Source: Shewanella cutis (GTDB lineage Bacteria; Pseudomonadota; Gammaproteobacteria; Enterobacterales; Shewanellaceae). Taken from it: a stretch of DNA of 64,000 nt. Where the stretch lies: the NCBI RefSeq assembly GCF_022410515.1, contig NZ_JACSDI010000002.1, positions 248,001 to 312,000 of the forward strand. The letters run 5' to 3'. The translations under genes and the position numbers were made by a program. Every line of letters starts with the position of its first letter. The first letter of the stretch is position 1. Positions 1 to 64,000 of the stretch are shown one piece after another. The notes below the pieces were generated by a model. The model had not been told where the DNA came from. It ran no database searches and saw only the letters and a program-made list of their open reading frames with translations.

Positions 1-1
1 T

Positions 2-25
2 ATCGTTGAATCATTGCCCCTCTAA
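2..25 (+). CDS. minC: Probable C-terminal end of minC (partial)
   Basis: An open frame entering from the left edge reads IVESLPL and stops at a TAA at 23-25, 27 bases before the minD start. In enterobacteria and Shewanella minC directly precedes minD, so this is probably the last codons of the septum-site inhibitor MinC. Only seven residues are visible, so the identity comes from position and not from sequence. Confidence 0.4.
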   Translation: MVESLPL

Positions 26-52
26 ATGGCATCAAAAAGGATAGAGAGAAAC

Positions 53-862
53 ATGGCACAAATTATTGTTGTCACTTCAGGTAAAGGTGGTGTTGGTAAA
101 ACCACATCCAGTGCGGCGATTGCAACTGGACTTGCACTACAAGGGCATAAAACTGTTGTTATCGATTTCGATATCGGCTTACGTAACTTAGATCTGATCA
201 TGGGCTGTGAGCGTCGCGTGGTCTATGACTTTGTCAATGTCATCAATGGCGAAGCCAACCTGAATCAAGCACTGATCAAAGACAAACGTTGTGAAAAACT
301 GTTTGTGCTGCCCGCATCGCAAACTCGCGATAAAGATGCCCTAACCAAAGAAGGCGTGGGTCGCGTGCTTGACGATTTAGCCAAAGAATTTGAATTTATT
401 ATCTGTGACTCGCCTGCAGGCATTGAACAAGGCGCGATGATGGCACTGTATTTTGCCGATATCGCCATTGTGACGACCAACCCAGAAGTGAGCTCGGTGC
501 GTGACTCTGACCGTATTCTTGGTATGCTGCAAAGCAAGTCACGTCGTGCAGAACTCAGTTTAGAGCCGATAAAAGAATACTTACTGTTGACGCGTTATTC
601 ACCAAGTCGGGTAAAATCAGGCGAAATGTTAAGTGTTGACGATGTTAAAGAAATCTTAGCCATTGATTTACTTGGTGTAATCCCTGAATCACAGTCCGTA
701 CTCAAGGCATCTAACTCTGGTGTACCTGTGATTATCGATCAAGAAAGTGATGCTGGTGCCGCTTACAGTGACACAGTCGCGCGTTTACTGGGTGAAGATG
801 TCCCAGTACGCTTTATTACGGAAGAGAAAAAAGGTTTCTTACAACGGATATTTGGTAGCTAA
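53..862 (+). CDS. minD: Septum site-determining ATPase MinD
   Basis: MinD is the membrane-associated ATPase that recruits MinC to the cell poles and oscillates under MinE control, so that the FtsZ ring forms only at midcell. The 269-residue protein starts MAQIIVV and carries the deviant Walker A motif GKGGVGKT at residues 10-17, with the signature lysine near its start. The C-terminal [11 protein letters not shown] is the amphipathic membrane-targeting helix. An upstream in-frame ATG at 26 would add nine residues not found in the family; the ATG at 53 follows a purine-rich GAGAGAAAC and is preferred. minE follows two bases after the stop, so the genes form the minCDE operon. Confidence 0.97.
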
Positions 863-864
863 TT

Positions 865-1122
865 ATGTCTTTACTCGACTATTTCAAAAGCAAGAAAAAG
901 CCTAGCACCGCGGTAATGGCAAAAGAGCGACTACAAATTATTGTGGCCCATCAGCGTGGACAACGGGACACGCCTGACTATTTTCCACAGATGAAACAAG
1001 AAATCATCGCCGTGATCCGCAAGTATGTGCAGATTTCTGACGATCAAGTTTCAGTGCAATTAGATCAGAACGACGATAACTTGTCGGTACTCGAACTTAA
1101 CGTGACATTGCCAGACAGATAA
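865..1122 (+). CDS. minE: Cell division topological specificity factor MinE
   Basis: MinE stimulates the MinD ATPase and displaces MinC-MinD from midcell, which drives pole-to-pole oscillation. The 85-residue length is normal for the family. The N-terminal [12 protein letters not shown] is the membrane-binding and MinD-interacting segment, followed by the conserved [12 protein letters not shown] helix/strand that contacts MinD. The C-terminal half (about residues 36-85) is the dimerising topological specificity domain. It lies two bases after minD, and a strong hairpin follows the stop. Confidence 0.97.
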
Positions 1123-1133
1123 GTCGAGCGTGG

Positions 1134-1164
1134 ACGTCATCCTCACGTGAGGATGACGTTTTCT
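1134..1164 (+). terminator. Terminator-like perfect palindrome after minE
   Basis: A 26-bp perfect inverted repeat (1134-1159, two 13-base arms beginning ACGTCATCC) lies 12 bases after the minE stop and is followed by TTTTC. It is a likely rho-independent terminator for minCDE. The T tract is short, so termination strength is uncertain. Confidence 0.7.
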
Positions 1165-1320
1165 GCTGGGCCTTTCCCTCGCCCTGCAAGTCAAATGAAA
1201 TTCTGGCCGGTTCAGGGCCTCAACGAAGATGCTAACGTAACAGTCAAACCTTAGCTGGCAAATCTTAGCGCCCAAACCTAGATGTTAAGCGTGAAATATC
1301 AACACCTAGGCGCAGCGTGC

Positions 1321-2430
1321 TTAAACTTCAAGTTTTGCCAATGACTCAGCCGCAATCTCCCCGCGCCAACCGCTTAATACTGTCGGTAATTCCCCCTGCT
1401 GTTTATCCCAACGCCATTGTAAATACTCATGAATATGACGCTTTGAACCTAGCATTTCCATCGGAATGGCATTTTGTTCACAGAGTTCGGTTAAACAGGT
1501 TTTAATGATCTTAAAAGCCGATTTATAACCCGGTTTAAGCGCCAATACATCAACTAGCTCGGGAGGATTGCTTAAATCAGCAGTCTGCATTACCCGTAAA
1601 ATATCTTTACCGTGGATGCGTTTTTCCTGCTCGGTCAAATCGTTCAGTTTGAGCAAATCACCCATGCTCTTAGGCTGTTTTTTCGCTAGCGCAATCAAAC
1701 CATGATCTTTAATAACAAAGCCTAAGGCTAAATCCCGCGCTAAGGCTTTTTCTAAGCGCCATTTGGCTAACACTTTAAGGTAAGCCAATTGATGCTCAGT
1801 AAGCTGAAAGGCGTTTTTCACCTTAAGGTACGCAGTCTCGACATCGGGAGGAGCTAAACGCCCGTCAGTCATCCGCTTGCCTTCTTCATAAAGCCAGTCT
1901 AAACGGTGTTGAGCATTAAGCTTGTTGGCAAGCTGCGGATAGAGTTGATACAGATACAACACATCATTGGCCGCATAGCTGAGCTGAGCATCGGTTAAGG
2001 GGCGACGCATCCAGTCGGTACGCGATTCGCCCTTATCAATCACTTCACCTAAGCAAGTTTCAACTAACTTGGCATAACCTAGGCCATGACCCATGCCGCA
2101 TAGCGAAGCGGCGATTTGGCTATCAAATAAGGGCGTTGGTTGGCGCTGGCCATAGTGGGCAAACACTTCTAAATCCTCACTACAGGAATGCACCAGTTTA
2201 ATAATGTTTGGATTATCCAGCAGAGCCCAAAATACACTGAGATCGGGCAAAGCAACAGGGTCAATCAAGGCTAAGGTTTTACCATCATAGGCTTGAATAA
2301 GGCCAAGCTTAGCGTAATAAGTACGAGTGCGCACAAACTCGGTATCTAACACAAGTAGCGGACTCTGTTGATATTGAGCGACGATGGCATTGAGGCTCGC
2401 TTCGTCGCTCACATACTGAAACACTGACAA
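1321..2430 (-). CDS. rnd: Ribonuclease D
   Basis: RNase D is a 3'-5' exoribonuclease that trims the 3' ends of tRNA precursors. The N-terminal DEDD exonuclease domain shows LDTEFVRTRTYY, the hallmark first acidic motif, and YAANDVLYLY as the last; an HRDC domain follows around residues 200-290. I place the start at a TTG at 2430 (369 residues, beginning MSVFQYVSDEAS). It has a GGAG six bases upstream, and family members begin just before this point. The in-frame ATG at 2466 has no Shine-Dalgarno and sits directly on a terminator T tract. The gene follows fadD on the same strand with a hairpin between them. Confidence 0.9.
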   Translation of the reverse strand: MSVFQYVSDEASLNAIVAQYQQSPLLVLDTEFVRTRTYYAKLGLIQAYDGKTLALIDPVALPDLSVFWALLDNPNIIKLVHSCSEDLEVFAHYGQRQPTPLFDSQIAASLCGMGHGLGYAKLVETCLGEVIDKGESRTDWMRRPLTDAQLSYAANDVLYLYQLYPQLANKLNAQHRLDWLYEEGKRMTDGRLAPPDVETAYLKVKNAFQLTEHQLAYLKVLAKWRLEKALARDLALGFVIKDHGLIALAKKQPKSMGDLLKLNDLTEQEKRIHGKDILRVMQTADLSNPPELVDVLALKPGYKSAFKIIKTCLTELCEQNAIPMEMLGSKRHIHEYLQWRWDKQQGELPTVLSGWRGEIAAESLAKLEV

Positions 2431-2463
2431 ATTATTCTCCAGTTCCTGTGGGTAATCACAATC

Positions 2464-2496
2464 CATAAAAACAAAAGCCGGCTTATTGCCGGCTTC
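2464..2496 (-). terminator. Hairpin plus T tract between fadD and rnd
   Basis: Read on the minus strand, GAAGCCGGC and GCCGGCTT pair around a five-base loop and are followed by TTTTGTTTTT, five bases after the fadD stop. It looks like an intrinsic terminator or attenuator. If it works, rnd depends on read-through or on a promoter inside this short interval. Confidence 0.75.
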
Positions 2497-2500
2497 AATC

Positions 2501-4174
2501 TCACGCGCGCTTAACTTCGTCTCTAAGTTCTCGTCGCAAGATCTTACCCACGTTGGTTTTAGGTAACTCATCCCTAAATTCTACCAGCTTCGGTACTTTA
2601 TATCCCGTTAAATGCACACGGCAATGCTTGATTATGTCTTCAGCGGTTAAAGATTTATCTTTTGCTACGACAAATACCTTCACTAATTCACCGCTGGCGT
2701 CATTGGGAACCCCCACTGCCGCCACTTCAATCACCTTAGGATGTAAGGCAACCACCTCTTCGACTTCATTGGGGAATACGTTAAAACCAGACACTAAAAT
2801 CATGTCCTTCTTACGATCGACAATATAGAAGAATCCCTGCTCATCCATATAGCCGATATCACCCGTGGCGAGCCAACCGTCATTATCAATCACTTTGGCG
2901 GTTTCTTCTGGACGTTGCCAATACCCTTTCATGATCTGTGGGCCTTTACCAAACAGCTCACCAGTCTCACCTTGCGGTAAGACATTACCCGCATCATCGC
3001 GAACTTGGATCAAGGTTGATGGCGCAGGAAAACCGATAGAACCGTTGTAACCATCTAAATTATATGGACAACAGGTTAATAACGGTGAAGCTTCTGTTAG
3101 GCCATAACCTTCGAGTAAACGAGTTTTGGTAATGTTCTGCCATTTGTCGGCCACGGCTTTTTGCACTGCCATGCCGCCACCGATGGAGAGTTTTAGACGA
3201 GAGAAATCTAACTCAGAAAAATCACTACTGTTAACTAAAGCATTGAATAAGGTGTTGACACCTGTCAGCGCGGTAAAGGGGTATTTTTTGAGTTCAGCCA
3301 CAAAACCAGGGATATCACGAGGGTTAGTGATCAATAGGTTTTGACTGCCCTTGTGTAAAAACAGCAAGCAGTTCACTGTTAAGGCAAAAATATGGTAAAG
3401 CGGCAATGCTGTTACCACAAATTCACTACCATCTCGCAGCGCAGGCGAATAAGCACCATTTGCCTGCAATACGTTCGCCACGACATTGCTGTGGGTCAAC
3501 ATGGCACCCTTTGAAACCCCAGTCGTACCGCCGGTATACTGTAAAAATGCGAGGTCATCCCCTGTAATAACAGGTTTGACGTACTGCATACGGCGACCTC
3601 TTGACAGCGTCTCGCGCATTGAAAGTGCATGGGGTAAATCGTATTTAGGTACCAGTTTTTTGATGTATTTAACGACAAAGTTCACTAAAGTGCGTTTAGG
3701 CGCACTTAAGAGATCCCCAAGTCCAGTGATAATCACACTCTTAACAGGCGTCTGATCGACTACTTCTTCTAAGGTACGAGCAAAGTTCGACACCACCACA
3801 ATCGCTTTCGCACCCGAATCAATTAACTGGTGCTTTAATTCGCGAGGGGTGTATAGCGGGTTAACGTTAACCACCACCATGCCAGCACGTAAAATACCGA
3901 AAAGCGCAATGGGGTACTGCAATAAATTGGGCATCATGAGTGCAACACGGTCGCCCTTTTGCAGCTTCAATTCATTTTGTAAATAAGCAGCAAACGCGCG
4001 ACTGCGTTCTTCAAGTTTGCGGTAAGTTAGCGTGGCCCCCATGTTGATAAATGCAGGTTGATCCGCATACTTAGCCACCGCGGTCTCGAACATATCGATA
4101 AGCGATGAATACTGATCCACATTAATCTCAGCAGGCACATCTTTTGGTAAATGTCTAATCCAAGGCTGATCCAC
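2501..4174 (-). CDS. fadD: Long-chain fatty acid--CoA ligase FadD
   Basis: This enzyme activates exogenous long-chain fatty acids with ATP and CoA to acyl-CoA at the inner membrane, feeding beta-oxidation. The 557 residues match FadD length. Adenylate-forming signatures are present: the AMP-binding P-loop [12 protein letters not shown] near residue 216, GYGLTEASP near 355, [11 protein letters not shown] and the C-terminal [13 protein letters not shown] hinge region with its downstream catalytic-lysine segment NVGKILRR. The start ATG at 4174 has an AGGAG just upstream (CTTTCTCCT on the plus strand). About 200 bases of AT-rich DNA precede it; I could not identify a FadR or PsrA operator there. 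Confidence 0.95.
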
Positions 4175-4324
4175 TACTTTCTCCTAAATCCCCACAACTG
4201 CGGACACGGTATCCTTACTACCGTCAATACTCGACAAATAACGAGTGAAAATACCGACTTACATTTTATTGTTATTGATTTACCCGCATAAATCATACGG
4301 GCGTTTTAATTTTGATCATCATCA

Positions 4325-4368
4325 CATAAAAAAAACAAAAAACCTAGCGTCTTTTTTATGTGATCAAA
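4325..4368 (-). other. AT-rich inverted repeat downstream of the hydrolase gene
   Basis: TCACATAAAAAA and TTTTTTATGTGA form a 12-bp inverted repeat around an A-rich centre, immediately after the alpha/beta hydrolase stop and upstream of fadD. It could act as a weak terminator for the hydrolase gene; the stem is almost entirely A-T. A regulator site for fadD is an alternative. Confidence 0.4.
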
Positions 4369-4372
4369 AGCA

Positions 4373-5239
4373 TTAATCGACAAAACGCTGGATTAATTGT
4401 CCAACTGCTTGTGCGTTATCCATATGTACATGATGGTCACCCTCGAGCATATGCTCAGATAAATTGCTGAACCATTTCCTAGCCTTAGGCAGTGCAGCAT
4501 GTAATTGGCTAAAGCCTTGTTTGCCACAGATGAGCAAGGTTGACACTGGAATATTCTGCATAAGGGCATCGACTTGCTCAAAGGTCAGTCGCATTGGCGA
4601 ATCGAGTCGTAATCTTGGGTCACTGCGCCAAACAACTCCATCAGAAGTTGCTTGCATATTGCGTTCGAGTAACAAGCGGCACCAAGGCTCGGCCAATCCA
4701 GTTAGGTGCACTCTGGCCTTAACCGCGGTATCGATACTATCGTAACTTCTGATCTGCTTATGCTTTTGTGCTAAAAACTTCTCATGTTGATAAAAGCTTT
4801 TCCTCAGCCGTGATTTTGCTTGGGACGCTGACTCAAACAAGGGGCTTAAAGCTTCAATTAAAATCAGTTTGTTTACCTTTTCAGGAAACGCTGCTGTATA
4901 CGCGGAGGCGACAATTCCCCCTAACGAATGCCCCATAATAACCTGTGGCTTTTGTGGTAAAACAGCCAATAACGCATCAAGATCGTATAAATAGTCAATC
5001 CAATGCAATGGGTAATGCCCTGGGCGATGCGCAGAAAAACCATGCCCAGGCCAATCTATGGCAAGTATTTGATAATCAGATAAATAGTCCGCGAGCGGTT
5101 CGAAACTGTTGGCATTGTCTAACCACCCATGCAACGCGAGTATTAACGGCTTATCTTTCGTCCCCCATAATCTACCACTCAGCTTGATATGAGGTAACAC
5201 AAACTGGACTTGATTTTTGGGGGCGAAAGATTGCCACAT
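4373..5239 (-). CDS. Alpha/beta-fold hydrolase
   Basis: The protein has 288 residues and the alpha/beta hydrolase fold. LALHGWLDNANSF near residue 35 is the oxyanion-hole strand, and MGHSLGGIVAS near residue 103 is the nucleophile elbow with the catalytic serine. A late histidine in GDHHVHMD would complete the triad. There is no signal peptide, so it is probably cytoplasmic. The substrate cannot be told from sequence; esterase or thioesterase-like activity on small acyl compounds is the usual guess. It reads in the same direction as, and 21 bases after, the exported methyltransferase-like gene, so the two may be co-transcribed. Confidence 0.85.
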   Translation of the reverse strand: MWQSFAPKNQVQFVLPHIKLSGRLWGTKDKPLILALHGWLDNANSFEPLADYLSDYQILAIDWPGHGFSAHRPGHYPLHWIDYLYDLDALLAVLPQKPQVIMGHSLGGIVASAYTAAFPEKVNKLILIEALSPLFESASQAKSRLRKSFYQHEKFLAQKHKQIRSYDSIDTAVKARVHLTGLAEPWCRLLLERNMQATSDGVVWRSDPRLRLDSPMRLTFEQVDALMQNIPVSTLLICGKQGFSQLHAALPKARKWFSNLSEHMLEGDHHVHMDNAQAVGQLIQRFVD

Positions 5240-5260
5240 ATTGCCTCTAATGTCAGGTGA

Positions 5261-6073
5261 TTAGCGGGATTTTTTGATAAATTTGAGCGTCATGCGATCA
5301 CTCTCACCAATTGCTTGGTATTTTTCTTTATCTGTATCACCTAAGGCAAAGGATGGCGGCAGTGCCCATACACCTTTAGCGTAATCCTTAGTGTCTTTCG
5401 GGTTTGCATTAATTTCTGAGCTCTCAGCTAAAGTAAATCCCACTTTTTCTGCCAGCGCGATCATCTCTTCTTGATCCATATAGCCGCTGCTCATACTCAT
5501 ACCTTTATTCGCCCTGTGCTCAACAACGCCAAATACACCGCCATCTTTAAGCACTTTGTAAGAAGCGGCAAACACGTTTTCGAGCTGGTCGCTTGAAGCC
5601 CAATTATGTAAGTTACGGAAAGTTAATACCAAGTCAGCACTGCCATCGGCACCTAAATTCATTTTGGCTGGAGGGTCGAGAACCACCATTTTCGCATTAC
5701 CAAATAAGGCTTTATTGGCCGTCATCCAAGTATCGAATTTCACGCCCGCATTGGCGCGGTAGCGATTACCAGGGGTGTCCGTGCTGGGGGTAGTTTCGAA
5801 ACTGGCGGCAATATATTGTCCCTTAGGCGCAAGATAAGGGGCAAGGATTTCAGTGTACCAGCCATTACCTGGCCAGAGTTCAATCACGGTTTGTGTAGGG
5901 GTTATACCAAAAAATGTAAGAGTTTCAGCGGGGTGACGATAGATATCACGGCTCGAATTTTTTGCTTGGCGAAAATCGCTCTTAATGGCTTTATCTAACG
6001 CTTCATCGGCATTGGCCATACCTGAGCAGAGACCAGCAATAAGCAGACTGGCGACTAATGTAACTTTTTTCAT
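5261..6073 (-). CDS. Exported class I methyltransferase-like protein
   Basis: A 270-residue protein with a clear Sec signal peptide (KK, hydrophobic LVASLLIAGLCSGM, cleavage after ANA near residue 22). The mature part has a Rossmann methyltransferase core: VIELWPGNGWYTEIL matches motif I (normally E/DxGxGxG, here with W-P), and DLVLTFRNLHNW is the post-motif region. It resembles COG4798-type predicted methyltransferases. S-adenosylmethionine is not known to be available in the periplasm, so enzymatic activity there is doubtful; a binding role or a different cofactor is possible. An AGGAG lies upstream of the ATG. Confidence 0.85.
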   Translation of the reverse strand: MKKVTLVASLLIAGLCSGMANADEALDKAIKSDFRQAKNSSRDIYRHPAETLTFFGITPTQTVIELWPGNGWYTEILAPYLAPKGQYIAASFETTPSTDTPGNRYRANAGVKFDTWMTANKALFGNAKMVVLDPPAKMNLGADGSADLVLTFRNLHNWASSDQLENVFAASYKVLKDGGVFGVVEHRANKGMSMSSGYMDQEEMIALAEKVGFTLAESSEINANPKDTKDYAKGVWALPPSFALGDTDKEKYQAIGESDRMTLKFIKKSR

Positions 6074-6217
6074 AATAATTCTCCTTGGATACCGAAGGCT
6101 TAACCTAACAGCCTATATTAAAAAATCCAAGAAATAGCCGCACAAGTTAACGTTTAAGGCTGTAAATATTTGTGATGGGTTTTAAGCAATTTAAATAAAT
6201 GTGCCTTAACACTATGG

Positions 6218-6919
6218 TTACTGAGCAGAATCAATTCGGCGCCATGCAAAAAACAAGGCACAGACACTACAAAATAGCCAAATCCCCACCCAAACCCATG
6301 CAGGGATCCAAGAATGTTGCGCAAGTAACACCGCATCGCCCTGACCATCCAAACCGAGCAGCACAGTTGGACTTGCAAGCGCATTGAGCATGATCACCAA
6401 GCCAATAATGCGTAAAAACTGAGTCAATATTTTGTTTTTGCTGAGTTTCAAAGGCAATAACAATACTATCGTCAGTACGACTAAAATGGCTAACGTCAGT
6501 AAGTCTCGCCCCCACAGCAGGCCACTTAGCACCACTAATGCCCCAAAAAAAGCAAAACTAATGCGAATCCCTTTAGGCCAAGTGGCCAACAAATAAATAA
6601 TATACCCCCAACATGCCGCACCAAAATAACCTGCAAATCCAATCATAATTGTTGAACCGCCTTGGCTAAAACACAAACCTGCACCGTTGGGGAATAATTG
6701 AATATGGCTGACGATGCCGCCACTGAGCACGGTCGCAATCCCATGGGATAACTCATGAAAATAACTCTCGAGCCATTTAAAAGGCACGCTGACATAAGGA
6801 ATGCGCGTAATTAATAACGCCAGCATTAACTCAATAATAAATAAACCGCGACTCGGAAGACCCGCTGTTAAACGAGGTACGAAGCGAGATGTAGACGATA
6901 CTGACGCTTTATCAGGCAT
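6218..6919 (-). CDS. M50-family (site-2-protease-like) membrane metalloprotease
   Basis: A multi-pass inner-membrane protein with the zinc-protease motif HELSHG (HExxH) in its first membrane region, and WGRDLLTL, a plausible third-ligand aspartate motif of the M50B-like family. About six hydrophobic segments are visible. I choose the ATG at 6919 (233 residues), which overlaps the stop of the preceding small gene; an ATG at 6967 would add 16 residues and a longer overlap. Such proteins are compact relatives of intramembrane proteases. The substrate is unknown. Confidence 0.75.
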   Translation of the reverse strand: MPDKASVSSTSRFVPRLTAGLPSRGLFIIELMLALLITRIPYVSVPFKWLESYFHELSHGIATVLSGGIVSHIQLFPNGAGLCFSQGGSTIMIGFAGYFGAACWGYIIYLLATWPKGIRISFAFFGALVVLSGLLWGRDLLTLAILVVLTIVLLLPLKLSKNKILTQFLRIIGLVIMLNALASPTVLLGLDGQGDAVLLAQHSWIPAWVWVGIWLFCSVCALFFAWRRIDSAQ

Positions 6920-7220
6920 AAATATCCACACCAACCATTTGCTGAATTTCTTCACGTTTGGCGGCATGTTGTGTTTGCAGATATTGGGCTATTGCTCCTT
7001 GGTGACCTCGGGTATTTTGCTCATATTCAAGGCGCGTTTCGAGTCTCAATTGTAGGTTTTGTGATGACCTATCGGCAGTATCATCAAAGCTTAAGGCAGT
7101 AACCGCATCGGGTTCAATCACAGGCCGCGGCGCTTCCGTAGGCGACATTCCCTGTATAATCGCGGGACGATTACTCGCAACCGCCTGTGTCAAACTCGTT
7201 TGAAGCGAATTTACCTGCAT
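6912..7220 (-). CDS. Small conserved-type protein of unknown function
   Basis: A 102-residue soluble protein that I do not recognise. The N-terminal part is rich in Ser, Thr, Pro and Ala and looks disordered. The C-terminal part (about residues 50-97) is polar, with many Gln, Arg and Glu residues, and probably forms a long helix. There is no signal peptide or cysteine. Its end overlaps the start of the membrane protease gene by eight bases, so the two are probably translated together and may work together. Confidence 0.6.
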   Translation of the reverse strand: MQVNSLQTSLTQAVASNRPAIIQGMSPTEAPRPVIEPDAVTALSFDDTADRSSQNLQLRLETRLEYEQNTRGHQGAIAQYLQTQHAAKREEIQQMVGVDIYA

Positions 7221-7363
7221 CGAAATGCCCAGTTTATATCCTATTTGCCCAGGTTAACCTTGCTAGGCTGTTATGACGGATGCCTAACTAAGAATTGATG
7301 TCTGCACAGAGAACCCATGCAGACACTTTAGATTCTAACGTATCACGGGTAAAAATGAACAGT

Positions 7364-8074
7364 TTATTCACGCCCCGGTAACTTTTTCCATGTCACTGTA
7401 TCGCGTAGATATACAGGCTCAAGCTCATCAACGCTCGTCGTTAATCCAGCTTTGATACCCACCTCAGCCAGCGTTAACATTGCACGCGCATCAGGATACT
7501 TCACCTCAGCTAATGGAGTGATACCTTTGCCTAAACTAAACAAATTCGGATAAGCATCAAAACCTGTACCGCAGCCCACAATGGGTTTATTCATATCTAA
7601 AGCAAGTTGGAGCTGTTCAGGCGCACTCACAACTTCTTGACCTACGAGAGTCGCAATGCCATCGACAGCCACAAATTGGCCCCAATACACTTCTCCCATA
7701 CGTGCATCGATACAGCACAGCACTTGCTCGGCAGCATGTTCAGCAATCGCCATTTGTGCCATGGCCGCTAGAGTTGAAATGCCGATCACTGGTAGGTCTA
7801 ACCCTAGGGCTAAACCTTGAGTCATGCTGGTGCAAATACGGATACCCGTAAAACTGCCTGGCCCACGGCCGTAGGCAATGGCATCCAGTTTATCTAAGCC
7901 GACATTGGCTTGTTTTAATACGGCTTCCACCATAGGCAATAAACGCTGACTATGTTCCCGTGGCGCATCAGCTAACTCAGCAAAAACCTGCCCTTGATAA
8001 TATAGGGCTGCTGAACAGGCTTCGGTACAAGTGTCGAGGGCGAGGATACAAACAGAGTCTTGAGGTGTCGTCAT
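7364..8074 (-). CDS. tsaB: tRNA threonylcarbamoyladenosine biosynthesis protein TsaB
   Basis: TsaB (YeaZ) is the scaffold partner of TsaD in the complex that transfers the threonylcarbamoyl group to A37 of ANN-decoding tRNAs. The 236-residue protein has the ASKHA-fold start ILALDTCTEACSAAL, the conserved HSQRLLPMV segment and YGRGPGSFTGIRI near residues 68-80, which is diagnostic of the family. Like other TsaB proteins it lacks the metal-binding HxxxH of TsaD. It is transcribed away from hemB. Confidence 0.95.
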   Translation of the reverse strand: MTTPQDSVCILALDTCTEACSAALYYQGQVFAELADAPREHSQRLLPMVEAVLKQANVGLDKLDAIAYGRGPGSFTGIRICTSMTQGLALGLDLPVIGISTLAAMAQMAIAEHAAEQVLCCIDARMGEVYWGQFVAVDGIATLVGQEVVSAPEQLQLALDMNKPIVGCGTGFDAYPNLFSLGKGITPLAEVKYPDARAMLTLAEVGIKAGLTTSVDELEPVYLRDTVTWKKLPGRE

Positions 8075-8449
8075 ATAAAAACCGTGCAGAGGGTATAGCC
8101 AAAAAGATCAACATCGCAAGTGATGCCAATCACCATACCAAGTGTAAATTGGCGCAAATGATAACATCAAATAATCGAAAGCAAAGGCTTAAAAACGGTG
8201 GCTAATAGCTCGATTGGCTTAGCGCTGGGTTTGTGATCGCCATCACCAACTCAAAAACCTCTTCGGCCTTTGGCCAAATACTGGGAAACTTTTACCCTAT
8301 TTTGGGTCAGAGGAAATAGAGCTAACGCTTTATCTCACTTAATCAAAATCACTAAAGCATCAACAAGTGCAAACTAAGCATCGTTTTTACTCTCTCCCTT
8401 TGACGCGAAGCTTCGCGTGATGCTTTTACACTGTTAATAAGGAAATTCA
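8075..8449. other. Intergenic region between tsaB and hemB
   Basis: About 375 bases without a supported gene. It must hold the divergent promoters of tsaB and hemB. The most distinct element is a 16-bp perfect palindrome (8403-8418, half-site ACGCGAAG) 32 bases upstream of the hemB start; the hemB ribosome-binding site AAGGAA follows it. I see no tRNA or conserved RNA. Confidence 0.6.
8403..8418. promoter_or_regulatory. 16-bp palindrome in the hemB leader
   Basis: ACGCGAAG followed directly by its reverse complement forms a perfect palindrome between the hemB promoter region and its start codon. It could be an operator or an RNA hairpin in the leader. No regulator was identified. Confidence 0.45.
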
Positions 8450-9448
8450 ATGAGCAGTACCAGAGAAAATACCCTTAAACCCCTGCGCCGTTTAAGACGC
8501 CTGCGCCGCACCGAAGCCATGCGTGAGCTAGTGCGTGAAACCCATGTGTCCCTTGCCGACTTGATCCACCCACTCTTTATTGAAGAACACATTAACCAAG
8601 TTGTGCCCATTTCAACCCTGCCGGGGATCAGCCGTCTGCCCGAAAGTGCACTTGCCGATGAGATCCAAAAGCTCTATGCCTTAGGGATCCGCTATGTGAT
8701 GCCCTTTGGGATTTCCCATACCAAAGATGCACAGGGCAGCGACACTTGGGATGACAATGGTTTACTGGCACGAATGATCCGCACCATCAAAACCGTCGCG
8801 CCAGAGATGATGGTGATCCCCGATATTTGTTTTTGTGAATATACCGACCATGGACACTGCGGCGTATTGCACCATGACGAAGTCTGCAACGACCAAACCG
8901 TGGCTAACTTAGTCAAACAATCCGTCACCGCCGCTAAAGCGGGAGCTGATATGCTGGCACCATCGGCCATGATGGACGGCCAGATTAAAGCCATTCGCCA
9001 AGGGCTGGATGAAGCAGGCTTTGAACACATAGCCATTTTGGCCCATGCCGCCAAGTTCGCCTCATCCTTTTATGGACCATTTAGGGCCGCAGTGGATTGC
9101 GAACTTAGCGGAAACCGTAAAGGCTACCAACTCGATTACGCCAATGGCCGCCAAGCATTGCTCGAAGCACTGCTTGATGAGGAAGAAGGCGCAGATATTT
9201 TGATGGTGAAACCCGGCACGCCCTATTTGGATGTATTAAGTCGCTTAAGACAAGAAACCCACCTCCCCCTAGCGGCCTATCAAGTGGGTGGCGAATATGC
9301 CGGTATTAAATTTGCCGCTATGGCTGGCGCCCTCGATGAGCGCGCCGTAGTTACTGAAACCTTTATCGGATTAAAGCGGGCCGGCGCCGATTTAATTGTC
9401 AGTTATTACGCGAAACAATATGCCGAGTGGTTAGCGCAATCCAGCTAA
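8450..9448 (+). CDS. hemB: Porphobilinogen synthase (delta-aminolevulinate dehydratase)
   Basis: HemB condenses two molecules of 5-aminolevulinate to porphobilinogen, the second common step of heme and siroheme synthesis. The 332 residues include the zinc-binding cysteine cluster CFCEYTDHGHC, which marks the zinc-dependent type, the AKFASSFYGPFR segment with one active-site lysine near 201, and MVKPGTPYLD with the Schiff-base lysine near residue 253. The start ATG at 8450 is preceded by AAGGAA. A strong terminator follows. Heme demand is high in Shewanella because of its many c-type cytochromes. Confidence 0.96.
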   Translation: MSSTRENTLKPLRRLRRLRRTEAMRELVRETHVSLADLIHPLFIEEHINQVVPISTLPGISRLPESALADEIQKLYALGIRYVMPFGISHTKDAQGSDTWDDNGLLARMIRTIKTVAPEMMVIPDICFCEYTDHGHCGVLHHDEVCNDQTVANLVKQSVTAAKAGADMLAPSAMMDGQIKAIRQGLDEAGFEHIAILAHAAKFASSFYGPFRAAVDCELSGNRKGYQLDYANGRQALLEALLDEEEGADILMVKPGTPYLDVLSRLRQETHLPLAAYQVGGEYAGIKFAAMAGALDERAVVTETFIGLKRAGADLIVSYYAKQYAEWLAQSS

Positions 9449-9486
9449 TGCGCTAAGTCTTCAGCCTATCGACCAAGCAGTTAACG

Positions 9487-9516
9487 AAAACGCCACCCTA
9501 ATCGGTGGCGTTTTTT
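9487..9516 (+). terminator. Intrinsic terminator after hemB
   Basis: AAAACGCCACC and GGTGGCGTTTT pair around a six-base loop and run into six Ts. It lies between the convergent hemB and msrBA genes and could serve both strands. Confidence 0.9.
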
Positions 9517-9543
9517 ATCAATTAATCTGCTCGCACATTAAGC

Positions 9544-10449
9544 TTATGCTTGTAGCTCGGCAAAAAGGGCTCTGATCTTTTCAACCTTTGGCCGCACCAC
9601 GATTTGGCAATAGGGCTGCTCGCCATGCAGGGCAAAGTAGTCATTGTGATAAGCCTCGGCGGGATAAAATGACTCAAAAGCGACCACTTGGGTGACGATT
9701 GGCGCGTCAAATACCTTTGCCTCGGTTAATTTGGCAATCATGACATTGGTCTCTTCAATCTGCGCCGCATCGTGGGCAAAGACGACGGAGCGATACTGCG
9801 GCCCTTTATCATTGCCTTGACGATTTAGAGTGGTTGGGTCATGACTCTCAAATAACACTTGCAGCAGCGTCGTAAAGCTAATTTGCGCGGGATCAAACTC
9901 GATGTGCACCACCTCAGCATGGCCGGTTAATCCCGAACACACCGACTTATAGCCGGCATCGCTCGCCTCGCCGCCCGAGTAACCTGATCTGACGTTCAAC
10001 ACGCCCTTAAGGCTCTTGAAAATCGCTTCAACACACCAAAAGCAGCCAGCGCCAAAGGTGGCAAAAGCATGTTTTGGGGCAATATCTGCGGCTTCATCCA
10101 GGGCTTTAAACAACATCGAGACAGAATTAACGCAGTGGCGAATATTCTTCGGCGTTAAAAACTCCCCTTCAAAAACATGGCCCAAATGCCCGCCACAGTG
10201 GCTACAGACGATTTCGGTACGGCGACCATCTGCGTCGACATGACGACTCACTGCGCCAGGAATTTCATCATCAAAGGCAGGCCAACCGCAATGGGCATTA
10301 AACTTATCTTCTGAACGATACAAAGGCGCATGGCATTTTTTGCACAAATACACCCCTTTAGCATCGTGTTGATAATACTGGCCACTAAAGGGGCGTTCGG
10401 TGCCCTTTTCTTCTATGACATAGCGTTCAAAATCAGTCAGTTTGTTCAT
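9544..10449 (-). CDS. msrBA: Fused methionine sulfoxide reductase MsrB-MsrA
   Basis: A 301-residue bifunctional repair enzyme that reduces both R- and S-epimers of methionine sulfoxide in proteins. The MsrB domain (about residues 1-130) has the zinc CxxC pairs CKKC and CSHC and the catalytic RHCVNSVS. The MsrA domain (about 145-301) has the catalytic GCFWCVEAIF. The order MsrB then MsrA is the reverse of the MsrA-MsrB order of Neisseria-type fusions. No signal peptide is seen, so it acts in the cytoplasm. The ATG at 10449 has AAAGGAGA upstream. Confidence 0.94.
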   Translation of the reverse strand: MNKLTDFERYVIEEKGTERPFSGQYYQHDAKGVYLCKKCHAPLYRSEDKFNAHCGWPAFDDEIPGAVSRHVDADGRRTEIVCSHCGGHLGHVFEGEFLTPKNIRHCVNSVSMLFKALDEAADIAPKHAFATFGAGCFWCVEAIFKSLKGVLNVRSGYSGGEASDAGYKSVCSGLTGHAEVVHIEFDPAQISFTTLLQVLFESHDPTTLNRQGNDKGPQYRSVVFAHDAAQIEETNVMIAKLTEAKVFDAPIVTQVVAFESFYPAEAYHNDYFALHGEQPYCQIVVRPKVEKIRALFAELQA

Positions 10450-10826
10450 AAAAGTCTCCTTTAGCTCCTAAGGTTTTCGCCTGCATAGGACCGTTTATTC
10501 CTCAGGTTTATTGCGCCTCGACCTGAATTGGCTTTTTGGCATAGTAGCCGCTTTAGTCGATAAAATCCTGTTGATTGAGTCAATGCTTAAATAACTGGAG
10601 GAAAATTCAGCAGAAATCTCAGTCCATTGTCTTGAGTGTTTGCACCAAGCAAAGTGCAAAGCTACACTTGCTGCGGGTCAATTCTCTACCCAAACCTTTC
10701 TATATGCCTGCTTAAACACTAGGAATAAGCAAGCCATACCGATAATGAGATAAGTGGCAATGACCACTTACCTTTATCTTTAGATAAGCGTTTGGTTAAC
10801 AATCATTTATAACAAGTAGAAACAAT
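10450..10826. other. Intergenic region between msrBA and the 2OG oxygenase gene
   Basis: About 380 bases with divergent genes on both sides and no supported ORF. It contains a 7-bp inverted repeat with a six-base spacer (TAAGTGG/CCACTTA, 10751-10770) about 57 bases upstream of the oxygenase start, which could be an operator. Nothing else stands out. Confidence 0.5.
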
Positions 10827-11666
10827 ATGAAATTAGAAACCATTGATTATCGCGCTGCCGATAGTGCTAAACGCTTTGTCGAATCCCTACGCGAAACGGG
10901 CTTTGGTGTACTCTCTAACCACCCTATTGATAAAGAGCTGGTTGAGCGTATCTACACAGAGTGGCAAGCCTTTTTTAACTCCGAAGCCAAAAACGAGTTT
11001 ATGTTTAACCGTGAAACCCACGATGGTTTCTTTCCGGCTTCGATTTCAGAAACCGCGAAAGGCCACACTGTTAAAGATATTAAAGAGTATTATCACGTGT
11101 ACCCTTGGGGCCGGATCCCTGACTCATTGCGCGCCAATATTCTGGCCTACTATGAAAAAGCCAATGCGCTGGCATCTGAACTGTTACAGTGGATTGAAAC
11201 CTACTCACCAGAGGAGGTTAAAGCTAAGTTCTCCATTCCACTGCCCGAGATGATTGCCAACAGCCATAAAACACTGCTGCGTATTCTGCATTACCCTCCG
11301 ATGACCGGCGATGAAGAAATGGGCGCTATCCGCGCTGCGGCCCATGAGGATATCAATCTGATCACTGTATTGCCTGCGGCCAACGAACCGGGATTACAGG
11401 TTAAGGCGAAAGATGGCTCATGGTTAGATGTACCAAGCGATTTTGGCAATATTATCATCAACATTGGTGATATGTTGCAGGAAGCCTCGGACGGTTATTT
11501 TCCATCGACGTCGCACCGCGTGATCAACCCAGAAGGCACGGATAAGACTAAGTCACGTATTTCTCTGCCCTTATTCTTACACCCACATCCTTCGGTTGTA
11601 CTGTCAGAGCGTTATACTGCCGACAGTTATCTAATGGAAAGATTGCGCGAGCTGGGCGTACTTTAA
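10827..11666 (+). CDS. 2-oxoglutarate/Fe(II)-dependent oxygenase (isopenicillin N synthase family)
   Basis: A 279-residue soluble protein of the non-heme iron oxygenase superfamily. The facial triad is visible: HED (His and Asp) near residues 173-175 in AAHEDINLITVL, and the distal His in TSHRVINP near residue 230. The RISLPLF segment holds the arginine that binds 2-oxoglutarate. The N-terminal FGVLSNHPID is typical of the IPNS-like group. Bacterial members hydroxylate or desaturate small molecules, but the substrate here is unknown. It stands as a single gene with its own terminator. Confidence 0.88.
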   Translation: MKLETIDYRAADSAKRFVESLRETGFGVLSNHPIDKELVERIYTEWQAFFNSEAKNEFMFNRETHDGFFPASISETAKGHTVKDIKEYYHVYPWGRIPDSLRANILAYYEKANALASELLQWIETYSPEEVKAKFSIPLPEMIANSHKTLLRILHYPPMTGDEEMGAIRAAAHEDINLITVLPAANEPGLQVKAKDGSWLDVPSDFGNIIINIGDMLQEASDGYFPSTSHRVINPEGTDKTKSRISLPLFLHPHPSVVLSERYTADSYLMERLRELGVL

Positions 11667-11715
11667 CTCAGCTCCAAGCAATAGATGCTCAAATTCGCAT
11701 CAAGATTAAGCAATT

Positions 11716-11738
11716 AAGCGCCTTCGGGCGCTTTTTTT
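11716..11738 (+). terminator. Intrinsic terminator after the oxygenase gene
   Basis: AAGCGCC and GGCGCTT pair around a TTCG tetraloop, followed by a run of Ts. Position and form are classical. Confidence 0.92.
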
Positions 11739-11801
11739 ATGACATTCGTCGCCTTCAAGGTAGAATAGTCGTCTTTAAGTCATTTAGGACAAGGCGTTAT
11801 C

Positions 11802-12743
11802 ATGGCAATTCAATGGTATCCGGGGCATATGCACAAGGCACGCAAAGAGATCGAAGAGGCTATGCCTCAAGTCGATCTGGTGATTGAGGTGCTGGACGCC
11901 CGTATTCCCTACAGTAGCGAAAACCCCATGGTGTCAAAGCTTCGCGGCGACAAACCTTGTATCAAGCTGCTGAATAAATCCGACTTAGCCGATCCTGATA
12001 TCACCGCCCAATGGATTGAATATCTTGAACGTGAACAAGGCGTAAAAGCGACTGCGATTACCACACTGCAACCGGGTATGTTGAAAATGCTGCCGGATCT
12101 TTGCCGTAAGTTAGTGCCGAGTCGAGATAAAACTGAAAAAGATATTCGCACTATGATCATGGGGATCCCAAACGTCGGTAAGTCCACCATTATCAACACC
12201 TTAGCCGGTCGCGTTATCGCCAAAACCGGTAACGAACCCGCCGTCACCAAAACCCAGCAGCGCATTAACCTGCGCAACGGTATTGTGCTCTCGGACACGC
12301 CAGGGATTTTATGGCCTAAGGTTGATAACGAAGCTAGTAGCTATCGCCTTGCCGTGACGGGCGCGATTAAAGATACCGCCATGGAATATGAGGATGTGGC
12401 ACTATTTGCTGCGGGCTATTTTTTAACTGCTTATCCAAAAGAAATTTGCGAGCGCTATAACTTAAGCGAATTGCCACACGATGATATGGCACTGCTGGAA
12501 GAAATTGGCCGTAAACGTGGCGCCCTTCGCCCTGGTGGCCGTATTGATTTACATAAGGCATCAGAATTACTGCTGCATGAGTATCGTTCCGGTAAAATCG
12601 GCTTATTATCCCTTGAAACACCCGCTATGGCAGAGATTGAAAAAGCCGAAGTTGAGCGTATTCTTGCCGAAAAAGCAGCCGAGAAGGCCGCGAAGTTGGA
12701 AGCAGAAAAACTCAAACGCTCAGGTAAACGCCATAATGATTAA
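11802..12743 (+). CDS. ylqF: Ribosome biogenesis GTPase YlqF/RbgA
   Basis: A circularly permuted GTPase of the RbgA family, 313 residues. The motif order is G4 (LNKSDLAD, near residue 57), then G1 (GIPNVGKST, near 122), then G3 (DTPG, near 166), which is diagnostic. The start IQWYPGHMHKARKEI is the family N-terminus. RbgA acts in late assembly of the 50S subunit in Bacillus; in gammaproteobacteria the role is inferred. The C-terminal tail after residue 270 is charged, coiled-coil-like and Ala/Lys/Glu-rich. AAGGCG precedes the start. Confidence 0.93.
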   Translation: MAIQWYPGHMHKARKEIEEAMPQVDLVIEVLDARIPYSSENPMVSKLRGDKPCIKLLNKSDLADPDITAQWIEYLEREQGVKATAITTLQPGMLKMLPDLCRKLVPSRDKTEKDIRTMIMGIPNVGKSTIINTLAGRVIAKTGNEPAVTKTQQRINLRNGIVLSDTPGILWPKVDNEASSYRLAVTGAIKDTAMEYEDVALFAAGYFLTAYPKEICERYNLSELPHDDMALLEEIGRKRGALRPGGRIDLHKASELLLHEYRSGKIGLLSLETPAMAEIEKAEVERILAEKAAEKAAKLEAEKLKRSGKRHND

Positions 12744-13079
12744 TGCAGGTAAATCAAGTTCTAATCGAGATGATAAATACGCAGAACTAAATTCACAATT
12801 TGTTGGTTGACTCTCGTTGGTTCAAATTTTAGCCATTAAGCTAGTCCTAACCAGGGCTGGCTTTTTATTTGACTGTTTTTTGAATACACAGATATAGGAT
12901 TTCATACGAAAACGTAACTTAGCAGGATTATAGATTTATCTAACAGGCTTAGAAAAATTAACTGAAATAGCGTATTAATAGCCGTTCAATGCCCAAAGCT
13001 GAACAATTAACTGACTCATAATTACCAGCGCAATAAAGAGTATCTAAGCGTAAGTTACACTTATTATCGTAGCTAGCAA
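12744..13079. other. Intergenic region between ylqF and zapC
   Basis: About 335 bases between convergent genes, AT-rich and without a supported ORF. It contains the ylqF terminator near 12840-12866. No other repeat or RNA was recognised. Confidence 0.6.
12840..12866 (+). terminator. Terminator after ylqF
   Basis: GCTAGTCCT pairs with AGGGCTGGC (two or three G-U pairs) around AACC and is followed by five Ts. It lies about 100 bases after the ylqF stop. Confidence 0.75.
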
Positions 13080-13613
13080 CTAGGCCGCAACGACATGTCG
13101 CTGCGCACGAAGAGGATGTAAGCGATTATGCATAACCTTAATCGTCTCAAACTGTCCCAAGGTTTTAGCTCCAGATAAAACACATTCTGGCGATAACAAC
13201 ATCACTAACGCCGATTGCAGTGTATTTTCAACAACTAATACTAATGCACGTTGCTTTTGAGATTTAAGTTCAAAGACTTTACCCACATCACTGTAAACAC
13301 ACACTTCACTGGTATCAAAAAACCAAGATTTTGGCATTTGTGGTGTTAGCATAAAATGCGCCGCTGTCGCATTAAGTGCTATTTGCACTACCGCAGCATC
13401 GGTTAGAGTTAAGGTTTTGGGTAACTTATCGAGCAAGCTCATATAGAATTTGGCGTGCGAAATATTGAACTCCATGCTTGATAAGGCATCAGGAATTAAT
13501 GATTTTGCTTTATAAGCCGTCAGAAATTCTATCTCGGAACCTAACGAAACGCTTAATACACCATACGAATCGTTATATTTCCAATGCCAATCCTTTTGCG
13601 GCAATAATAACAT
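13080..13613 (-). CDS. zapC: Cell division protein ZapC
   Basis: ZapC stabilises FtsZ polymer bundles at the division ring. The 177-residue protein matches E. coli ZapC in length and in conserved segments: DWHWKY at the N-terminus, PQMPKSWFF near residue 100, and IKVMHNRLHP near the C-terminus. The position after pyrD is the same as in E. coli. The 200-base gap to pyrD contains strong hairpins and a GATC cluster, so zapC may have its own promoter. Confidence 0.9.
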   Translation of the reverse strand: MLLLPQKDWHWKYNDSYGVLSVSLGSEIEFLTAYKAKSLIPDALSSMEFNISHAKFYMSLLDKLPKTLTLTDAAVVQIALNATAAHFMLTPQMPKSWFFDTSEVCVYSDVGKVFELKSQKQRALVLVVENTLQSALVMLLSPECVLSGAKTLGQFETIKVMHNRLHPLRAQRHVVAA

Positions 13614-13715
13614 AACGTTTACCTACTATTTGAACACTGGCACATCATAGTAGATATTTTATTCAATATCAAAATAAAAATAATAAAATACAAATTAGTT
13701 AACAATTACTTAGTG

Positions 13716-13812
13716 GATCTGTTTTAAGATCATAACTGCGATCTCATGATCATTTTAGATCGCAGTTATCATAGAGGATCTTCTTTTTGATCCTCTGTGA
13801 GATCTAAAGATC
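13716..13812. repeat. GATC-dense intergenic segment with two hairpins
   Basis: Nine GATC sites (starting at 13716, 13728, 13740, 13748, 13758, 13777, 13789, 13801 and 13809) fall within 97 bases, against fewer than one expected by chance. The same segment forms a 13-bp inverted repeat (13732-13744 with 13757-13769) and an 8-bp one (13773-13780 with 13789-13796). GATC is the Dam methylation site and hemimethylated clusters bind SeqA. The hairpins may also terminate pyrD transcription. Confidence 0.8.
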
Positions 13813-13813
13813 G

Positions 13814-14833
13814 TTATTTTAAACGGTAAGCTTCAACAATCTCTTTAATTAACTTCGGACCTTGATAAATAAAACCCGAGTAAATCTGCACCATAGTTGC
13901 GCCCGCATCAAACTTCGCTAATGCATCTTCAGCACTATTAATGCCACCCACGCCTATAATTGGAATTTGACCTTGTAAACAAGTGGCTAATTGTTTAATT
14001 ACTTTTGTTGAAAGTTCAGTTAAAGGTTTACCACTTAAACCACCGCTTTCATTCGCATTGGCAAGCCCACTAACACCGTCACGGGTCAAGGTGGTATTGG
14101 TCGCAATTGCACCATCAAACTGATTTTTAATCAACGCTTGAGCAATATTTTCGATTTCTTCTGTCGTTAAATCAGGGGCAATTTTAAGCGCAATAGGTAC
14201 ATATTTTTTATGTTTGTCGGCCAATTCAAGTTGCTTGGCTTTAATGGCACTTAATAATTCGTCTAATAGATCGCCATATTGCAGCGATCGTAATCCAGGG
14301 GTATTAGGTGATGAAATATTCACCGCAATATAAGCTGCATGGAGATAAACTTTATCCATACAGATTAAATAATCGTCTTTACCTTGTTCTACTGGGGTGT
14401 CTTTATTTTTACCAATATTGACGCCAACCATGATATCAGTCTTTTTCGCGATCAAATTTTTGACTAGGTTATCGACACCTTTGTTATTAAATCCCATGCG
14501 ATTGATAATCGCCTTGGCGGGTTTTAATCTAAATAAACGGGGTAAATCATTACCAGGTTGTGGTCTTGGGGTAACCGTTCCCACTTCCACATGACCAAAT
14601 CCCATCGCATGAAAGGCATCTATCGACTCGCCATCTTTATCCATACCAGCAGCTAAGCCCACTGGATTTGGAAAAGTCAGTCCCATAAAGCTGACGGGCG
14701 CTGGCGTAATATTCTGAGCATAAAAAGCATTCAGTGGACTATTGCCTGTCATTCTCAGGCTGCCAATGGCTAAATTATGCGCTCGCTCAGGATCCATCTG
14801 AAACATGACTTTCTGTGCGATTTTATAAAACAT
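13814..14833 (-). CDS. pyrD: Dihydroorotate dehydrogenase (quinone), class 2
   Basis: PyrD oxidises dihydroorotate to orotate in de novo pyrimidine synthesis and passes electrons through FMN to membrane quinones. The 339 residues fit class 2. The N-terminal [20 protein letters not shown] is the helical membrane-binding extension. [30 protein letters not shown] (with the catalytic serine nearby) and IGVGGI are the conserved FMN and substrate segments. zapC follows, as in E. coli. Confidence 0.96.
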
Positions 14834-14848
14834 GTACTTTCCTCGACC

Positions 14849-14879
14849 TAAAAAAAGCCCCGGCGATCGCCAGGGCTTC
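14849..14879 (-). terminator. Intrinsic terminator after the NAD-GDH gene
   Basis: On the minus strand AAGCCCTGGCGA pairs with TCGCCGGGGCTT and is followed by seven Ts. It lies between the glutamate dehydrogenase stop and the pyrD start. Confidence 0.92.
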
Positions 14880-14895
14880 TGATTGTTATAAAAGT

Positions 14896-17800
14896 TTACT
14901 TTTGCCCTTCACAGTGAAGGATCAGAAGGTTAAGTTCACGTAGGGCGACAGAGAACTTAGCAAACTCATGATTTTGCGACGTTTTAAAGTCAGCTAGCAT
15001 GTGGAACCATCTTTCCAACAGGGCTTGATTAGTCTCAATCCACAGGGAAATAACACTCTGTGCATTACAGGTTGCACTGCACGTTCTTAAAACCACTGAC
15101 GTTAACGCACGTTGCTGCCAATCCAGCTCTTCTCTAAAGGCTGCACGGGCCAGTGCTTGCCAATGGTTAGTCACTGGTTGCGCACTGATCTGTTCTAGGA
15201 ACCAGTGCAGCTCAACGCGAGCGCCGAGTTTGAAATAAGTCTCGGCAACAAGCGCGACTGTCTTCTCTTCAGCCTGCGCAATTTGCGCAATATCAAGCGT
15301 AGAGAACAGCGTGCTCATATTGGCAACGGTAGAGGCAACATCCTGAGGCACATTCTCTTTAATCAGAGCATTGATCTCAGCCTGGATGCCTGCTGCTTCT
15401 TCTTCAGCTAAGTATGAATGAACATTCGCTTTGAGTTGTTCAAATACCGGTTTGAAGAAGGCAACGGTTTGCTCAATACTCCAACTACGGTTACGGTGAC
15501 GCAGGAACCAGCGACATGCGCGACGCATATTACGACGTAACTGGTGCAACATTTCACCCTGAACCACAGCAGGTACAATACCGTTTAAGTCAGTGATCGA
15601 TTTAGTTAATTCAGCTAAACCAAAGACTTCGCGAGCCATAGTATAGCAAATTGCCGCATCAGCAACTGAGGCACCAGTCTCATCTTGCATACGTTGAACA
15701 AAGTTCAGACCCATGTCATTGACCAGTTCGTTGGCCAGTGAGGTAGCAATGATTTCACCACGCAGTGGATGCGTAGCCATTCTGGCGCTATACAGTTCCT
15801 GAAGTTTTTTCGGGAAGTAAGCAATCAACAATTGGCTCAGTAGCGTATCTTCAGTGATTTCTGGCGTCAGTAACTGTTCTTTGAGCACCATCTTAGCGTA
15901 AGCAACCAAGACTGATAGCTCTGGACGCGTTAATGCACGGCCATTGGCGAGACGTTCTGTCAGTTCTTCTTCCGAGGGTAAGAATTCTAACGCGCGGTCT
16001 AACTTACCTTCTTTCTCCAGATACTGGATGAAGCGGATTTGCTCTTTTAACTGTTCAGCACCACGCACTTGGGTAACAGAAATCGTGCGGGTTTGGTCTT
16101 TACAGTCTTGCAGAACAATTTCACCGACTTCTTCAGTCATTTCTTCCAGTAAACGGTTACGTTGTTTCAACGTCAGTTCACCTTCAGTCACCATCGCGTT
16201 CAGCAAAATCTTGATGTTTACTTCGTTGTCAGAACAGTCCACACCACCGACGTTATCCACGAAGTCAGTGTTAATACGGCCGCCATTAGCAGCATATTCG
16301 ATACGACCTAATTGAGTACAACCTAAGTTACCACCCTCACCGACGATCTTAGCACGCAGTTCACGACCATTGACGCGCAGAGCATCGTTAGCACGATCAC
16401 CGACCTCAGCATTGGTTTCCCGTGAAGACTTAACGTAGGTACCAATACCACCATTCCAAATCAGATCAACAGGCATTTTCAGCAGTTCTTTCATCATCTC
16501 AGTTGGGGTCATCGAGGTTTTCTCTGTGCCCAACATTTGCTTCATTTCAGCAGATAATGGAATTGACTTAGATGAACGCAGGAAAACACCGCCGCCCTTA
16601 GAAATCAGTTTGCTATTGTAGTCTTCCCAGCTTGAACGCGGCAGTGCGAATAAACGAGCACGTTCTTCATAACTGGCAGCAGCATCAGGATTTGGATCGA
16701 TAAAGATATGCATGTGGTTGAATGCAGCAACAAGTTTTGTGTGCTTAGACAACAACATACCGTTACCGAATACGTCACCCGCCATGTCACCAATACCTAA
16801 ACAGGTAAAGTCCGTGGTTTGGCAATCGATACCCACTTCGCGGAAGTGGCGCTTAACAGATTCCCAGCCACCTTTGGCTGTGATACCCATTTTCTTGTGA
16901 TCGTAACCGTTACTACCACCAGAAGCGAACGCATCACCTAACCAGAAATGGTATTCAAGCGAAATCGAGTTCGCGATATCAGAGAAGGTGGCAGTACCTT
17001 TATCGGCAGCCACAACTAAATAAGGATCATCCTCATCGTGACGAACCACATCCACTGGATGTACGATTTCACCGTTCAAAATGTTATCGGTAATATCAAG
17101 CAAGGCGCGAATGAAGATGCGGTAGCATTCTTGGCCTTCGGTGAAGAACGCCTCACGACCACCTTCAGTTGGCAGTTGTTTACAAACGAAACCGCCTTTC
17201 GCACCCACAGGCACAATAACGGTGTTTTTCACTTGTTGCGCTTTCACTAAGCCAAGCACTTCTGTACGGAAGTCTTCACGGCGATCAGACCAACGCAGGC
17301 CACCACGCGCCACTTTGCCGTAACGTAAATGCACACCTTCAACCCGTGGAGAATAGACGAAAATTTCGAATTTCGGCAGTGGACGTGGCATTTCAGGGAT
17401 CAACGAAGGCATGAATTTAAACGAGATATAACTCTTAGATTCGCCTTTGGCATCCAGTTGATAGAAGTTGGTACGCAGTGTGGCGTTAATCAAGTCTAAA
17501 TAGCGACGAATGATCCGGTCATCATCAAGGCTTGATACTTCGTCTAAACGTAGGTTAATTTGCTCCATAAACTTGCCCAGTGTACGGGTCTTCAGTTTAG
17601 GATTGAACTTACGAATAAACATTTTCACCAACAAATCAGCGATTTGAGGGTAACGGCCGAAGGTTTCTTCAATATAAGCTTGGCTAAAGGTCGCATCGAT
17701 TTGACGCATGTACTTAGCGTAAGCACGCAATACAGAGACTTCACGGCCCGTTAAACCAGAGGCCAGAATAATGCGGTTAAAACCATCATCTTCTAACTTC

Positions 17801-19740
17801 TTTTGCCACACTTGTGACAGTGCAGTTTGGAATCTGTCTTGGCTATCAGCGATATTGTCGGTGTTGACAACTTTCACTGTCATTAAGAAGTCTAAAATCC
17901 AGAAGGTTGAGCCGTCTGCGGTGGTGACTTCATAAGGGCGTTCGTTGATCACGCGCAAACCAAAGTTTTCGAGCATTGGCAGCACGTCAGAAAGATGTAT
18001 TGGCTCATCTTTGTGGAACAGTTTTAAACGTACTTTATTGTCATTCAGCGCAGCTTCCTGCGGTTGATAGAACAACATACCCAGTTTGTGTTCGTCGTCT
18101 AAGGCTTCGAGCTGTTGCATATCCACAACGGCGGAGCTTGGCAGCACATCTTCTTTATAACTTTGTTCGAAGGCGTTAGCGTAACGCTTCATCAGATGAG
18201 TACCGGCTTCTTCACCTAAGGCGTTGTTTAGCGCAGTATTTAACTTATCTTCCCAAGAACGTGCCGCTTCTATTAAGTTGTTCTCTATGGCAGCCACATC
18301 TACATCCATATTATTGTTATCAACTTTGACAATGTAGTGAGTACGGGCAAGGGTCGACTCGGAGAAATATGTCGTAAACTCTACATCTTCTTTACTGTTG
18401 AAATGTTGAGCCAGAATACGTTGGGTATCTTGGCGAAGCTTAGTGTTGTAACGATCTTTAGATACATACACTAAACAGGATAAGAAACGACCGAAACCGT
18501 CTTTGCGAACAAAGAGCTTCAGTTTATCCCTGTCTTGCATCTCGAGCACACCGTGCGCTGTGTGTGCTAAATCATCCACATTAGCTTGGATTAGCTCGTC
18601 GCGCGGTAAGTTTTCGAGAATGTTCAGTAGGGCTTTATAGTCGTGAGATCGAGGTGTTAAACCTGAGCGGTCTAATACACGCTGGACTTTTTCGTTCAAC
18701 AGCGGAATTTCACGCGGGCTACGGTTATACACAGTTGAGGCGTATAAACCGATAAATCTGTCTTCACCGATCACATTGCCTTTCTTGTCAAAACGTTTAA
18801 TACCGATATAGTCGACATAGGCTGGACGGTGCACGCGGCTCTTGGCACTGCTCTTCGTCAGGATCAATAAACTGTGGTCTAAGGCTTCTTTACGGGCACT
18901 GTCAGAGAAGCTTGATAATAACAAACCTTGCTCCGGTTGAGTCTTATGGTGTTTGTTCATTAAACCTAAGCTAGAGGCGATATTCGGTACGAGCTCAACA
19001 TCGCCTTCAACACGTTTTAAATCGTATTGACGGTAACCCAGTAAAGTAAAATGATGATTATTAAGATAAGTGAGGAAGCTAATCGCTTCTTCTAACTCTT
19101 GCTTCTCACCGGGAAATGGACGTTTAGGTAACTCTTTAATGGTCTCGCTCAACTTAGCTGACATCGCCCCCCAATCGTTGACTGATGCGGCAACATCAGC
19201 AAGCACAGATTGGATTTCGCGCTCAAGGGTTTTGATGTCCGCAGTGCTGCTTTGGCGATCGATTTCAATCAAGAAAACCGCAACATGTTCAGTGCTGTCA
19301 GGGCTTTGGTTCAGATAAGTTACTTTAGTCACTTCTTGCGCTGAACGCTCAATCGCCAGCGGAGTATGTAACATCACATGAGCCGTAATACCCATACGAT
19401 TCAAGGCCATACCAACAGAATCTACCAAGAATGGCATGTCAGGTTGGATTACTTCAATGATCGAATGGGTTGATTGCCAGCCATGTTTTGACTGACTTGG
19501 ATTGAATACTCTAAGGTGAGTCTCCCCTTTCGGGGTTTTGTTCAGTGCATTCCATAAACTGAGAACGGCACCGTACAGATCGCTGTCATTACGCGCATTG
19601 AGGTCGTCTTTCGACATGTGGGCATAAAGGCAGGTCGCGAACTGTTCAACTTGCTTGGCTTGTGAATTAGGGACTTTAGCGTGAATTAAACTGACTACAT
19701 TTTCAAGTAGTACTGAAGGCATTGCATCTTTCAAGGCCAT
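14896..19740 (-). CDS. gdhB: Large NAD-specific glutamate dehydrogenase (GDH-180 class)
   Basis: A 1614-residue enzyme that deaminates glutamate to 2-oxoglutarate with NAD. The size matches the 180-kDa class known from Streptomyces and Pseudomonas. The N-terminal half (to about residue 700) is the family-specific regulatory region with ACT-like segments. The catalytic domain lies around 720-1230: [22 protein letters not shown] is split by the family's conserved ARGGLRWSD, the catalytic lysine is in [10 protein letters not shown] near residue 846, and [11 protein letters not shown] and [12 protein letters not shown] follow. A helical C-terminal region completes it. It is a single gene with its own terminator. 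The gene symbol follows Pseudomonas usage. Confidence 0.95.
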
Positions 19741-19969
19741 GTTGCTGTTTCCTTAAGCGTCTATGGCAGCGCTTTTTTTCATTATTTGGATGCTTCGGCT
19801 TAACAATCTGAGAAAAGCGAGTGTGATCTAGATCGTCGCGCGAAGTTTATTACTAAATCCTCTGTATTTCGAGGAAAATTTTAGTGGTACATCCTCTTGA
19901 AATCCAGTCGCCGCGGGATTAAAGCGCAAACAATGACCAAACAATCGTAAAAACAGACTAACTATGCAA

Positions 19970-20001
19970 AAAAAAAATGGGGAGTTAAACTCCCCATTTC
20001 A
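19970..20001 (-). terminator. Intrinsic terminator of the MMPL/DUF1329/DUF1302 operon
   Basis: AAATGGGGAGTT and its complement AACTCCCCATTT form a 12-bp stem (19975-19999), followed on the minus strand by nine Ts. It lies just after the transporter stop at 20007. Confidence 0.93.
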
Positions 20002-20006
20002 AGGTA

Positions 20007-22322
20007 TTACTTAGGTTGTCGCCAGAATACCGCCGCCAATGCTGGCAGGATAATTATGGCACCCAACATATTTACCAAAAACATGAAGGTGAGCAGGATC
20101 CCCATATCCATTTGGAATTTAAGCGCCGAGAAAAACCAAGTGCTTACCCCGATTGCCAGCGTCAAACCGGTAAAAATCACCGCACTTCCCCGCTCAACCA
20201 ACGCTTCGTAGTAAGCCTGCTGTACTGGCATACCATTTGATAACTTAGACGACATGGTCGACAGGATATAAATACCATAGTCAACCCCAATGCCCACACC
20301 CAGAGCAATAACGGGTAAAGTACTGACAGCTAAGCCAATATTAAGCATTGTCATCAAGGCCTGTGCCAGTGTCGATACCACATAGAGTGGAATGATAACC
20401 GCAACCGTGGCCTTGAAAGATTTGAAGCTGATTAAACACAGCACAAATACCGCGCCATACACATAGATCATCATAGGTAATTGCGCTTCGGCTACGGCTT
20501 CATTCGTTGCCGCCATCACACCAACAGGACCCGATGCCAGTTTAAATTGCAGCTTATCATTATCCATTTTTGCAGCGACAGCTTTGACCTTAGCGACCAC
20601 TGTTTCTATGGTTTCGGCCTTGTGATCTTTCATAAACAGATACACTGGCATCACTGAACAATCGCCATTTAATAAACCTGAAGTCGTGGGAATTTGACCA
20701 ATAGCCTGTACTAAACTCGCCGTTGTACGCGGTAGCACTTCCCACCTTGGATTGCCTTCGTTAAAGCCAGCGTTCACTTTTTTTGCCACCGAAGCCAAAC
20801 TGACAGTTGATTCAACACCAGGAGTATTACGCACTAGCCATTCAAACTCATCAATTTGAGTCAACACATCGTGATAAGTACAGGCTTCAGGGCTGGCTTC
20901 AACAATCACAGTCATCACATCCGTGGTGATAGAGAAATGATCTGTAATAAAGAAAGTGTCCAAGTTGTAGCGAGAATCCTGATGTAAAGCAGGCGCCCCA
21001 GCTTGCAAATCGCCAATTTTCATCTGGTTTGCCTTTTCTAACCCAGCAAAATACGAGGCAATAGTCGCTATAATCACCACGATCGCGTATTTAGGGGTGG
21101 CAAATTTTGCCAGATAGCGCCAAATCGCCTCGGCACGCACTTCATCCGATGTTGGTTGACCTTGTGGTGGAACGTTAATCTCGGTAAAGGAAATCACTAA
21201 CGGTAAGAGGATAAGGTTGGTGAGAATAATCACACCTACACCCAAGGATGCCGAAATCGCCAGCTCACGAATAATCCCAATATCAATGAATAATAGCGTA
21301 ATAAAACCAACAGTATCAGAGAGTAATGCCACACCACCTGGCACAAGTAAGCTACGAAACGCTGAAGCTGATGCAGCTTTAGTGGATTGCCCGTCCATCA
21401 CCCGGCGCTTTACGGCATTAATGATCTGCACGCCGTGACTCACCCCAATCGCAAATACGAGGAAAGGCACCAAAATCGACATTGGATCGAGACCGAAACC
21501 AATTACCGTCAATAAACCGAGCTGCCAGATCACCGCAGTTAAGCTACAGATTAAGGGTAATAGCGTCAGAATAATCGATTTAGAGAACAGATAAACCATC
21601 GCCGCCGTAACTAAAATGGCTATCACGAAAAACAGTAATACACCTTTGGCACCATCGGCTACATCACCTGCCATCTTGGCAAAGCCGATAATATGAATTT
21701 TCACTTTATCGGTTTCATATTTGCCACGCAGTTCTTTTTCAAGTTGGGCAGCAAAGGCAATGGTATCTAAGGGTTTACCCGTTTGTGGATCAAAATCCAT
21801 TAACTGGGCAGATACCATAGCAGCACTGTAGTCGTTAGCGATTAATCGGCCAACAATCCCTGCTTTTTCAATGTTATCTCGAACCGTATTTAAGCCCGTT
21901 TCTGTGGTAGCAAAATCAGCGGGGATCACAGGACCGCCAGCAAAACCATCCTCTACAACCTCGGTAAAACGGGTCGAAGGAGAAAACAGCGATTTCACCT
22001 GAGAACGATCAACACCGGGAATAAAAAACAGCTGATCATGGACGTTTTTAAGGGTATCAAAATAATTAGGATTAAAAATATTACCGCTGGTGTCTTCAAC
22101 CGCCACCATAATGCTATTTGCGCCCCCAAAATCCTTTTGGTGTTTGAGGTAAGTTTGCATATAGCTATGATTGAGTGGAATATTTTTAATAAATGCCGCA
22201 TCCATTTTTAATTGGCTGGCTTGGTATCCCAAAAAAAACGTGACCAAAATGAAAATGCTTACCACCCAAGCACGGTTGCGGAACAAAAATGACTCAAATC
22301 CGTTGACCAGTTTTTCTAACAT
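20007..22322 (-). CDS. MMPL/RND-family transporter
   Basis: A 771-residue inner-membrane protein of the RND superfamily, in the MMPL/HpnN-like branch. It has the duplicated layout: TM1 near residue 17, a large periplasmic loop (about 45-225), a TM cluster (about 228-395), a second TM and loop, and a final cluster (about 625-765). The second half has the proton-relay-type motif GVGIGVDYGIYILS; the equivalent place in the first half reads AIGVSHGVQII, without the aspartate. It is the last gene of an operon with YCF48-like, DUF1329 and DUF1302 proteins, suggesting export or import of a lipid-like compound. The cargo is unknown. Confidence 0.88.
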   Translation of the reverse strand: MLEKLVNGFESFLFRNRAWVVSIFILVTFFLGYQASQLKMDAAFIKNIPLNHSYMQTYLKHQKDFGGANSIMVAVEDTSGNIFNPNYFDTLKNVHDQLFFIPGVDRSQVKSLFSPSTRFTEVVEDGFAGGPVIPADFATTETGLNTVRDNIEKAGIVGRLIANDYSAAMVSAQLMDFDPQTGKPLDTIAFAAQLEKELRGKYETDKVKIHIIGFAKMAGDVADGAKGVLLFFVIAILVTAAMVYLFSKSIILTLLPLICSLTAVIWQLGLLTVIGFGLDPMSILVPFLVFAIGVSHGVQIINAVKRRVMDGQSTKAASASAFRSLLVPGGVALLSDTVGFITLLFIDIGIIRELAISASLGVGVIILTNLILLPLVISFTEINVPPQGQPTSDEVRAEAIWRYLAKFATPKYAIVVIIATIASYFAGLEKANQMKIGDLQAGAPALHQDSRYNLDTFFITDHFSITTDVMTVIVEASPEACTYHDVLTQIDEFEWLVRNTPGVESTVSLASVAKKVNAGFNEGNPRWEVLPRTTASLVQAIGQIPTTSGLLNGDCSVMPVYLFMKDHKAETIETVVAKVKAVAAKMDNDKLQFKLASGPVGVMAATNEAVAEAQLPMMIYVYGAVFVLCLISFKSFKATVAVIIPLYVVSTLAQALMTMLNIGLAVSTLPVIALGVGIGVDYGIYILSTMSSKLSNGMPVQQAYYEALVERGSAVIFTGLTLAIGVSTWFFSALKFQMDMGILLTFMFLVNMLGAIIILPALAAVFWRQPK

Positions 22323-22353
22323 CTTATCGGCCCTGTTATTGTTGTTTTATAAT

Positions 22354-23364
22354 TTATGGCTTAAGTGTGAGTAGCCCTTGGCTACCCGATAACCACACAT
22401 TCCCTTGGTTATCTTTTGCAATTGAAACTAAGTTTTCCCCTTGGCGACGAGTCACAATACTCGAACTATCATCCTGATTTAACTGGATAACAATGCCGGC
22501 ATTACCTACAAGATATAGGCTAGTCTCTGAGGCTGCCATGACCCCGTTGATAGATGATTTAACGGGCATATCAATCTCATCCCATTGGGCAAGGCTCAAA
22601 TCTGCCTTAAAGACGTGCCCTCTTAGTCCCATCACGTAAACCGCGTCCTGCAGCTGAATGGCATTAAACATAGAGCCATCATAATCGAACCCCGTGCGGG
22701 TAAAGTTTTGGCCTTTGTCTGCCGACATAGCCACTAAACCAAGCTCTCCCACCAATAATAGGCGTCCATCCTTAAGCGCTATCATCCGATTAAAATGTGG
22801 CAATAAAGATGCTCGCTCAGTGAGGTAGGCCGCTTGATCGCTGTTTTTTAATTCAGCGAGGTAGGAGACGTCCTCTTCGGCAAGCAGCTCTTCATGGAAT
22901 TCCTCTGTCCAATTTGCGCCGCCATCGCGGGTGCGATAAAAGAGTCCGTAGGCGCCTATCGCCATACCTTCTTGCTCATTTAAAAACAACACATCAAGGA
23001 AAGGCTTTTCGATTTCAGTAGACTGCATTTGTAACGACCAAGTCTGGCCGCCATCTTGGGTATGCAAAATAGTGGCATCGTGCCCAACAGCCCAACCGAG
23101 TTTTTCATTTAAAAAGAAAACCTTTGTTAACTGAACGGAAGTCGGTGTAGGGACTTGTTGCCATTTGTCATTTAGCACTAACACATGGCCTCGCTCACCA
23201 ACAGCAACTAACTGCTTGCCAGCATGGGCAATATCTAACACTAAAGAAGATGCTGCCAGAGGCTGAATTTGCGGGAAACGCTCTGACTGTGCAGAAAACG
23301 AAGGGGAAGAAAATAAACAACCAACACTTATCGCAGCGACACATTGAAGGATGCGAAACGACAT
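22354..23364 (-). CDS. YCF48-related periplasmic beta-propeller protein
   Basis: A 336-residue exported protein; the signal peptide ends around FSA near residue 25. It contains repeated propeller blades typical of the YCF48/HCF136 family: LNEKLGWAVGHDATILHTQDGGQTW, of which the GxDGxxW-like ends (TQDGGQTW, TRDGGANW, SADKGQNF) recur. In cyanobacteria the family assists photosystem II assembly; in heterotrophs it appears beside MMPL transporters and probably acts as a binding or assembly factor. It lies 31 bases before the transporter gene on the same strand. Confidence 0.87.
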   Translation of the reverse strand: MSFRILQCVAAISVGCLFSSPSFSAQSERFPQIQPLAASSLVLDIAHAGKQLVAVGERGHVLVLNDKWQQVPTPTSVQLTKVFFLNEKLGWAVGHDATILHTQDGGQTWSLQMQSTEIEKPFLDVLFLNEQEGMAIGAYGLFYRTRDGGANWTEEFHEELLAEEDVSYLAELKNSDQAAYLTERASLLPHFNRMIALKDGRLLLVGELGLVAMSADKGQNFTRTGFDYDGSMFNAIQLQDAVYVMGLRGHVFKADLSLAQWDEIDMPVKSSINGVMAASETSLYLVGNAGIVIQLNQDDSSSIVTRRQGENLVSIAKDNQGNVWLSGSQGLLTLKP

Positions 23365-23384
23365 ACAAACTTCCTTAAACTAAT

Positions 23385-23407
23385 GAGGGGCGCTTAGCGC
23401 CCCTTTT
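23385..23407. other. Intercistronic hairpin in the DUF1302 operon
   Basis: AGGGGCGC and its complement GCGCCCCT form a stem of 8-9 bp around a short loop between the DUF1329 and YCF48-like genes. The minus strand has no T tract after it, so it is more likely an mRNA stability or processing hairpin than a terminator. Confidence 0.6.
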
Positions 23408-23418
23408 ACCGTGGCTGA

Positions 23419-24783
23419 TTAACGGATACCTTCGCGACGCAGCGCATCTGGGGTAAAGTTTGCTTCACTCAGTTTGGCATCAAAGTTATACATGCCGCTC
23501 TGGTTGTCTAACCCCATGGCCAAGTAACGACGTGACTGCAGATCGTGGAACACTTCTAAGGTATCCCACTGCGCGGGAACTTCGTAATAGTTCAAACCAT
23601 GGGCAACCGCCACACGGTAAAGTTCATCACGGTTGTCGTACAGATCGGCGATCGATACTTGCCATGAGTCTTCGTCAAGATACATCACGCGAGTTTTGTA
23701 GATATGGCGCATACCGTCTTTCAGTGTCGCCTTTACTTCCCATACGCGGTGTTTTTCCCAACGGACAAACTCAGGATTAATATGACCGGGTTTTAAAATC
23801 TGATCATATTTCAGCTTATCTGAATGCAATTTGTAATCGTTGTAAGGAATATAGATTTCTTTCTTGCCCACAAGCTCCCAGTTATAACGCACGGGTGAAC
23901 CGTTAAACATGTCGAAATCGTCCGTAGTGCGCAGACCATCGGATACAGTGCCCGGTGTATCAAACGCAACGTTTGGTGCCTTACGAACACGACGCTGGCC
24001 AGTGTTATAGGTCCATGCTTGGCGCGGTAACGCTTCTTGGTCCATGGTTTCTTTCACTAGTAGTGCTGTTCCTGCAAGGCGCGCGGGTTGAGTGACGACC
24101 TGTTTGAAGTAGAATAAGGTGTTACTGGCTTTTAACTGATCGAGGGTGATCTCTGGACGAGAATACTCGAAGCGAATTTCCTCTGCCGTTTCAACTAAGG
24201 TGTAGCTACCATCGGCCGTTGGTGCCGCTTGGCTACGCGAGGTTTCCACATCCACACCACGGAAGCGTAGAATATGGTTCCAAATCGCTTCTAGGCCATT
24301 AGCAGGGATCGGGAATGGAATACCAATTGATGCCCCTGAAATCCCATTACCTTGTGCCACCAGTTCAGCACGGGTTGCATTGGCTTTAGTCGCATCGTAG
24401 ACAAATTGCGGCACTGACGCGCTGCGGCGCGTTTTGTACACATTCATCTTGTAAGTATCAGGATAAAGCTCAAACAATTTCATCTGACCTGGTGTCAAAT
24501 AATCTTTATATTGGGCTTTATTTGCATTGGTAATAGTGAATTCAATTTTATCCTCGGGGAAAGGATCAGGATGATGCATTCCCTTTGTGTAACCCGCTAC
24601 AGGCTTAGTAATACCACCATCCCATGCCGGAATTGAACCATCAGCATTACCTGCTTTTTCTGCACCTAATGGGGTTAATTCGTTACCCAGTTTTGCGGCT
24701 TCTGCTTCAGAGACTTTCGCCATCGTTGCTGGTGCTACAAGTGCCATAATCACCGCACTTGCCAATATCGACAGTTTCTTCAT
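23419..24783 (-). CDS. DUF1329 periplasmic protein (LolB-like fold family)
   Basis: A 454-residue protein with a Sec signal peptide (MKKLSILASAVIMALVAPAT, cleavage near AMA at 22). The mature start (LGNELTPLGAEKAGNADGSIP) is split by the family's conserved TPLGAEKAGNADG and IPAWDGG motifs, diagnostic of DUF1329. The family is thought to adopt a lipoprotein-carrier (LolA/LolB-like) fold, which would suit moving a hydrophobic molecule through the periplasm; that is inference. It lies 12 bases after the DUF1302 gene, so the two are co-transcribed. Confidence 0.9.
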   Translation of the reverse strand: MKKLSILASAVIMALVAPATMAKVSEAEAAKLGNELTPLGAEKAGNADGSIPAWDGGITKPVAGYTKGMHHPDPFPEDKIEFTITNANKAQYKDYLTPGQMKLFELYPDTYKMNVYKTRRSASVPQFVYDATKANATRAELVAQGNGISGASIGIPFPIPANGLEAIWNHILRFRGVDVETSRSQAAPTADGSYTLVETAEEIRFEYSRPEITLDQLKASNTLFYFKQVVTQPARLAGTALLVKETMDQEALPRQAWTYNTGQRRVRKAPNVAFDTPGTVSDGLRTTDDFDMFNGSPVRYNWELVGKKEIYIPYNDYKLHSDKLKYDQILKPGHINPEFVRWEKHRVWEVKATLKDGMRHIYKTRVMYLDEDSWQVSIADLYDNRDELYRVAVAHGLNYYEVPAQWDTLEVFHDLQSRRYLAMGLDNQSGMYNFDAKLSEANFTPDALRREGIR

Positions 24784-24795
24784 TGTTATAGTCCT

Positions 24796-26838
24796 TTAGA
24801 TCGAATACTTGATATTGAATGAAATATAATCACGATCTGACATCGCGTTGGTTGTTCCTACACCGCCAAAGAAGTTGTTGTAGGATAAGTCTGCACCCCA
24901 ACGGTTTTGGTATTCGAAATTAACACCTAAAGCCACTGACTTACGTCCTTCGGTAAAGAGGAACATAGGATCAGGGGTAATACCATCAACGTCGTGTGAG
25001 AAGATCATTCGTGGAGACATGTTTACACCAGCAAACAAGTTATTGAACTCGCCTTTGGCCACTAAACGGTATCCCCACGCGAAATCTGTTGGGAATGGGT
25101 TAGTTTCAGGGCCATTATGCAGCGCTTGAATAATCCCTGGCATATCGGGATTACCGCCAGAACGTGCAGTACCAGGACCATTGAGACGCAGTTCATCAAA
25201 GCCAGGCATATCATGGATCCACACCCCACCGACTTCAGCCAACATTGTCAAGTTATCCAGTCCCAGTGTTGGACCAAATAAGTGAGTGAACGTGGCTTGA
25301 GCCTGAGTAGTGTCGCGGCGGATAAAACCATCAACGGTTTCACCAGGTTTTACCCCATCAATTTGTGAAATACCGTTGAAATCTGGGCGAATACCCGCGT
25401 TAGCTAATTGTTGTGGCATACCCGCAAACAGCAGTTCTACGTCATCGATTTGCAACGGTTCATCTTGACGGTGGGCAATTTCAGCACCGACTGAGGTATC
25501 CCCCAGTGAAGTGTTAAAACTAAAGCCGTAGAGTTTAATATCTTCAGGATAAACAATTTGCGCCTTAGAGAAGCTTTTTAAGCTCAGCAGCAAGTCGCGA
25601 TTAATATCACCAGCATTTTGCCCAAGTACCGCTAAATCGGATAACAACGCACCTGTGCTAAAATCAGCTGCAGTACCGCTGATCAGCGGACGGCGGCTAT
25701 GGTAGTTCATAAAGTAGAAACCAAACTCGGTATCGCCCAATTCAGGCGCATAATAACCTAGCTTGATACCATATTGGCCATCATTACTCGGCTCTTGCTC
25801 ATCCTGCACTAAGGTCACTTTAGTTGGATACGCCAACGCCATCGCAACGAGCTGCGATGTTGGAATTGTCTGACCGCTGGCGATCATTCCTGCAAGACGT
25901 TGATATTCCTGCATCACAAAGTCTAAATTAATATCAGGGTTAGCGTTAAAACCTAACTGTGCGTTTTGGTTGTAACCACCAAACCCCGCAAAATCGTTAG
26001 TCGCAAAAATTGAACCGGGTGTTGGAACCCAAATTGGTTCCCAATCATATTGATAGAAAGCTTCTACCGATAAATTCTCCGTGATCCCTAAAGAGGCCCA
26101 AACCATACCCTGAGGTCTAAAGGCTTCTTTCAGTTCAGCGCCAGGAGCATTAAGAATGTTCAAATCAACGGGGTTAATCTCACCGATACCGTGGGCGATA
26201 AGGGTACTTTCACCCCAAGAGACGACTTGGTTACCCACACGGATAGACAGAGGATTTGCACCGTCATTCAAATCAAAATTCGCATAGATGAAGGCATCCA
26301 GCAGACGGATGTCCTTACATTGCACTTCTGAAGCACGGTTATCTTGGCAAGGATCGTACTCTTTCCCTGTTAACGGGTCATTGTAGTCAAAGTTTCCATC
26401 GTTTAATTTACGATCGTAGAAATACATGCCACGGGCAAATAAACCATAGTTTTCATACTTCAGAGACAGCTCATGTAATCCTTTAACGATCTCAGAAGTA
26501 GTATCACCTTGAGAATAAAGTAAATTACTTAAGTCGTTGTTGCTTGAATAGGAGCCAGGTTGCGCCCAAATCTCAGCAGAAGTGTATTTAGTATTGCCAA
26601 AAGCAGTATAATTTGACCAATCAAATTGTGGCTGGTTAACCTTACCGATTTGTCCATCCCAATCGCGCTCACCCACACGCCAACTGGCACCCGCGGTCCA
26701 AGTTGAGTCAAAAGAACCTTGCACCTCCCCCCAATCGAACGCAACCGCATTAACATTCGACACCATCAATAAACTCAATGCCGACGCCACCCCCAAAGCA
26801 AGCGCCGACTTGTTAAAACTTTTTTTAACAATTTTCAT
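24796..26838 (-). CDS. DUF1302 outer-membrane beta-barrel protein
   Basis: A 680-residue exported protein; the signal peptide ends around VNA near residue 32. The mature N-terminus (GSFDSTWTAGASWRVGERD) is the DUF1302 signature, and the chain ends in an alternating aromatic strand (YISFNIKYSI) typical of outer-membrane barrels. The sequence is rich in amphipathic strands, Asn, Gly and aromatic residues, with VGNQVVSWGES as a conserved DUF1302 motif. DUF1302/DUF1329 pairs occur beside genes for steroid, alkane or polyester use in other proteobacteria. It is the first gene of the operon. An AGAGC sits upstream of the ATG. Confidence 0.9.
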   Translation of the reverse strand: MKIVKKSFNKSALALGVASALSLLMVSNVNAVAFDWGEVQGSFDSTWTAGASWRVGERDWDGQIGKVNQPQFDWSNYTAFGNTKYTSAEIWAQPGSYSSNNDLSNLLYSQGDTTSEIVKGLHELSLKYENYGLFARGMYFYDRKLNDGNFDYNDPLTGKEYDPCQDNRASEVQCKDIRLLDAFIYANFDLNDGANPLSIRVGNQVVSWGESTLIAHGIGEINPVDLNILNAPGAELKEAFRPQGMVWASLGITENLSVEAFYQYDWEPIWVPTPGSIFATNDFAGFGGYNQNAQLGFNANPDINLDFVMQEYQRLAGMIASGQTIPTSQLVAMALAYPTKVTLVQDEQEPSNDGQYGIKLGYYAPELGDTEFGFYFMNYHSRRPLISGTAADFSTGALLSDLAVLGQNAGDINRDLLLSLKSFSKAQIVYPEDIKLYGFSFNTSLGDTSVGAEIAHRQDEPLQIDDVELLFAGMPQQLANAGIRPDFNGISQIDGVKPGETVDGFIRRDTTQAQATFTHLFGPTLGLDNLTMLAEVGGVWIHDMPGFDELRLNGPGTARSGGNPDMPGIIQALHNGPETNPFPTDFAWGYRLVAKGEFNNLFAGVNMSPRMIFSHDVDGITPDPMFLFTEGRKSVALGVNFEYQNRWGADLSYNNFFGGVGTTNAMSDRDYISFNIKYSI

Positions 26839-27176
26839 TTTAGCTCTCCGTACCCTGCTGGATTCTTTGTTCTTGGAATTACAACCAACATCTTGTTAGC
26901 TCACAGGTAACATCATTGTTACAGCAATTAATCCCTATGAGCAAGGCACAGTTAGAGAAAATTTTCCGAAGAATTAAGCACGTAGATACATTTATATCAT
27001 CTAGTACAAAGATAGGATTTAAATTAGAAAAGCAGAAGATAGGAATAAATGAAAAAAACAAGATAAAAAATCATATTTTTCATAAACATAATTACAAATA
27101 AAATAACATATTTTCTGGTTCGTAATTAGTCGACCGTTTAAAGTAATTGCTCTAAGTTAAAATCAACAATTTGTTT
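26839..27176. promoter_or_regulatory. AT-rich region upstream of the DUF1302 operon
   Basis: About 340 bases with low GC and no supported ORF, between the DUF1302 start and the DUF2835 gene stop. It must hold the promoter of the four-gene operon. Long A-rich stretches around 27020-27110 resemble an UP element or a silencer-bound region. No operator palindrome was clear. Confidence 0.5.
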
Positions 27177-27392
27177 CTACAATCGCTCTAACGACACAAA
27201 TTGCCCTTTATCATCAAGCACCAGTTTAAATTGCCCATGGATCCCGTTTTCAGTTAAAAAACGTCTAAAATGCCGCCCATTAATCCACAGTATCCGCCCT
27301 TGACGTTCACGAACTTCAACTTTATCAGCAAGCCCCTGATAGTAAGGTAAAAAATCTTGGTAACTAAGGGTTAACTTAAAATACAATTCCAT
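27177..27392 (-). CDS. DUF2835 family protein
   Basis: A 71-residue protein starting MELYFKLTLSYQDF. The pattern YYFxLxIsYxEFLxYYxG, the RxFLxxxGIHGxF core and the C-terminal SLERL match DUF2835, a small gammaproteobacterial family of unknown function. I choose the ATG at 27392; the longer frame from 27440 adds 16 residues not seen in the family. It follows pepN on the same strand, separated by a repeat-rich gap. Confidence 0.8.
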   Translation of the reverse strand: MELYFKLTLSYQDFLPYYQGLADKVEVRERQGRILWINGRHFRRFLTENGIHGQFKLVLDDKGQFVSLERL

Positions 27393-27519
27393 ACTGATAA
27401 GGGCAGCAAAGTGCGGCCCTCCTCCTCTAATTAACCTCAACTCGGGGTAACGAGTGTCGAAAACCTAAATTTAATAAACTAAATCAATGCTATAAATGAT
27501 TATTTTGAAAAGAAAAATC

Positions 27520-27650
27520 TATTATCTGGCTGAATGCGCAGATTTTTGCGCATATCAAGGCGCTCTGTCGTATGCCATAGCGAGCTATGGTTAGACAGAG
27601 CAACGCAGAGAGGCCCGAAAAGATGCATATTCTGCGGCTCTGCTTATCTC
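27520..27650. repeat. Structured intergenic repeat after pepN
   Basis: A GC-richer island in AT-rich surroundings. Its core is an interrupted long stem: GCTCTGTC (27562-27569) with GACAGAGC (27594-27601) enclosing CCATAGC (27575-27581) with GCTATGG (27584-27590). Flanking short inverted pairs include GCGCA/TGCGC and GCAGAG/CTCTGC. It resembles REP- or MITE-type dispersed repeats; whether it is repeated in the genome cannot be seen here. It could also terminate pepN. Confidence 0.6.
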
Positions 27651-27666
27651 GAGCTCAGGTTAATTA

Positions 27667-30216
27667 CTACTGCGCTAACGCTTTAGATACTTTCTCGAAT
27701 AAATCCTTCGAGAGTCCAGGCAAGTCTAATAAACGCGTTAAACAGGCTTTAATCTTAGATTGACGTGTTTCATCGAATTTACTGAATTGGATTAGCGGTG
27801 TCACCATTCGCGCAGCAACCTGTGGGTTAAGCTGGTTCAAGTTAATAAGGCACTCAGTTAAAAACTCATAACCTTGACCATCGATACGGTGAAATTGATA
27901 AATATTCCCTGCGGCAAAACTACCAATAAGCGAACGAACGCGATTGGGATTGCTCATACTAAAACTCGAATGTTGTTGTAATTGCCGTAACTTATCAATT
28001 ACATCATCACTATCATAGGTCGCCTGTAACATAAACCATTTGTCCATGACTAACGGCGTATCACGCCAGCGCGTCTCAAACTGAGCCATTAAATGGTCAC
28101 GGCAAGTTAAAGAACCTGTATTGGCTGCACTCAAAGCACCAAGAGAGTCTGTCATGTTGTTAGCTTTTTCAAACTGCTCAACCACAAAGGTTTCGGCATC
28201 ACTGCTAACTCGGCTAAGCCAATTTAGACATTGATTTTTAAGGGCCCGAGCTTTAGTGCAATCCAAATTAACTAATGAGCGATAAAGTGCCGTTAATTCA
28301 TCTTCGCAGTAAGCGGCAAGCTCGGTGAGCACAAATTCACGCGCTAAGGCCAATGCATCTAAATCGACAGTTTCCGTTTGTTCAATCAACGCGGAAGCCG
28401 ATGGAATCGCTAAAATCTCAGCCATCAGCGCTTGATCTAACTGCTCATCAAGCAAGGCTCCTTTAAAGCTATCCTTCACTCGCTCATCTAATGTCATGGT
28501 GTGATGTTGTTGTAAATGCGCCACATTTAGCCAAATCGCTTGGCTCACGAGCGCGACCGACGCTTCCCAGCGCGCCACTTCACTCGAAGCAAAGCGCATC
28601 AGATGCACGAGTTGATCGATTTCAAAGGGATAGTGCAATTTAACCGGTGCAGAGAAATCCTGTAGTAAGGAGGCTACGGGTTTATGGCTTAGTCCTTCAA
28701 AGCTAAACACTTGCTCTGCTTGAGTAAAATCGAGCACTTGGTTTACCAGCGATTGCCCTTTCTCATCTAACAGCTCTAAGCTAAAGGGAATATGCAAGGG
28801 TGAAGCACAGCCAGCTAAGGTTTGCTTGAGTGTTAACTGATAAGTTCCTGTGTCAGCATTAAAACTGTCGTTTGCTGTTACTACCGGCGTACCTGCTTGG
28901 CTATACCAGAGGCGAAATTGAGTTAAATCGATACCGCTGGCATCTTCCATCGCCGCCACAAAATCATCGCAGGTCACGGCTTGACCATCGTGACGCTTGA
29001 AGTATAACTTCATCCCCGCTTGGAAATGGGCTTCACCCAACAGTGTGTGCATCATGCGAATAACTTCGGCGCCCTTGTTATACACTGTCACCGTATAAAA
29101 GTTATTCATCTCAATCACGGACTCTGGACGGATAGGATGGGACATAGGGCCAGAATCTTCAGCAAATTGCTGATTCTTGATCACTTTAATTGCGTGAATT
29201 CGGTTCACAGCGCGCGAACCTAAATCCGAACTAAATTCCTGATCGCGAAACACGGTTAAGCCTTCCTTGAGGCTTAATTGGAACCAGTCACGGCAAGTCA
29301 CGCGGTTACCCGTCCAGTTGTGGAAGTACTCATGGCCGACCACAGATTCAATTCCGTGGTAATCCTCGTCTGTTGCGGTCAAGGTATCGGCCAACACATA
29401 CTTGGTATTGAAGATGTTTAAGCCTTTATTTTCCATTGCACCCATATTGAAAAAGTCGACAGCGACTATCATGTAGATATCTAAGTCGTACTCGAGGTCA
29501 AAACGGGACTCATCCCAGGCCATGGACTTTTTCAGCGACACCATCGCATGGTGCGCTTTGTGCAAATTACCTTTATCAACAAACACCTGCAGTACCACTT
29601 TGCGATGACTACGGGTGACAAACTCATCCTGTAATAGATCGAAATCACCGGCGACTAAGGCAAACAGATAGGCAGGTTTTGGGAAGGGATCTTGCCAGCG
29701 CACATAATGGCGTCCTCCATCGACCTCGCCTTTTTCAATCAAGTTACCGTTACTCAGCAGAAATGGGAACGCCAGCTTATCGGCTTCGATTCGCACTGTG
29801 TATTTGGCTAACACATCGGGTCGGTCGAGAAAATAAGTGATACGTCTAAAGCCTTCGGCTTCGCACTGAGTACAGTAGGCACCGTCGGACATATAAAGCC
29901 CTTCGAGGCTTGAGTTGGCTGCAGGATCCAGTTGAGTAACGATCGTCAGCTCAAATTCATTCAGTGTCGTCTCGATAGACAACTGCCCTTCACTCGCACG
30001 ATACGGCGCTGCTTGTCCATCAATGGCCACACTCACCAAGGTCAAACTTTCACCATCAAGCACTAAAGGATTAGCGTGAGAAGAAGTGCGTTTGACTTTG
30101 CTAACGGCTTTAACCAGGGTGTTTTTACCATCAAGATTAACATCTAAGTCAATGGTTTCAATCGTGAACGGGGGAGCTTGATAATCTTTAAGGTATTTTG
30201 CTTGAGCTTGGGTCAT
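27667..30216 (-). CDS. pepN: Aminopeptidase N (M1 family)
   Basis: PepN removes N-terminal residues from peptides in the cytoplasm and is the main broad-specificity aminopeptidase of enteric-type bacteria. The 849 residues show the M1 exopeptidase motif GAMENKG near 255 and the zinc site HEYFHNW near 291-297 (HExxH, with a third glutamate about 19 residues on in LKEGLTVFRD). The C-terminal half (DUF3458-type Ig-like and helical domains) is the E. coli PepN-type extension. It is a single gene; a terminator of prc lies just upstream of its start. Confidence 0.96.
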   Translation of the reverse strand: MTQAQAKYLKDYQAPPFTIETIDLDVNLDGKNTLVKAVSKVKRTSSHANPLVLDGESLTLVSVAIDGQAAPYRASEGQLSIETTLNEFELTIVTQLDPAANSSLEGLYMSDGAYCTQCEAEGFRRITYFLDRPDVLAKYTVRIEADKLAFPFLLSNGNLIEKGEVDGGRHYVRWQDPFPKPAYLFALVAGDFDLLQDEFVTRSHRKVVLQVFVDKGNLHKAHHAMVSLKKSMAWDESRFDLEYDLDIYMIVAVDFFNMGAMENKGLNIFNTKYVLADTLTATDEDYHGIESVVGHEYFHNWTGNRVTCRDWFQLSLKEGLTVFRDQEFSSDLGSRAVNRIHAIKVIKNQQFAEDSGPMSHPIRPESVIEMNNFYTVTVYNKGAEVIRMMHTLLGEAHFQAGMKLYFKRHDGQAVTCDDFVAAMEDASGIDLTQFRLWYSQAGTPVVTANDSFNADTGTYQLTLKQTLAGCASPLHIPFSLELLDEKGQSLVNQVLDFTQAEQVFSFEGLSHKPVASLLQDFSAPVKLHYPFEIDQLVHLMRFASSEVARWEASVALVSQAIWLNVAHLQQHHTMTLDERVKDSFKGALLDEQLDQALMAEILAIPSASALIEQTETVDLDALALAREFVLTELAAYCEDELTALYRSLVNLDCTKARALKNQCLNWLSRVSSDAETFVVEQFEKANNMTDSLGALSAANTGSLTCRDHLMAQFETRWRDTPLVMDKWFMLQATYDSDDVIDKLRQLQQHSSFSMSNPNRVRSLIGSFAAGNIYQFHRIDGQGYEFLTECLINLNQLNPQVAARMVTPLIQFSKFDETRQSKIKACLTRLLDLPGLSKDLFEKVSKALAQ

Positions 30217-30242
30217 TTAGTTCCCTTTAACACTGATTTAAA

Positions 30243-30271
30243 TAAGAAAAACGCGCCATAAGCGCGTTTTA
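30243..30271 (-). terminator. Intrinsic terminator after prc
   Basis: AAAACGCGC and GCGCGTTTT form a 9-bp stem around a five-base loop (30248-30270); on the minus strand it runs into TTTTTC. It lies 29 bases after the prc stop. Confidence 0.9.
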
Positions 30272-30299
30272 AGATAAGGTAAACAGGCGTAAATACCGC

Positions 30300-32345
30300 C
30301 TATTTAGTGCCAGCGTTAGCTAGCTTTTTCGCATCCACCATATCTAAGGTGATATAAGCTGTTTCATCTAAAAAGGCATCTGGCGCTACGACATCGTCTT
30401 TAATGTCTTCCATCGATTTAACTGCGGCTAAACCATTGGCTACACGACGCTCATTGGTTCTATCGAGTACTTTTTTCTCATCAGCTTCGCGTGATGCAAT
30501 ACGCTCACTTTCAACTAAGGAGACCGTTTTCTCTTTGTGATGCTTTTTAAAGTCAGCAATATCTTGATTGATATAGTTAAACTCAACACTGTTTTGAATA
30601 CGGGCTACGTGCTTTTTCTCTAAACTGGCCACCAATTCAGGAGTGATATCATTTAGCGTGCCGTATTGTGCCATAGGCACTTTATCCCAAGGCAAAGCAT
30701 TTTTCTCTTCAGCTTCACCATATTCACCAGGCTCTAATGCACTTGGATAAGCAATATTCGGTGTCACACCTTTCAGTTGAGTGCTACCACCGTTAATGCG
30801 ATAAAACTTCTGGATGGTGTATTGCACATGGCCGATTGGCTTCTCGTACATATCGTAGATCCGACCGAGGCTCTTGTGCTGTTGCACTGTGCCTTTACCG
30901 AAACTGGATTCACCGACAATCAGTGCACGATCATAGTCCTGCAAGGCTGCGGCAAAAATCTCAGAAGCAGAAGCACTGTAACGATCAACCATCACGGTCA
31001 ACGGACCTGCGTAAGTCGTCTTACCATCATTATCGCGGTGGGCAGACACACGACCATCAGCATCACGGACTTGTACGACGGGCCCCATATCGATAAAGAG
31101 TCCGGTGAGTAATACCGCTTCGGTTAATGCGCCGCCACCGTTGCCACGTAAATCGATAACCACACCTTCGACTTTTGCTTCATTCAGCTTAAGTAGTTCC
31201 TTTTCCACATCCTGGGATAAATTCATATAGAAACCAGGGATCTGGATCACGCCGACTTTACGGTTAGCGTATACACCGTCTTTAGGTTCGATGATCTTTG
31301 AAGTGGCAGCACGGTCTTCTAAGCGAATTTTGTCACGTACTAAGGTCACGTTAAACGGCTTAGCATTTGAGCCGCCTTTCTTCGGTAAAATCTGCAAAAC
31401 GACTTTACTGCCCTTAGGTCCTTTGATGAGTTCGACCACATCGTCTAAACGCCAGCCGATAACATCCACAATCTCGCCGCCTTCTTGGCCGACACCGACA
31501 ATCTTGTCTTCTGGTGACAGTTTCTCACTACCAGCAGCAGGACCTCCTGCGATCAAACTCTTAATCACAGTGTAATCATCTTCGAGCTGTAACTGCGCGC
31601 CGATACCCTCAAGGCTCAAGTTCATTTCCATTTGGAAACGCTCTGCATTACGGGGAGATAAATAGCTAGTGTGCGGCTCGATGCTGCGCGAAAACGCATT
31701 CATCACCGCTTGAAACACATCTTCGCTATTAGTCTGAGTCAAACGTTTGATGGCGTTGTTATAACGCTTTTGCAGAATATCAACGATCTCAGGCCATTTT
31801 TTGCCGGTAAGTTTGAGATTCAAGGCATCGTACTTAACACGCTGACGCCAAAGTTCATTGATTTCAGCTTGATCTTTCGGCCAAGCAACATCTTCCCTAT
31901 CATACTCGTAGACATCACCTGGGGCGGTAAAGTCCATTTCTTTATCGAGCAGAGAAAGTGCATACACAAAACCTTCGTAGCGACGTTTTTGAACCAAATC
32001 AAACATTTTGTAGGCAGGATCGAGTTCACCTGAACTCAGCATGTCGTCAAACTGATTGATATATGGTTTAAAACTGTCGACATCAGCTTGAGTGAGCACA
32101 TTGCGACGGTAATCAAGTTGCTGTAGGTAGCGGTCAAATATCTGCGCAGAAAACGCATCATCAAGCGCAAATCTGTGGTAATGCGAACGAGTATACAAAT
32201 CTGTCACTCGCTTACTGGCCACTTTATGCTGCGCTTCCTGCTTGAGAGTGGGTAACTCGCTGATTTGAATCGTAGGAGGCACAGCCCAAGCCGAGAATCC
32301 GACAAAAACAGTGGCGATGGATGTAGCCAAAATGAGTTTTCGCAT
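30300..32345 (-). CDS. prc: Tail-specific protease Prc (C-terminal processing peptidase)
   Basis: A periplasmic serine protease of family S41 that cleaves proteins from nonpolar C-termini and affects cell-wall hydrolases and penicillin-binding protein maturation. About 681 residues with a signal peptide (RKLILATSIATVFVGFSAWA). A PDZ domain lies near 240-325; the S41 domain follows, with the catalytic serine in YSASASEIF near 450 and the lysine in GESSFGKGTVQ about 25 residues on. The C-terminal DUF3340 region completes the E. coli-type architecture. Start at the ATG at 32345, two codons inside a longer frame. proQ lies upstream, as in E. coli. Confidence 0.95.
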   Translation of the reverse strand: MRKLILATSIATVFVGFSAWAVPPTIQISELPTLKQEAQHKVASKRVTDLYTRSHYHRFALDDAFSAQIFDRYLQQLDYRRNVLTQADVDSFKPYINQFDDMLSSGELDPAYKMFDLVQKRRYEGFVYALSLLDKEMDFTAPGDVYEYDREDVAWPKDQAEINELWRQRVKYDALNLKLTGKKWPEIVDILQKRYNNAIKRLTQTNSEDVFQAVMNAFSRSIEPHTSYLSPRNAERFQMEMNLSLEGIGAQLQLEDDYTVIKSLIAGGPAAGSEKLSPEDKIVGVGQEGGEIVDVIGWRLDDVVELIKGPKGSKVVLQILPKKGGSNAKPFNVTLVRDKIRLEDRAATSKIIEPKDGVYANRKVGVIQIPGFYMNLSQDVEKELLKLNEAKVEGVVIDLRGNGGGALTEAVLLTGLFIDMGPVVQVRDADGRVSAHRDNDGKTTYAGPLTVMVDRYSASASEIFAAALQDYDRALIVGESSFGKGTVQQHKSLGRIYDMYEKPIGHVQYTIQKFYRINGGSTQLKGVTPNIAYPSALEPGEYGEAEEKNALPWDKVPMAQYGTLNDITPELVASLEKKHVARIQNSVEFNYINQDIADFKKHHKEKTVSLVESERIASREADEKKVLDRTNERRVANGLAAVKSMEDIKDDVVAPDAFLDETAYITLDMVDAKKLANAGTK

Positions 32346-32373
32346 CAACAAGTTACTCCGTTAGATTAAATGA

Positions 32374-33015
32374 TTACAGCAGAATATGTTCTGCTTTCAC
32401 TTTTATCGTTAAGCCGCTATCAAGCTGAACATGAATGTCTTCTTTGTTAATGTCAGTGATCACGCCGGCTACTGGCGTCATACCTAATTTAACATTGACA
32501 CGCTGTTTTTTCGCTAAATCGGTCAATTGCGCTTGCACTAAGTTCACAGCAGGCTCTGCCTTAGGCGCCGCTTTTGCTGGACGCTCAGTCTTACGGGCAG
32601 GAACAGCTACTTTCTTAGGGGCTTTTTTCGCAGGAGCTTTACCCGCTGGAGCCGCTTTCGGTGCTTGAGCAGCACGCTTAGCTTTGGCTTTTTCTTGGCT
32701 TTCTTTCAACATGGCTTGAGCATGATCAATATGCTCTTGCTCTAACTCACCACAAGGCTGACCATCAAGATCGACACGCTGTGCACCGGCTTTTACCGAT
32801 TTTAGGTAGCGCCAGCTGCTGGTATAGCGTCTTAACGCCACTCGCAGTTGCGTTTTACTGACTTTAGAATCATCAGCCAACCTTTCAGCCAAATCTTGAA
32901 ACAATCCGATTTTTAATGGCTTAGTTTCACCTTCAGCAATAAAGCACAAAGGAAATGTTTCATACAAATACGCCAAAATTGCGTTGGTGTCGGTCAACTT
33001 ATCTGTTGATTCCAT
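32374..33015 (-). CDS. proQ: RNA chaperone ProQ
   Basis: ProQ is a global small-RNA-binding protein of the FinO family. The 213-residue protein has the N-terminal FinO/ProQ domain (about 5-115; AILAYLYETFPLCF, IGLFQDLAERL, LRVALRRYTSSWRYL), an Ala/Lys/Pro-rich linker, and a C-terminal Tudor-like domain (about 160-213; VKLGMTPVAGVITDINKEDI). The start MESTDKLTD at 33015 is chosen over an ATG four codons upstream from family similarity. It lies upstream of prc, matching the E. coli proQ-prc operon. Confidence 0.96.
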   Translation of the reverse strand: MESTDKLTDTNAILAYLYETFPLCFIAEGETKPLKIGLFQDLAERLADDSKVSKTQLRVALRRYTSSWRYLKSVKAGAQRVDLDGQPCGELEQEHIDHAQAMLKESQEKAKAKRAAQAPKAAPAGKAPAKKAPKKVAVPARKTERPAKAAPKAEPAVNLVQAQLTDLAKKQRVNVKLGMTPVAGVITDINKEDIHVQLDSGLTIKVKAEHILL

Positions 33016-33292
33016 CATTACTTCCACAGTTAAAAAGGGACATCGAATTCGAGGTGATATAAATCAGCTTCTTACGTGTCGTTCATCTTGGTTAAGCCCA
33101 CAATTGAGCCAAAGTACAAATTAGCATTCTCGCCGAGTTAACTAAAGTTAAAAAATATAAGTTAACAATTTTTTACGGCTAAACCTATCAGGCTTATTCA
33201 GACCATACCTAAATAAGCCTTATCAGGGCATGCGCTATTATAAGGCGCACGCCACCGATTGCGACCATGAATTATGCGTTATTGTACGCAAA

Positions 33293-33751
33293 TTAAGCAA
33301 ATAGGCATTTTTCGAAGCTTTTTACCAATAATTCCAAGCCCTTTTGGTCTTCTTCGTCGAAGCGATCAAAAATAGGACTATCGATATCCAGCACAGCGAT
33401 CACTTTTCCATCAGCCCGCAGAGGGATAACAATTTCTGAATTACTGGCCGCATCGCAGGCAATATGCCCATCAAATTGATGTACATCAGCAACACGTTGG
33501 GTTTGGTTAGCCAGTGCTGCGGTGCCACACACGCCCTTTCCCATAGGAATGCGGGTACAAGCCACTTTTCCTTGGAAAGGACCTAACACTAACTGTTCGC
33601 CACGCATCACGTAAAAACCAACCCAATTTAGCTCAGTTAAGTTATCGTTGAGCAGGGCCGAAAAGTTAGCCATGGCAGCCACTAAATCGTCTTCACCTTC
33701 AAGTAACGCCTGCACTTGACGATTCAATGATTCGTAAAATTGCGGTTTCAT
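33293..33751 (-). CDS. msrC: Free methionine-R-sulfoxide reductase (GAF-domain MsrC)
   Basis: A single GAF-domain enzyme, about 152 residues, that reduces free L-methionine-(R)-sulfoxide. The three conserved cysteines of the fRMsr family are present in VACTRIPMGKGVCG and GHIACDAAS, near residues 65, 75 and 99, and NWVGFYVM and IPLRADGKVIAVLDIDSP are family segments. The E. coli homologue (yebR) lies in the same neighbourhood with proQ and prc. The start is either the ATG at 33751 or two codons earlier. It follows yebG by a few bases. Confidence 0.92.
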   Translation of the reverse strand: MKPQFYESLNRQVQALLEGEDDLVAAMANFSALLNDNLTELNWVGFYVMRGEQLVLGPFQGKVACTRIPMGKGVCGTAALANQTQRVADVHQFDGHIACDAASNSEIVIPLRADGKVIAVLDIDSPIFDRFDEEDQKGLELLVKSFEKCLFA

Positions 33752-33765
33752 ATGCATCCTAAGAA

Positions 33766-34065
33766 TTATTCGACAGCGTCGTCCTTCTTAGACGCTTTTT
33801 TCGCTGCACTTTGTTTTGTTGGCGTACTATTAACTTGAACGACGCCTTTAAGCAAGTTTGTCAGCTCATCTTTATTGTTAGCAAAATAGAATGCGAGCTG
33901 TTCGGTCAGACTTTCATCAATTCCGAGCTGCGCGTTTTGAATAAATGGAATGAGGTTGTCAGCGATATCGAGCATCTTATCGTAGGCATCAGCCTCCTTT
34001 TTCGATGTGAATGTCATCTTTTCTACCCCTTCTCTTACCACGACAAACTGTGTAATAACTGCCAT
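33766..34065 (-). CDS. yebG: YebG family DNA damage-inducible protein
   Basis: A 99-residue protein of the YebG family. MAVITQFVVVREGVEKMTFTSKKEADAYDKML is recognisable by VVVREG, EKMTFTSKKEADAYDK; the C-terminal tail is charged and Lys/Ser-rich. E. coli yebG is an SOS gene of unclear molecular function. A LexA box lies 12 to 31 bases upstream of this start, so SOS control is conserved. msrC follows directly and may be co-induced. Confidence 0.94.
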   Translation of the reverse strand: MAVITQFVVVREGVEKMTFTSKKEADAYDKMLDIADNLIPFIQNAQLGIDESLTEQLAFYFANNKDELTNLLKGVVQVNSTPTKQSAAKKASKKDDAVE

Positions 34066-34076
34066 GACTGCCCTCG

Positions 34077-34096
34077 CACTGTTTTTATATACAGTA
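34077..34096 (-). promoter_or_regulatory. LexA (SOS) box upstream of yebG
   Basis: The 20-base site reads, on the minus strand, TACTGTATATAAAAACAGTG, almost the gammaproteobacterial LexA consensus (CTG, ten AT-rich bases, CAG). It lies 12 bases upstream of the yebG ATG, so LexA bound here would block transcription. Confidence 0.93.
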
Positions 34097-34270
34097 ACCA
34101 GAATGACATAAAGTGAACTAGTGATGCAAGTGTTCTGATTATTCTGATATTATGTGAACGTTTTGCGTTGCCGAGATGAGTCAAGAAATTGGGTATCTCA
34201 CCTTATAATTTGTTTAATTCGGATTATTTGCACTATCTCAATGGCTTTGGGGCTAATATAATATTTTTAT

Positions 34271-34906
34271 ATGCATGAAAATACAGCAGAAAACTCTGTA
34301 ATCCTCTGTCGTTCCTGCGACTTGGCCATTCGGAAGCGCGCCCTACCGACGGGTGTAAGAGCGTTGTGCCCGCGCTGTAACACTGCTCTTTATGACACGC
34401 CATACTGCTCAGTGAATGGCATGTTGGCGTTGTGCATTACCGCGTTGGTATTTTATTTTCCTGCTAATTTTTTCCCTGTGTTGGAAATTCATTTCCTAGG
34501 CAGTATTCGCACTACGACGGTGTTTCAAGGCGCTTTTGCCGTATTCGATCAAGGGTATTGGGTTGTAGGTATAGCCGTGCTTGCTGCGGCGGTGGTAGGC
34601 CCAGGTTTATTGATCCTATCGATTCTCACCCAACTCTTAATTGTTAAATGGGGACTTGATAGCCCGTTGGGGCGCCATAGTCTCAAACAATTATTAAAAT
34701 TTCAGGGACTCCTGTCGCAACTGACTATGCTCGAGATTTATGTGATTAGTTTCCTCGTTTCCTCGTTTCAGTTATCTGACTTTTCAGACATTTACTTTGG
34801 AATGGGGACCTTTTGCTTCACCATGCTTTTTTTAGTCACCCTATTTTTACAGCGTGAATACGATATTGAACATATGTGGGGTCTTCTTATGCAGGAGCGT
34901 CACTGA
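34271..34906 (+). CDS. LetA/PqiA-family membrane protein, N-terminal half equivalent
   Basis: A 211-residue inner-membrane protein with a zinc-ribbon (CRSC near residues 14-17 and CPRC near 35-38) followed by about four transmembrane segments. It corresponds to the first half of E. coli LetA (YebS, 427 residues); the second half is encoded by the next gene, one base after this stop. LetA proteins energise or gate lipid transfer into the MCE tunnel of LetB. The leader contains no obvious Shine-Dalgarno at the ATG at 34271. Confidence 0.88.
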   Translation: MHENTAENSVILCRSCDLAIRKRALPTGVRALCPRCNTALYDTPYCSVNGMLALCITALVFYFPANFFPVLEIHFLGSIRTTTVFQGAFAVFDQGYWVVGIAVLAAAVVGPGLLILSILTQLLIVKWGLDSPLGRHSLKQLLKFQGLLSQLTMLEIYVISFLVSSFQLSDFSDIYFGMGTFCFTMLFLVTLFLQREYDIEHMWGLLMQERH

Positions 34907-34907
34907 G

Positions 34908-35525
34908 ATGAAGCAACAAGGAAAAGATTTAGGTCTCTGTTTATGTTCAGTATGCAGGCAACTCAATGGCAGTGATGATAGCCACTGTGGTCGTTGTGGA
35001 TCAGAACTACATGTTCGCGACTATAGCAGCTTACAAAAAAGCTGGGCGCTGCTGATCACTGCTGCCATTTTATTGGTCCCAGCGAATCTCTACCCTATAA
35101 CTGTGCTCACCAATCAGGGAAAGGTACGCCATGACACGATATTTTCCGGAATTGTTCATTTAGTCCAATCGGATATGTTACCCATCGCCATTATTGTCTT
35201 TATCGCCAGTATTTTAGTGCCTTGGGTAAAAATTATCGGTCTTGCCACTTATCTGTGTGCAATCAGTTTTAATTTGCCCATTTCAAAAAAGAAACTCATG
35301 GTAGGATTTCATATTATCGAGTGGATCGGCCGCTGGTCGATGCTCGATTTGTTTGTGATCTCACTAACGGTTGCCCTTGTTAATATGGGGCAATTACTCG
35401 ATGCGAAGCCGGCGCCTGCGGCCACGGCGTTTGCATTAGTGATTTTACTCACTCAACTTGCCGCAAAAGTTTTAGACACTCGTTTACTCTGGGATCGATT
35501 GGAAAATCAAGATGACACAAATTGA
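34908..35525 (+). CDS. LetA/PqiA-family membrane protein, C-terminal half equivalent
   Basis: A 205-residue inner-membrane protein with its own zinc-ribbon (LCLCSVC, then CGRCGSELH, near residues 11-45) and about four transmembrane segments. It matches the C-terminal half of LetA. The start ATG at 34908 is one base after the preceding stop; a longer frame exists but overlaps the upstream gene. The end overlaps letB by 14 bases, which implies coupled translation of the three subunits. Confidence 0.88.
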   Translation: MKQQGKDLGLCLCSVCRQLNGSDDSHCGRCGSELHVRDYSSLQKSWALLITAAILLVPANLYPITVLTNQGKVRHDTIFSGIVHLVQSDMLPIAIIVFIASILVPWVKIIGLATYLCAISFNLPISKKKLMVGFHIIEWIGRWSMLDLFVISLTVALVNMGQLLDAKPAPAATAFALVILLTQLAAKVLDTRLLWDRLENQDDTN

Positions 35526-38148
35526 ATCGCCAAAAGTTGTGAAGAAAAAACTCTTTTCGCCGATTTGGCTGCTCCCTATTGTTGCGCTCGCACTCGGCGC
35601 TTGGCTGGGTATTAAAAGCATCAAAGAATCGGGCGTTGAAATTCAGATCCACTTTCCCAGTGCAACGGGAATCGATGTGGGTAAAACCTTAGTCAAATAT
35701 CAAGGTTTAACCGTCGGTAAGGTGAAAGACATTGGCATTGACGATGATCTTAAAGGCGTTAACGTGAAAGTGATGATGGACTATCGCGCCAAACCTTTCT
35801 TAAATAAAGAGACTCTCTTCTGGTTAGTCACCCCAAAGGCGAGTATTACAGGCGTTGAAGGTTTAGATGCGCTGTTTTCCGGCAACTATATTGCCATTCA
35901 ACCGGGTAAAGGTAATGCCGCAACGTTTTTTGAGGCTGAGCGTCAACCACCACCGATGCAAATCGGCTCCGAAGGGGTGATGATTGAACTCACCGCCGAT
36001 AAGCTGGGTTCATTGGACGTTGGCTCGCCCGTTTTCTTTCGCCAGATCCCTGTAGGCAGTGTCGTCAGCTACCGCTTAGATGGTAACGCCAGAGTCATTA
36101 TCAGTGCATTTATTCAAGAACAATACGCACGTTTAGTGAAGAAAAATTCCCATTTTTGGAATGTCTCAGGTGTAAAAGTCGACGCCAGTTTAGCGGGCAT
36201 TAAGGTCAACACTGAGAGCCTTGCTTCTATCCTTGCGGGTGGCGTGAGTTTCAGTTCCGATGACCAAGCAGCACCTGCACAAAATGGCGACAGTTTTGCC
36301 CTCTATGATTCCGAAACCAGTGCTTTAGGCGGAGTTGAGGTGAGCTTAACCATGAACGATGGCAATGGGATTGATAAAGGCACCCGCATTGTATACCGGG
36401 GTATCAGCGTTGGCTCGATTCAGAGTAAAAACCTCACCACCACGGGTGTCACAGCAATTGCCAAGTTTGAGCCTGAGTACGCCAATTTATTAACCAGCGA
36501 CGGACGTTTTTGGTTAGAAGGTGCGGATATTTCACTGTCTGGTATCAAAAATCCTGAACGTTTACTGACTGGTAGCGTGATAAACTTTTTACCTGGCACA
36601 AATGCCAATACGGCGCTACCAAGTAGCTTCGCTCTGCAATCCTCTGCACCTGATTTACTGCAAGCCAAAAAACGTCTGTTGACTATCACCTCAGCAGAAA
36701 ATATGGGATTAACCGCTGGGGCAGAAGTGCGCTACAAACAGTTGCCTATAGGCCAAGTTCTTGCGGTGAAGTTAACTAAAGATCTTTCGGCGGTAGAATA
36801 TCACCTTGAGCTACAACCTGAATTTGCCAGCTTGATCCGTAGTGATAGTTATTTTATTCCTGAGTCGGCGCTGAGTGTCGATGCATCCATTGAGGGGGTA
36901 TCTGTCAAAGCTCGCGATCTGGCGACATTAACCAAAGGCGCAGTGAGTCTTATTCCCGGCAGCAGCAACTCGCCTGTTACAGCCGATGCGCGCTTGTCAC
37001 TCTTTAGCTCTGTTGAGGAAGCGAAACAGTTTTTCGAGCGCCAGCAACGTCTGTACTTTACCCTCACCAGCGTAGATGGCGCAGATGTCAGCCAAGGCTC
37101 ACCGATTTACTATAAAAAAATGCAAATCGGTCGCGTTGAGTCGGTGAATTGGCAAAGTAAAACGGAAGACTTTGCGATTAAGATCGCCATAGATAAGCAG
37201 TTCCAGCCCTTAGTGCAAAAACCGAAAGTATTTTGGCGTAATAATGCATTGGATGTCAGCGCCAGCCTCGCTGGTATTGACGTCGCCGTTGCACCGCTTC
37301 AGGGCGCACTAAAAGGCAGTATCAGCCTAGGCTTATTGGAAAGTCCCCAAGCAGATGCGACTGCTTCGCTCAAACTTTATGAAAATAAACAGTTAGCCTT
37401 AGCCCAAGCGCAAGCTATTAGGCTCACCCTACCCGCCTCGGCTAAATTGGCTGCAAAAGCCGCCATTCGTTATCAAGGGCACCAAGTGGGTGAAGTAACT
37501 CAGGTTAAGCTTAATGCTGACCTCAATACGCTCTCGGCCACCGCCTATCTTTATGGCGAATATGCGGATCATTTCAGCCGCAGTGACGCCGAGTATCATA
37601 TGGTTGAAGCACAAATTTCTTTAGCGGGCATTAAAGCCCCAGAAACCTTAATCACAGGGCCTTATATTGGCGTGTTACCAGGTAAGAGCAAACAAAAGGT
37701 CACGCAATTCCAAGCTAAACTCGTTGAGAGCAGCTATGCCAATGTGGCCGAAGATGCACTCAAGTTTACCCTAGAGGATAGCAACCTAGGCTCGATGAAA
37801 GTCGGCACGCCTATTTTCTTCCGTGGTATTAAAGTTGGCCAAATCGATGGCTACAGCCTGTCGTCTCAAGGTAACAGTGTATTAATGCAAGCACACATTG
37901 AGCCGCAGTACAGTCACTTAGTGAATCAGAGCAGTCAGTTCTGGGATGCTTCTGGTATCAAAGTGGATGTAGGGATTTTCTCAGGCGCGCAGATAGAAGC
38001 GGGTTCACTTGAAACCCTACTGGCGGGCGGCATTTATGTCGCTACCAAGGAAACGACACAAGCAAACAATCGCTTAAGCCAAGGTGCTGTGATTACACTG
38101 CAGCATAAAGCCCAGAGTGAATGGCTGGAATGGGCACCCGCGCAATAG
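35512..38148 (+). CDS. letB: Intermembrane lipid-transport MCE protein LetB (seven MCE domains)
   Basis: LetB (YebT/MAM7) is an inner-membrane-anchored, hexameric tunnel that spans the periplasm and carries phospholipids. The 878 residues have one N-terminal TM (WLLPIVALALGAWLGI) and seven MCE repeats, marked by VGKTLVKYQGLTVGKV near 55, then VGSPVFFRQIPVGSV, KGTRIVYRGISVGSI, AGAEVRYKQLPIGQV, QGSPIYYKKMQIGRV, AKAAIRYQGHQVGEV and VGTPIFFRGIKVGQI. The length is within one residue of E. coli LetB (877). It follows the two letA genes in an overlapping operon; a terminator lies downstream. Confidence 0.95.
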   Translation: MTQIESPKVVKKKLFSPIWLLPIVALALGAWLGIKSIKESGVEIQIHFPSATGIDVGKTLVKYQGLTVGKVKDIGIDDDLKGVNVKVMMDYRAKPFLNKETLFWLVTPKASITGVEGLDALFSGNYIAIQPGKGNAATFFEAERQPPPMQIGSEGVMIELTADKLGSLDVGSPVFFRQIPVGSVVSYRLDGNARVIISAFIQEQYARLVKKNSHFWNVSGVKVDASLAGIKVNTESLASILAGGVSFSSDDQAAPAQNGDSFALYDSETSALGGVEVSLTMNDGNGIDKGTRIVYRGISVGSIQSKNLTTTGVTAIAKFEPEYANLLTSDGRFWLEGADISLSGIKNPERLLTGSVINFLPGTNANTALPSSFALQSSAPDLLQAKKRLLTITSAENMGLTAGAEVRYKQLPIGQVLAVKLTKDLSAVEYHLELQPEFASLIRSDSYFIPESALSVDASIEGVSVKARDLATLTKGAVSLIPGSSNSPVTADARLSLFSSVEEAKQFFERQQRLYFTLTSVDGADVSQGSPIYYKKMQIGRVESVNWQSKTEDFAIKIAIDKQFQPLVQKPKVFWRNNALDVSASLAGIDVAVAPLQGALKGSISLGLLESPQADATASLKLYENKQLALAQAQAIRLTLPASAKLAAKAAIRYQGHQVGEVTQVKLNADLNTLSATAYLYGEYADHFSRSDAEYHMVEAQISLAGIKAPETLITGPYIGVLPGKSKQKVTQFQAKLVESSYANVAEDALKFTLEDSNLGSMKVGTPIFFRGIKVGQIDGYSLSSQGNSVLMQAHIEPQYSHLVNQSSQFWDASGIKVDVGIFSGAQIEAGSLETLLAGGIYVATKETTQANNRLSQGAVITLQHKAQSEWLEWAPAQ

Positions 38149-38233
38149 CTCCTGTGTAATAAATAATTGTGCTATCGATTTAAGCTAACACGCTAAAGTA
38201 TCTAAAGTCTCTAAACGCGATAGTTAACTCTTT

Positions 38234-38277
38234 AAAATCAGGCGCACTAGGTAAATCCTAATGCGCCTGATTTTTTA
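38234..38277. terminator. Bidirectional terminator between letB and the SpmAB-like gene
   Basis: AAAATCAGGCGCA pairs with TGCGCCTGATTTT, with an inner CTAGG/CCTA pairing, and Ts follow on the plus strand; the A run serves the minus strand. Convergent genes flank it. Confidence 0.9.
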
Positions 38278-38299
38278 TCATCTTACAGTCTTATACTAC

Positions 38300-39526
38300 T
38301 TATCCATAAAACCAGTAACAAACCACAATGGCGGCACTGATCCCTGCAAAATCGGCCGTTAAACCACAGGCGAGTGCATGGCGCCCGTGACGAATACCCA
38401 CTGAACCAAAGTAAACCGCAAGCACATAGAAAGTCGTTTCAGTGCTGCCTTGGAAAATCGCCGCCAATCGACCAGCAAAGGAGTCCACTCCGTGGTGTGA
38501 CATGGTTTCGAGCATCATCGCCCGCGCGCCTGAGCCACTAAAGGGTTTCATTAGCGCCGTTGGCATGGCATCGACAAAGCGAGTATCAAACCCGAACAGG
38601 CTCACTCCGCCAGCGATGAGTTGCAGTAGGTAATCCAATGCCCCCGAAGCCCTCAGTAAACCAATGGCCAGTAACATAGCCAGCAAGTACGGAATGAGTT
38701 GAATAGATTGATTAAACCCCGCCTTCGCCCCTTCAATAAACTCATCATAAATAGCCACTTTTCGCACGCCAGCCACCAGCACAAAACTAAATACCAGTAG
38801 CAATAATATCCCGTTACCCATCGCGGTCGAGACAGTACCAATCGCTTCGGCGGTTAACGTCATCAGATAAAAGCCGCTGGCGACTAATGCCGAGAGGATC
38901 ACCGCGCCATATCCTAGTACCACAGCATTAAGCAGTGATAGTCGCTGAACAAATGCAACGGTCAGCAATCCCGCTAATGTTGATGCAGAGGTAGCTAGGA
39001 GTATCGGCAAAAAAATATCCGCAGGTGCAGCAGCCCCCTGCTGGGCACGGTACAAAAACACCGTGACAGGCACTAAAGTCACCGAGGAGGTATTGAGCAC
39101 TAAGAATAGAATTTGTGCGTTGGTAGCAACGGTTTTCACCGGATTAAGACTCTGCAAATCCTGCATAGCCTTTAAACCTAAGGGGGTTGCGGCATTATCC
39201 AGCCCAAACACATTAGCTGTTAAGTTCATGGTCATACTGCCAAAAGCAGGATGCCCCTTAGGCACTTCGGGCATTAAGCGGCGTAGCAATGGCTCAAATA
39301 TAAATGCAATGGCTCCAACCACCCCCGCTTTTTCACCAATGCGCATCAAGCCCATCCACAGGGATAAAACCCCGACTAAGCCTAAGGCAATTTCGGCTGA
39401 CAGTTTTGCGCTGGCAAATAGCGCCTCAACAGCATTAGCGAGCACGTCAATATGCCCATTCGCGAGTTGTACCCCTATCGCCAACAGCGATGTGAGGAAA
39501 AACACTAACCACACCCGATTCAACAC
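38300..39526 (-). CDS. Nucleoside-recognition (Gate) domain membrane protein, SpmA-SpmB fusion type
   Basis: A 408-residue inner-membrane protein with about ten hydrophobic segments. Two Gate domains are visible: the first (about 40-190, GLVGVLSLWMGLMRIGEKAG and LGLDNAATPLG-type motif FGLDNAATPLGLKAM) resembles SpmA, and the second (about 245-405, MKPFSGSGARAMM and GSTETTFYVLAVYFG) resembles SpmB. The function outside spore formers is unknown; related Gate proteins move nucleosides or other small molecules. It sits between letB and rsmF, interrupting the E. coli letB-rsmF adjacency. Confidence 0.87.
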   Translation of the reverse strand: MLNRVWLVFFLTSLLAIGVQLANGHIDVLANAVEALFASAKLSAEIALGLVGVLSLWMGLMRIGEKAGVVGAIAFIFEPLLRRLMPEVPKGHPAFGSMTMNLTANVFGLDNAATPLGLKAMQDLQSLNPVKTVATNAQILFLVLNTSSVTLVPVTVFLYRAQQGAAAPADIFLPILLATSASTLAGLLTVAFVQRLSLLNAVVLGYGAVILSALVASGFYLMTLTAEAIGTVSTAMGNGILLLLVFSFVLVAGVRKVAIYDEFIEGAKAGFNQSIQLIPYLLAMLLAIGLLRASGALDYLLQLIAGGVSLFGFDTRFVDAMPTALMKPFSGSGARAMMLETMSHHGVDSFAGRLAAIFQGSTETTFYVLAVYFGSVGIRHGRHALACGLTADFAGISAAIVVCYWFYG

Positions 39527-39707
39527 TCTGCCCCTACCTTATTTTTTATTATTTTGTCTTCGTTTTGCACATTTCTGACTTAATGCAAAGCGGTCACGCC
39601 AGCCGCTAAATCCCCCAACAGCGCGGCATAAAACGCAGGATAAAATCCCTGCCCCAGTAAGGGATTATGATATACTTGCAACAGTTGATACACAGCCTAA
39701 TCCCGTT

Positions 39708-41132
39708 ATGGTTCAATTAAATCAAAATTTTATCAATACAATTTCCCAAGAATTACCTGCTCATCTCTCAATGGACGACTTTATTGCCGCCTGTGCGAGA
39801 CCACTTAGGCGTTCTATTCGCGTCAATACCTTAAAGATCACCAGCGAGGATTTTAAGCGCTTAATGCAGCCTAAAGGATGGACCTTTGAACCCATTCCTT
39901 GGTGTAAGGACGGTTTTTGGATAAGTTACGATGAAGAAGAACAGCTAGGTAACGCCCTCGAACATATTCAGGGCTTATTCTATATCCAAGAAGCCAGCTC
40001 CATGCTACCACCGACCGCGCTATTTACTCCCAATGCAGATTGGCAATGTGTGTTGGACTTAGCTGCAGCACCCGGTTCTAAAACCACGCAAATTGCCGCC
40101 TTAATGAACAATCAGGGCTTATTGGTTGCCAATGAATATTCCGCAAGTCGCGTTAAAGTGTTACATGCCAATGTGCTGCGCATGGGAGCGAGCCACTGCG
40201 CCCTAACCCACTTCGATGGCAGGGTATTTGGTGAATATCTGTATGAAAATTTTGACGCGGTATTAATTGATGCGCCCTGTGGCGGTGAAGGCACAGTCCG
40301 TAAAGATGCTGACGCCTTAAAATCTTGGTCGCTGGATGAGGTTATCGCCATTAGCGAAACCCAAAAAGCACTTATCGAATCAGCATTTTTGGCCTTAAAA
40401 CCCGGTGGCAGCCTAGTTTACTCGACTTGCACACTCAATCGGCACGAAAACCAAGGCGTATGTGAATATTTGCAGCAGACTTATGGCGATGCAGTGCAAT
40501 TTGAATCCTTAAGCCAACTGTTTGATGGTGCAGACAAAGCCACCACACCTGAAGGCTTTTTACACGTTTGGCCGCAGATTTACGACAGCGAAGGCTTTTT
40601 TGTCGCGAAGCTAACTAAAACCCGCTCGGTGCCTCGTATTCAGCCTGAACCTAAGCTACAAAAAAACTTCCCTTTTACCGAGGCGAGTCCTAAACAAGCA
40701 AAAGCCATTCAAGCGTATTTTGCCGATGATCTGGGTATCGAACTGCCCGATGAGCTTATCATGGTTCGCGACGACGAGTTTTGGCTCTTCCCGCGTGAAT
40801 TTACTGACTTTATTGGCAAAATGCGCTTTCAGAGGATAGGGCTTAAACTTGCTGATCACAGTAAACATGGCTTCAAGGTCCGCCATGAGGCCGTAATTGC
40901 ATTGGCAGATACCCAAGCCAACATTATCGAGATTAATGATGAACAGGCCAAAGAATACTTGATGGGACGAGATATTGCCCTCGATACCACCACAAAAGCC
41001 CAAGGCGAAATCATTGTCTGTTATGGTGGCGCTCCCTTAGGTATGGCCAAACATTTAGGCAACAAATTAAAAAACAACCTGCCCAGAGACTTAGTGAAAG
41101 ATAAGGTCTTATTGTTACCACCGCAGGCATAA
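39708..41132 (+). CDS. rsmF: 16S rRNA m5C1407 methyltransferase RsmF
   Basis: RsmF (YebU) methylates C1407 of 16S rRNA with S-adenosylmethionine. The 474 residues show the RsmB/Nop2 family core: VLDLAAAPGSKTTQIA near 110 (SAM-binding), DAPCGGEG near 190 with one cysteine, and YSTCTLNRHENQ near 240 with the catalytic cysteine. The C-terminal part (about 300-474) is the RsmF-type PUA-like extension. It belongs to the E. coli letAB-rsmF neighbourhood. Confidence 0.95.
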   Translation: MVQLNQNFINTISQELPAHLSMDDFIAACARPLRRSIRVNTLKITSEDFKRLMQPKGWTFEPIPWCKDGFWISYDEEEQLGNALEHIQGLFYIQEASSMLPPTALFTPNADWQCVLDLAAAPGSKTTQIAALMNNQGLLVANEYSASRVKVLHANVLRMGASHCALTHFDGRVFGEYLYENFDAVLIDAPCGGEGTVRKDADALKSWSLDEVIAISETQKALIESAFLALKPGGSLVYSTCTLNRHENQGVCEYLQQTYGDAVQFESLSQLFDGADKATTPEGFLHVWPQIYDSEGFFVAKLTKTRSVPRIQPEPKLQKNFPFTEASPKQAKAIQAYFADDLGIELPDELIMVRDDEFWLFPREFTDFIGKMRFQRIGLKLADHSKHGFKVRHEAVIALADTQANIIEINDEQAKEYLMGRDIALDTTTKAQGEIIVCYGGAPLGMAKHLGNKLKNNLPRDLVKDKVLLLPPQA

Positions 41133-41289
41133 TAGTTATAGTTCAGCGATTTTTTAGCTTTAAATAGCCTAAAAAAGGGAAAGGAGAAAGTGTCACTCGC
41201 ACTAAACTCAACTACACTGATTCTATTGTAAAGCGCGCCATATGGCGCTTTCAGCTGTAGCGCACGGCTCTTTAACGAGCCATTCCCCT

Positions 41290-41327
41290 AGGCCCAAACA
41301 GCTAGACTCGTTTTGGGCCTTTTTTTA
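41290..41327 (+). terminator. Intrinsic terminator after rsmF
   Basis: AGGCCCAAA and TTTGGGCCT form a 9-bp stem around a 13-base loop, followed by seven Ts. Two further hairpins lie upstream (around 41234-41255 and 41264-41283). Confidence 0.88.
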
Positions 41328-41362
41328 TGGGCTTTTTATAGATTTAGCGGGTGGATAAGGTA

Positions 41363-42151
41363 TCAACGTCCGATAAGACGCGCCGCATCCTTAAACAAGT
41401 TAAAGAAGTTTTCACTCGTATACTGTGCAAGCTCTTCGTAACGCTCTCCCCTAAGCTCTGCCACAAACTCCGCCACATCACGCACATAGGCGGGTTGATT
41501 TTCCTGCCCGCGATGTGGAATAGGCGCAAGATAAGGCGAATCGGTTTCCACCAGTAAGCGCTCTTTCGGCACTTTGCGGATCACGGTTCTTAACTCACCA
41601 GCATTCTTAAAGGTCACAATGCCTGAAACGGAAATATAAAAACCTAAGTCAATCGCCGCCTTGGCCATTTCCCAGTTTTCAGTAAAGCAGTGTAATACGC
41701 CACCAACCTTATCTGCCTGACCCGCTTTTAGCATATTGATGGTATCTTCACGGGCGTCACGGGTATGTACAATAAGCGGCTTATTAACTTCAAGGGCTAA
41801 AGCAATTTGCTGCTCAAAACACTGTTGTTGCAGGGCTTTGGTTTCATCGGCATAAAAATAATCTAGGCCTGTTTCACCAATCGCGATCACTTTAGGCTCC
41901 AGCGCAAAGCGGCGAATTTGCTCAACATCGAGGCCGTCTTTCACATCCAGCGGATGCACGCCCGAAGACAAAAACACCTGCCCGAAAGCAGCAACCTTGT
42001 CGCGCATCGATTCAAACCCTTGCTGGCGCACATTCACACAGAGCATATAGTCGACACCGCGCGCCTTAGCGTTAGCGAGGATAAGTTCTAAGGTTTGTTG
42101 ATCAGGCGCCGCTTTAAGGCGATCGAGATGGCAATGTGAATCGATAAGCAC
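41363..42151 (-). CDS. TatD-family metal-dependent hydrolase
   Basis: A 262-residue TIM-barrel hydrolase of the YcfH/TatD DNase family. Metal-ligand motifs are visible: DSHCHLD at the N-terminus, IGETGLDYF near 90, VHTRDA near 126, CFTEN near 151 and ETDSPYLAP near 202. I choose the GTG at 42151, with GGAA six bases upstream, so the protein starts MLIDSHCHLD as relatives do. A longer frame from an ATG at 42214 has an unlikely N-terminus. In many gammaproteobacteria it ends the pabC-mltG-tmk-holB-pilZ operon; here a MITE-like element lies between. Confidence 0.92.
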   Translation of the reverse strand: MLIDSHCHLDRLKAAPDQQTLELILANAKARGVDYMLCVNVRQQGFESMRDKVAAFGQVFLSSGVHPLDVKDGLDVEQIRRFALEPKVIAIGETGLDYFYADETKALQQQCFEQQIALALEVNKPLIVHTRDAREDTINMLKAGQADKVGGVLHCFTENWEMAKAAIDLGFYISVSGIVTFKNAGELRTVIRKVPKERLLVETDSPYLAPIPHRGQENQPAYVRDVAEFVAELRGERYEELAQYTSENFFNLFKDAARLIGR

Positions 42152-42347
42152 AGCAATTTCCAAGCAGTGAAACAAAAGGTGTACAAGGATACTCAGCGAT
42201 GGGATCGAGGTCAAATATCGCTAAGGTTTCACTTGGTACAAAATAACCTAAGATCTAGATAAAACACATCAAACTGCATTGTGAAATGCTTACAGGAATA
42301 TTTGACTTGAAAAGGCGCGCTATTAACGCGTAAATTCGCCTTGTTAT

Positions 42348-42628
42348 TAGGGCGTGTGACGTTTCAGGGTTATTTTTGCCGCAATTTGGCTCACCGTTTA
42401 TGCAAGGCAAACCGTGCTGTGTAGTTATTCTACATAAACGGACGATAACGCAGCAGAAACGTCAGCCAAATGCTGCCCGAAGGGTTCGTCTGGCAAGCCA
42501 TTGCGCTTACTTTCTGTCATAAGAGCCGCTCGTCATGTGAGTCGAATAACGACACATCATTCCTCGTTTCGCTAGCACAAGCTTGCCAGAACGAACAAAA
42601 TTTAATATCTAAACGTCAACACGCCCTA
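42348..42628. mobile_element. MITE-like element with 17/18-bp terminal inverted repeats
   Basis: The left end (42348-42364, TAGGGCGTGTGACGTTT) and right end (42611-42628, complement TAGGGCGTGTTGACGTTT) match apart from one missing T. Internal inverted pairs are CCGTTTATG/CATAAACGG (42394-42402 with 42433-42441) and GTTCGTCTGGCAAGC/GCTTGCCAGAACGAAC (42484-42498 with 42581-42596). No transposase is encoded. The terminal TA on both sides fits a TA target as used by IS630/Tc1-type elements. It lies between the tatD start and pilZ stop. Confidence 0.75.
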
Positions 42629-42757
42629 GCACAAAGCGCAAGTTTGAAATTAAGTAATTGAAATTTTTGTGGTGTTGATTGCATTTATCCATCTCTTAAC
42701 CCAAGTTGAGGTTAAATCGCTAAGTGTAGCCTGAGATAGCAGTGCTATGCGTTACAG

Positions 42758-43084
42758 TTACATAGTACAGGTTAAATCGCCTGAGGAAAGTTCACGGGAT
42801 AACAGCTTTTCAATATGATGTTTGTGGCTGTCTGGCTCTGAAACTATCTTGATACCAATCCCTACAGGGCGACCACCTGACGCGCCCAAAGGGTTAATCC
42901 ACACCACGACGCCTCGAAACTCGTTTGATGTTGTCGCTCCAGGTAACCGGTAAGCAATGGTTAAGGTCTCACCGAGATAATGTGTCTCACCCGTGGCAAC
43001 AAACAGCCCTGCCGGCTTAATGAACGGCATATAGGCTCGATAAAGCTGATGTAAGGTATCAAAATTAACGACAAGATCGACCAT
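42758..43084 (-). CDS. PilZ-domain protein (type IV pilus type)
   Basis: A 108-residue single PilZ-domain protein. YMPFIKPAGLFVAT, VVVWINPLGASGGRPVGIGI and the C-terminal CTM resemble Pseudomonas PilZ, needed for type IV pilus function. The N-terminal RxxxR motif for cyclic di-GMP is not visible, as in Pseudomonas PilZ, so ligand binding is doubtful. It follows holB by seven bases, which is the usual operon position. Confidence 0.9.
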   Translation of the reverse strand: MVDLVVNFDTLHQLYRAYMPFIKPAGLFVATGETHYLGETLTIAYRLPGATTSNEFRGVVVWINPLGASGGRPVGIGIKIVSEPDSHKHHIEKLLSRELSSGDLTCTM

Positions 43085-43090
43085 GGTACG

Positions 43091-44047
43091 TTACTTATTT
43101 GTTATTTTTCTATATTCTAAAACATAACTTTGACACAAGCCCAAATAATTGACACTTGGCATGGCACTTAAGCTATGACACATTCCCATGACTTTCGCCG
43201 CCAAGTTCCCTATTTGCGCCTGAACATACGCATCTTGGTTGCCATTCTTCAATAAAATTTGTCTCAGAAGTAAGTATAAAACCTTAAGAGCATCAATAAT
43301 TTGCTGTTCACTTATTATTAACAAGCTAGCACACAGATGGCCTGACGACAAACTTTGCGCCCAATCTTTGCGAAAACCTAATAAGGTTTGATAACGACTA
43401 GGGTGCGTGCCATCTGACTGCAAACTCTCTGCCAACTTTAATGGGCCGCCGACCACACTCAAGCACCAAGTCACATCCTCTTGGATCTGGCATTGCTGAA
43501 TTAGCCAATTTTTGATCAAGGTCTTAGACGGAACCACAAAGGGAAGTCTTTGACAACGGCTGCTGATCGTGGCCATTAAACGTGCAGGCGTATCGGAATG
43601 TAACAACAATAAGGTGTCTTTACCCGGCTCTTCGAGTGTCTTAAGTAGCGCATTAGCAGATGCTGAGTTTAAGCGCTCGCTATGGTGGATAATGGCTACA
43701 CGGCGGCCACTTTGCTGGGCGGTCGCACTTAAGCGGCTACAAAGCTCACGAATTTGATCGACTTTGATTTGATGACCATCGGCCTCGATTTGATAAAAAT
43801 CGGGATGATTACCCGCATCAAATAACTGGCAGGACTTACAAAAACCGCATCCTCCCGTATGAGTGGGTTGTGAACACATGGCAGCGCGCGCCATGAACAC
43901 ACTCAAGAGTTCCCCACCATAGGCGGAATCGATACCCACTAACTGCGCATGGGGGACTTTTTGGGTTTGTAGCTGGGTTAAAAACGCCTGTCTTGGCACA
44001 TCGAGCCAAGGCAGGCTTAACACATCAAATCCACTGTGCTCTACCAT
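43091..44047 (-). CDS. holB: DNA polymerase III delta' subunit
   Basis: The delta' subunit is the stator of the clamp loader that places the beta clamp on DNA. The 318-residue AAA+-like protein has a degenerate P-loop ([11 protein letters not shown], no GK[T/S]) as expected for delta', a zinc-binding set [16 protein letters not shown] near residues 58-73, [22 protein letters not shown] (read as the SRC-type region), and the SRC motif in [12 protein letters not shown]. It overlaps tmk by seven bases. Confidence 0.94.
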
Positions 44048-44670
44048 GCCATCGCCTGTAACACGGCCAGAATATCTTTATGCACTTCGGCCATCGTTTG
44101 GCTGGCATCAATCACTACGATACACTCATCTTCACTGGCAAGTTTGAGGTAAGTTGCGCGTGCCCGCTCAAAAAAATCAATGGCTTGTTGCTCAATTCTA
44201 TCAAGTTCACCCCGCTTTGCCGCACGTTGCAGCCCAAGTTTAGGGTCAAGGTCAAGATAGAGTGTTAAATCGGGTTTAAACCCTTTTAGTGTTGCGTTAC
44301 TTACGGCCTCCACTAAAGGCATTAAGCCGCGTCCACCGCCTTGATATGCAAGGGATGATAGATTGTGCCTATCTCCAAGTACCCAGTTTCCTTGGGCTAA
44401 AGCAGGTTTGATCACATTAGCAACCAGTTGCGCTCTGGCGGCATAGATAAGTAAACATTCGGACTCGTCACATAAGGGATCGCTTGGGTCGGCAATTTTC
44501 ACTAAATCACGAATGCGCTCGGCCAGCGGCGTCCCGCCCGGCTCGCGGGTGCATACGGGTGCGAGCCCTGTGTGTTTTTCAATAAAATCACGAATAAGGG
44601 CAATCGCACTCGATTTGCCAGCGCCTTCCAGTCCTTCAACTACGATGAATTTGGCGGATGCTTGGGTCAT
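44041..44670 (-). CDS. tmk: Thymidylate kinase
   Basis: Tmk phosphorylates dTMP to dTDP with ATP. The 209-residue protein has the P-loop [10 protein letters not shown] near residues 13-22, [17 protein letters not shown] (the DR[E/Y] loop equivalent), and [17 protein letters not shown] near 99. It overlaps mltG by four bases (ATGA) and holB by seven, so the operon is translationally coupled. Confidence 0.96.
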
Positions 44671-45677
44671 TTTTTCTTTCTCTGATAAATATCCACGGCG
44701 CGGTTATGCTCTTCCAAGGTGGTTGAAAACACATGGGTGCCGTCGTTACGCGACACAAAATACAAATAACTGACCTTGGCAGGTTTAGACACCGCCTGCA
44801 ATGAGGCCTTGCTCGGAGCCGCAATCGGCGTGGGTGGTAAACCGAAAATTCGGTAGGTATTAAACGGCGTATCTTCGACTAAATCCTTACGAGTGATATT
44901 GCCTTTAAATCTATCTCCCATACCGTAAATCACCGTGGGATCGGTTTGCAACTTCATCCCAAGATTCAGTCTATTGATAAAGACGCCAGCGATTTGATCG
45001 CGCTCAAAAGCTTGGCCGGTTTCCTTTTCAACAATCGAAGCCAAGATCAGCATCTGATAACGCGATTTTAGTGGTAAACCAGGCACTCGCTCCGCCCACG
45101 CTTTGGCGAGCTCCTGCTCCATCATTTTGTAACTTTGGGTAAGCAATTCCCTGGCATCACTGTCTGCGGTGTAGTGATAAGTATCAGGGAAAAACTTGCC
45201 TTCCGGTAACGCCGAATCATCCCCCTGATCCATCAATACGGCACTGAAAACCTCTGGGGTTAATTGTAAATGGGGCGCGTTTGCGAGTTGTTGTTCCCAC
45301 TCCGCAATGGTTTTGCCTTCAACGAGGGTCACGCTAAAGATTTTCACCTTACCATTGACTAAGTCATTGAGTAGATCGGCAAGCGTCTGCGAAGGGGTCA
45401 TCTCATAAAGACCAGTGCGGATCTTAGCCAGCTCAGGGCGTAATTTGAGCAGCCATTTGAGTTTCCATTTATCTTGGATCACGCCATCGGTTTCTAGCTG
45501 CTGTGCCAACTGGTGCACACTCGTACCACGGGCAATGGTTAATTCTTTGGCTTCGGTTAAGACTAGAGGCGTTTGACTGTAATCAATAATCGTACGGTAA
45601 CCCCAATAACCAACTAAGCAAGCTAAGGTCAGCAAGGCCAATAAGGTAGAGCTTGCGATCAGAATGAGTTTTTTCAT
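44667..45677 (-). CDS. mltG: Endolytic murein transglycosylase MltG
   Basis: MltG (YceG) cuts nascent peptidoglycan strands at the inner membrane and terminates glycan chains. The 336 residues have one N-terminal TM ([23 protein letters not shown]), a LysM-like region, and the catalytic domain with [12 protein letters not shown] near residue 218 (catalytic glutamate), TDPTVIYG, and [24 protein letters not shown] as the conserved NTY..GLPPTPI..PS segment. It overlaps pabC and tmk by four bases each. Confidence 0.95.
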
Positions 45678-46483
45678 AGTGAGAGTGAAAGTGTTTGTCT
45701 AAGATCTTCGGTCAAAGGAGAAGGCTTGAAGCTGTGCGAATCGATCGCGAGTACATCTACTACGCCTAAGACACTGTTAGTGATAAATGCCGAGTCAAAC
45801 TCCACTAAACGCTCGGCGCCAAACGGCAAACAATCGATATTCATCTGCCGTGCAAGTAAGGCTAACATAACTTGCTCGCGCATCACACCAGCAACGCCAC
45901 AGCGTTCCAACGATGGGGTAATCACTTGATTGCCTTTGAAAAAAAAGATATTTGCCATAGAGGACTCAATCACCTTACCCATACAATCGAGTACAAGCCA
46001 ATCATCATACCCCTGCGGTAAAGGGGCTGATTTAATCAGCACTTGCTCAAGGCGATTAAGGTGTTTTATCCCCGCCAATAAGGGTTGATGCCCCAATTGT
46101 ACGGCAGAGGTTTTAAGACGAATACCCTGGTGCTGCCACGCAGCATAATGGACAGGAATGGGATGAACAGAAACGACTTCCGTGACATTAGCCTGCTCAG
46201 GAGGCGCATAGCCTCGGCCCCCAACCCCACGTGTAACCATCAATTTAATACAGTGCTGTGGATACTGCGCGGCGAGTGTATCGAGCTGCTCGGCAAGGGC
46301 TGAACTCATTTGCCAGTCAAACCCAAGCCTTGCTGCACCAGCCTCTAAACGTGCTTGGTGCTGCTGAAAAAATAAAATGCCACGCTTACTACTTCGCATC
46401 GTGGCAAAGAGGCCATCACCATAGGCAAGCCCCCTATCCGTTGGGGCAATGCTTGCGTGTAATACCCCATTAACCCAAATCAA
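45674..46483 (-). CDS. pabC: Aminodeoxychorismate lyase
   Basis: PabC is a PLP-dependent class IV enzyme that releases pyruvate and 4-aminobenzoate in folate synthesis. The 269 residues include DRGLAYGDGLFATM near residue 17, the PLP-lysine region LLAGIKHLNRLEQVL near 140, ESSMANIFF and the late FITNSVLGVV cofactor-binding segment. It starts the pabC-mltG-tmk-holB-pilZ operon and follows dcd by six bases. Confidence 0.94.
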   Translation of the reverse strand: MIWVNGVLHASIAPTDRGLAYGDGLFATMRSSKRGILFFQQHQARLEAGAARLGFDWQMSSALAEQLDTLAAQYPQHCIKLMVTRGVGGRGYAPPEQANVTEVVSVHPIPVHYAAWQHQGIRLKTSAVQLGHQPLLAGIKHLNRLEQVLIKSAPLPQGYDDWLVLDCMGKVIESSMANIFFFKGNQVITPSLERCGVAGVMREQVMLALLARQMNIDCLPFGAERLVEFDSAFITNSVLGVVDVLAIDSHSFKPSPLTEDLRQTLSLSL

Positions 46484-46488
46484 GGGTA

Positions 46489-47070
46489 TTAGTCCTGGCT
46501 GATACGGCTGGCAACCGCATCCTGCTGATCTTTATACTTGGCATTTTTGCGCTTGTTGTACGGACGCGCAACTGGGCCACTTAAACGTTCAAAGTTTAAC
46601 GCACCAATTGTCATCCGTGGGCGCAGTGCTAAGGGCAACTTACCACTGTTATAAAACTCGAGCACAATTTTACCCTGCCAGCCCGGATCAATACGATGCG
46701 CGGTCACGTGTACCATCAAGCCTAAACGCGCCAGAGAGGAGCGGCCATCGAGCCAACCGACAATATCAGCAGGCAGCGTCACGCTCTCATAGGTCACGGC
46801 TAAGGCCAGCTCTCCAGGATGCAGGAAGAAGGCTTCGCCGTCGGGAATTTCGATGATTTCACTCATCACCCGATCCAGTGCAGCCTGGACTTCGCCACTT
46901 GGACCACTGAGATCGATAAAAGGCGCGGTATGATCTTTAAAGACGCGAAATTGCCCCCCTAATCGCACATCAACACTCACACCTGATATTGCATCGTTGT
47001 TTGGGCGAGGTTCAATCACAATTGTGCCGTTATCAAGGGCCTGTTCAATTTCGATATCGGTTAAGCGCAT
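46489..47070 (-). CDS. dcd: dCTP deaminase
   Basis: Dcd converts dCTP to dUTP, the main source of dUMP for thymidylate synthesis. The 193-residue trimeric enzyme shows [47 protein letters not shown] (read as the SSLARLG catalytic helix) and [21 protein letters not shown]. It lies between udk and pabC, in the same direction, and is close to tmk, which acts later in the same route to dTTP. Confidence 0.96.
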
Positions 47071-47099
47071 CTTGCCTTTTACTCCCTAAGTATTGGTCG

Positions 47100-47738
47100 T
47101 TATTTTGCCAGTAGATGTTGGATACGAGTCTTCAAAATATCGGTCGCGATACGGTTTTTGCCGCCGCGGGGCACGATAATATCAGCGTATTGTTTTGAAG
47201 GTTCAATAAATTGCAGGAACATAGGACGGACAGTTTTCTTGTACTGTGAAATCACCGATTCCATCGTACGGCCACGTTCTGCCACGTCGCGGGTTAAACG
47301 GCGCAGGAAACAAATGTCCAACGGTGTATCCATAAACACGCTGGCGTCCATCAATTCACGTAATTTAGGATCAGTTAACAGCAGGATGCCCTCTAAAATG
47401 ATCACTTTTTTAGGGGTCATTTTCACGGTTTCGGCCATACGCGTATGTTCGGTATAGCTATAGCAAGGGATATCAACAGCTTCGCCAGACTTTAGCAACT
47501 GCAAGTGCGTGCATAGCAGCTGATGGTCTAACGCTTTGGGATGGTCGTAGTTTGTTAACACCCGCTCATCCATGGATAAATGACTCTGATCGCGATAGTA
47601 CGCGTCTTCGTTAATTACCCCAATCTGATCTGTGCCTAAATCGCGGCGAAGTTCGTCAAAAATCGTCTTGGCAATTAAACTCTTGCCCGATGCTGACGCG
47701 CCAGCAATTGCAATAATGACACACTGCTGAGAATTCAT
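47100..47738 (-). CDS. udk: Uridine/cytidine kinase
   Basis: Udk salvages uridine and cytidine by GTP-dependent phosphorylation to UMP and CMP. The 212 residues show the P-loop [10 protein letters not shown] at 12-20, [19 protein letters not shown] and CYSYTEHTR in the substrate-binding region, and the LID segment [17 protein letters not shown]. It lies between apbC and dcd with short gaps on the same strand. Confidence 0.96.
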
Positions 47739-47749
47739 ACCCTTAAACC

Positions 47750-48871
47750 TTACTCGTCATCTGATACGCTAATAGAAACTGTTTTTTGGCTCTGTTTGAG
47801 GGCCAATTCGGCGCCCACTTTACGGGCGATTTCCCGGTAAAGCGCCGCGACCTCACTGTCGGGGTCGGCTACCACTGTCGGTGCACCGACATCCATGGCT
47901 TCACGGATATTGATATGCAGCGGCAAGGCGCCTAATAGTGGTACTTGGTAACGCTCAGCCATTTTACTGCCACCGTGCGTACCAAAGGGGTGCTCTTTAT
48001 GACCACATTCTGGGCATAAATGGAAACTCATATTCTCAACGATCCCCAGCACTGGAATGTTCACTTTCTGGAACATAGTGATGCCTTTTTTGGCATCGGC
48101 CAGCGCGATATCCTGCGGAGTGGTGACAATCACCGCGCCGCTCACTGGCACTTTTTGCGACAGGGTTAATTGAATATCCCCAGTGCCCGGTGGCATATCG
48201 ACGACTAAATAATCTAGCTCTGGCCATTGGGTTTCATTCAAGAGCTGCGCAAGCGCGCCCGCCGCCATCGGACCACGCCACACAGCCGCTTCATCACCAC
48301 TTAACATAAACCCTATCGATTGGGCAGCAATGCCATGGGCACTGGCTGCGGTCATATGTTTGCCATCGGGGGAAACGGGTCTGAAATTGGGGATACCCAA
48401 CATTAAGGGAACAGACGGGCCATAAATATCGGCATCTAAAATCCCGACCTGCGCGCCCTCAGCGGCCAGTGCTAAAGCAAGGTTAACCGCAGTGGTCGAT
48501 TTACCCACACCGCCTTTACCGGATGCGACCGCAATCACTTGCTTCACATTGGCAATCGGTGCGATAGAGGCAATAGCCGAATACACCTTAGGTTGGAAAT
48601 CGATTTCACATTCGACTTCATCGATAGCATCGAGTACAGCTAACTTGTTGGTCAGCGCCATTACAGTATCGCGATACTGGGTCATACAAGGATATGGATA
48701 GACTAAGCCAAGCTGTAACCGCTTACCTTCTATCGCTAATTTATTCACGCATCCTGCGCTCACTAACCCTTTAGCTAAATACGGGTCGATATATGCATCG
48801 AGAATGGCCAGAACTGGCCCGAGAAGATCGTCACTCAGACGATAATCAGTTTGAGTTGAAGACAAAAGCAT
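47750..48871 (-). CDS. apbC: Iron-sulfur cluster carrier ATPase ApbC/Mrp
   Basis: ApbC (Mrp) binds and transfers Fe-S clusters to target proteins. The 373-residue protein has an N-terminal MIP18/DUF59-type domain (to about residue 95), the deviant Walker [17 protein letters not shown] near 115, [13 protein letters not shown], and the cluster-binding CPEC near 285. The start is taken at the ATG at 48871 (MLLSSTQTD); an ATG four codons upstream is possible. It is divergent from metG, with the same adjacency as mrp-metG in E. coli. Confidence 0.95.
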
Positions 48872-49025
48872 TACCCCCACCAATAAATTTGCCCAAGTGT
48901 ACCAGATAATGACAAAAACATTAGCGCAGTTTTAACCCAATTGACTCAGGTTTTGATGAAAATCATCCTGTAATCGGTTAGTATCTCAACCATTATTTTT
49001 GGCCCACCACGATATTTGAGACAAG

Positions 49026-51056
49026 ATGGCAACTTCACAACGTAAAATTCTCGTGACCAGCGCACTTCCCTATGCGAACGGACCGATTCATTTAGGTCAT
49101 ATGCTGGAATACATCCAGACGGATATCTGGTCGCGTTATCAAAAGCTTCGTGGACATGAGTGCCACTATATTTGTGCCGATGACGCCCACGGCACACCGA
49201 TCATGCTTAAAGCACAGCAATTAGGCATGGCGCCAGAAGAGATGATTGCTCAAGTCAACAAAGAGCATCAGCAGGATTTCGCCGATTTTAATATCGCCTT
49301 CGATAATTATCACAGCACCCACAGTGACGAAAACCGCGTGCTGGCAAGTGATATTTACTTAAAACTGCGCGCAAACGGCTATATCAAAAGCAAGAGCATT
49401 TCTCAGCTATTTGACCCTGAAAAGTCGATGTTCTTGCCGGACCGCTTCGTAAAAGGCACCTGCCCTAAGTGTAAATCGCCCGATCAATATGGCGATAACT
49501 GTGATGCCTGCGGCGCGACCTACAGCCCAACTGAGCTGATTAACCCAAAATCGGCCGTCTCTGGCGCGACGCCTGTGATGAAAGACACTGAGCACTTCTT
49601 CTTCGATCTCCCCGCCTTCGAAGACATGCTAAAAGAGTGGACTCGCTCCGGTGCACTGCAAACCGAAATGGCCAACAAACTCGACGAATGGTTTGAGCAA
49701 GGCCTGCAGCAGTGGGATATCACCCGTGACGCACCTTACTTTGGCTTTGAAATCCCTGATGCACCGGGCAAATACTTCTACGTGTGGTTAGATGCGCCTA
49801 TCGGTTACATGGGTTCATTCAAAAATCTTTGTGACAAACGCCCTGAGCTAAGCTTCGATGAATTTTGGGCGAAGGATTCTAAAGCCGAGGTTTACCACTT
49901 TATCGGTAAGGACATTGTCTACTTCCACAGCCTGTTCTGGCCAGCAATGCTTTATGGATCGGGTTATCGCCAGCCAAACAGCGTTTACGCCCACGGCTAT
50001 GTGACAGTCAATGGCGCTAAGATGTCTAAATCTAAGGGCACCTTTATTAAGGCTCGCACTTACTTAGATCACTTAGATCCTGAATACTTACGTTACTACT
50101 ACGCGGCTAAACTCAGTAGCCGTATCGACGATTTAGACCTCAATCTTGAAGACTTCGCCCAGCGCGTAAACTCAGATCTGGTCGGTAAGCTAGTAAACTT
50201 AGCCTCGCGCACCGCAGGTTTTATCACTAAGCGCTTCGATGGCAAGCTCGCGAAGATTGCTGATACCACGCTAACTGAGGCGTTTTTAGCCAAGCAAGAG
50301 CAAATCGCTGAGTTTTATGAGACCCGTGAATACGGTAAAGCGATGCGTGAAATCATGGCACTAGCGGACATCGCCAATGGTTTTGTCGCCGATGCTGCGC
50401 CTTGGCAGTTAGTTAAGCAAGATGATCAGCAGGAAGCGGCCCACCAAGTATGTTCAATCGCCTTGAACCTGTTCCGCATTTTGGTGACTTACTTAAAGCC
50501 TGTATTGCCACGCTTAGCACAAGACGTTGAAGCCTTCTTCCAGCAAACCCTAACTTGGGATGCCTTGAGCCAAGATATGGCCGGCCACGAAATTGCGCCA
50601 TTCAAAGCCATGATGCAACGTGTTGAGTTAGACAAAGTTGAAGCTATGGTGGCCGACTCTAAGGAAAACCTGCAAGCCACAACTGAGCCGGAAGCACCTA
50701 AAGGCCCATTAGCGACCGATCCGATTAGCGACACGATCAACTATGAAGATTTCGCTAAAATCGATCTGCGAATTGCGCGTATCGTCAAAGCTGAGCATGT
50801 GGCCGAAGCCGACAAACTGTTAAAACTGCAACTCGATATCGGCGGCGAAACCCGTCAGGTATTTGCGGGGATCAAATCGGCCTACTCGCCTGAAGATCTC
50901 GAAGGCAAGCTAACCGTAATGGTCGCCAACCTTGCACCGCGCAAAATGCGTTTTGGCATGTCAGAAGGCATGGTACTAGCCGCAGGCCCTGGTGGTAGCG
51001 ATTTGTGGATTTTAGAACCCCATGAAGGTGCACAACCTGGTATGCGGGTGAAGTAA
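49026..51056 (+). CDS. metG: Methionyl-tRNA synthetase
   Basis: MetG charges initiator and elongator tRNA-Met. The 676-residue protein has the HIGH-class motif PIHLGHML near residue 21, the zinc-knuckle [17 protein letters not shown] near 145-162, and KMSKSKG near 335. The C-terminal TRBP-like tRNA-binding domain (about 575-676; [14 protein letters not shown]) is the dimerising extension found in E. coli MetG. A terminator follows. mrp is divergent upstream. Confidence 0.97.
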
Positions 51057-51070
51057 TCACCGCAAAATCT

Positions 51071-51102
51071 AAATAAGGCCGCATTGATGCGGCCTTATTT
51101 AT
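51071..51102 (+). terminator. Terminator-like hairpin after metG
   Basis: AAATAAGGCCGCAT and ATGCGGCCTTATTT pair perfectly over 14 bp with a two-base loop, 15 bases after the stop. The T tract is interrupted, but position and stem are strong. Confidence 0.88.
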
Positions 51103-51232
51103 TGGTATACACATCCCTTTGCGCTTAATCAGGGAGCGTAACCTGAGGTAGCCTCGACAAGTGACTGACAGTGCGACACTATCGCGGCTATGGCTAAGCA
51201 ATAACACACGGTGAAATCATCAAGGAGACGTT

Positions 51233-52189
51233 ATGGGCAATATCATTGAGCAGTTGTTGTTTTCTGCCTCGATAACCGGCCCCATCTGTTTAATGTTAGC
51301 CCTAGGCGTCTTGCTTAAACGCACTCAAGTAATTGACGAGCACTTTATTGATGTCGCCTCCAAACTGGTTTTTAATGTCACACTGCCTGCGTTGTTGTTT
51401 TTAAGCATTATTAATTCCCACCATGATCTTGCCGCCAGTGCACCGTTAATAGGCTATGGTCTATTGGCTAATCTGCTGTTTTTTATGCTTTACACCTACG
51501 CGACAAAACGACTGTTCCCTGCGCCAAGGGATCAAGGCGTTATTATCCAAGGGGGATTTAGGGCCAATACAGCCATTATCGGCTTAGCCTATGTGTCTAA
51601 TGCCTATGGCGAATCGGGCGTTGCCTTAGCCGCAGTTTATGTGGCGTCTATGACGCTGCTCTATAATATTCAAGCCGTGATTTGCTTAAGTTCTAAGGGT
51701 GAGGAATCAAGCCGCCACGCTTTTACGGTGATCATAAAAACCATCACAAAAAATCCGCTGATCATTGCCATTATCCTTGGCATGCTGTTTTATCTGCTGG
51801 CGATCCCCGTACCTAAAATGGTCCTCGATGCCGGACAATACTTTGCCAATATGACGCTCCCATTAGCACTGCTCTGCACCGGCGGCTCACTCGATATTGG
51901 CTCGCTTAAGCATGAAAAGTATTCAACTTGGTTTTCGACCGCCTTAAAACTTATCTTTGCTCCACTGTTTATCACCTTAGGCGCCTTGATACTTGGCTAT
52001 CGTGGGGTCGAACTCGCCTTAGTCTTTTTAATGAGTGCGGCGCCTACAGCGGCTGCCAGTTACGTGATGGCGCGGACCATGGGAGGAAACGCCACGCTTG
52101 CAGCCAATATTATCGCCTTGACCACCGTTTGCTCACTGTTCACTTGCACCTTAGGTATTTTTATCCTGACAATTTATGGATTAATCTAA
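51233..52189 (+). CDS. AEC (auxin efflux carrier)-family transporter
   Basis: A 318-residue inner-membrane protein with about ten TM segments, five in each half. Family patterns include the early PICLMLALGVLLKR, LVFNVTLPALLFLSI (with a conserved N and P break), FRANTAIIGLAY near 112, and the second half NMTLPLALLCTGGSL near 205. Bacterial AEC members export or exchange organic acids such as malate; the substrate here is unknown. The start has AAGGAG upstream. It is a single gene with a terminator. Confidence 0.88.
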   Translation: MGNIIEQLLFSASITGPICLMLALGVLLKRTQVIDEHFIDVASKLVFNVTLPALLFLSIINSHHDLAASAPLIGYGLLANLLFFMLYTYATKRLFPAPRDQGVIIQGGFRANTAIIGLAYVSNAYGESGVALAAVYVASMTLLYNIQAVICLSSKGEESSRHAFTVIIKTITKNPLIIAIILGMLFYLLAIPVPKMVLDAGQYFANMTLPLALLCTGGSLDIGSLKHEKYSTWFSTALKLIFAPLFITLGALILGYRGVELALVFLMSAAPTAAASYVMARTMGGNATLAANIIALTTVCSLFTCTLGIFILTIYGLI

Positions 52190-52334
52190 GGCGGGTAAAA
52201 ATGAGGAGGACTGAGCCCACCTTGAGCCTCGTTGTTCTCGAAAGAATTGACTTGTTAAAAAACCTTGCCTGATCCAGCAAGACCCTGTGGTCATGCAACC
52301 TGAAAATAACAGGGCTAGGATTACATCAAAACAT

Positions 52335-52358
52335 AAAGGCGAGCTTAGCTCGCCTTTA
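52335..52358. terminator. Terminator between the AEC transporter and Nif3-like genes
   Basis: AAAGGCGAGC and GCTCGCCTTT form a 10-bp stem around TTA, between convergent genes. T and A runs are short on both sides. Confidence 0.78.
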
Positions 52359-52422
52359 CTGATGAGTTTTATTGAGGATAACGCACCGTTTGAGTCGAAC
52401 TCTATGTACTAAACAAGGCGTG

Positions 52423-53175
52423 TCACACAGGGTTAGTGATATCCACAAAATGGTGCACTAAATTAAATTCGCGAGCGAGATGTCGTCCTAGCGCCTCAAT
52501 ACCAAAACGCTCAGTGGCATGGTGACCCGCGCCGTAATAATGTATCCCCTGCTCCACCGCGCTGTGGAAGGTACGCTCTGACACTTCACCGCTGATAAAC
52601 GCATCCACACCAAGGCTTGCTGCAACATCGATATAATCCTGCGCACCGCCAGTACACCAAGCTAAGTATTGGATTTCATCTGAACTTTCACCAATATGCA
52701 ATGGGTCTCTGCCAAGCACATCAGCTAACATCGCTGCAAACTCGCTGGCACTCATCGGCAAATCAAGCTTTCCTCGCCACACTAATCCTTGCGCCACATC
52801 TTCTACTGCTTCGGCATCTAAAATGCCCAGTTTACGGCCTAAGGTCGCATTGTTGCCTAACATTGGGTGGGCATCTAAAGGTAAGTGATAACCAAAAAGA
52901 TTGATATCGTGGGCGAGCAGCGCTTTGATCCGCCGCTGCTTCATGCCGGTGATCACTTCAGGCTCACTCTTCCAAAAGAACCCATGGTGCACCAAAATTG
53001 CATCCGCTTTCAGGCGAATCGCTTCATCAATTAATGCTTGGCAGGCGGTGACCCCTGTCACTATGGTGCGGATCTCAGCCTTGCCTTCAACCTGCAACCC
53101 ATTGGGGGCGTAATCTTTGAAAGCCGATACTCGCAAAAAATCGGCTAAATATTGGGTTAGTTCTGTCCGTGTCAT
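52423..53175 (-). CDS. Nif3-like dinuclear metal centre protein
   Basis: A 250-residue protein of the NIF3/YbgI family, which forms hexameric rings with a two-metal site in each subunit. VHHGFFWKSEP near residue 62, GYHLPLDAHPMLGNNA near 97 and GHHATERFGIEAL near 218 are the conserved metal-binding motifs. The molecular function is unsettled; GTP cyclohydrolase-type 1b and other hydrolase roles have been proposed for relatives. It is a single gene or an operon head with the glycine-zipper gene on its upstream side. Confidence 0.92.
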   Translation of the reverse strand: MTRTELTQYLADFLRVSAFKDYAPNGLQVEGKAEIRTIVTGVTACQALIDEAIRLKADAILVHHGFFWKSEPEVITGMKQRRIKALLAHDINLFGYHLPLDAHPMLGNNATLGRKLGILDAEAVEDVAQGLVWRGKLDLPMSASEFAAMLADVLGRDPLHIGESSDEIQYLAWCTGGAQDYIDVAASLGVDAFISGEVSERTFHSAVEQGIHYYGAGHHATERFGIEALGRHLAREFNLVHHFVDITNPV

Positions 53176-53228
53176 TCCATCACCGTTTAACGTCTTACTT
53201 TGTTGATTCTTTTGGCAGTTAGGTTTGA

Positions 53229-53699
53229 TTACATCGCTAAATCAATGCGCACACCACCTTGCAAGTACACTACCCGTACCCTATCTCCCGCATTAAATAT
53301 CATGCCGGGATCATAATCTTGGATCACCATGACTTGACTGCCATCTTCCTGCGTGATCATCAACTCCACCAGTTTGAGTGTTTGAACCGTCGTACCACTA
53401 CCGTAACGATTGCCAACGCCCGCACCAATTAAGGCGCCCAATACTGTCGCGATATCTTGGCCTGAGCCACCACCGAACTGATGGCCGATAACACCACCAG
53501 CCAAGGCACCACCAAAAGTTTTCCAGCCTTGATTTCGGTCTTCAATCAATTGTGTTTCGGTGATATTTCGCACTGAATTAATATCTCCATAAAGCACTTT
53601 CTCAACTGGTACGGCCTGATTGCGATCGTACCCCGCCTGTACTGGAGATATCACAAAAGCACAAATCAACATAAAGCTTGCTAGTGTAGGTTTCCACAT
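53229..53699 (-). CDS. Glycine-zipper envelope protein
   Basis: A 156-residue exported protein; the signal peptide ends after VQA near residue 22. It has a glycine-zipper 2TM domain ([13 protein letters not shown] and [16 protein letters not shown], about 63-105) of the type found in SlyB/Rick_17kDa-like proteins, followed by a small beta domain ([21 protein letters not shown]). There is no lipobox cysteine, so it is not a lipoprotein. Such proteins act in outer-membrane integrity. Divergent from aat. Confidence 0.87.
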
Positions 53700-53753
53700 A
53701 TCCGAATTTCCGCTAACTTAATAGAAGGGTTTATTACTGAATCATACGCAATT

Positions 53754-54464
53754 GTGAAGTCACTGTCTTTTCTGAATCACGAGTTTGAAGCTTTTCCTTC
53801 ACCCGAACTCGCCTTAACCGATCCTAACGGCTTACTGGCGATAGGAGGTGACCTACGCCCAGAGCGTTTATTGACCGCTTATTATCATGGGATTTTTCCT
53901 TGGTTTAACGCAGAAGATCCTATTTTGTGGTGGTCACCCGATCCCCGCGCCATTTTCATTCCTGGGCAAGTTAATATCAGTACCAGCCTACGTAAATATA
54001 TAAAAAAACAGCCTTGGCGCTTTACGATTAATCATGCCTTTACCGACGTGATGGTGGGTTGTGCACAGCCAAGGCCTAAACAAGCAGGAACTTGGATAAC
54101 CCATGAAATACAAATGGCTTACCGCGAGCTGCACCATAATGGTCATGCCCATTCCGTCGAAGTCTGGCACGGCGAGCGTTTAATTGGCGGTCTTTATGGC
54201 ATTGCCATCGGCCAAGTATTTTGTGGCGAATCCATGTTCCACCGCAAAACCAATGCTTCTAAAGCCGCTATGGCTGTTTTACAACAACATTTAATCAAGA
54301 TGAACTTTAAACTTATCGATGCACAAGTAATGAATCCCCACCTCGAAAGCCTAGGTGCCAAGGCGCTTAAGCGTGTTGATTTTATTCAGCTTTTAACCCA
54401 ATTTAGGGATGAAGTAGTCATCCCAGCGGCTTGGATACCGAGCGAGGTCTCCCTTGAACTCTAA
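53754..54464 (+). CDS. aat: Leucyl/phenylalanyl-tRNA--protein transferase
   Basis: Aat adds Leu or Phe to proteins with N-terminal Lys or Arg, creating an N-degron that ClpS delivers to ClpAP. The 236 residues show [19 protein letters not shown]-type segments ([15 protein letters not shown]), [15 protein letters not shown] and [19 protein letters not shown]. The start codon is GTG at 53754. It overlaps bpt by 11 bases, so the two transferases are translationally coupled. Confidence 0.96.
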
Positions 54465-55170
54465 CGCCAATAACACCCCGATCGCTATCGGGATCAGCCA
54501 AGTGTTCCCCTGCAGTTACCTCGATGGACAGCAAGAACAATTATTAGTGATCCAAGAAGATACACTCGACCCCATTTTATTTGAACGCCTATTAGCCATC
54601 GGCTTTCGGCGCAGTGGAAGTGCCATTTATAAACCCCGCTGCCCTCGTTGCAGCGCCTGTCAACCAATTAGAGTCCCCATCCAAGAATTTATGCCTTCGA
54701 AACGGCAAAAACGCACCTTAGCCCATAACCGCGATTTAACTTGGCGTATCACCACTGAACATACCGAAACACAATATGCTTTATATGATAAATACATTCG
54801 CGAGCGGCACTTTGATGGCCCCATGTATCCGCCGAGCAAAGCCCAATATGAGCAATTTTTATTCTGCCATTGGCTGCCACCCACGTTTATTGAAGTCTAT
54901 GATGGTAATCGACTTGTAGCTGTTGCTGTTACCGACACTCTGCCAAATAGCCTTTCGGCCATTTACAGTTATTTTGACCCCGATGAAGAACGACGTTCCC
55001 TAGGTGTTTTGTTGATCTTACTCCAGTGCAGATTGGCGAAATTACAGGGTAAAGCATTCCTTTATCTCGGATATCAAATAGATGCCAATCGCAAAATGTC
55101 TTACAAGCGCTTATACCGCCCTTACCAGATTTTAACTCCTCAAGGCTGGGATTATTCCCAAGTTTGCTAG
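54454..55170 (+). CDS. bpt: Bacterial leucyl transferase Bpt (arginyl-transferase fold)
   Basis: Bpt transfers Leu from leucyl-tRNA to proteins with N-terminal Asp or Glu, a second input to the N-degron pathway. Eukaryotic ATE1 is homologous. The 238 residues show the N-terminal cysteine motif [29 protein letters not shown]-type region, [15 protein letters not shown] and [15 protein letters not shown]. The start is TTG at 54454, with AGGT eight bases upstream inside the end of aat. infA follows. Confidence 0.95.
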
Positions 55171-55237
55171 GTAGTTCCCCTTTACAGCAAGATGAATTTG
55201 CGGCATGATACGCCGGTTTTTTATATTCGAAAGCTAA

Positions 55238-55471
<234 letters not shown>

Positions 55472-55487
55472 TATTCCCCTTTAGTTG

Positions 55488-55515
55488 AAAAACCCGGCAA
55501 GGCCGGGTTTTTTTG
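55488..55515 (+). terminator. Intrinsic terminator after infA
   Basis: AACCCGGC and GCCGGGTT pair, extended by A-T pairs, around three to four bases; seven Ts follow. Confidence 0.93.
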
Positions 55516-55527
55516 TTGGCGAAAGAG

Positions 55528-55557
55528 AAAAAATGGCTGCAATTGCGGCCATTTTTA
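55528..55557 (-). terminator. Intrinsic terminator after clpA
   Basis: AAAAATGGC and GCCATTTTT (55529-55537, 55548-55556) pair around a ten-base loop between the convergent infA and clpA genes; on the minus strand the A-rich arm gives the T tract. Confidence 0.82.
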
Positions 55558-55575
55558 TTGGGTTTTCGCGAGAGA

Positions 55576-57843
55576 TTAAGCCTTAGTGGTACTTTTCTCG
55601 TGGCGTTCGGTGTGGATCACGATTTCACCGTCTTTGGCATCAACATGAGCAACACCGCCATGTTCCAGTTCACCGAAGAGAATAGCATCCGCTAATGGAC
55701 GTTTAATAAGCTCTGTCACCACGCGGGCCATTGGCCGTGCGCCCATGCTCTTATCATAGCCTTTCTCGGCGAGTAGGGTTCTGGCCTCATCACTGACTTC
55801 AAGTAACACATGTTTCGCATCAAGTTGTGCTTGTAATTCCACCAAGAATTTATCCACCACTTTGGCAATGATGGTCATATCTAAATGGTTGAACCAAATG
55901 ATGGAATCTAAGCGGTTGCGAAACTCTGGCGAGAATACCCGATTGATTTCCGATAAGGCATCTTGGGTATGATCCTGCTGAGTAAAGCCAATAGACTTAC
56001 GGATCGTTTCCTGAACCCCTGCGTTTGTTGTCATCACTAAGGTGACATGCCTAAAATCCGCCTTGCGACCGTTGTTATCGGTTAAGGTGCCATGATCCAT
56101 GACTTGCAGTAACAGGTTGTAGACATCGGGGTGAGCCTTTTCGATTTCATCGAGCAACACCACGCAATGGGGATTTTTAATTACAGCATCGGTGAGTAAA
56201 CCACCTTGGTCGTATCCTACGTATCCAGGAGGAGCCCCAATCAAACGAGAAACCGTATGACTTTCCATGTACTCCGACATATCGAAACGCACCAGCTTCA
56301 TTCCTAGGCAACTAGCTAACTGATTGGTCACTTCTGTCTTACCTACCCCAGTTGGGCCTGCAAACAAAAAACTACCAACAGGTTTTTTATCTGTACCTAA
56401 ACCACTGCGCGATAATCGAATCGCCGAGCTTAAGGATTCAATCGCCTTGTCTTGACCAAAGACCACCATCTTCAGATTGCGCTCAAGGTTACGCAGTAAA
56501 TCTTTGTCGCTGGCGGAGACTGATTTTTCAGGGATCCGAGCAATCTTCGCTACTATGGTTTCAATCTCGGCCTGACCTATGGTCTTTTTGCGCTTGCTCT
56601 GTGGCAACATAGCCATGCGCGCACCCGCCTCATCGATCACATCGATGGCTTTATCGGGTAAATGCCGGTCATTAATGTGTTTTGCCGACAACTCTGCCGC
56701 GCTGTTAATCGCCGCTTGGGTGTAACGCACGCCATGATATTCTTCGTATTTAGACTTTAAACCCATCAGAATTTTAGTGGTTTCAGCCACTGAAGGTTCA
56801 TTAATATCGACCTTTTGGAAACGGCGCGCCAGTGCACGATCTTTCTCAAAAATACTCTGATATTCTTGGAACGTGGTTGAGCCCATGCAACGCAAATTAC
56901 CGCTTGATAATAACGGCTTTAGCAGGTTAGAGGCATCCATCACCCCACCCGATGCGGCGCCTGCACCAATAATGGTATGAATTTCATCGATAAATAAAAT
57001 GGCGTGTTTATCGGCGCTGAGTTCCTTAAGCAGACTCTTGAAACGTTTTTCAAAATCGCCACGGTATTTGGTGCCTGCGAGCAAGGAGCCTAAATCGAGG
57101 GAATACACTGTCGCCTGCGCCATCACTTCTGGCACTTGATGATTAACGATTCGATAGGCCAAACCTTCAGCAATCGCAGTTTTACCCACGCCCGCTTCAC
57201 CCACCAACAATGGATTATTTTTACGGCGACGACATAAAGTTTGGATGGCGCGTTCGATTTCTTGATCACGACCAATCAGCGGATCTATCACCCCTTGTTT
57301 TGCAAGTTGGTTTAAATTACTGGCAAACTGCGACAACATGCTGCGTTCTTCGTTCGCTTCGGTTTGATCTTCGATGCGTTCTTGGTCTTGATGGGCGTCG
57401 CTGTCCTCATTTTTTGAAAAACCATGGGAAATATAATTCACCACATCTAAACGGCTGATATCGCTGCGACGCAGCAGATAAACAGCTTGGGATTCCTGCT
57501 CACTAAAAATGGCCACCAGCACATTAGCACCAGTGACTTCATTGCGGCCCGAGGACTGCACATGGAAAACGGCGCGTTGCAGTACCCGCTGAAACCCGAG
57601 CGTTGGTTGGGTTTCTTTATCATCATCCATATCCGCAATGATTGGGGTGGTTTGTTGGATAAAGCTTGCTACTTCATCTCTCAGTTTATCTAAATTCGCT
57701 CCACAGGCGATTAGCGCGTCTTGAGCCGCAGGGTTGTCTATCAGAGCCAATAACAGATGTTCAACCGTCATATACTCGTGACGTGCCTCTCTGGCTTGCT
57801 GAAACGCCAGATTTAAGGTGACTTCCAGATCTTTGTTCAGCAT
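55576..57843 (-). CDS. clpA: ATP-dependent Clp protease ATP-binding subunit ClpA
   Basis: ClpA unfolds substrates and feeds them to ClpP; with ClpS it degrades N-degron proteins. The 755-residue protein has the double N-domain (about 1-145; [26 protein letters not shown]), two AAA+ modules with Walker [16 protein letters not shown] (about 214) and [10 protein letters not shown] (about 495), Walker [14 protein letters not shown] and [13 protein letters not shown], and an IGF-type ClpP loop (SIGFTQQ). The ATG at 57843 is chosen over an ATG seven codons upstream. clpS lies 42 bases upstream. Confidence 0.97.
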
Positions 57844-57885
57844 AAGCACCCCCAAAATTAACAACTGACAACAGAGTAAGCGCGG

Positions 57886-58194
57886 TTAAGCCTTCTCTAA
57901 CGAACACAGTAACGGATGTTGGTTTTGTCTTGCAAATTGATTTACTTGTATCACCTTAGTTTCTGCGATGCCGAATGGAAAAATACCGCAGATCCCCTTT
58001 CCTTGGTGATGAATCGTCAACATGATATCGGTGGCTTCCTGCTCATTCTTGCGAAAGAAGATTTGCAGTACTTCAATCACAAAATCCATTGGCGTGTAAT
58101 CGTCATTATTGAGGATCACCTTATACATCGAAGGTGGCATTAACTCTGATTCCACACGTTCTTCAACGTGCTCTATGTTTCCTGTCTTACCCAT
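57886..58194 (-). CDS. clpS: ClpAP adaptor protein ClpS
   Basis: ClpS recognises N-degron residues and delivers substrates to ClpA. The 102-residue protein has the conserved core [16 protein letters not shown] (NDDxTPMxFV), the region binding bulky N-terminal residues, with the helix [26 protein letters not shown]. The long N-terminal flexible extension (about 1-25) is normal for the family. It is the first gene of clpS-clpA and divergent from cspD. Confidence 0.96.
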
Positions 58195-58387
58195 TTTTTA
58201 ATACTAGCCTCTCGTGTTGTCCTCTTCCAATTGCTATCTTCAAATTAATCAGTTGTTACCTCTTTGTTAATTTTAGCTTGACTTCCGCTTTTACTCCTTA
58301 CATTCTGTAGCTCAGACGGTGAAACACTCCCGTCTATACAGGTTTTACTATCTTACTGGTAAGTAGACAACAGAAGGAAGTGGAAGT

Positions 58388-58594
58388 ATGGCAAGCGGAA
58401 CTGTTAAATGGTTCAACAACGCCAAAGGATTCGGGTTTATTTGCCCTGATCAAGGTGGCGAGGACGTTTTTGCACACTATTCTACCATTGAAATGGAAGG
58501 CTATAGAACTCTAAAAGCAGGCCAACCGGTTCAATTTGAAGTAGAACAAGGTCCAAAAGGAATGCATGCTTCAGCCATTTCACCAACAAAATAA
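58388..58594 (+). CDS. cspD: Cold-shock-domain protein CspD
   Basis: CspD is a stationary-phase, single-stranded-nucleic-acid-binding protein that inhibits replication initiation and elongation in E. coli. The 68-residue OB-fold protein has [12 protein letters not shown] (RNP1) and DVFAHYSTI (RNP2). The position next to clpS and clpA and the divergent orientation are as in E. coli. The ribosome-binding site AAGGAAG lies nine bases upstream. Confidence 0.94.
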
Positions 58595-58616
58595 TGTATG
58601 GTGAGGCCAATGATCT

Positions 58617-58647
58617 AAAAGGCAGGGATTAATCCCTGCCTTTTTAA
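58617..58647 (+). terminator. Intrinsic terminator after cspD
   Basis: AAAAGGCAGGGATT and its complement AATCCCTGCCTTTT form a perfect 14-bp inverted repeat ending in five Ts. Confidence 0.93.
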
Positions 58648-58774
58648 TTTGAGTAGAATAACTACACGTCATGTCTCATTTTGTGAGCATAGGTGTACCG
58701 GAGCGAATACATTTTCATCTCGAAACGTTAACTCGCTCTGGTTAATTTACAACTTACTCCTAAATTTAGTGCAG

Positions 58775-58801
58775 TAAAAAGGCCTGCAATGCAGGCCTTT
58801 A
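58775..58801 (-). terminator. Intrinsic terminator after icd
   Basis: AAAGGCCTGCA and TGCAGGCCTTT pair with a one-base centre (58778-58800); on the minus strand five Ts follow. Confidence 0.9.
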
Positions 58802-58817
58802 CAAGTATCAATGCTGC

Positions 58818-61459
<2,642 letters not shown>

Positions 61460-62245
61460 ATGAACAAAAATAACCCGCTAACATCTCAAGCAACGCCTCG
61501 CACTCGCGGCCAGAACGCATCCACCACGCACCCGCAGCATAGGGCAGATAACCGCAGTAAAGGAAATAAACCAAGCTCCTTCGCCAAATCTGCCAAGGTA
61601 AGTTCGCTGCGCGATACAGGGTCACAACAGAATAGTGCCAAAACACGACTTCAAAAATACTCATCGGCCTCACGCGTCAAGCCTCAAGCTGCGCCTATCA
61701 TCGTCTTATTTAACAAGCCCTTCGATGTTCTGTGTCAATTTACCGATGAGCAAGGCCGTAAAACCTTAAAGGATTACATCCCTATTCCGGGAGTGTACGC
61801 CGCAGGACGATTGGATCGCGACAGTGAAGGCTTGCTACTCCTCACCAACGATGGTCAACTTCAGGCCAAACTGACTGAGCCGAAAAAGAAAACCTTTAAA
61901 ACCTATTGGGTGCAAGTCGAGGGAGAACCTACGGATGCGGATTTAGCAAAATTGCGCCAAGGGGTTGAATTAAAAGATGGTATGACACTCCCCGCTAAGG
62001 TCAGCATCATGGCGACGCCGAATGTGTGGCCGCGTAATCCACCAATCCGTGAGCGAAAAAACATCCCAACCACTTGGCTGGAAATTCAAATCCACGAAGG
62101 ACGCAATCGCCAAGTTCGGCGGATGACGGCCCATATTGGTTTTCCGACCTTAAGACTTATTCGCTATAAAATAGGCCAATGGAGTCTAGATGATTTAGCG
62201 ACAGGTGAGCATAAATGCATACTGGTGGCTCAAAAGACCGAATAG
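61460..62245 (+). CDS. rluE: 23S rRNA pseudouridine(2457) synthase RluE
   Basis: RluE isomerises U2457 of 23S rRNA. The 261-residue protein has the RsuA-type core: [15 protein letters not shown], the catalytic [17 protein letters not shown] near residue 118 (catalytic Asp), and [21 protein letters not shown]. The first 78 residues are a basic, low-complexity, probably disordered extension, longer than in E. coli RluE, which also has a basic tail. It starts the rluE-nudJ-mnmA gene order known from E. coli. Confidence 0.94.
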
Positions 62246-62300
62246 TCTTGCGCCAACAAGCAATCCAATATCCTAATCAAGTCACTCAAAGGTAATCACT

Positions 62301-62777
62301 GTGACAGTAAAAGCAAGATATAAACCCAATGTAACAGTTGCTTGTATTATCCATGCCCCTACCGAGGATAAGTATCTATTATTGGAAGAGTGGATTGATG
62401 GTGAGCAGCGTTTTAATCAACCAGCAGGACATTTGGAAGCGAATGAAAGTCTTATCCAAGCCTGTGAGCGCGAAGTCCTTGAGGAAACAGGCCTTCAACT
62501 CAAGCCACAGGGATTGGTCGGGATTTATCAATTTAGCGCCAATCAGGACCTCGCATTTGTGCGTTTTACCTTTTTGGTGCAAGTAGATACGCTACTCACA
62601 CCTAAGCCACAGGATGCGGATATTTATGCCGCCCATTGGTTGAGCTTTGAGCAGATCGCAGCTAAAGCTCATCAACTGCGCAGTCCATTAGTGCTCGATT
62701 GCCTCAACGATTACCGCAAACAGTTGCAACAAGGGCAAATTCATTCGCTCGAATTACTCAATAGTCAGCGTCTGTAG
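62301..62777 (+). CDS. nudJ: Nudix phosphatase NudJ
   Basis: NudJ hydrolyses nucleoside di- and triphosphates and hydroxymethylpyrimidine pyrophosphate. The 158-residue protein has the complete Nudix box: G in PAGHLEANES, then EREVLEETGL (GX5EX7REUXEEXGU). The position between rluE and mnmA is as in E. coli (ymfB). The start follows AAAGGTAATCACT; the codon at 62301 is GTG. Confidence 0.93.
   Translation: MTVKARYKPNVTVACIIHAPTEDKYLLLEEWIDGEQRFNQPAGHLEANESLIQACEREVLEETGLQLKPQGLVGIYQFSANQDLAFVRFTFLVQVDTLLTPKPQDADIYAAHWLSFEQIAAKAHQLRSPLVLDCLNDYRKQLQQGQIHSLELLNSQRL

Positions 62778-64000
<1,223 letters not shown>

Follow-up and report, generated by a model that had tools for sequence, protein, structure and literature searches.

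A four-gene locus of Shewanella, very probably of the Ame kind, joins a predicted outer-membrane barrel and LolA-fold protein to a YCF48-like propeller and an RND pump

The window analysed here, a 64,000-nt stretch of Shewanella cutis DNA, carries four consecutive minus-strand genes, A to D, between pepN and glutamate dehydrogenase. Gene A (24796..26838, 680 aa) encodes a DUF1302 protein (PF06980, 1.3e-155), B (23419..24783, 454 aa) an exported DUF1329 protein (PF07044, 5.6e-155), C (22354..23364, 336 aa) an exported YCF48/BNR-like propeller (PSII_BNR, PF14870, 3e-18) and D (20007..22322, 771 aa) an HAE3/MMPL RND pump (PF03176, 6.7e-25). Rechecking the ORFs returned the strand, lengths and intergenic gaps (12, 54 and 31 bases for A/B, B/C and C/D) of the original prediction, and we infer that the four genes are co-transcribed. 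The terminator proposed after D corresponds to a terminator-like hairpin (19974..20000, minus strand, 12 pairs, T tail), although it is weak as a single call because the scan gave 15 such sites versus 12.1 in shuffles.

Upstream, a palindrome GTAACA-N4-TGTTAC (26907..26922, 69-84 bases before the A start) is kept in relatives. It is exact at this locus in 7 of 8 genomes, and its 4 further sites versus 5 control sites rule it out as a genome-wide regulon motif. In relatives, a block upstream of A resembles two inverted TCAAAC half-sites, and it was compared with what we take to be the consensus of the fatty-acid regulator PsrA. The half-site pattern with up to 2 mismatches returned 50 and 47 matches in the window genome against 54 and 54 for the control, and matches to the full palindrome, with 1 mismatch at most allowed, stayed at control level in 3 genomes; PsrA control of the operon was accordingly dropped.

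Hydrophobic leaders can be read at the N-termini of A, B and C. The structural model of A (pLDDT 85.3) gives an Occ/OprD-like outer-membrane barrel fold, with Occ/OprD porins as structure matches (Z 22.5) and no FadL-type barrel among the best 50 structure matches listed. The prediction of a barrel for DUF1302 is thereby upheld, a non-barrel structure not having emerged, while the aromatic end claimed for its C-terminal strand was mistaken: A ends in Ile, unlike the DUF1302 family consensus, which ends in Phe. For B (pLDDT 92.1), the model matches LolA3 (9tp6; Z 23.0, rmsd 2.3, 237 aligned) as well as 4z48 and 3bk5 (both Z 20.2), and Pfam detects LolA_like (PF17131, 9.1e-8; 32.4 bits, cut-off 30). 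B can thus be placed in the LolA superfamily as an exported protein with a predicted LolA fold. The likeness to LolA/LolB carriers lies in the fold of residues 160-453; B, at 454 aa, is set apart from them by an additional N-terminal part and by its tie to an RND pump.

Protein D has RND-like hydropathy and matches the NCBIfam HAE3 model (TIGR00921, 3.7e-47) with 160.8 bits, below the cut-off of 351.9. Its profile matches include the HpnN structures 6wu0 and 5khn. D was nevertheless rejected as an HpnN hopanoid transporter (TIGR03480, 61.5 bits versus a cut-off of 751.85) and as a BstA sterol transporter (NF045600, 22.1 bits versus 1400). HpnN shares with D the HAE3/MMPL fold family and needs no partner operon (PMC6394551). 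A HAE1 tripartite pump of the AcrAB-TolC kind was also discarded, since the operon's four Pfam assignments include neither a membrane-fusion adaptor nor a TolC-type channel.

The original prediction treated this set as an unnamed system, a standing it loses: Castellaniella defragrans 65Phen has this four-gene cassette under the name AmeABCD, and a phenotype of its deletion has been described (PMC6394551). The four homologous genes of AmeABCD follow the identical order, DUF1302-DUF1329-YCF48/COG4447-HAE3 RND. Identity between A to D and AmeA to AmeD is only 28-43%: 31% for A (584 columns), 41% for B, 28% for C (265 columns) and 43% for D (774 columns), with BLASTP E values of 3e-61, 3e-105, 1e-31 and 0, respectively. 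AmeABCD further differs in sitting in a monoterpene island and being monoterpene-induced (PMC6394551), whereas the Shewanella copy has pepN and glutamate dehydrogenase on its sides. In a pump tree from which two broken or fused pumps (L118 and L080) were left out, AmeD and the window pump fall in one ingroup of 42 of the 47 rows; a support of only 86 and the long branch of AmeD weaken the grouping. D carries Ser295-His296 in TM4 and Asp681-Tyr682 in TM10, a Ser-His/Asp-Tyr signature present in all 45 scorable Ame-type pumps including AmeD and in 0 of 6 other rows, which, as a sequence trait, favours membership of the AmeD lineage. We are therefore confident, short of certainty, that the Shewanella locus belongs to the Ame kind; with genes and order as in AmeABCD, it does not represent a system of a new kind.

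Two further systems are alike by description only. The Pseudomonas putida set occupies two separate loci by its locus numbers, PP_0765/PP_0766 and PP_2018/PP_2019, the latter two being presumably the YCF48 and MMPL proteins. Its DUF1302 and DUF1329 proteins have a Tween 20 phenotype in common with a periplasmic protein and an efflux transporter, and the four, so linked in function, are put forward as a transport system (PMC10866462). In Thalassolituus grown on C28 alkane, MMPL, LolA-like and porin elements are raised together, a single protein there combining the MMPL and LolA parts (PMC6304351). Literature searches by presumed Shewanella locus tags found no paper; the DUF names with Shewanella gave only a MetJ paper, whose single DUF1302 passage concerns Kangiella, and steroid with DUF1302 gave none with DUF1302 among the matches listed.

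DUF1329 is present in 85 of 87 Shewanella genomes, and the locus is a Shewanella core locus with flanks conserved in 13 of the 14 main-copy loci fetched. Outside the genus, the order A-B-C-D is contiguous in 24 of 30 chosen loci, a count that leans towards conserved cassettes because loci were picked mostly as the strongest DUF1329 matches, with some weaker ones. Left out before these 30 were a sister family (L068), tandem copies (L095), weak relatives (L096-L099) and loci with no A gene called (L085, L087, L091 and L093), of which L093 holds all four genes by tblastn in another arrangement. Antisense ORFs caused ORF calling to miss B-D in L071 and C and D in L072, all recovered by tblastn. 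Across 229 genomes of the class, at a threshold of at least 150 bits that was our own choice, DUF1329 is matched in 40 and DUF1302 in 37, all within those 40 (Fisher p 1.4e-39, not to be taken literally because the genomes are related). The families thus occur together well beyond Shewanella, as had been expected, and are not confined to that genus.

Near-universality and conserved flanks within the genus would suit a housekeeping role, as originally proposed, in which the set would move a lipid of the cell itself from one membrane to the other. The LolA fold of B points the same way, as does the fact that MMPL relatives such as HpnN move lipids. However, 189 of the 229 class genomes lack the set at the 150-bit level, the phenotypes described for mutants of relatives concern foreign hydrophobic substrates, and the Castellaniella mutant is normal on acetate (PMC6394551), all of which makes this role improbable.

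An internal boundary, overlooked in the original prediction, is given by a GC-rich hairpin between B and C (23386..23404, minus strand, 8 pairs, loop of 3, tail not T-rich) that recurs 3' of B in 13 of 15 Shewanella main-copy loci and splits the operon into AB and CD. AB also occurs without CD, both in other loci (L076, L086, L088, L092) and as extra copies in other Shewanella (L107, L108, L112, L114). In L107 (by Pfam) and L108 (by matching ORFs) the extra copy lies beside a FadD-type ligase and an acyl-CoA dehydrogenase; in L114 (by Pfam) and L112 (by matching ORFs) its neighbours are SDR, MaoC, thiolase and enoyl-CoA hydratase genes. The hairpin split and the AB copies beside catabolic genes are what the present analysis adds to the Ame picture.

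Neighbours of the main cassettes elsewhere were tallied over the 30 loci (109 near and 92 farther flank proteins). Near flanks hold cNMP-binding (5), AMP-binding (4), HATPase_c (4), Lipase_bact_N (4), thiolase (2) and ECH (2) families; among the 25 families listed for the farther flanks, PP2C counts 4 and ECH 2, and lipase and AMP-binding are absent. Since an unlisted family may have up to 2 members there, the enrichment is suggestive only. Most flanking genes are unrelated, with cNMP-binding and kinase domains as frequent as lipid ones, so that lipid genes constitute a minority signal. A FadD-type ligase adjoins L064 and L073, and in L082 a wax-ester synthase family gene begins 3 bases after D. 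At the window locus itself the flanks are uninformative, and no lipid or catabolic gene was found in them. From such an absence the original prediction had argued for a cargo of the cell's own lipids; the observation stands, but the argument is weak because some orthologues and the extra Shewanella AB copies adjoin lipases, FadD-type ligases or beta-oxidation genes.

VolA-like lipases flank four of the 30 loci (L069, L075, L077, and L073, the last assigned by 47% identity to the L069 protein and the others seen singly), amounting to fewer than four independent cases because L069 and L075 are tree sisters. The window genome has one PF12262 protein elsewhere, with an N-terminus resembling a lipoprotein signal. 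Taken with the LolA fold of B, these lipases could evoke a Lol-like route in which B would carry lipoproteins, lipases or others, for placement on the cell surface. We consider this very unlikely: the pump is an RND protein, whereas LolCDE is an ABC transporter, the lipase is missing from most loci, and the monoterpene and phenanthrene phenotypes do not need it.

The four genes very probably build a machine that moves oily molecules across the whole envelope, and the trans-envelope part of the original prediction holds well with a barrel, a LolA-fold protein and an MMPL-type pump; its weak point is the own-lipid cargo. A at the outer membrane and a C-D complex at the inner membrane would be the two ends of a route along which B may carry one hydrophobic molecule at a time in a LolA-type cavity. 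D would be proton-driven via Asp681-Tyr682 of TM10, aided by the invariant Ser-His pair in TM4. AB may thus act as a specificity and shuttle module and CD as a proton-driven motor, with the hairpin after B possibly setting the AB:CD ratio.

The cargo we would propose is hydrophobic, neutral or acyl, and of outside origin, with fatty esters or lipolysis products as examples; net uptake for catabolism, the proposed direction, is the weakest step. That an Ame-type four-part transporter combines foreign hydrophobic cargo with net uptake is our leading but tentative reading, with a chance that falls somewhat short of even. The lipase, FadD-type ligase, wax-ester synthase and beta-oxidation neighbours support such a cargo, as do the monoterpene phenotype of the Castellaniella mutant (PMC6394551), the Tween 20 phenotype in P. 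putida (PMC10866462) and a relative that is cited with a phenanthrene phenotype. The bare flanks of the window locus and the mostly unrelated flanks elsewhere count against it.

Bacterial RND pumps of known direction generally work outwards, and the relatives MmpL and HpnN carry exporter or lipid-exporter names, in line with efflux. On that reading toxic hydrophobic compounds in the inner membrane or the periplasm would be expelled by the complex, B and C serving as adaptors and A as the exit duct. Export is what the Ame authors infer (PMC6394551). Limonene above 5 mM inhibits their deletion mutant even when acetate is supplied; wild-type cells accumulate more Nile Red in the presence of the inhibitor PAbN, and the de-energised mutant takes up slightly more of this dye (PMC6394551). 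On the other side, the defect that the mutant shows when limonene is the sole carbon source is relieved by acetate up to 5 mM, a relief that failed uptake also predicts, and Nile Red efflux kinetics are almost identical in both strains (PMC6394551). Catabolic genes beside AB copies suit uptake better as well. Uptake is slightly favoured over efflux, which we regard as a substantial possibility at about one chance in three.

Pfam still names both DUF1302 and DUF1329 as having unknown function, while mutants of relatives show monoterpene, Tween 20 and phenanthrene phenotypes. Nearly every genome of this tractable genus has a copy, and together with the carrier fold, the pump signature and the AB/CD layout this makes cargo and direction directly testable. 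Uptake, if true, would mean an RND pump serving import, a surprise to specialists. It is quite possible, though less likely than not, that AB cassettes are exchangeable, that some of them belong with catabolic clusters, and that all deliver to one shared CD motor of the core locus, making the whole a proton-driven RND importer of hydrophobic nutrients with an unusual Ser-His/Asp-Tyr relay; this would be an energised Gram-negative uptake of neutral lipids and hydrocarbons, parallel to FadL.

The four-gene set ABCD lies at 20007-26838 on the minus strand, with gene coordinates and gaps matching the ORFs of the original prediction exactly. Its neighbours on either side are pepN, which encodes an M1 aminopeptidase, and an NAD-glutamate dehydrogenase gene, both identified by Pfam. 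Pfam likewise assigns A to DUF1302, B to DUF1329 with a LolA_like match, C to the YCF48-like family and D to MMPL. Hydrophobic leaders are found on A, B and C, and D shows RND-like hydropathy with two large loops. The arrangement first described is confirmed as a whole, save that A ends in Ile and not in the aromatic residue expected. Upstream of A, two blocks are conserved across Shewanella. One is promoter-proximal (26880-26922) and comprises the palindrome GTAACA-N4-TGTTAC and an adjoining second inverted repeat; the other, ACTTYAAACG (27130-27144), is distal and sits beside the point where a small upstream ORF ends.

The DUF1302 model (pLDDT 85.3) is a barrel resembling OpdQ (Z 22.5, rmsd 3.2, 306 aligned) and AlgE (Z 20.8). 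The DUF1329 model (pLDDT 92.1) has a LolA fold across residues 160-453, residues before 159 being barely covered. It matches LolA3 (Z 23.0) and LolB (Z 11.2) of P. gingivalis and a DUF1329 protein of solved structure, 4z48 (Z 20.2). Among solved structures, the D profile matches MmpL5, MmpL4, MmpL3, HpnN and yeast NCR1.

The gene order is that reported for the AmeABCD transporter of Castellaniella defragrans (PMC6394551). Using a published primer, we located the ame locus in strain DSM 12141, where ORF lengths agree with those given in PMC6394551 for AmeA (605) and AmeB (451) and, once later starts are chosen, for AmeC (316) and AmeD (787). Identities between window A-D and AmeA-AmeD are 31, 41, 28 and 43%, respectively. 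A quick tree places the window pump and AmeD in a common ingroup (42 of 47 rows) with support of 86 and a long AmeD branch. In a 52-row alignment, Ser-His is present in each of the 45 Ame-type pumps that could be scored at TM4, and Asp-Tyr in each of the 45 that could be scored at TM10; the TM4 Ser-His is missing from six other MMPL/RND rows. In MmpL pumps generally, Asp-Tyr occurs in each of the two helices. We propose that the Ser-His/Asp-Tyr pair marks the Ame kind. Three loci (L096, L097 and L098) show another architecture, in order an MMPL pump lacking Ser-His, a protein of ~270 aa at B's place (a weak DUF1329 match in L096 and L097) and a weak DUF1302 relative. The ame-bearing C. defragrans genome (G315) holds three DUF1329 genes, so further AB-type copies may exist there.

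DUF1329 is present in 85 of 87 genomes of the genus, once in the window genome. Neighbours the size of pepN and glutamate dehydrogenase are kept in 13 of the 14 other fetched Shewanella main-copy loci. Pfam confirmed both identities in the window, and that of pepN also in the sister-family locus L068; elsewhere size was the criterion. The exception, L118 (G055), lacks the usual neighbours, and its D is split between two ORFs (586 and 202 aa). Across 229 genomes of the class, at least 150 bits were reached by DUF1329 in 40 and by DUF1302 in 37, all within those 40; at E 0.001 the counts are 104 and 65, many added matches being short or partial. Contiguous A-B-C-D is found in 24 of 30 non-Shewanella loci having an A gene (22 from the ORF map, L071 and L072 by tblastn). 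L090 and L094 hold all four genes differently arranged, and L076, L086, L088 and L092 show A-B alone within the examined stretch, L086 and L088 being short contigs. In non-Shewanella L084, an M1 aminopeptidase precedes ABCD and a 1499-aa ORF, glutamate-dehydrogenase-like by size alone, follows, possibly reflecting old synteny. Elsewhere, the D ORF of L080 reaches 1336 aa, and L095 contains a tandem pair of ABCD-like sets plus more B copies.

A GC-rich hairpin lies 3′ of the B stop, between B and C (23386-23404). A locus was scored as passing when no more than 1 of 60 mononucleotide shuffles gave a hairpin as good as its best one. Of the 15 main-copy loci in Shewanella, which include the window, 13 pass and L103 and L104 fail; stem sequences vary, with pairing kept. 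Of 23 other loci, 12 pass, and T-containing tails occur in L064, L067, L070 and L081. At z > 3, the criterion applied to the other gaps, 24 of 38 loci pass after B, three after A and one after C, the search covering 100 bases after B against 60 after A and C and possibly extending into the next gene. Together with AB-only copies and two P. putida locus pairs, this hairpin leads us to infer that AB and CD are separate modules.

Among relatives, Ame has a phenotype on monoterpenes (PMC6394551), four proteins of P. putida have one on Tween 20 (PMC10866462), and a Delftia DUF1329 deletion has one on phenanthrene (as cited in PMC13101534). P. putida co-folding linked DUF1329 weakly to the barrel and to the transporter, and the transporter strongly to its periplasmic partner (PMC10866462). 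Delftia nanopods contain DUF1302 and DUF1329 proteins (PMC3110197), and an MMPL-LolA protein and a porin go up in Thalassolituus on C28 alkane (PMC6304351).

The window flanks are uninformative on cargo. Lipid or catabolic neighbourhoods form a minority among the contexts examined: VolA-like lipases flank 4 of 30 loci, FadD-type ligases adjoin L064 and L073 (scores below curated cut-offs), and a wax-ester synthase family gene lies 3 bases past D in L082. Extra AB copies in other Shewanella have two kinds of neighbour. Genes for an AraC regulator, a FadD-type ligase and an acyl-CoA dehydrogenase adjoin those of L107 and L108, and beta-oxidation genes adjoin those of L114 and L112; the neighbours were identified by Pfam in L107 and L114 and through matching ORFs in L108 and L112. 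The window's own genome also encodes, distant from the operon, one PF12262 (VolA-type) lipase with a lipoprotein-like N-terminus (L159 1-2316, G000:C4).

As catabolic genes accompany AB copies, we lean towards uptake. The Ame authors, as described in PMC6394551, preferred export. Growth of their mutant was poor when limonene was the sole carbon source and normal on perillyl alcohol; in the presence of acetate, it grew normally at up to 5 mM limonene and less at higher concentrations. Poor growth on limonene, alongside normal growth on perillyl alcohol and at up to 5 mM with acetate, is compatible with failed uptake or toxicity; the reduction above 5 mM even with acetate (PMC6394551) favours efflux, which we regard as a somewhat less probable direction. 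The complete reading, an Ame-type AB shuttle driven by a CD motor that takes up a foreign hydrophobic cargo, is put forward tentatively, at slightly under even chances. It supports the original interpretation in part, keeping the hydrophobic transport predicted there and treating a cargo that belongs to the cell's own lipid metabolism as unlikely. Literature searches by locus tag and DUF name turned up no paper dealing with these genes in Shewanella. The window ABCD set very probably belongs to a known, thinly studied kind of transporter, to which the pump signature and the two-module layout are added points.
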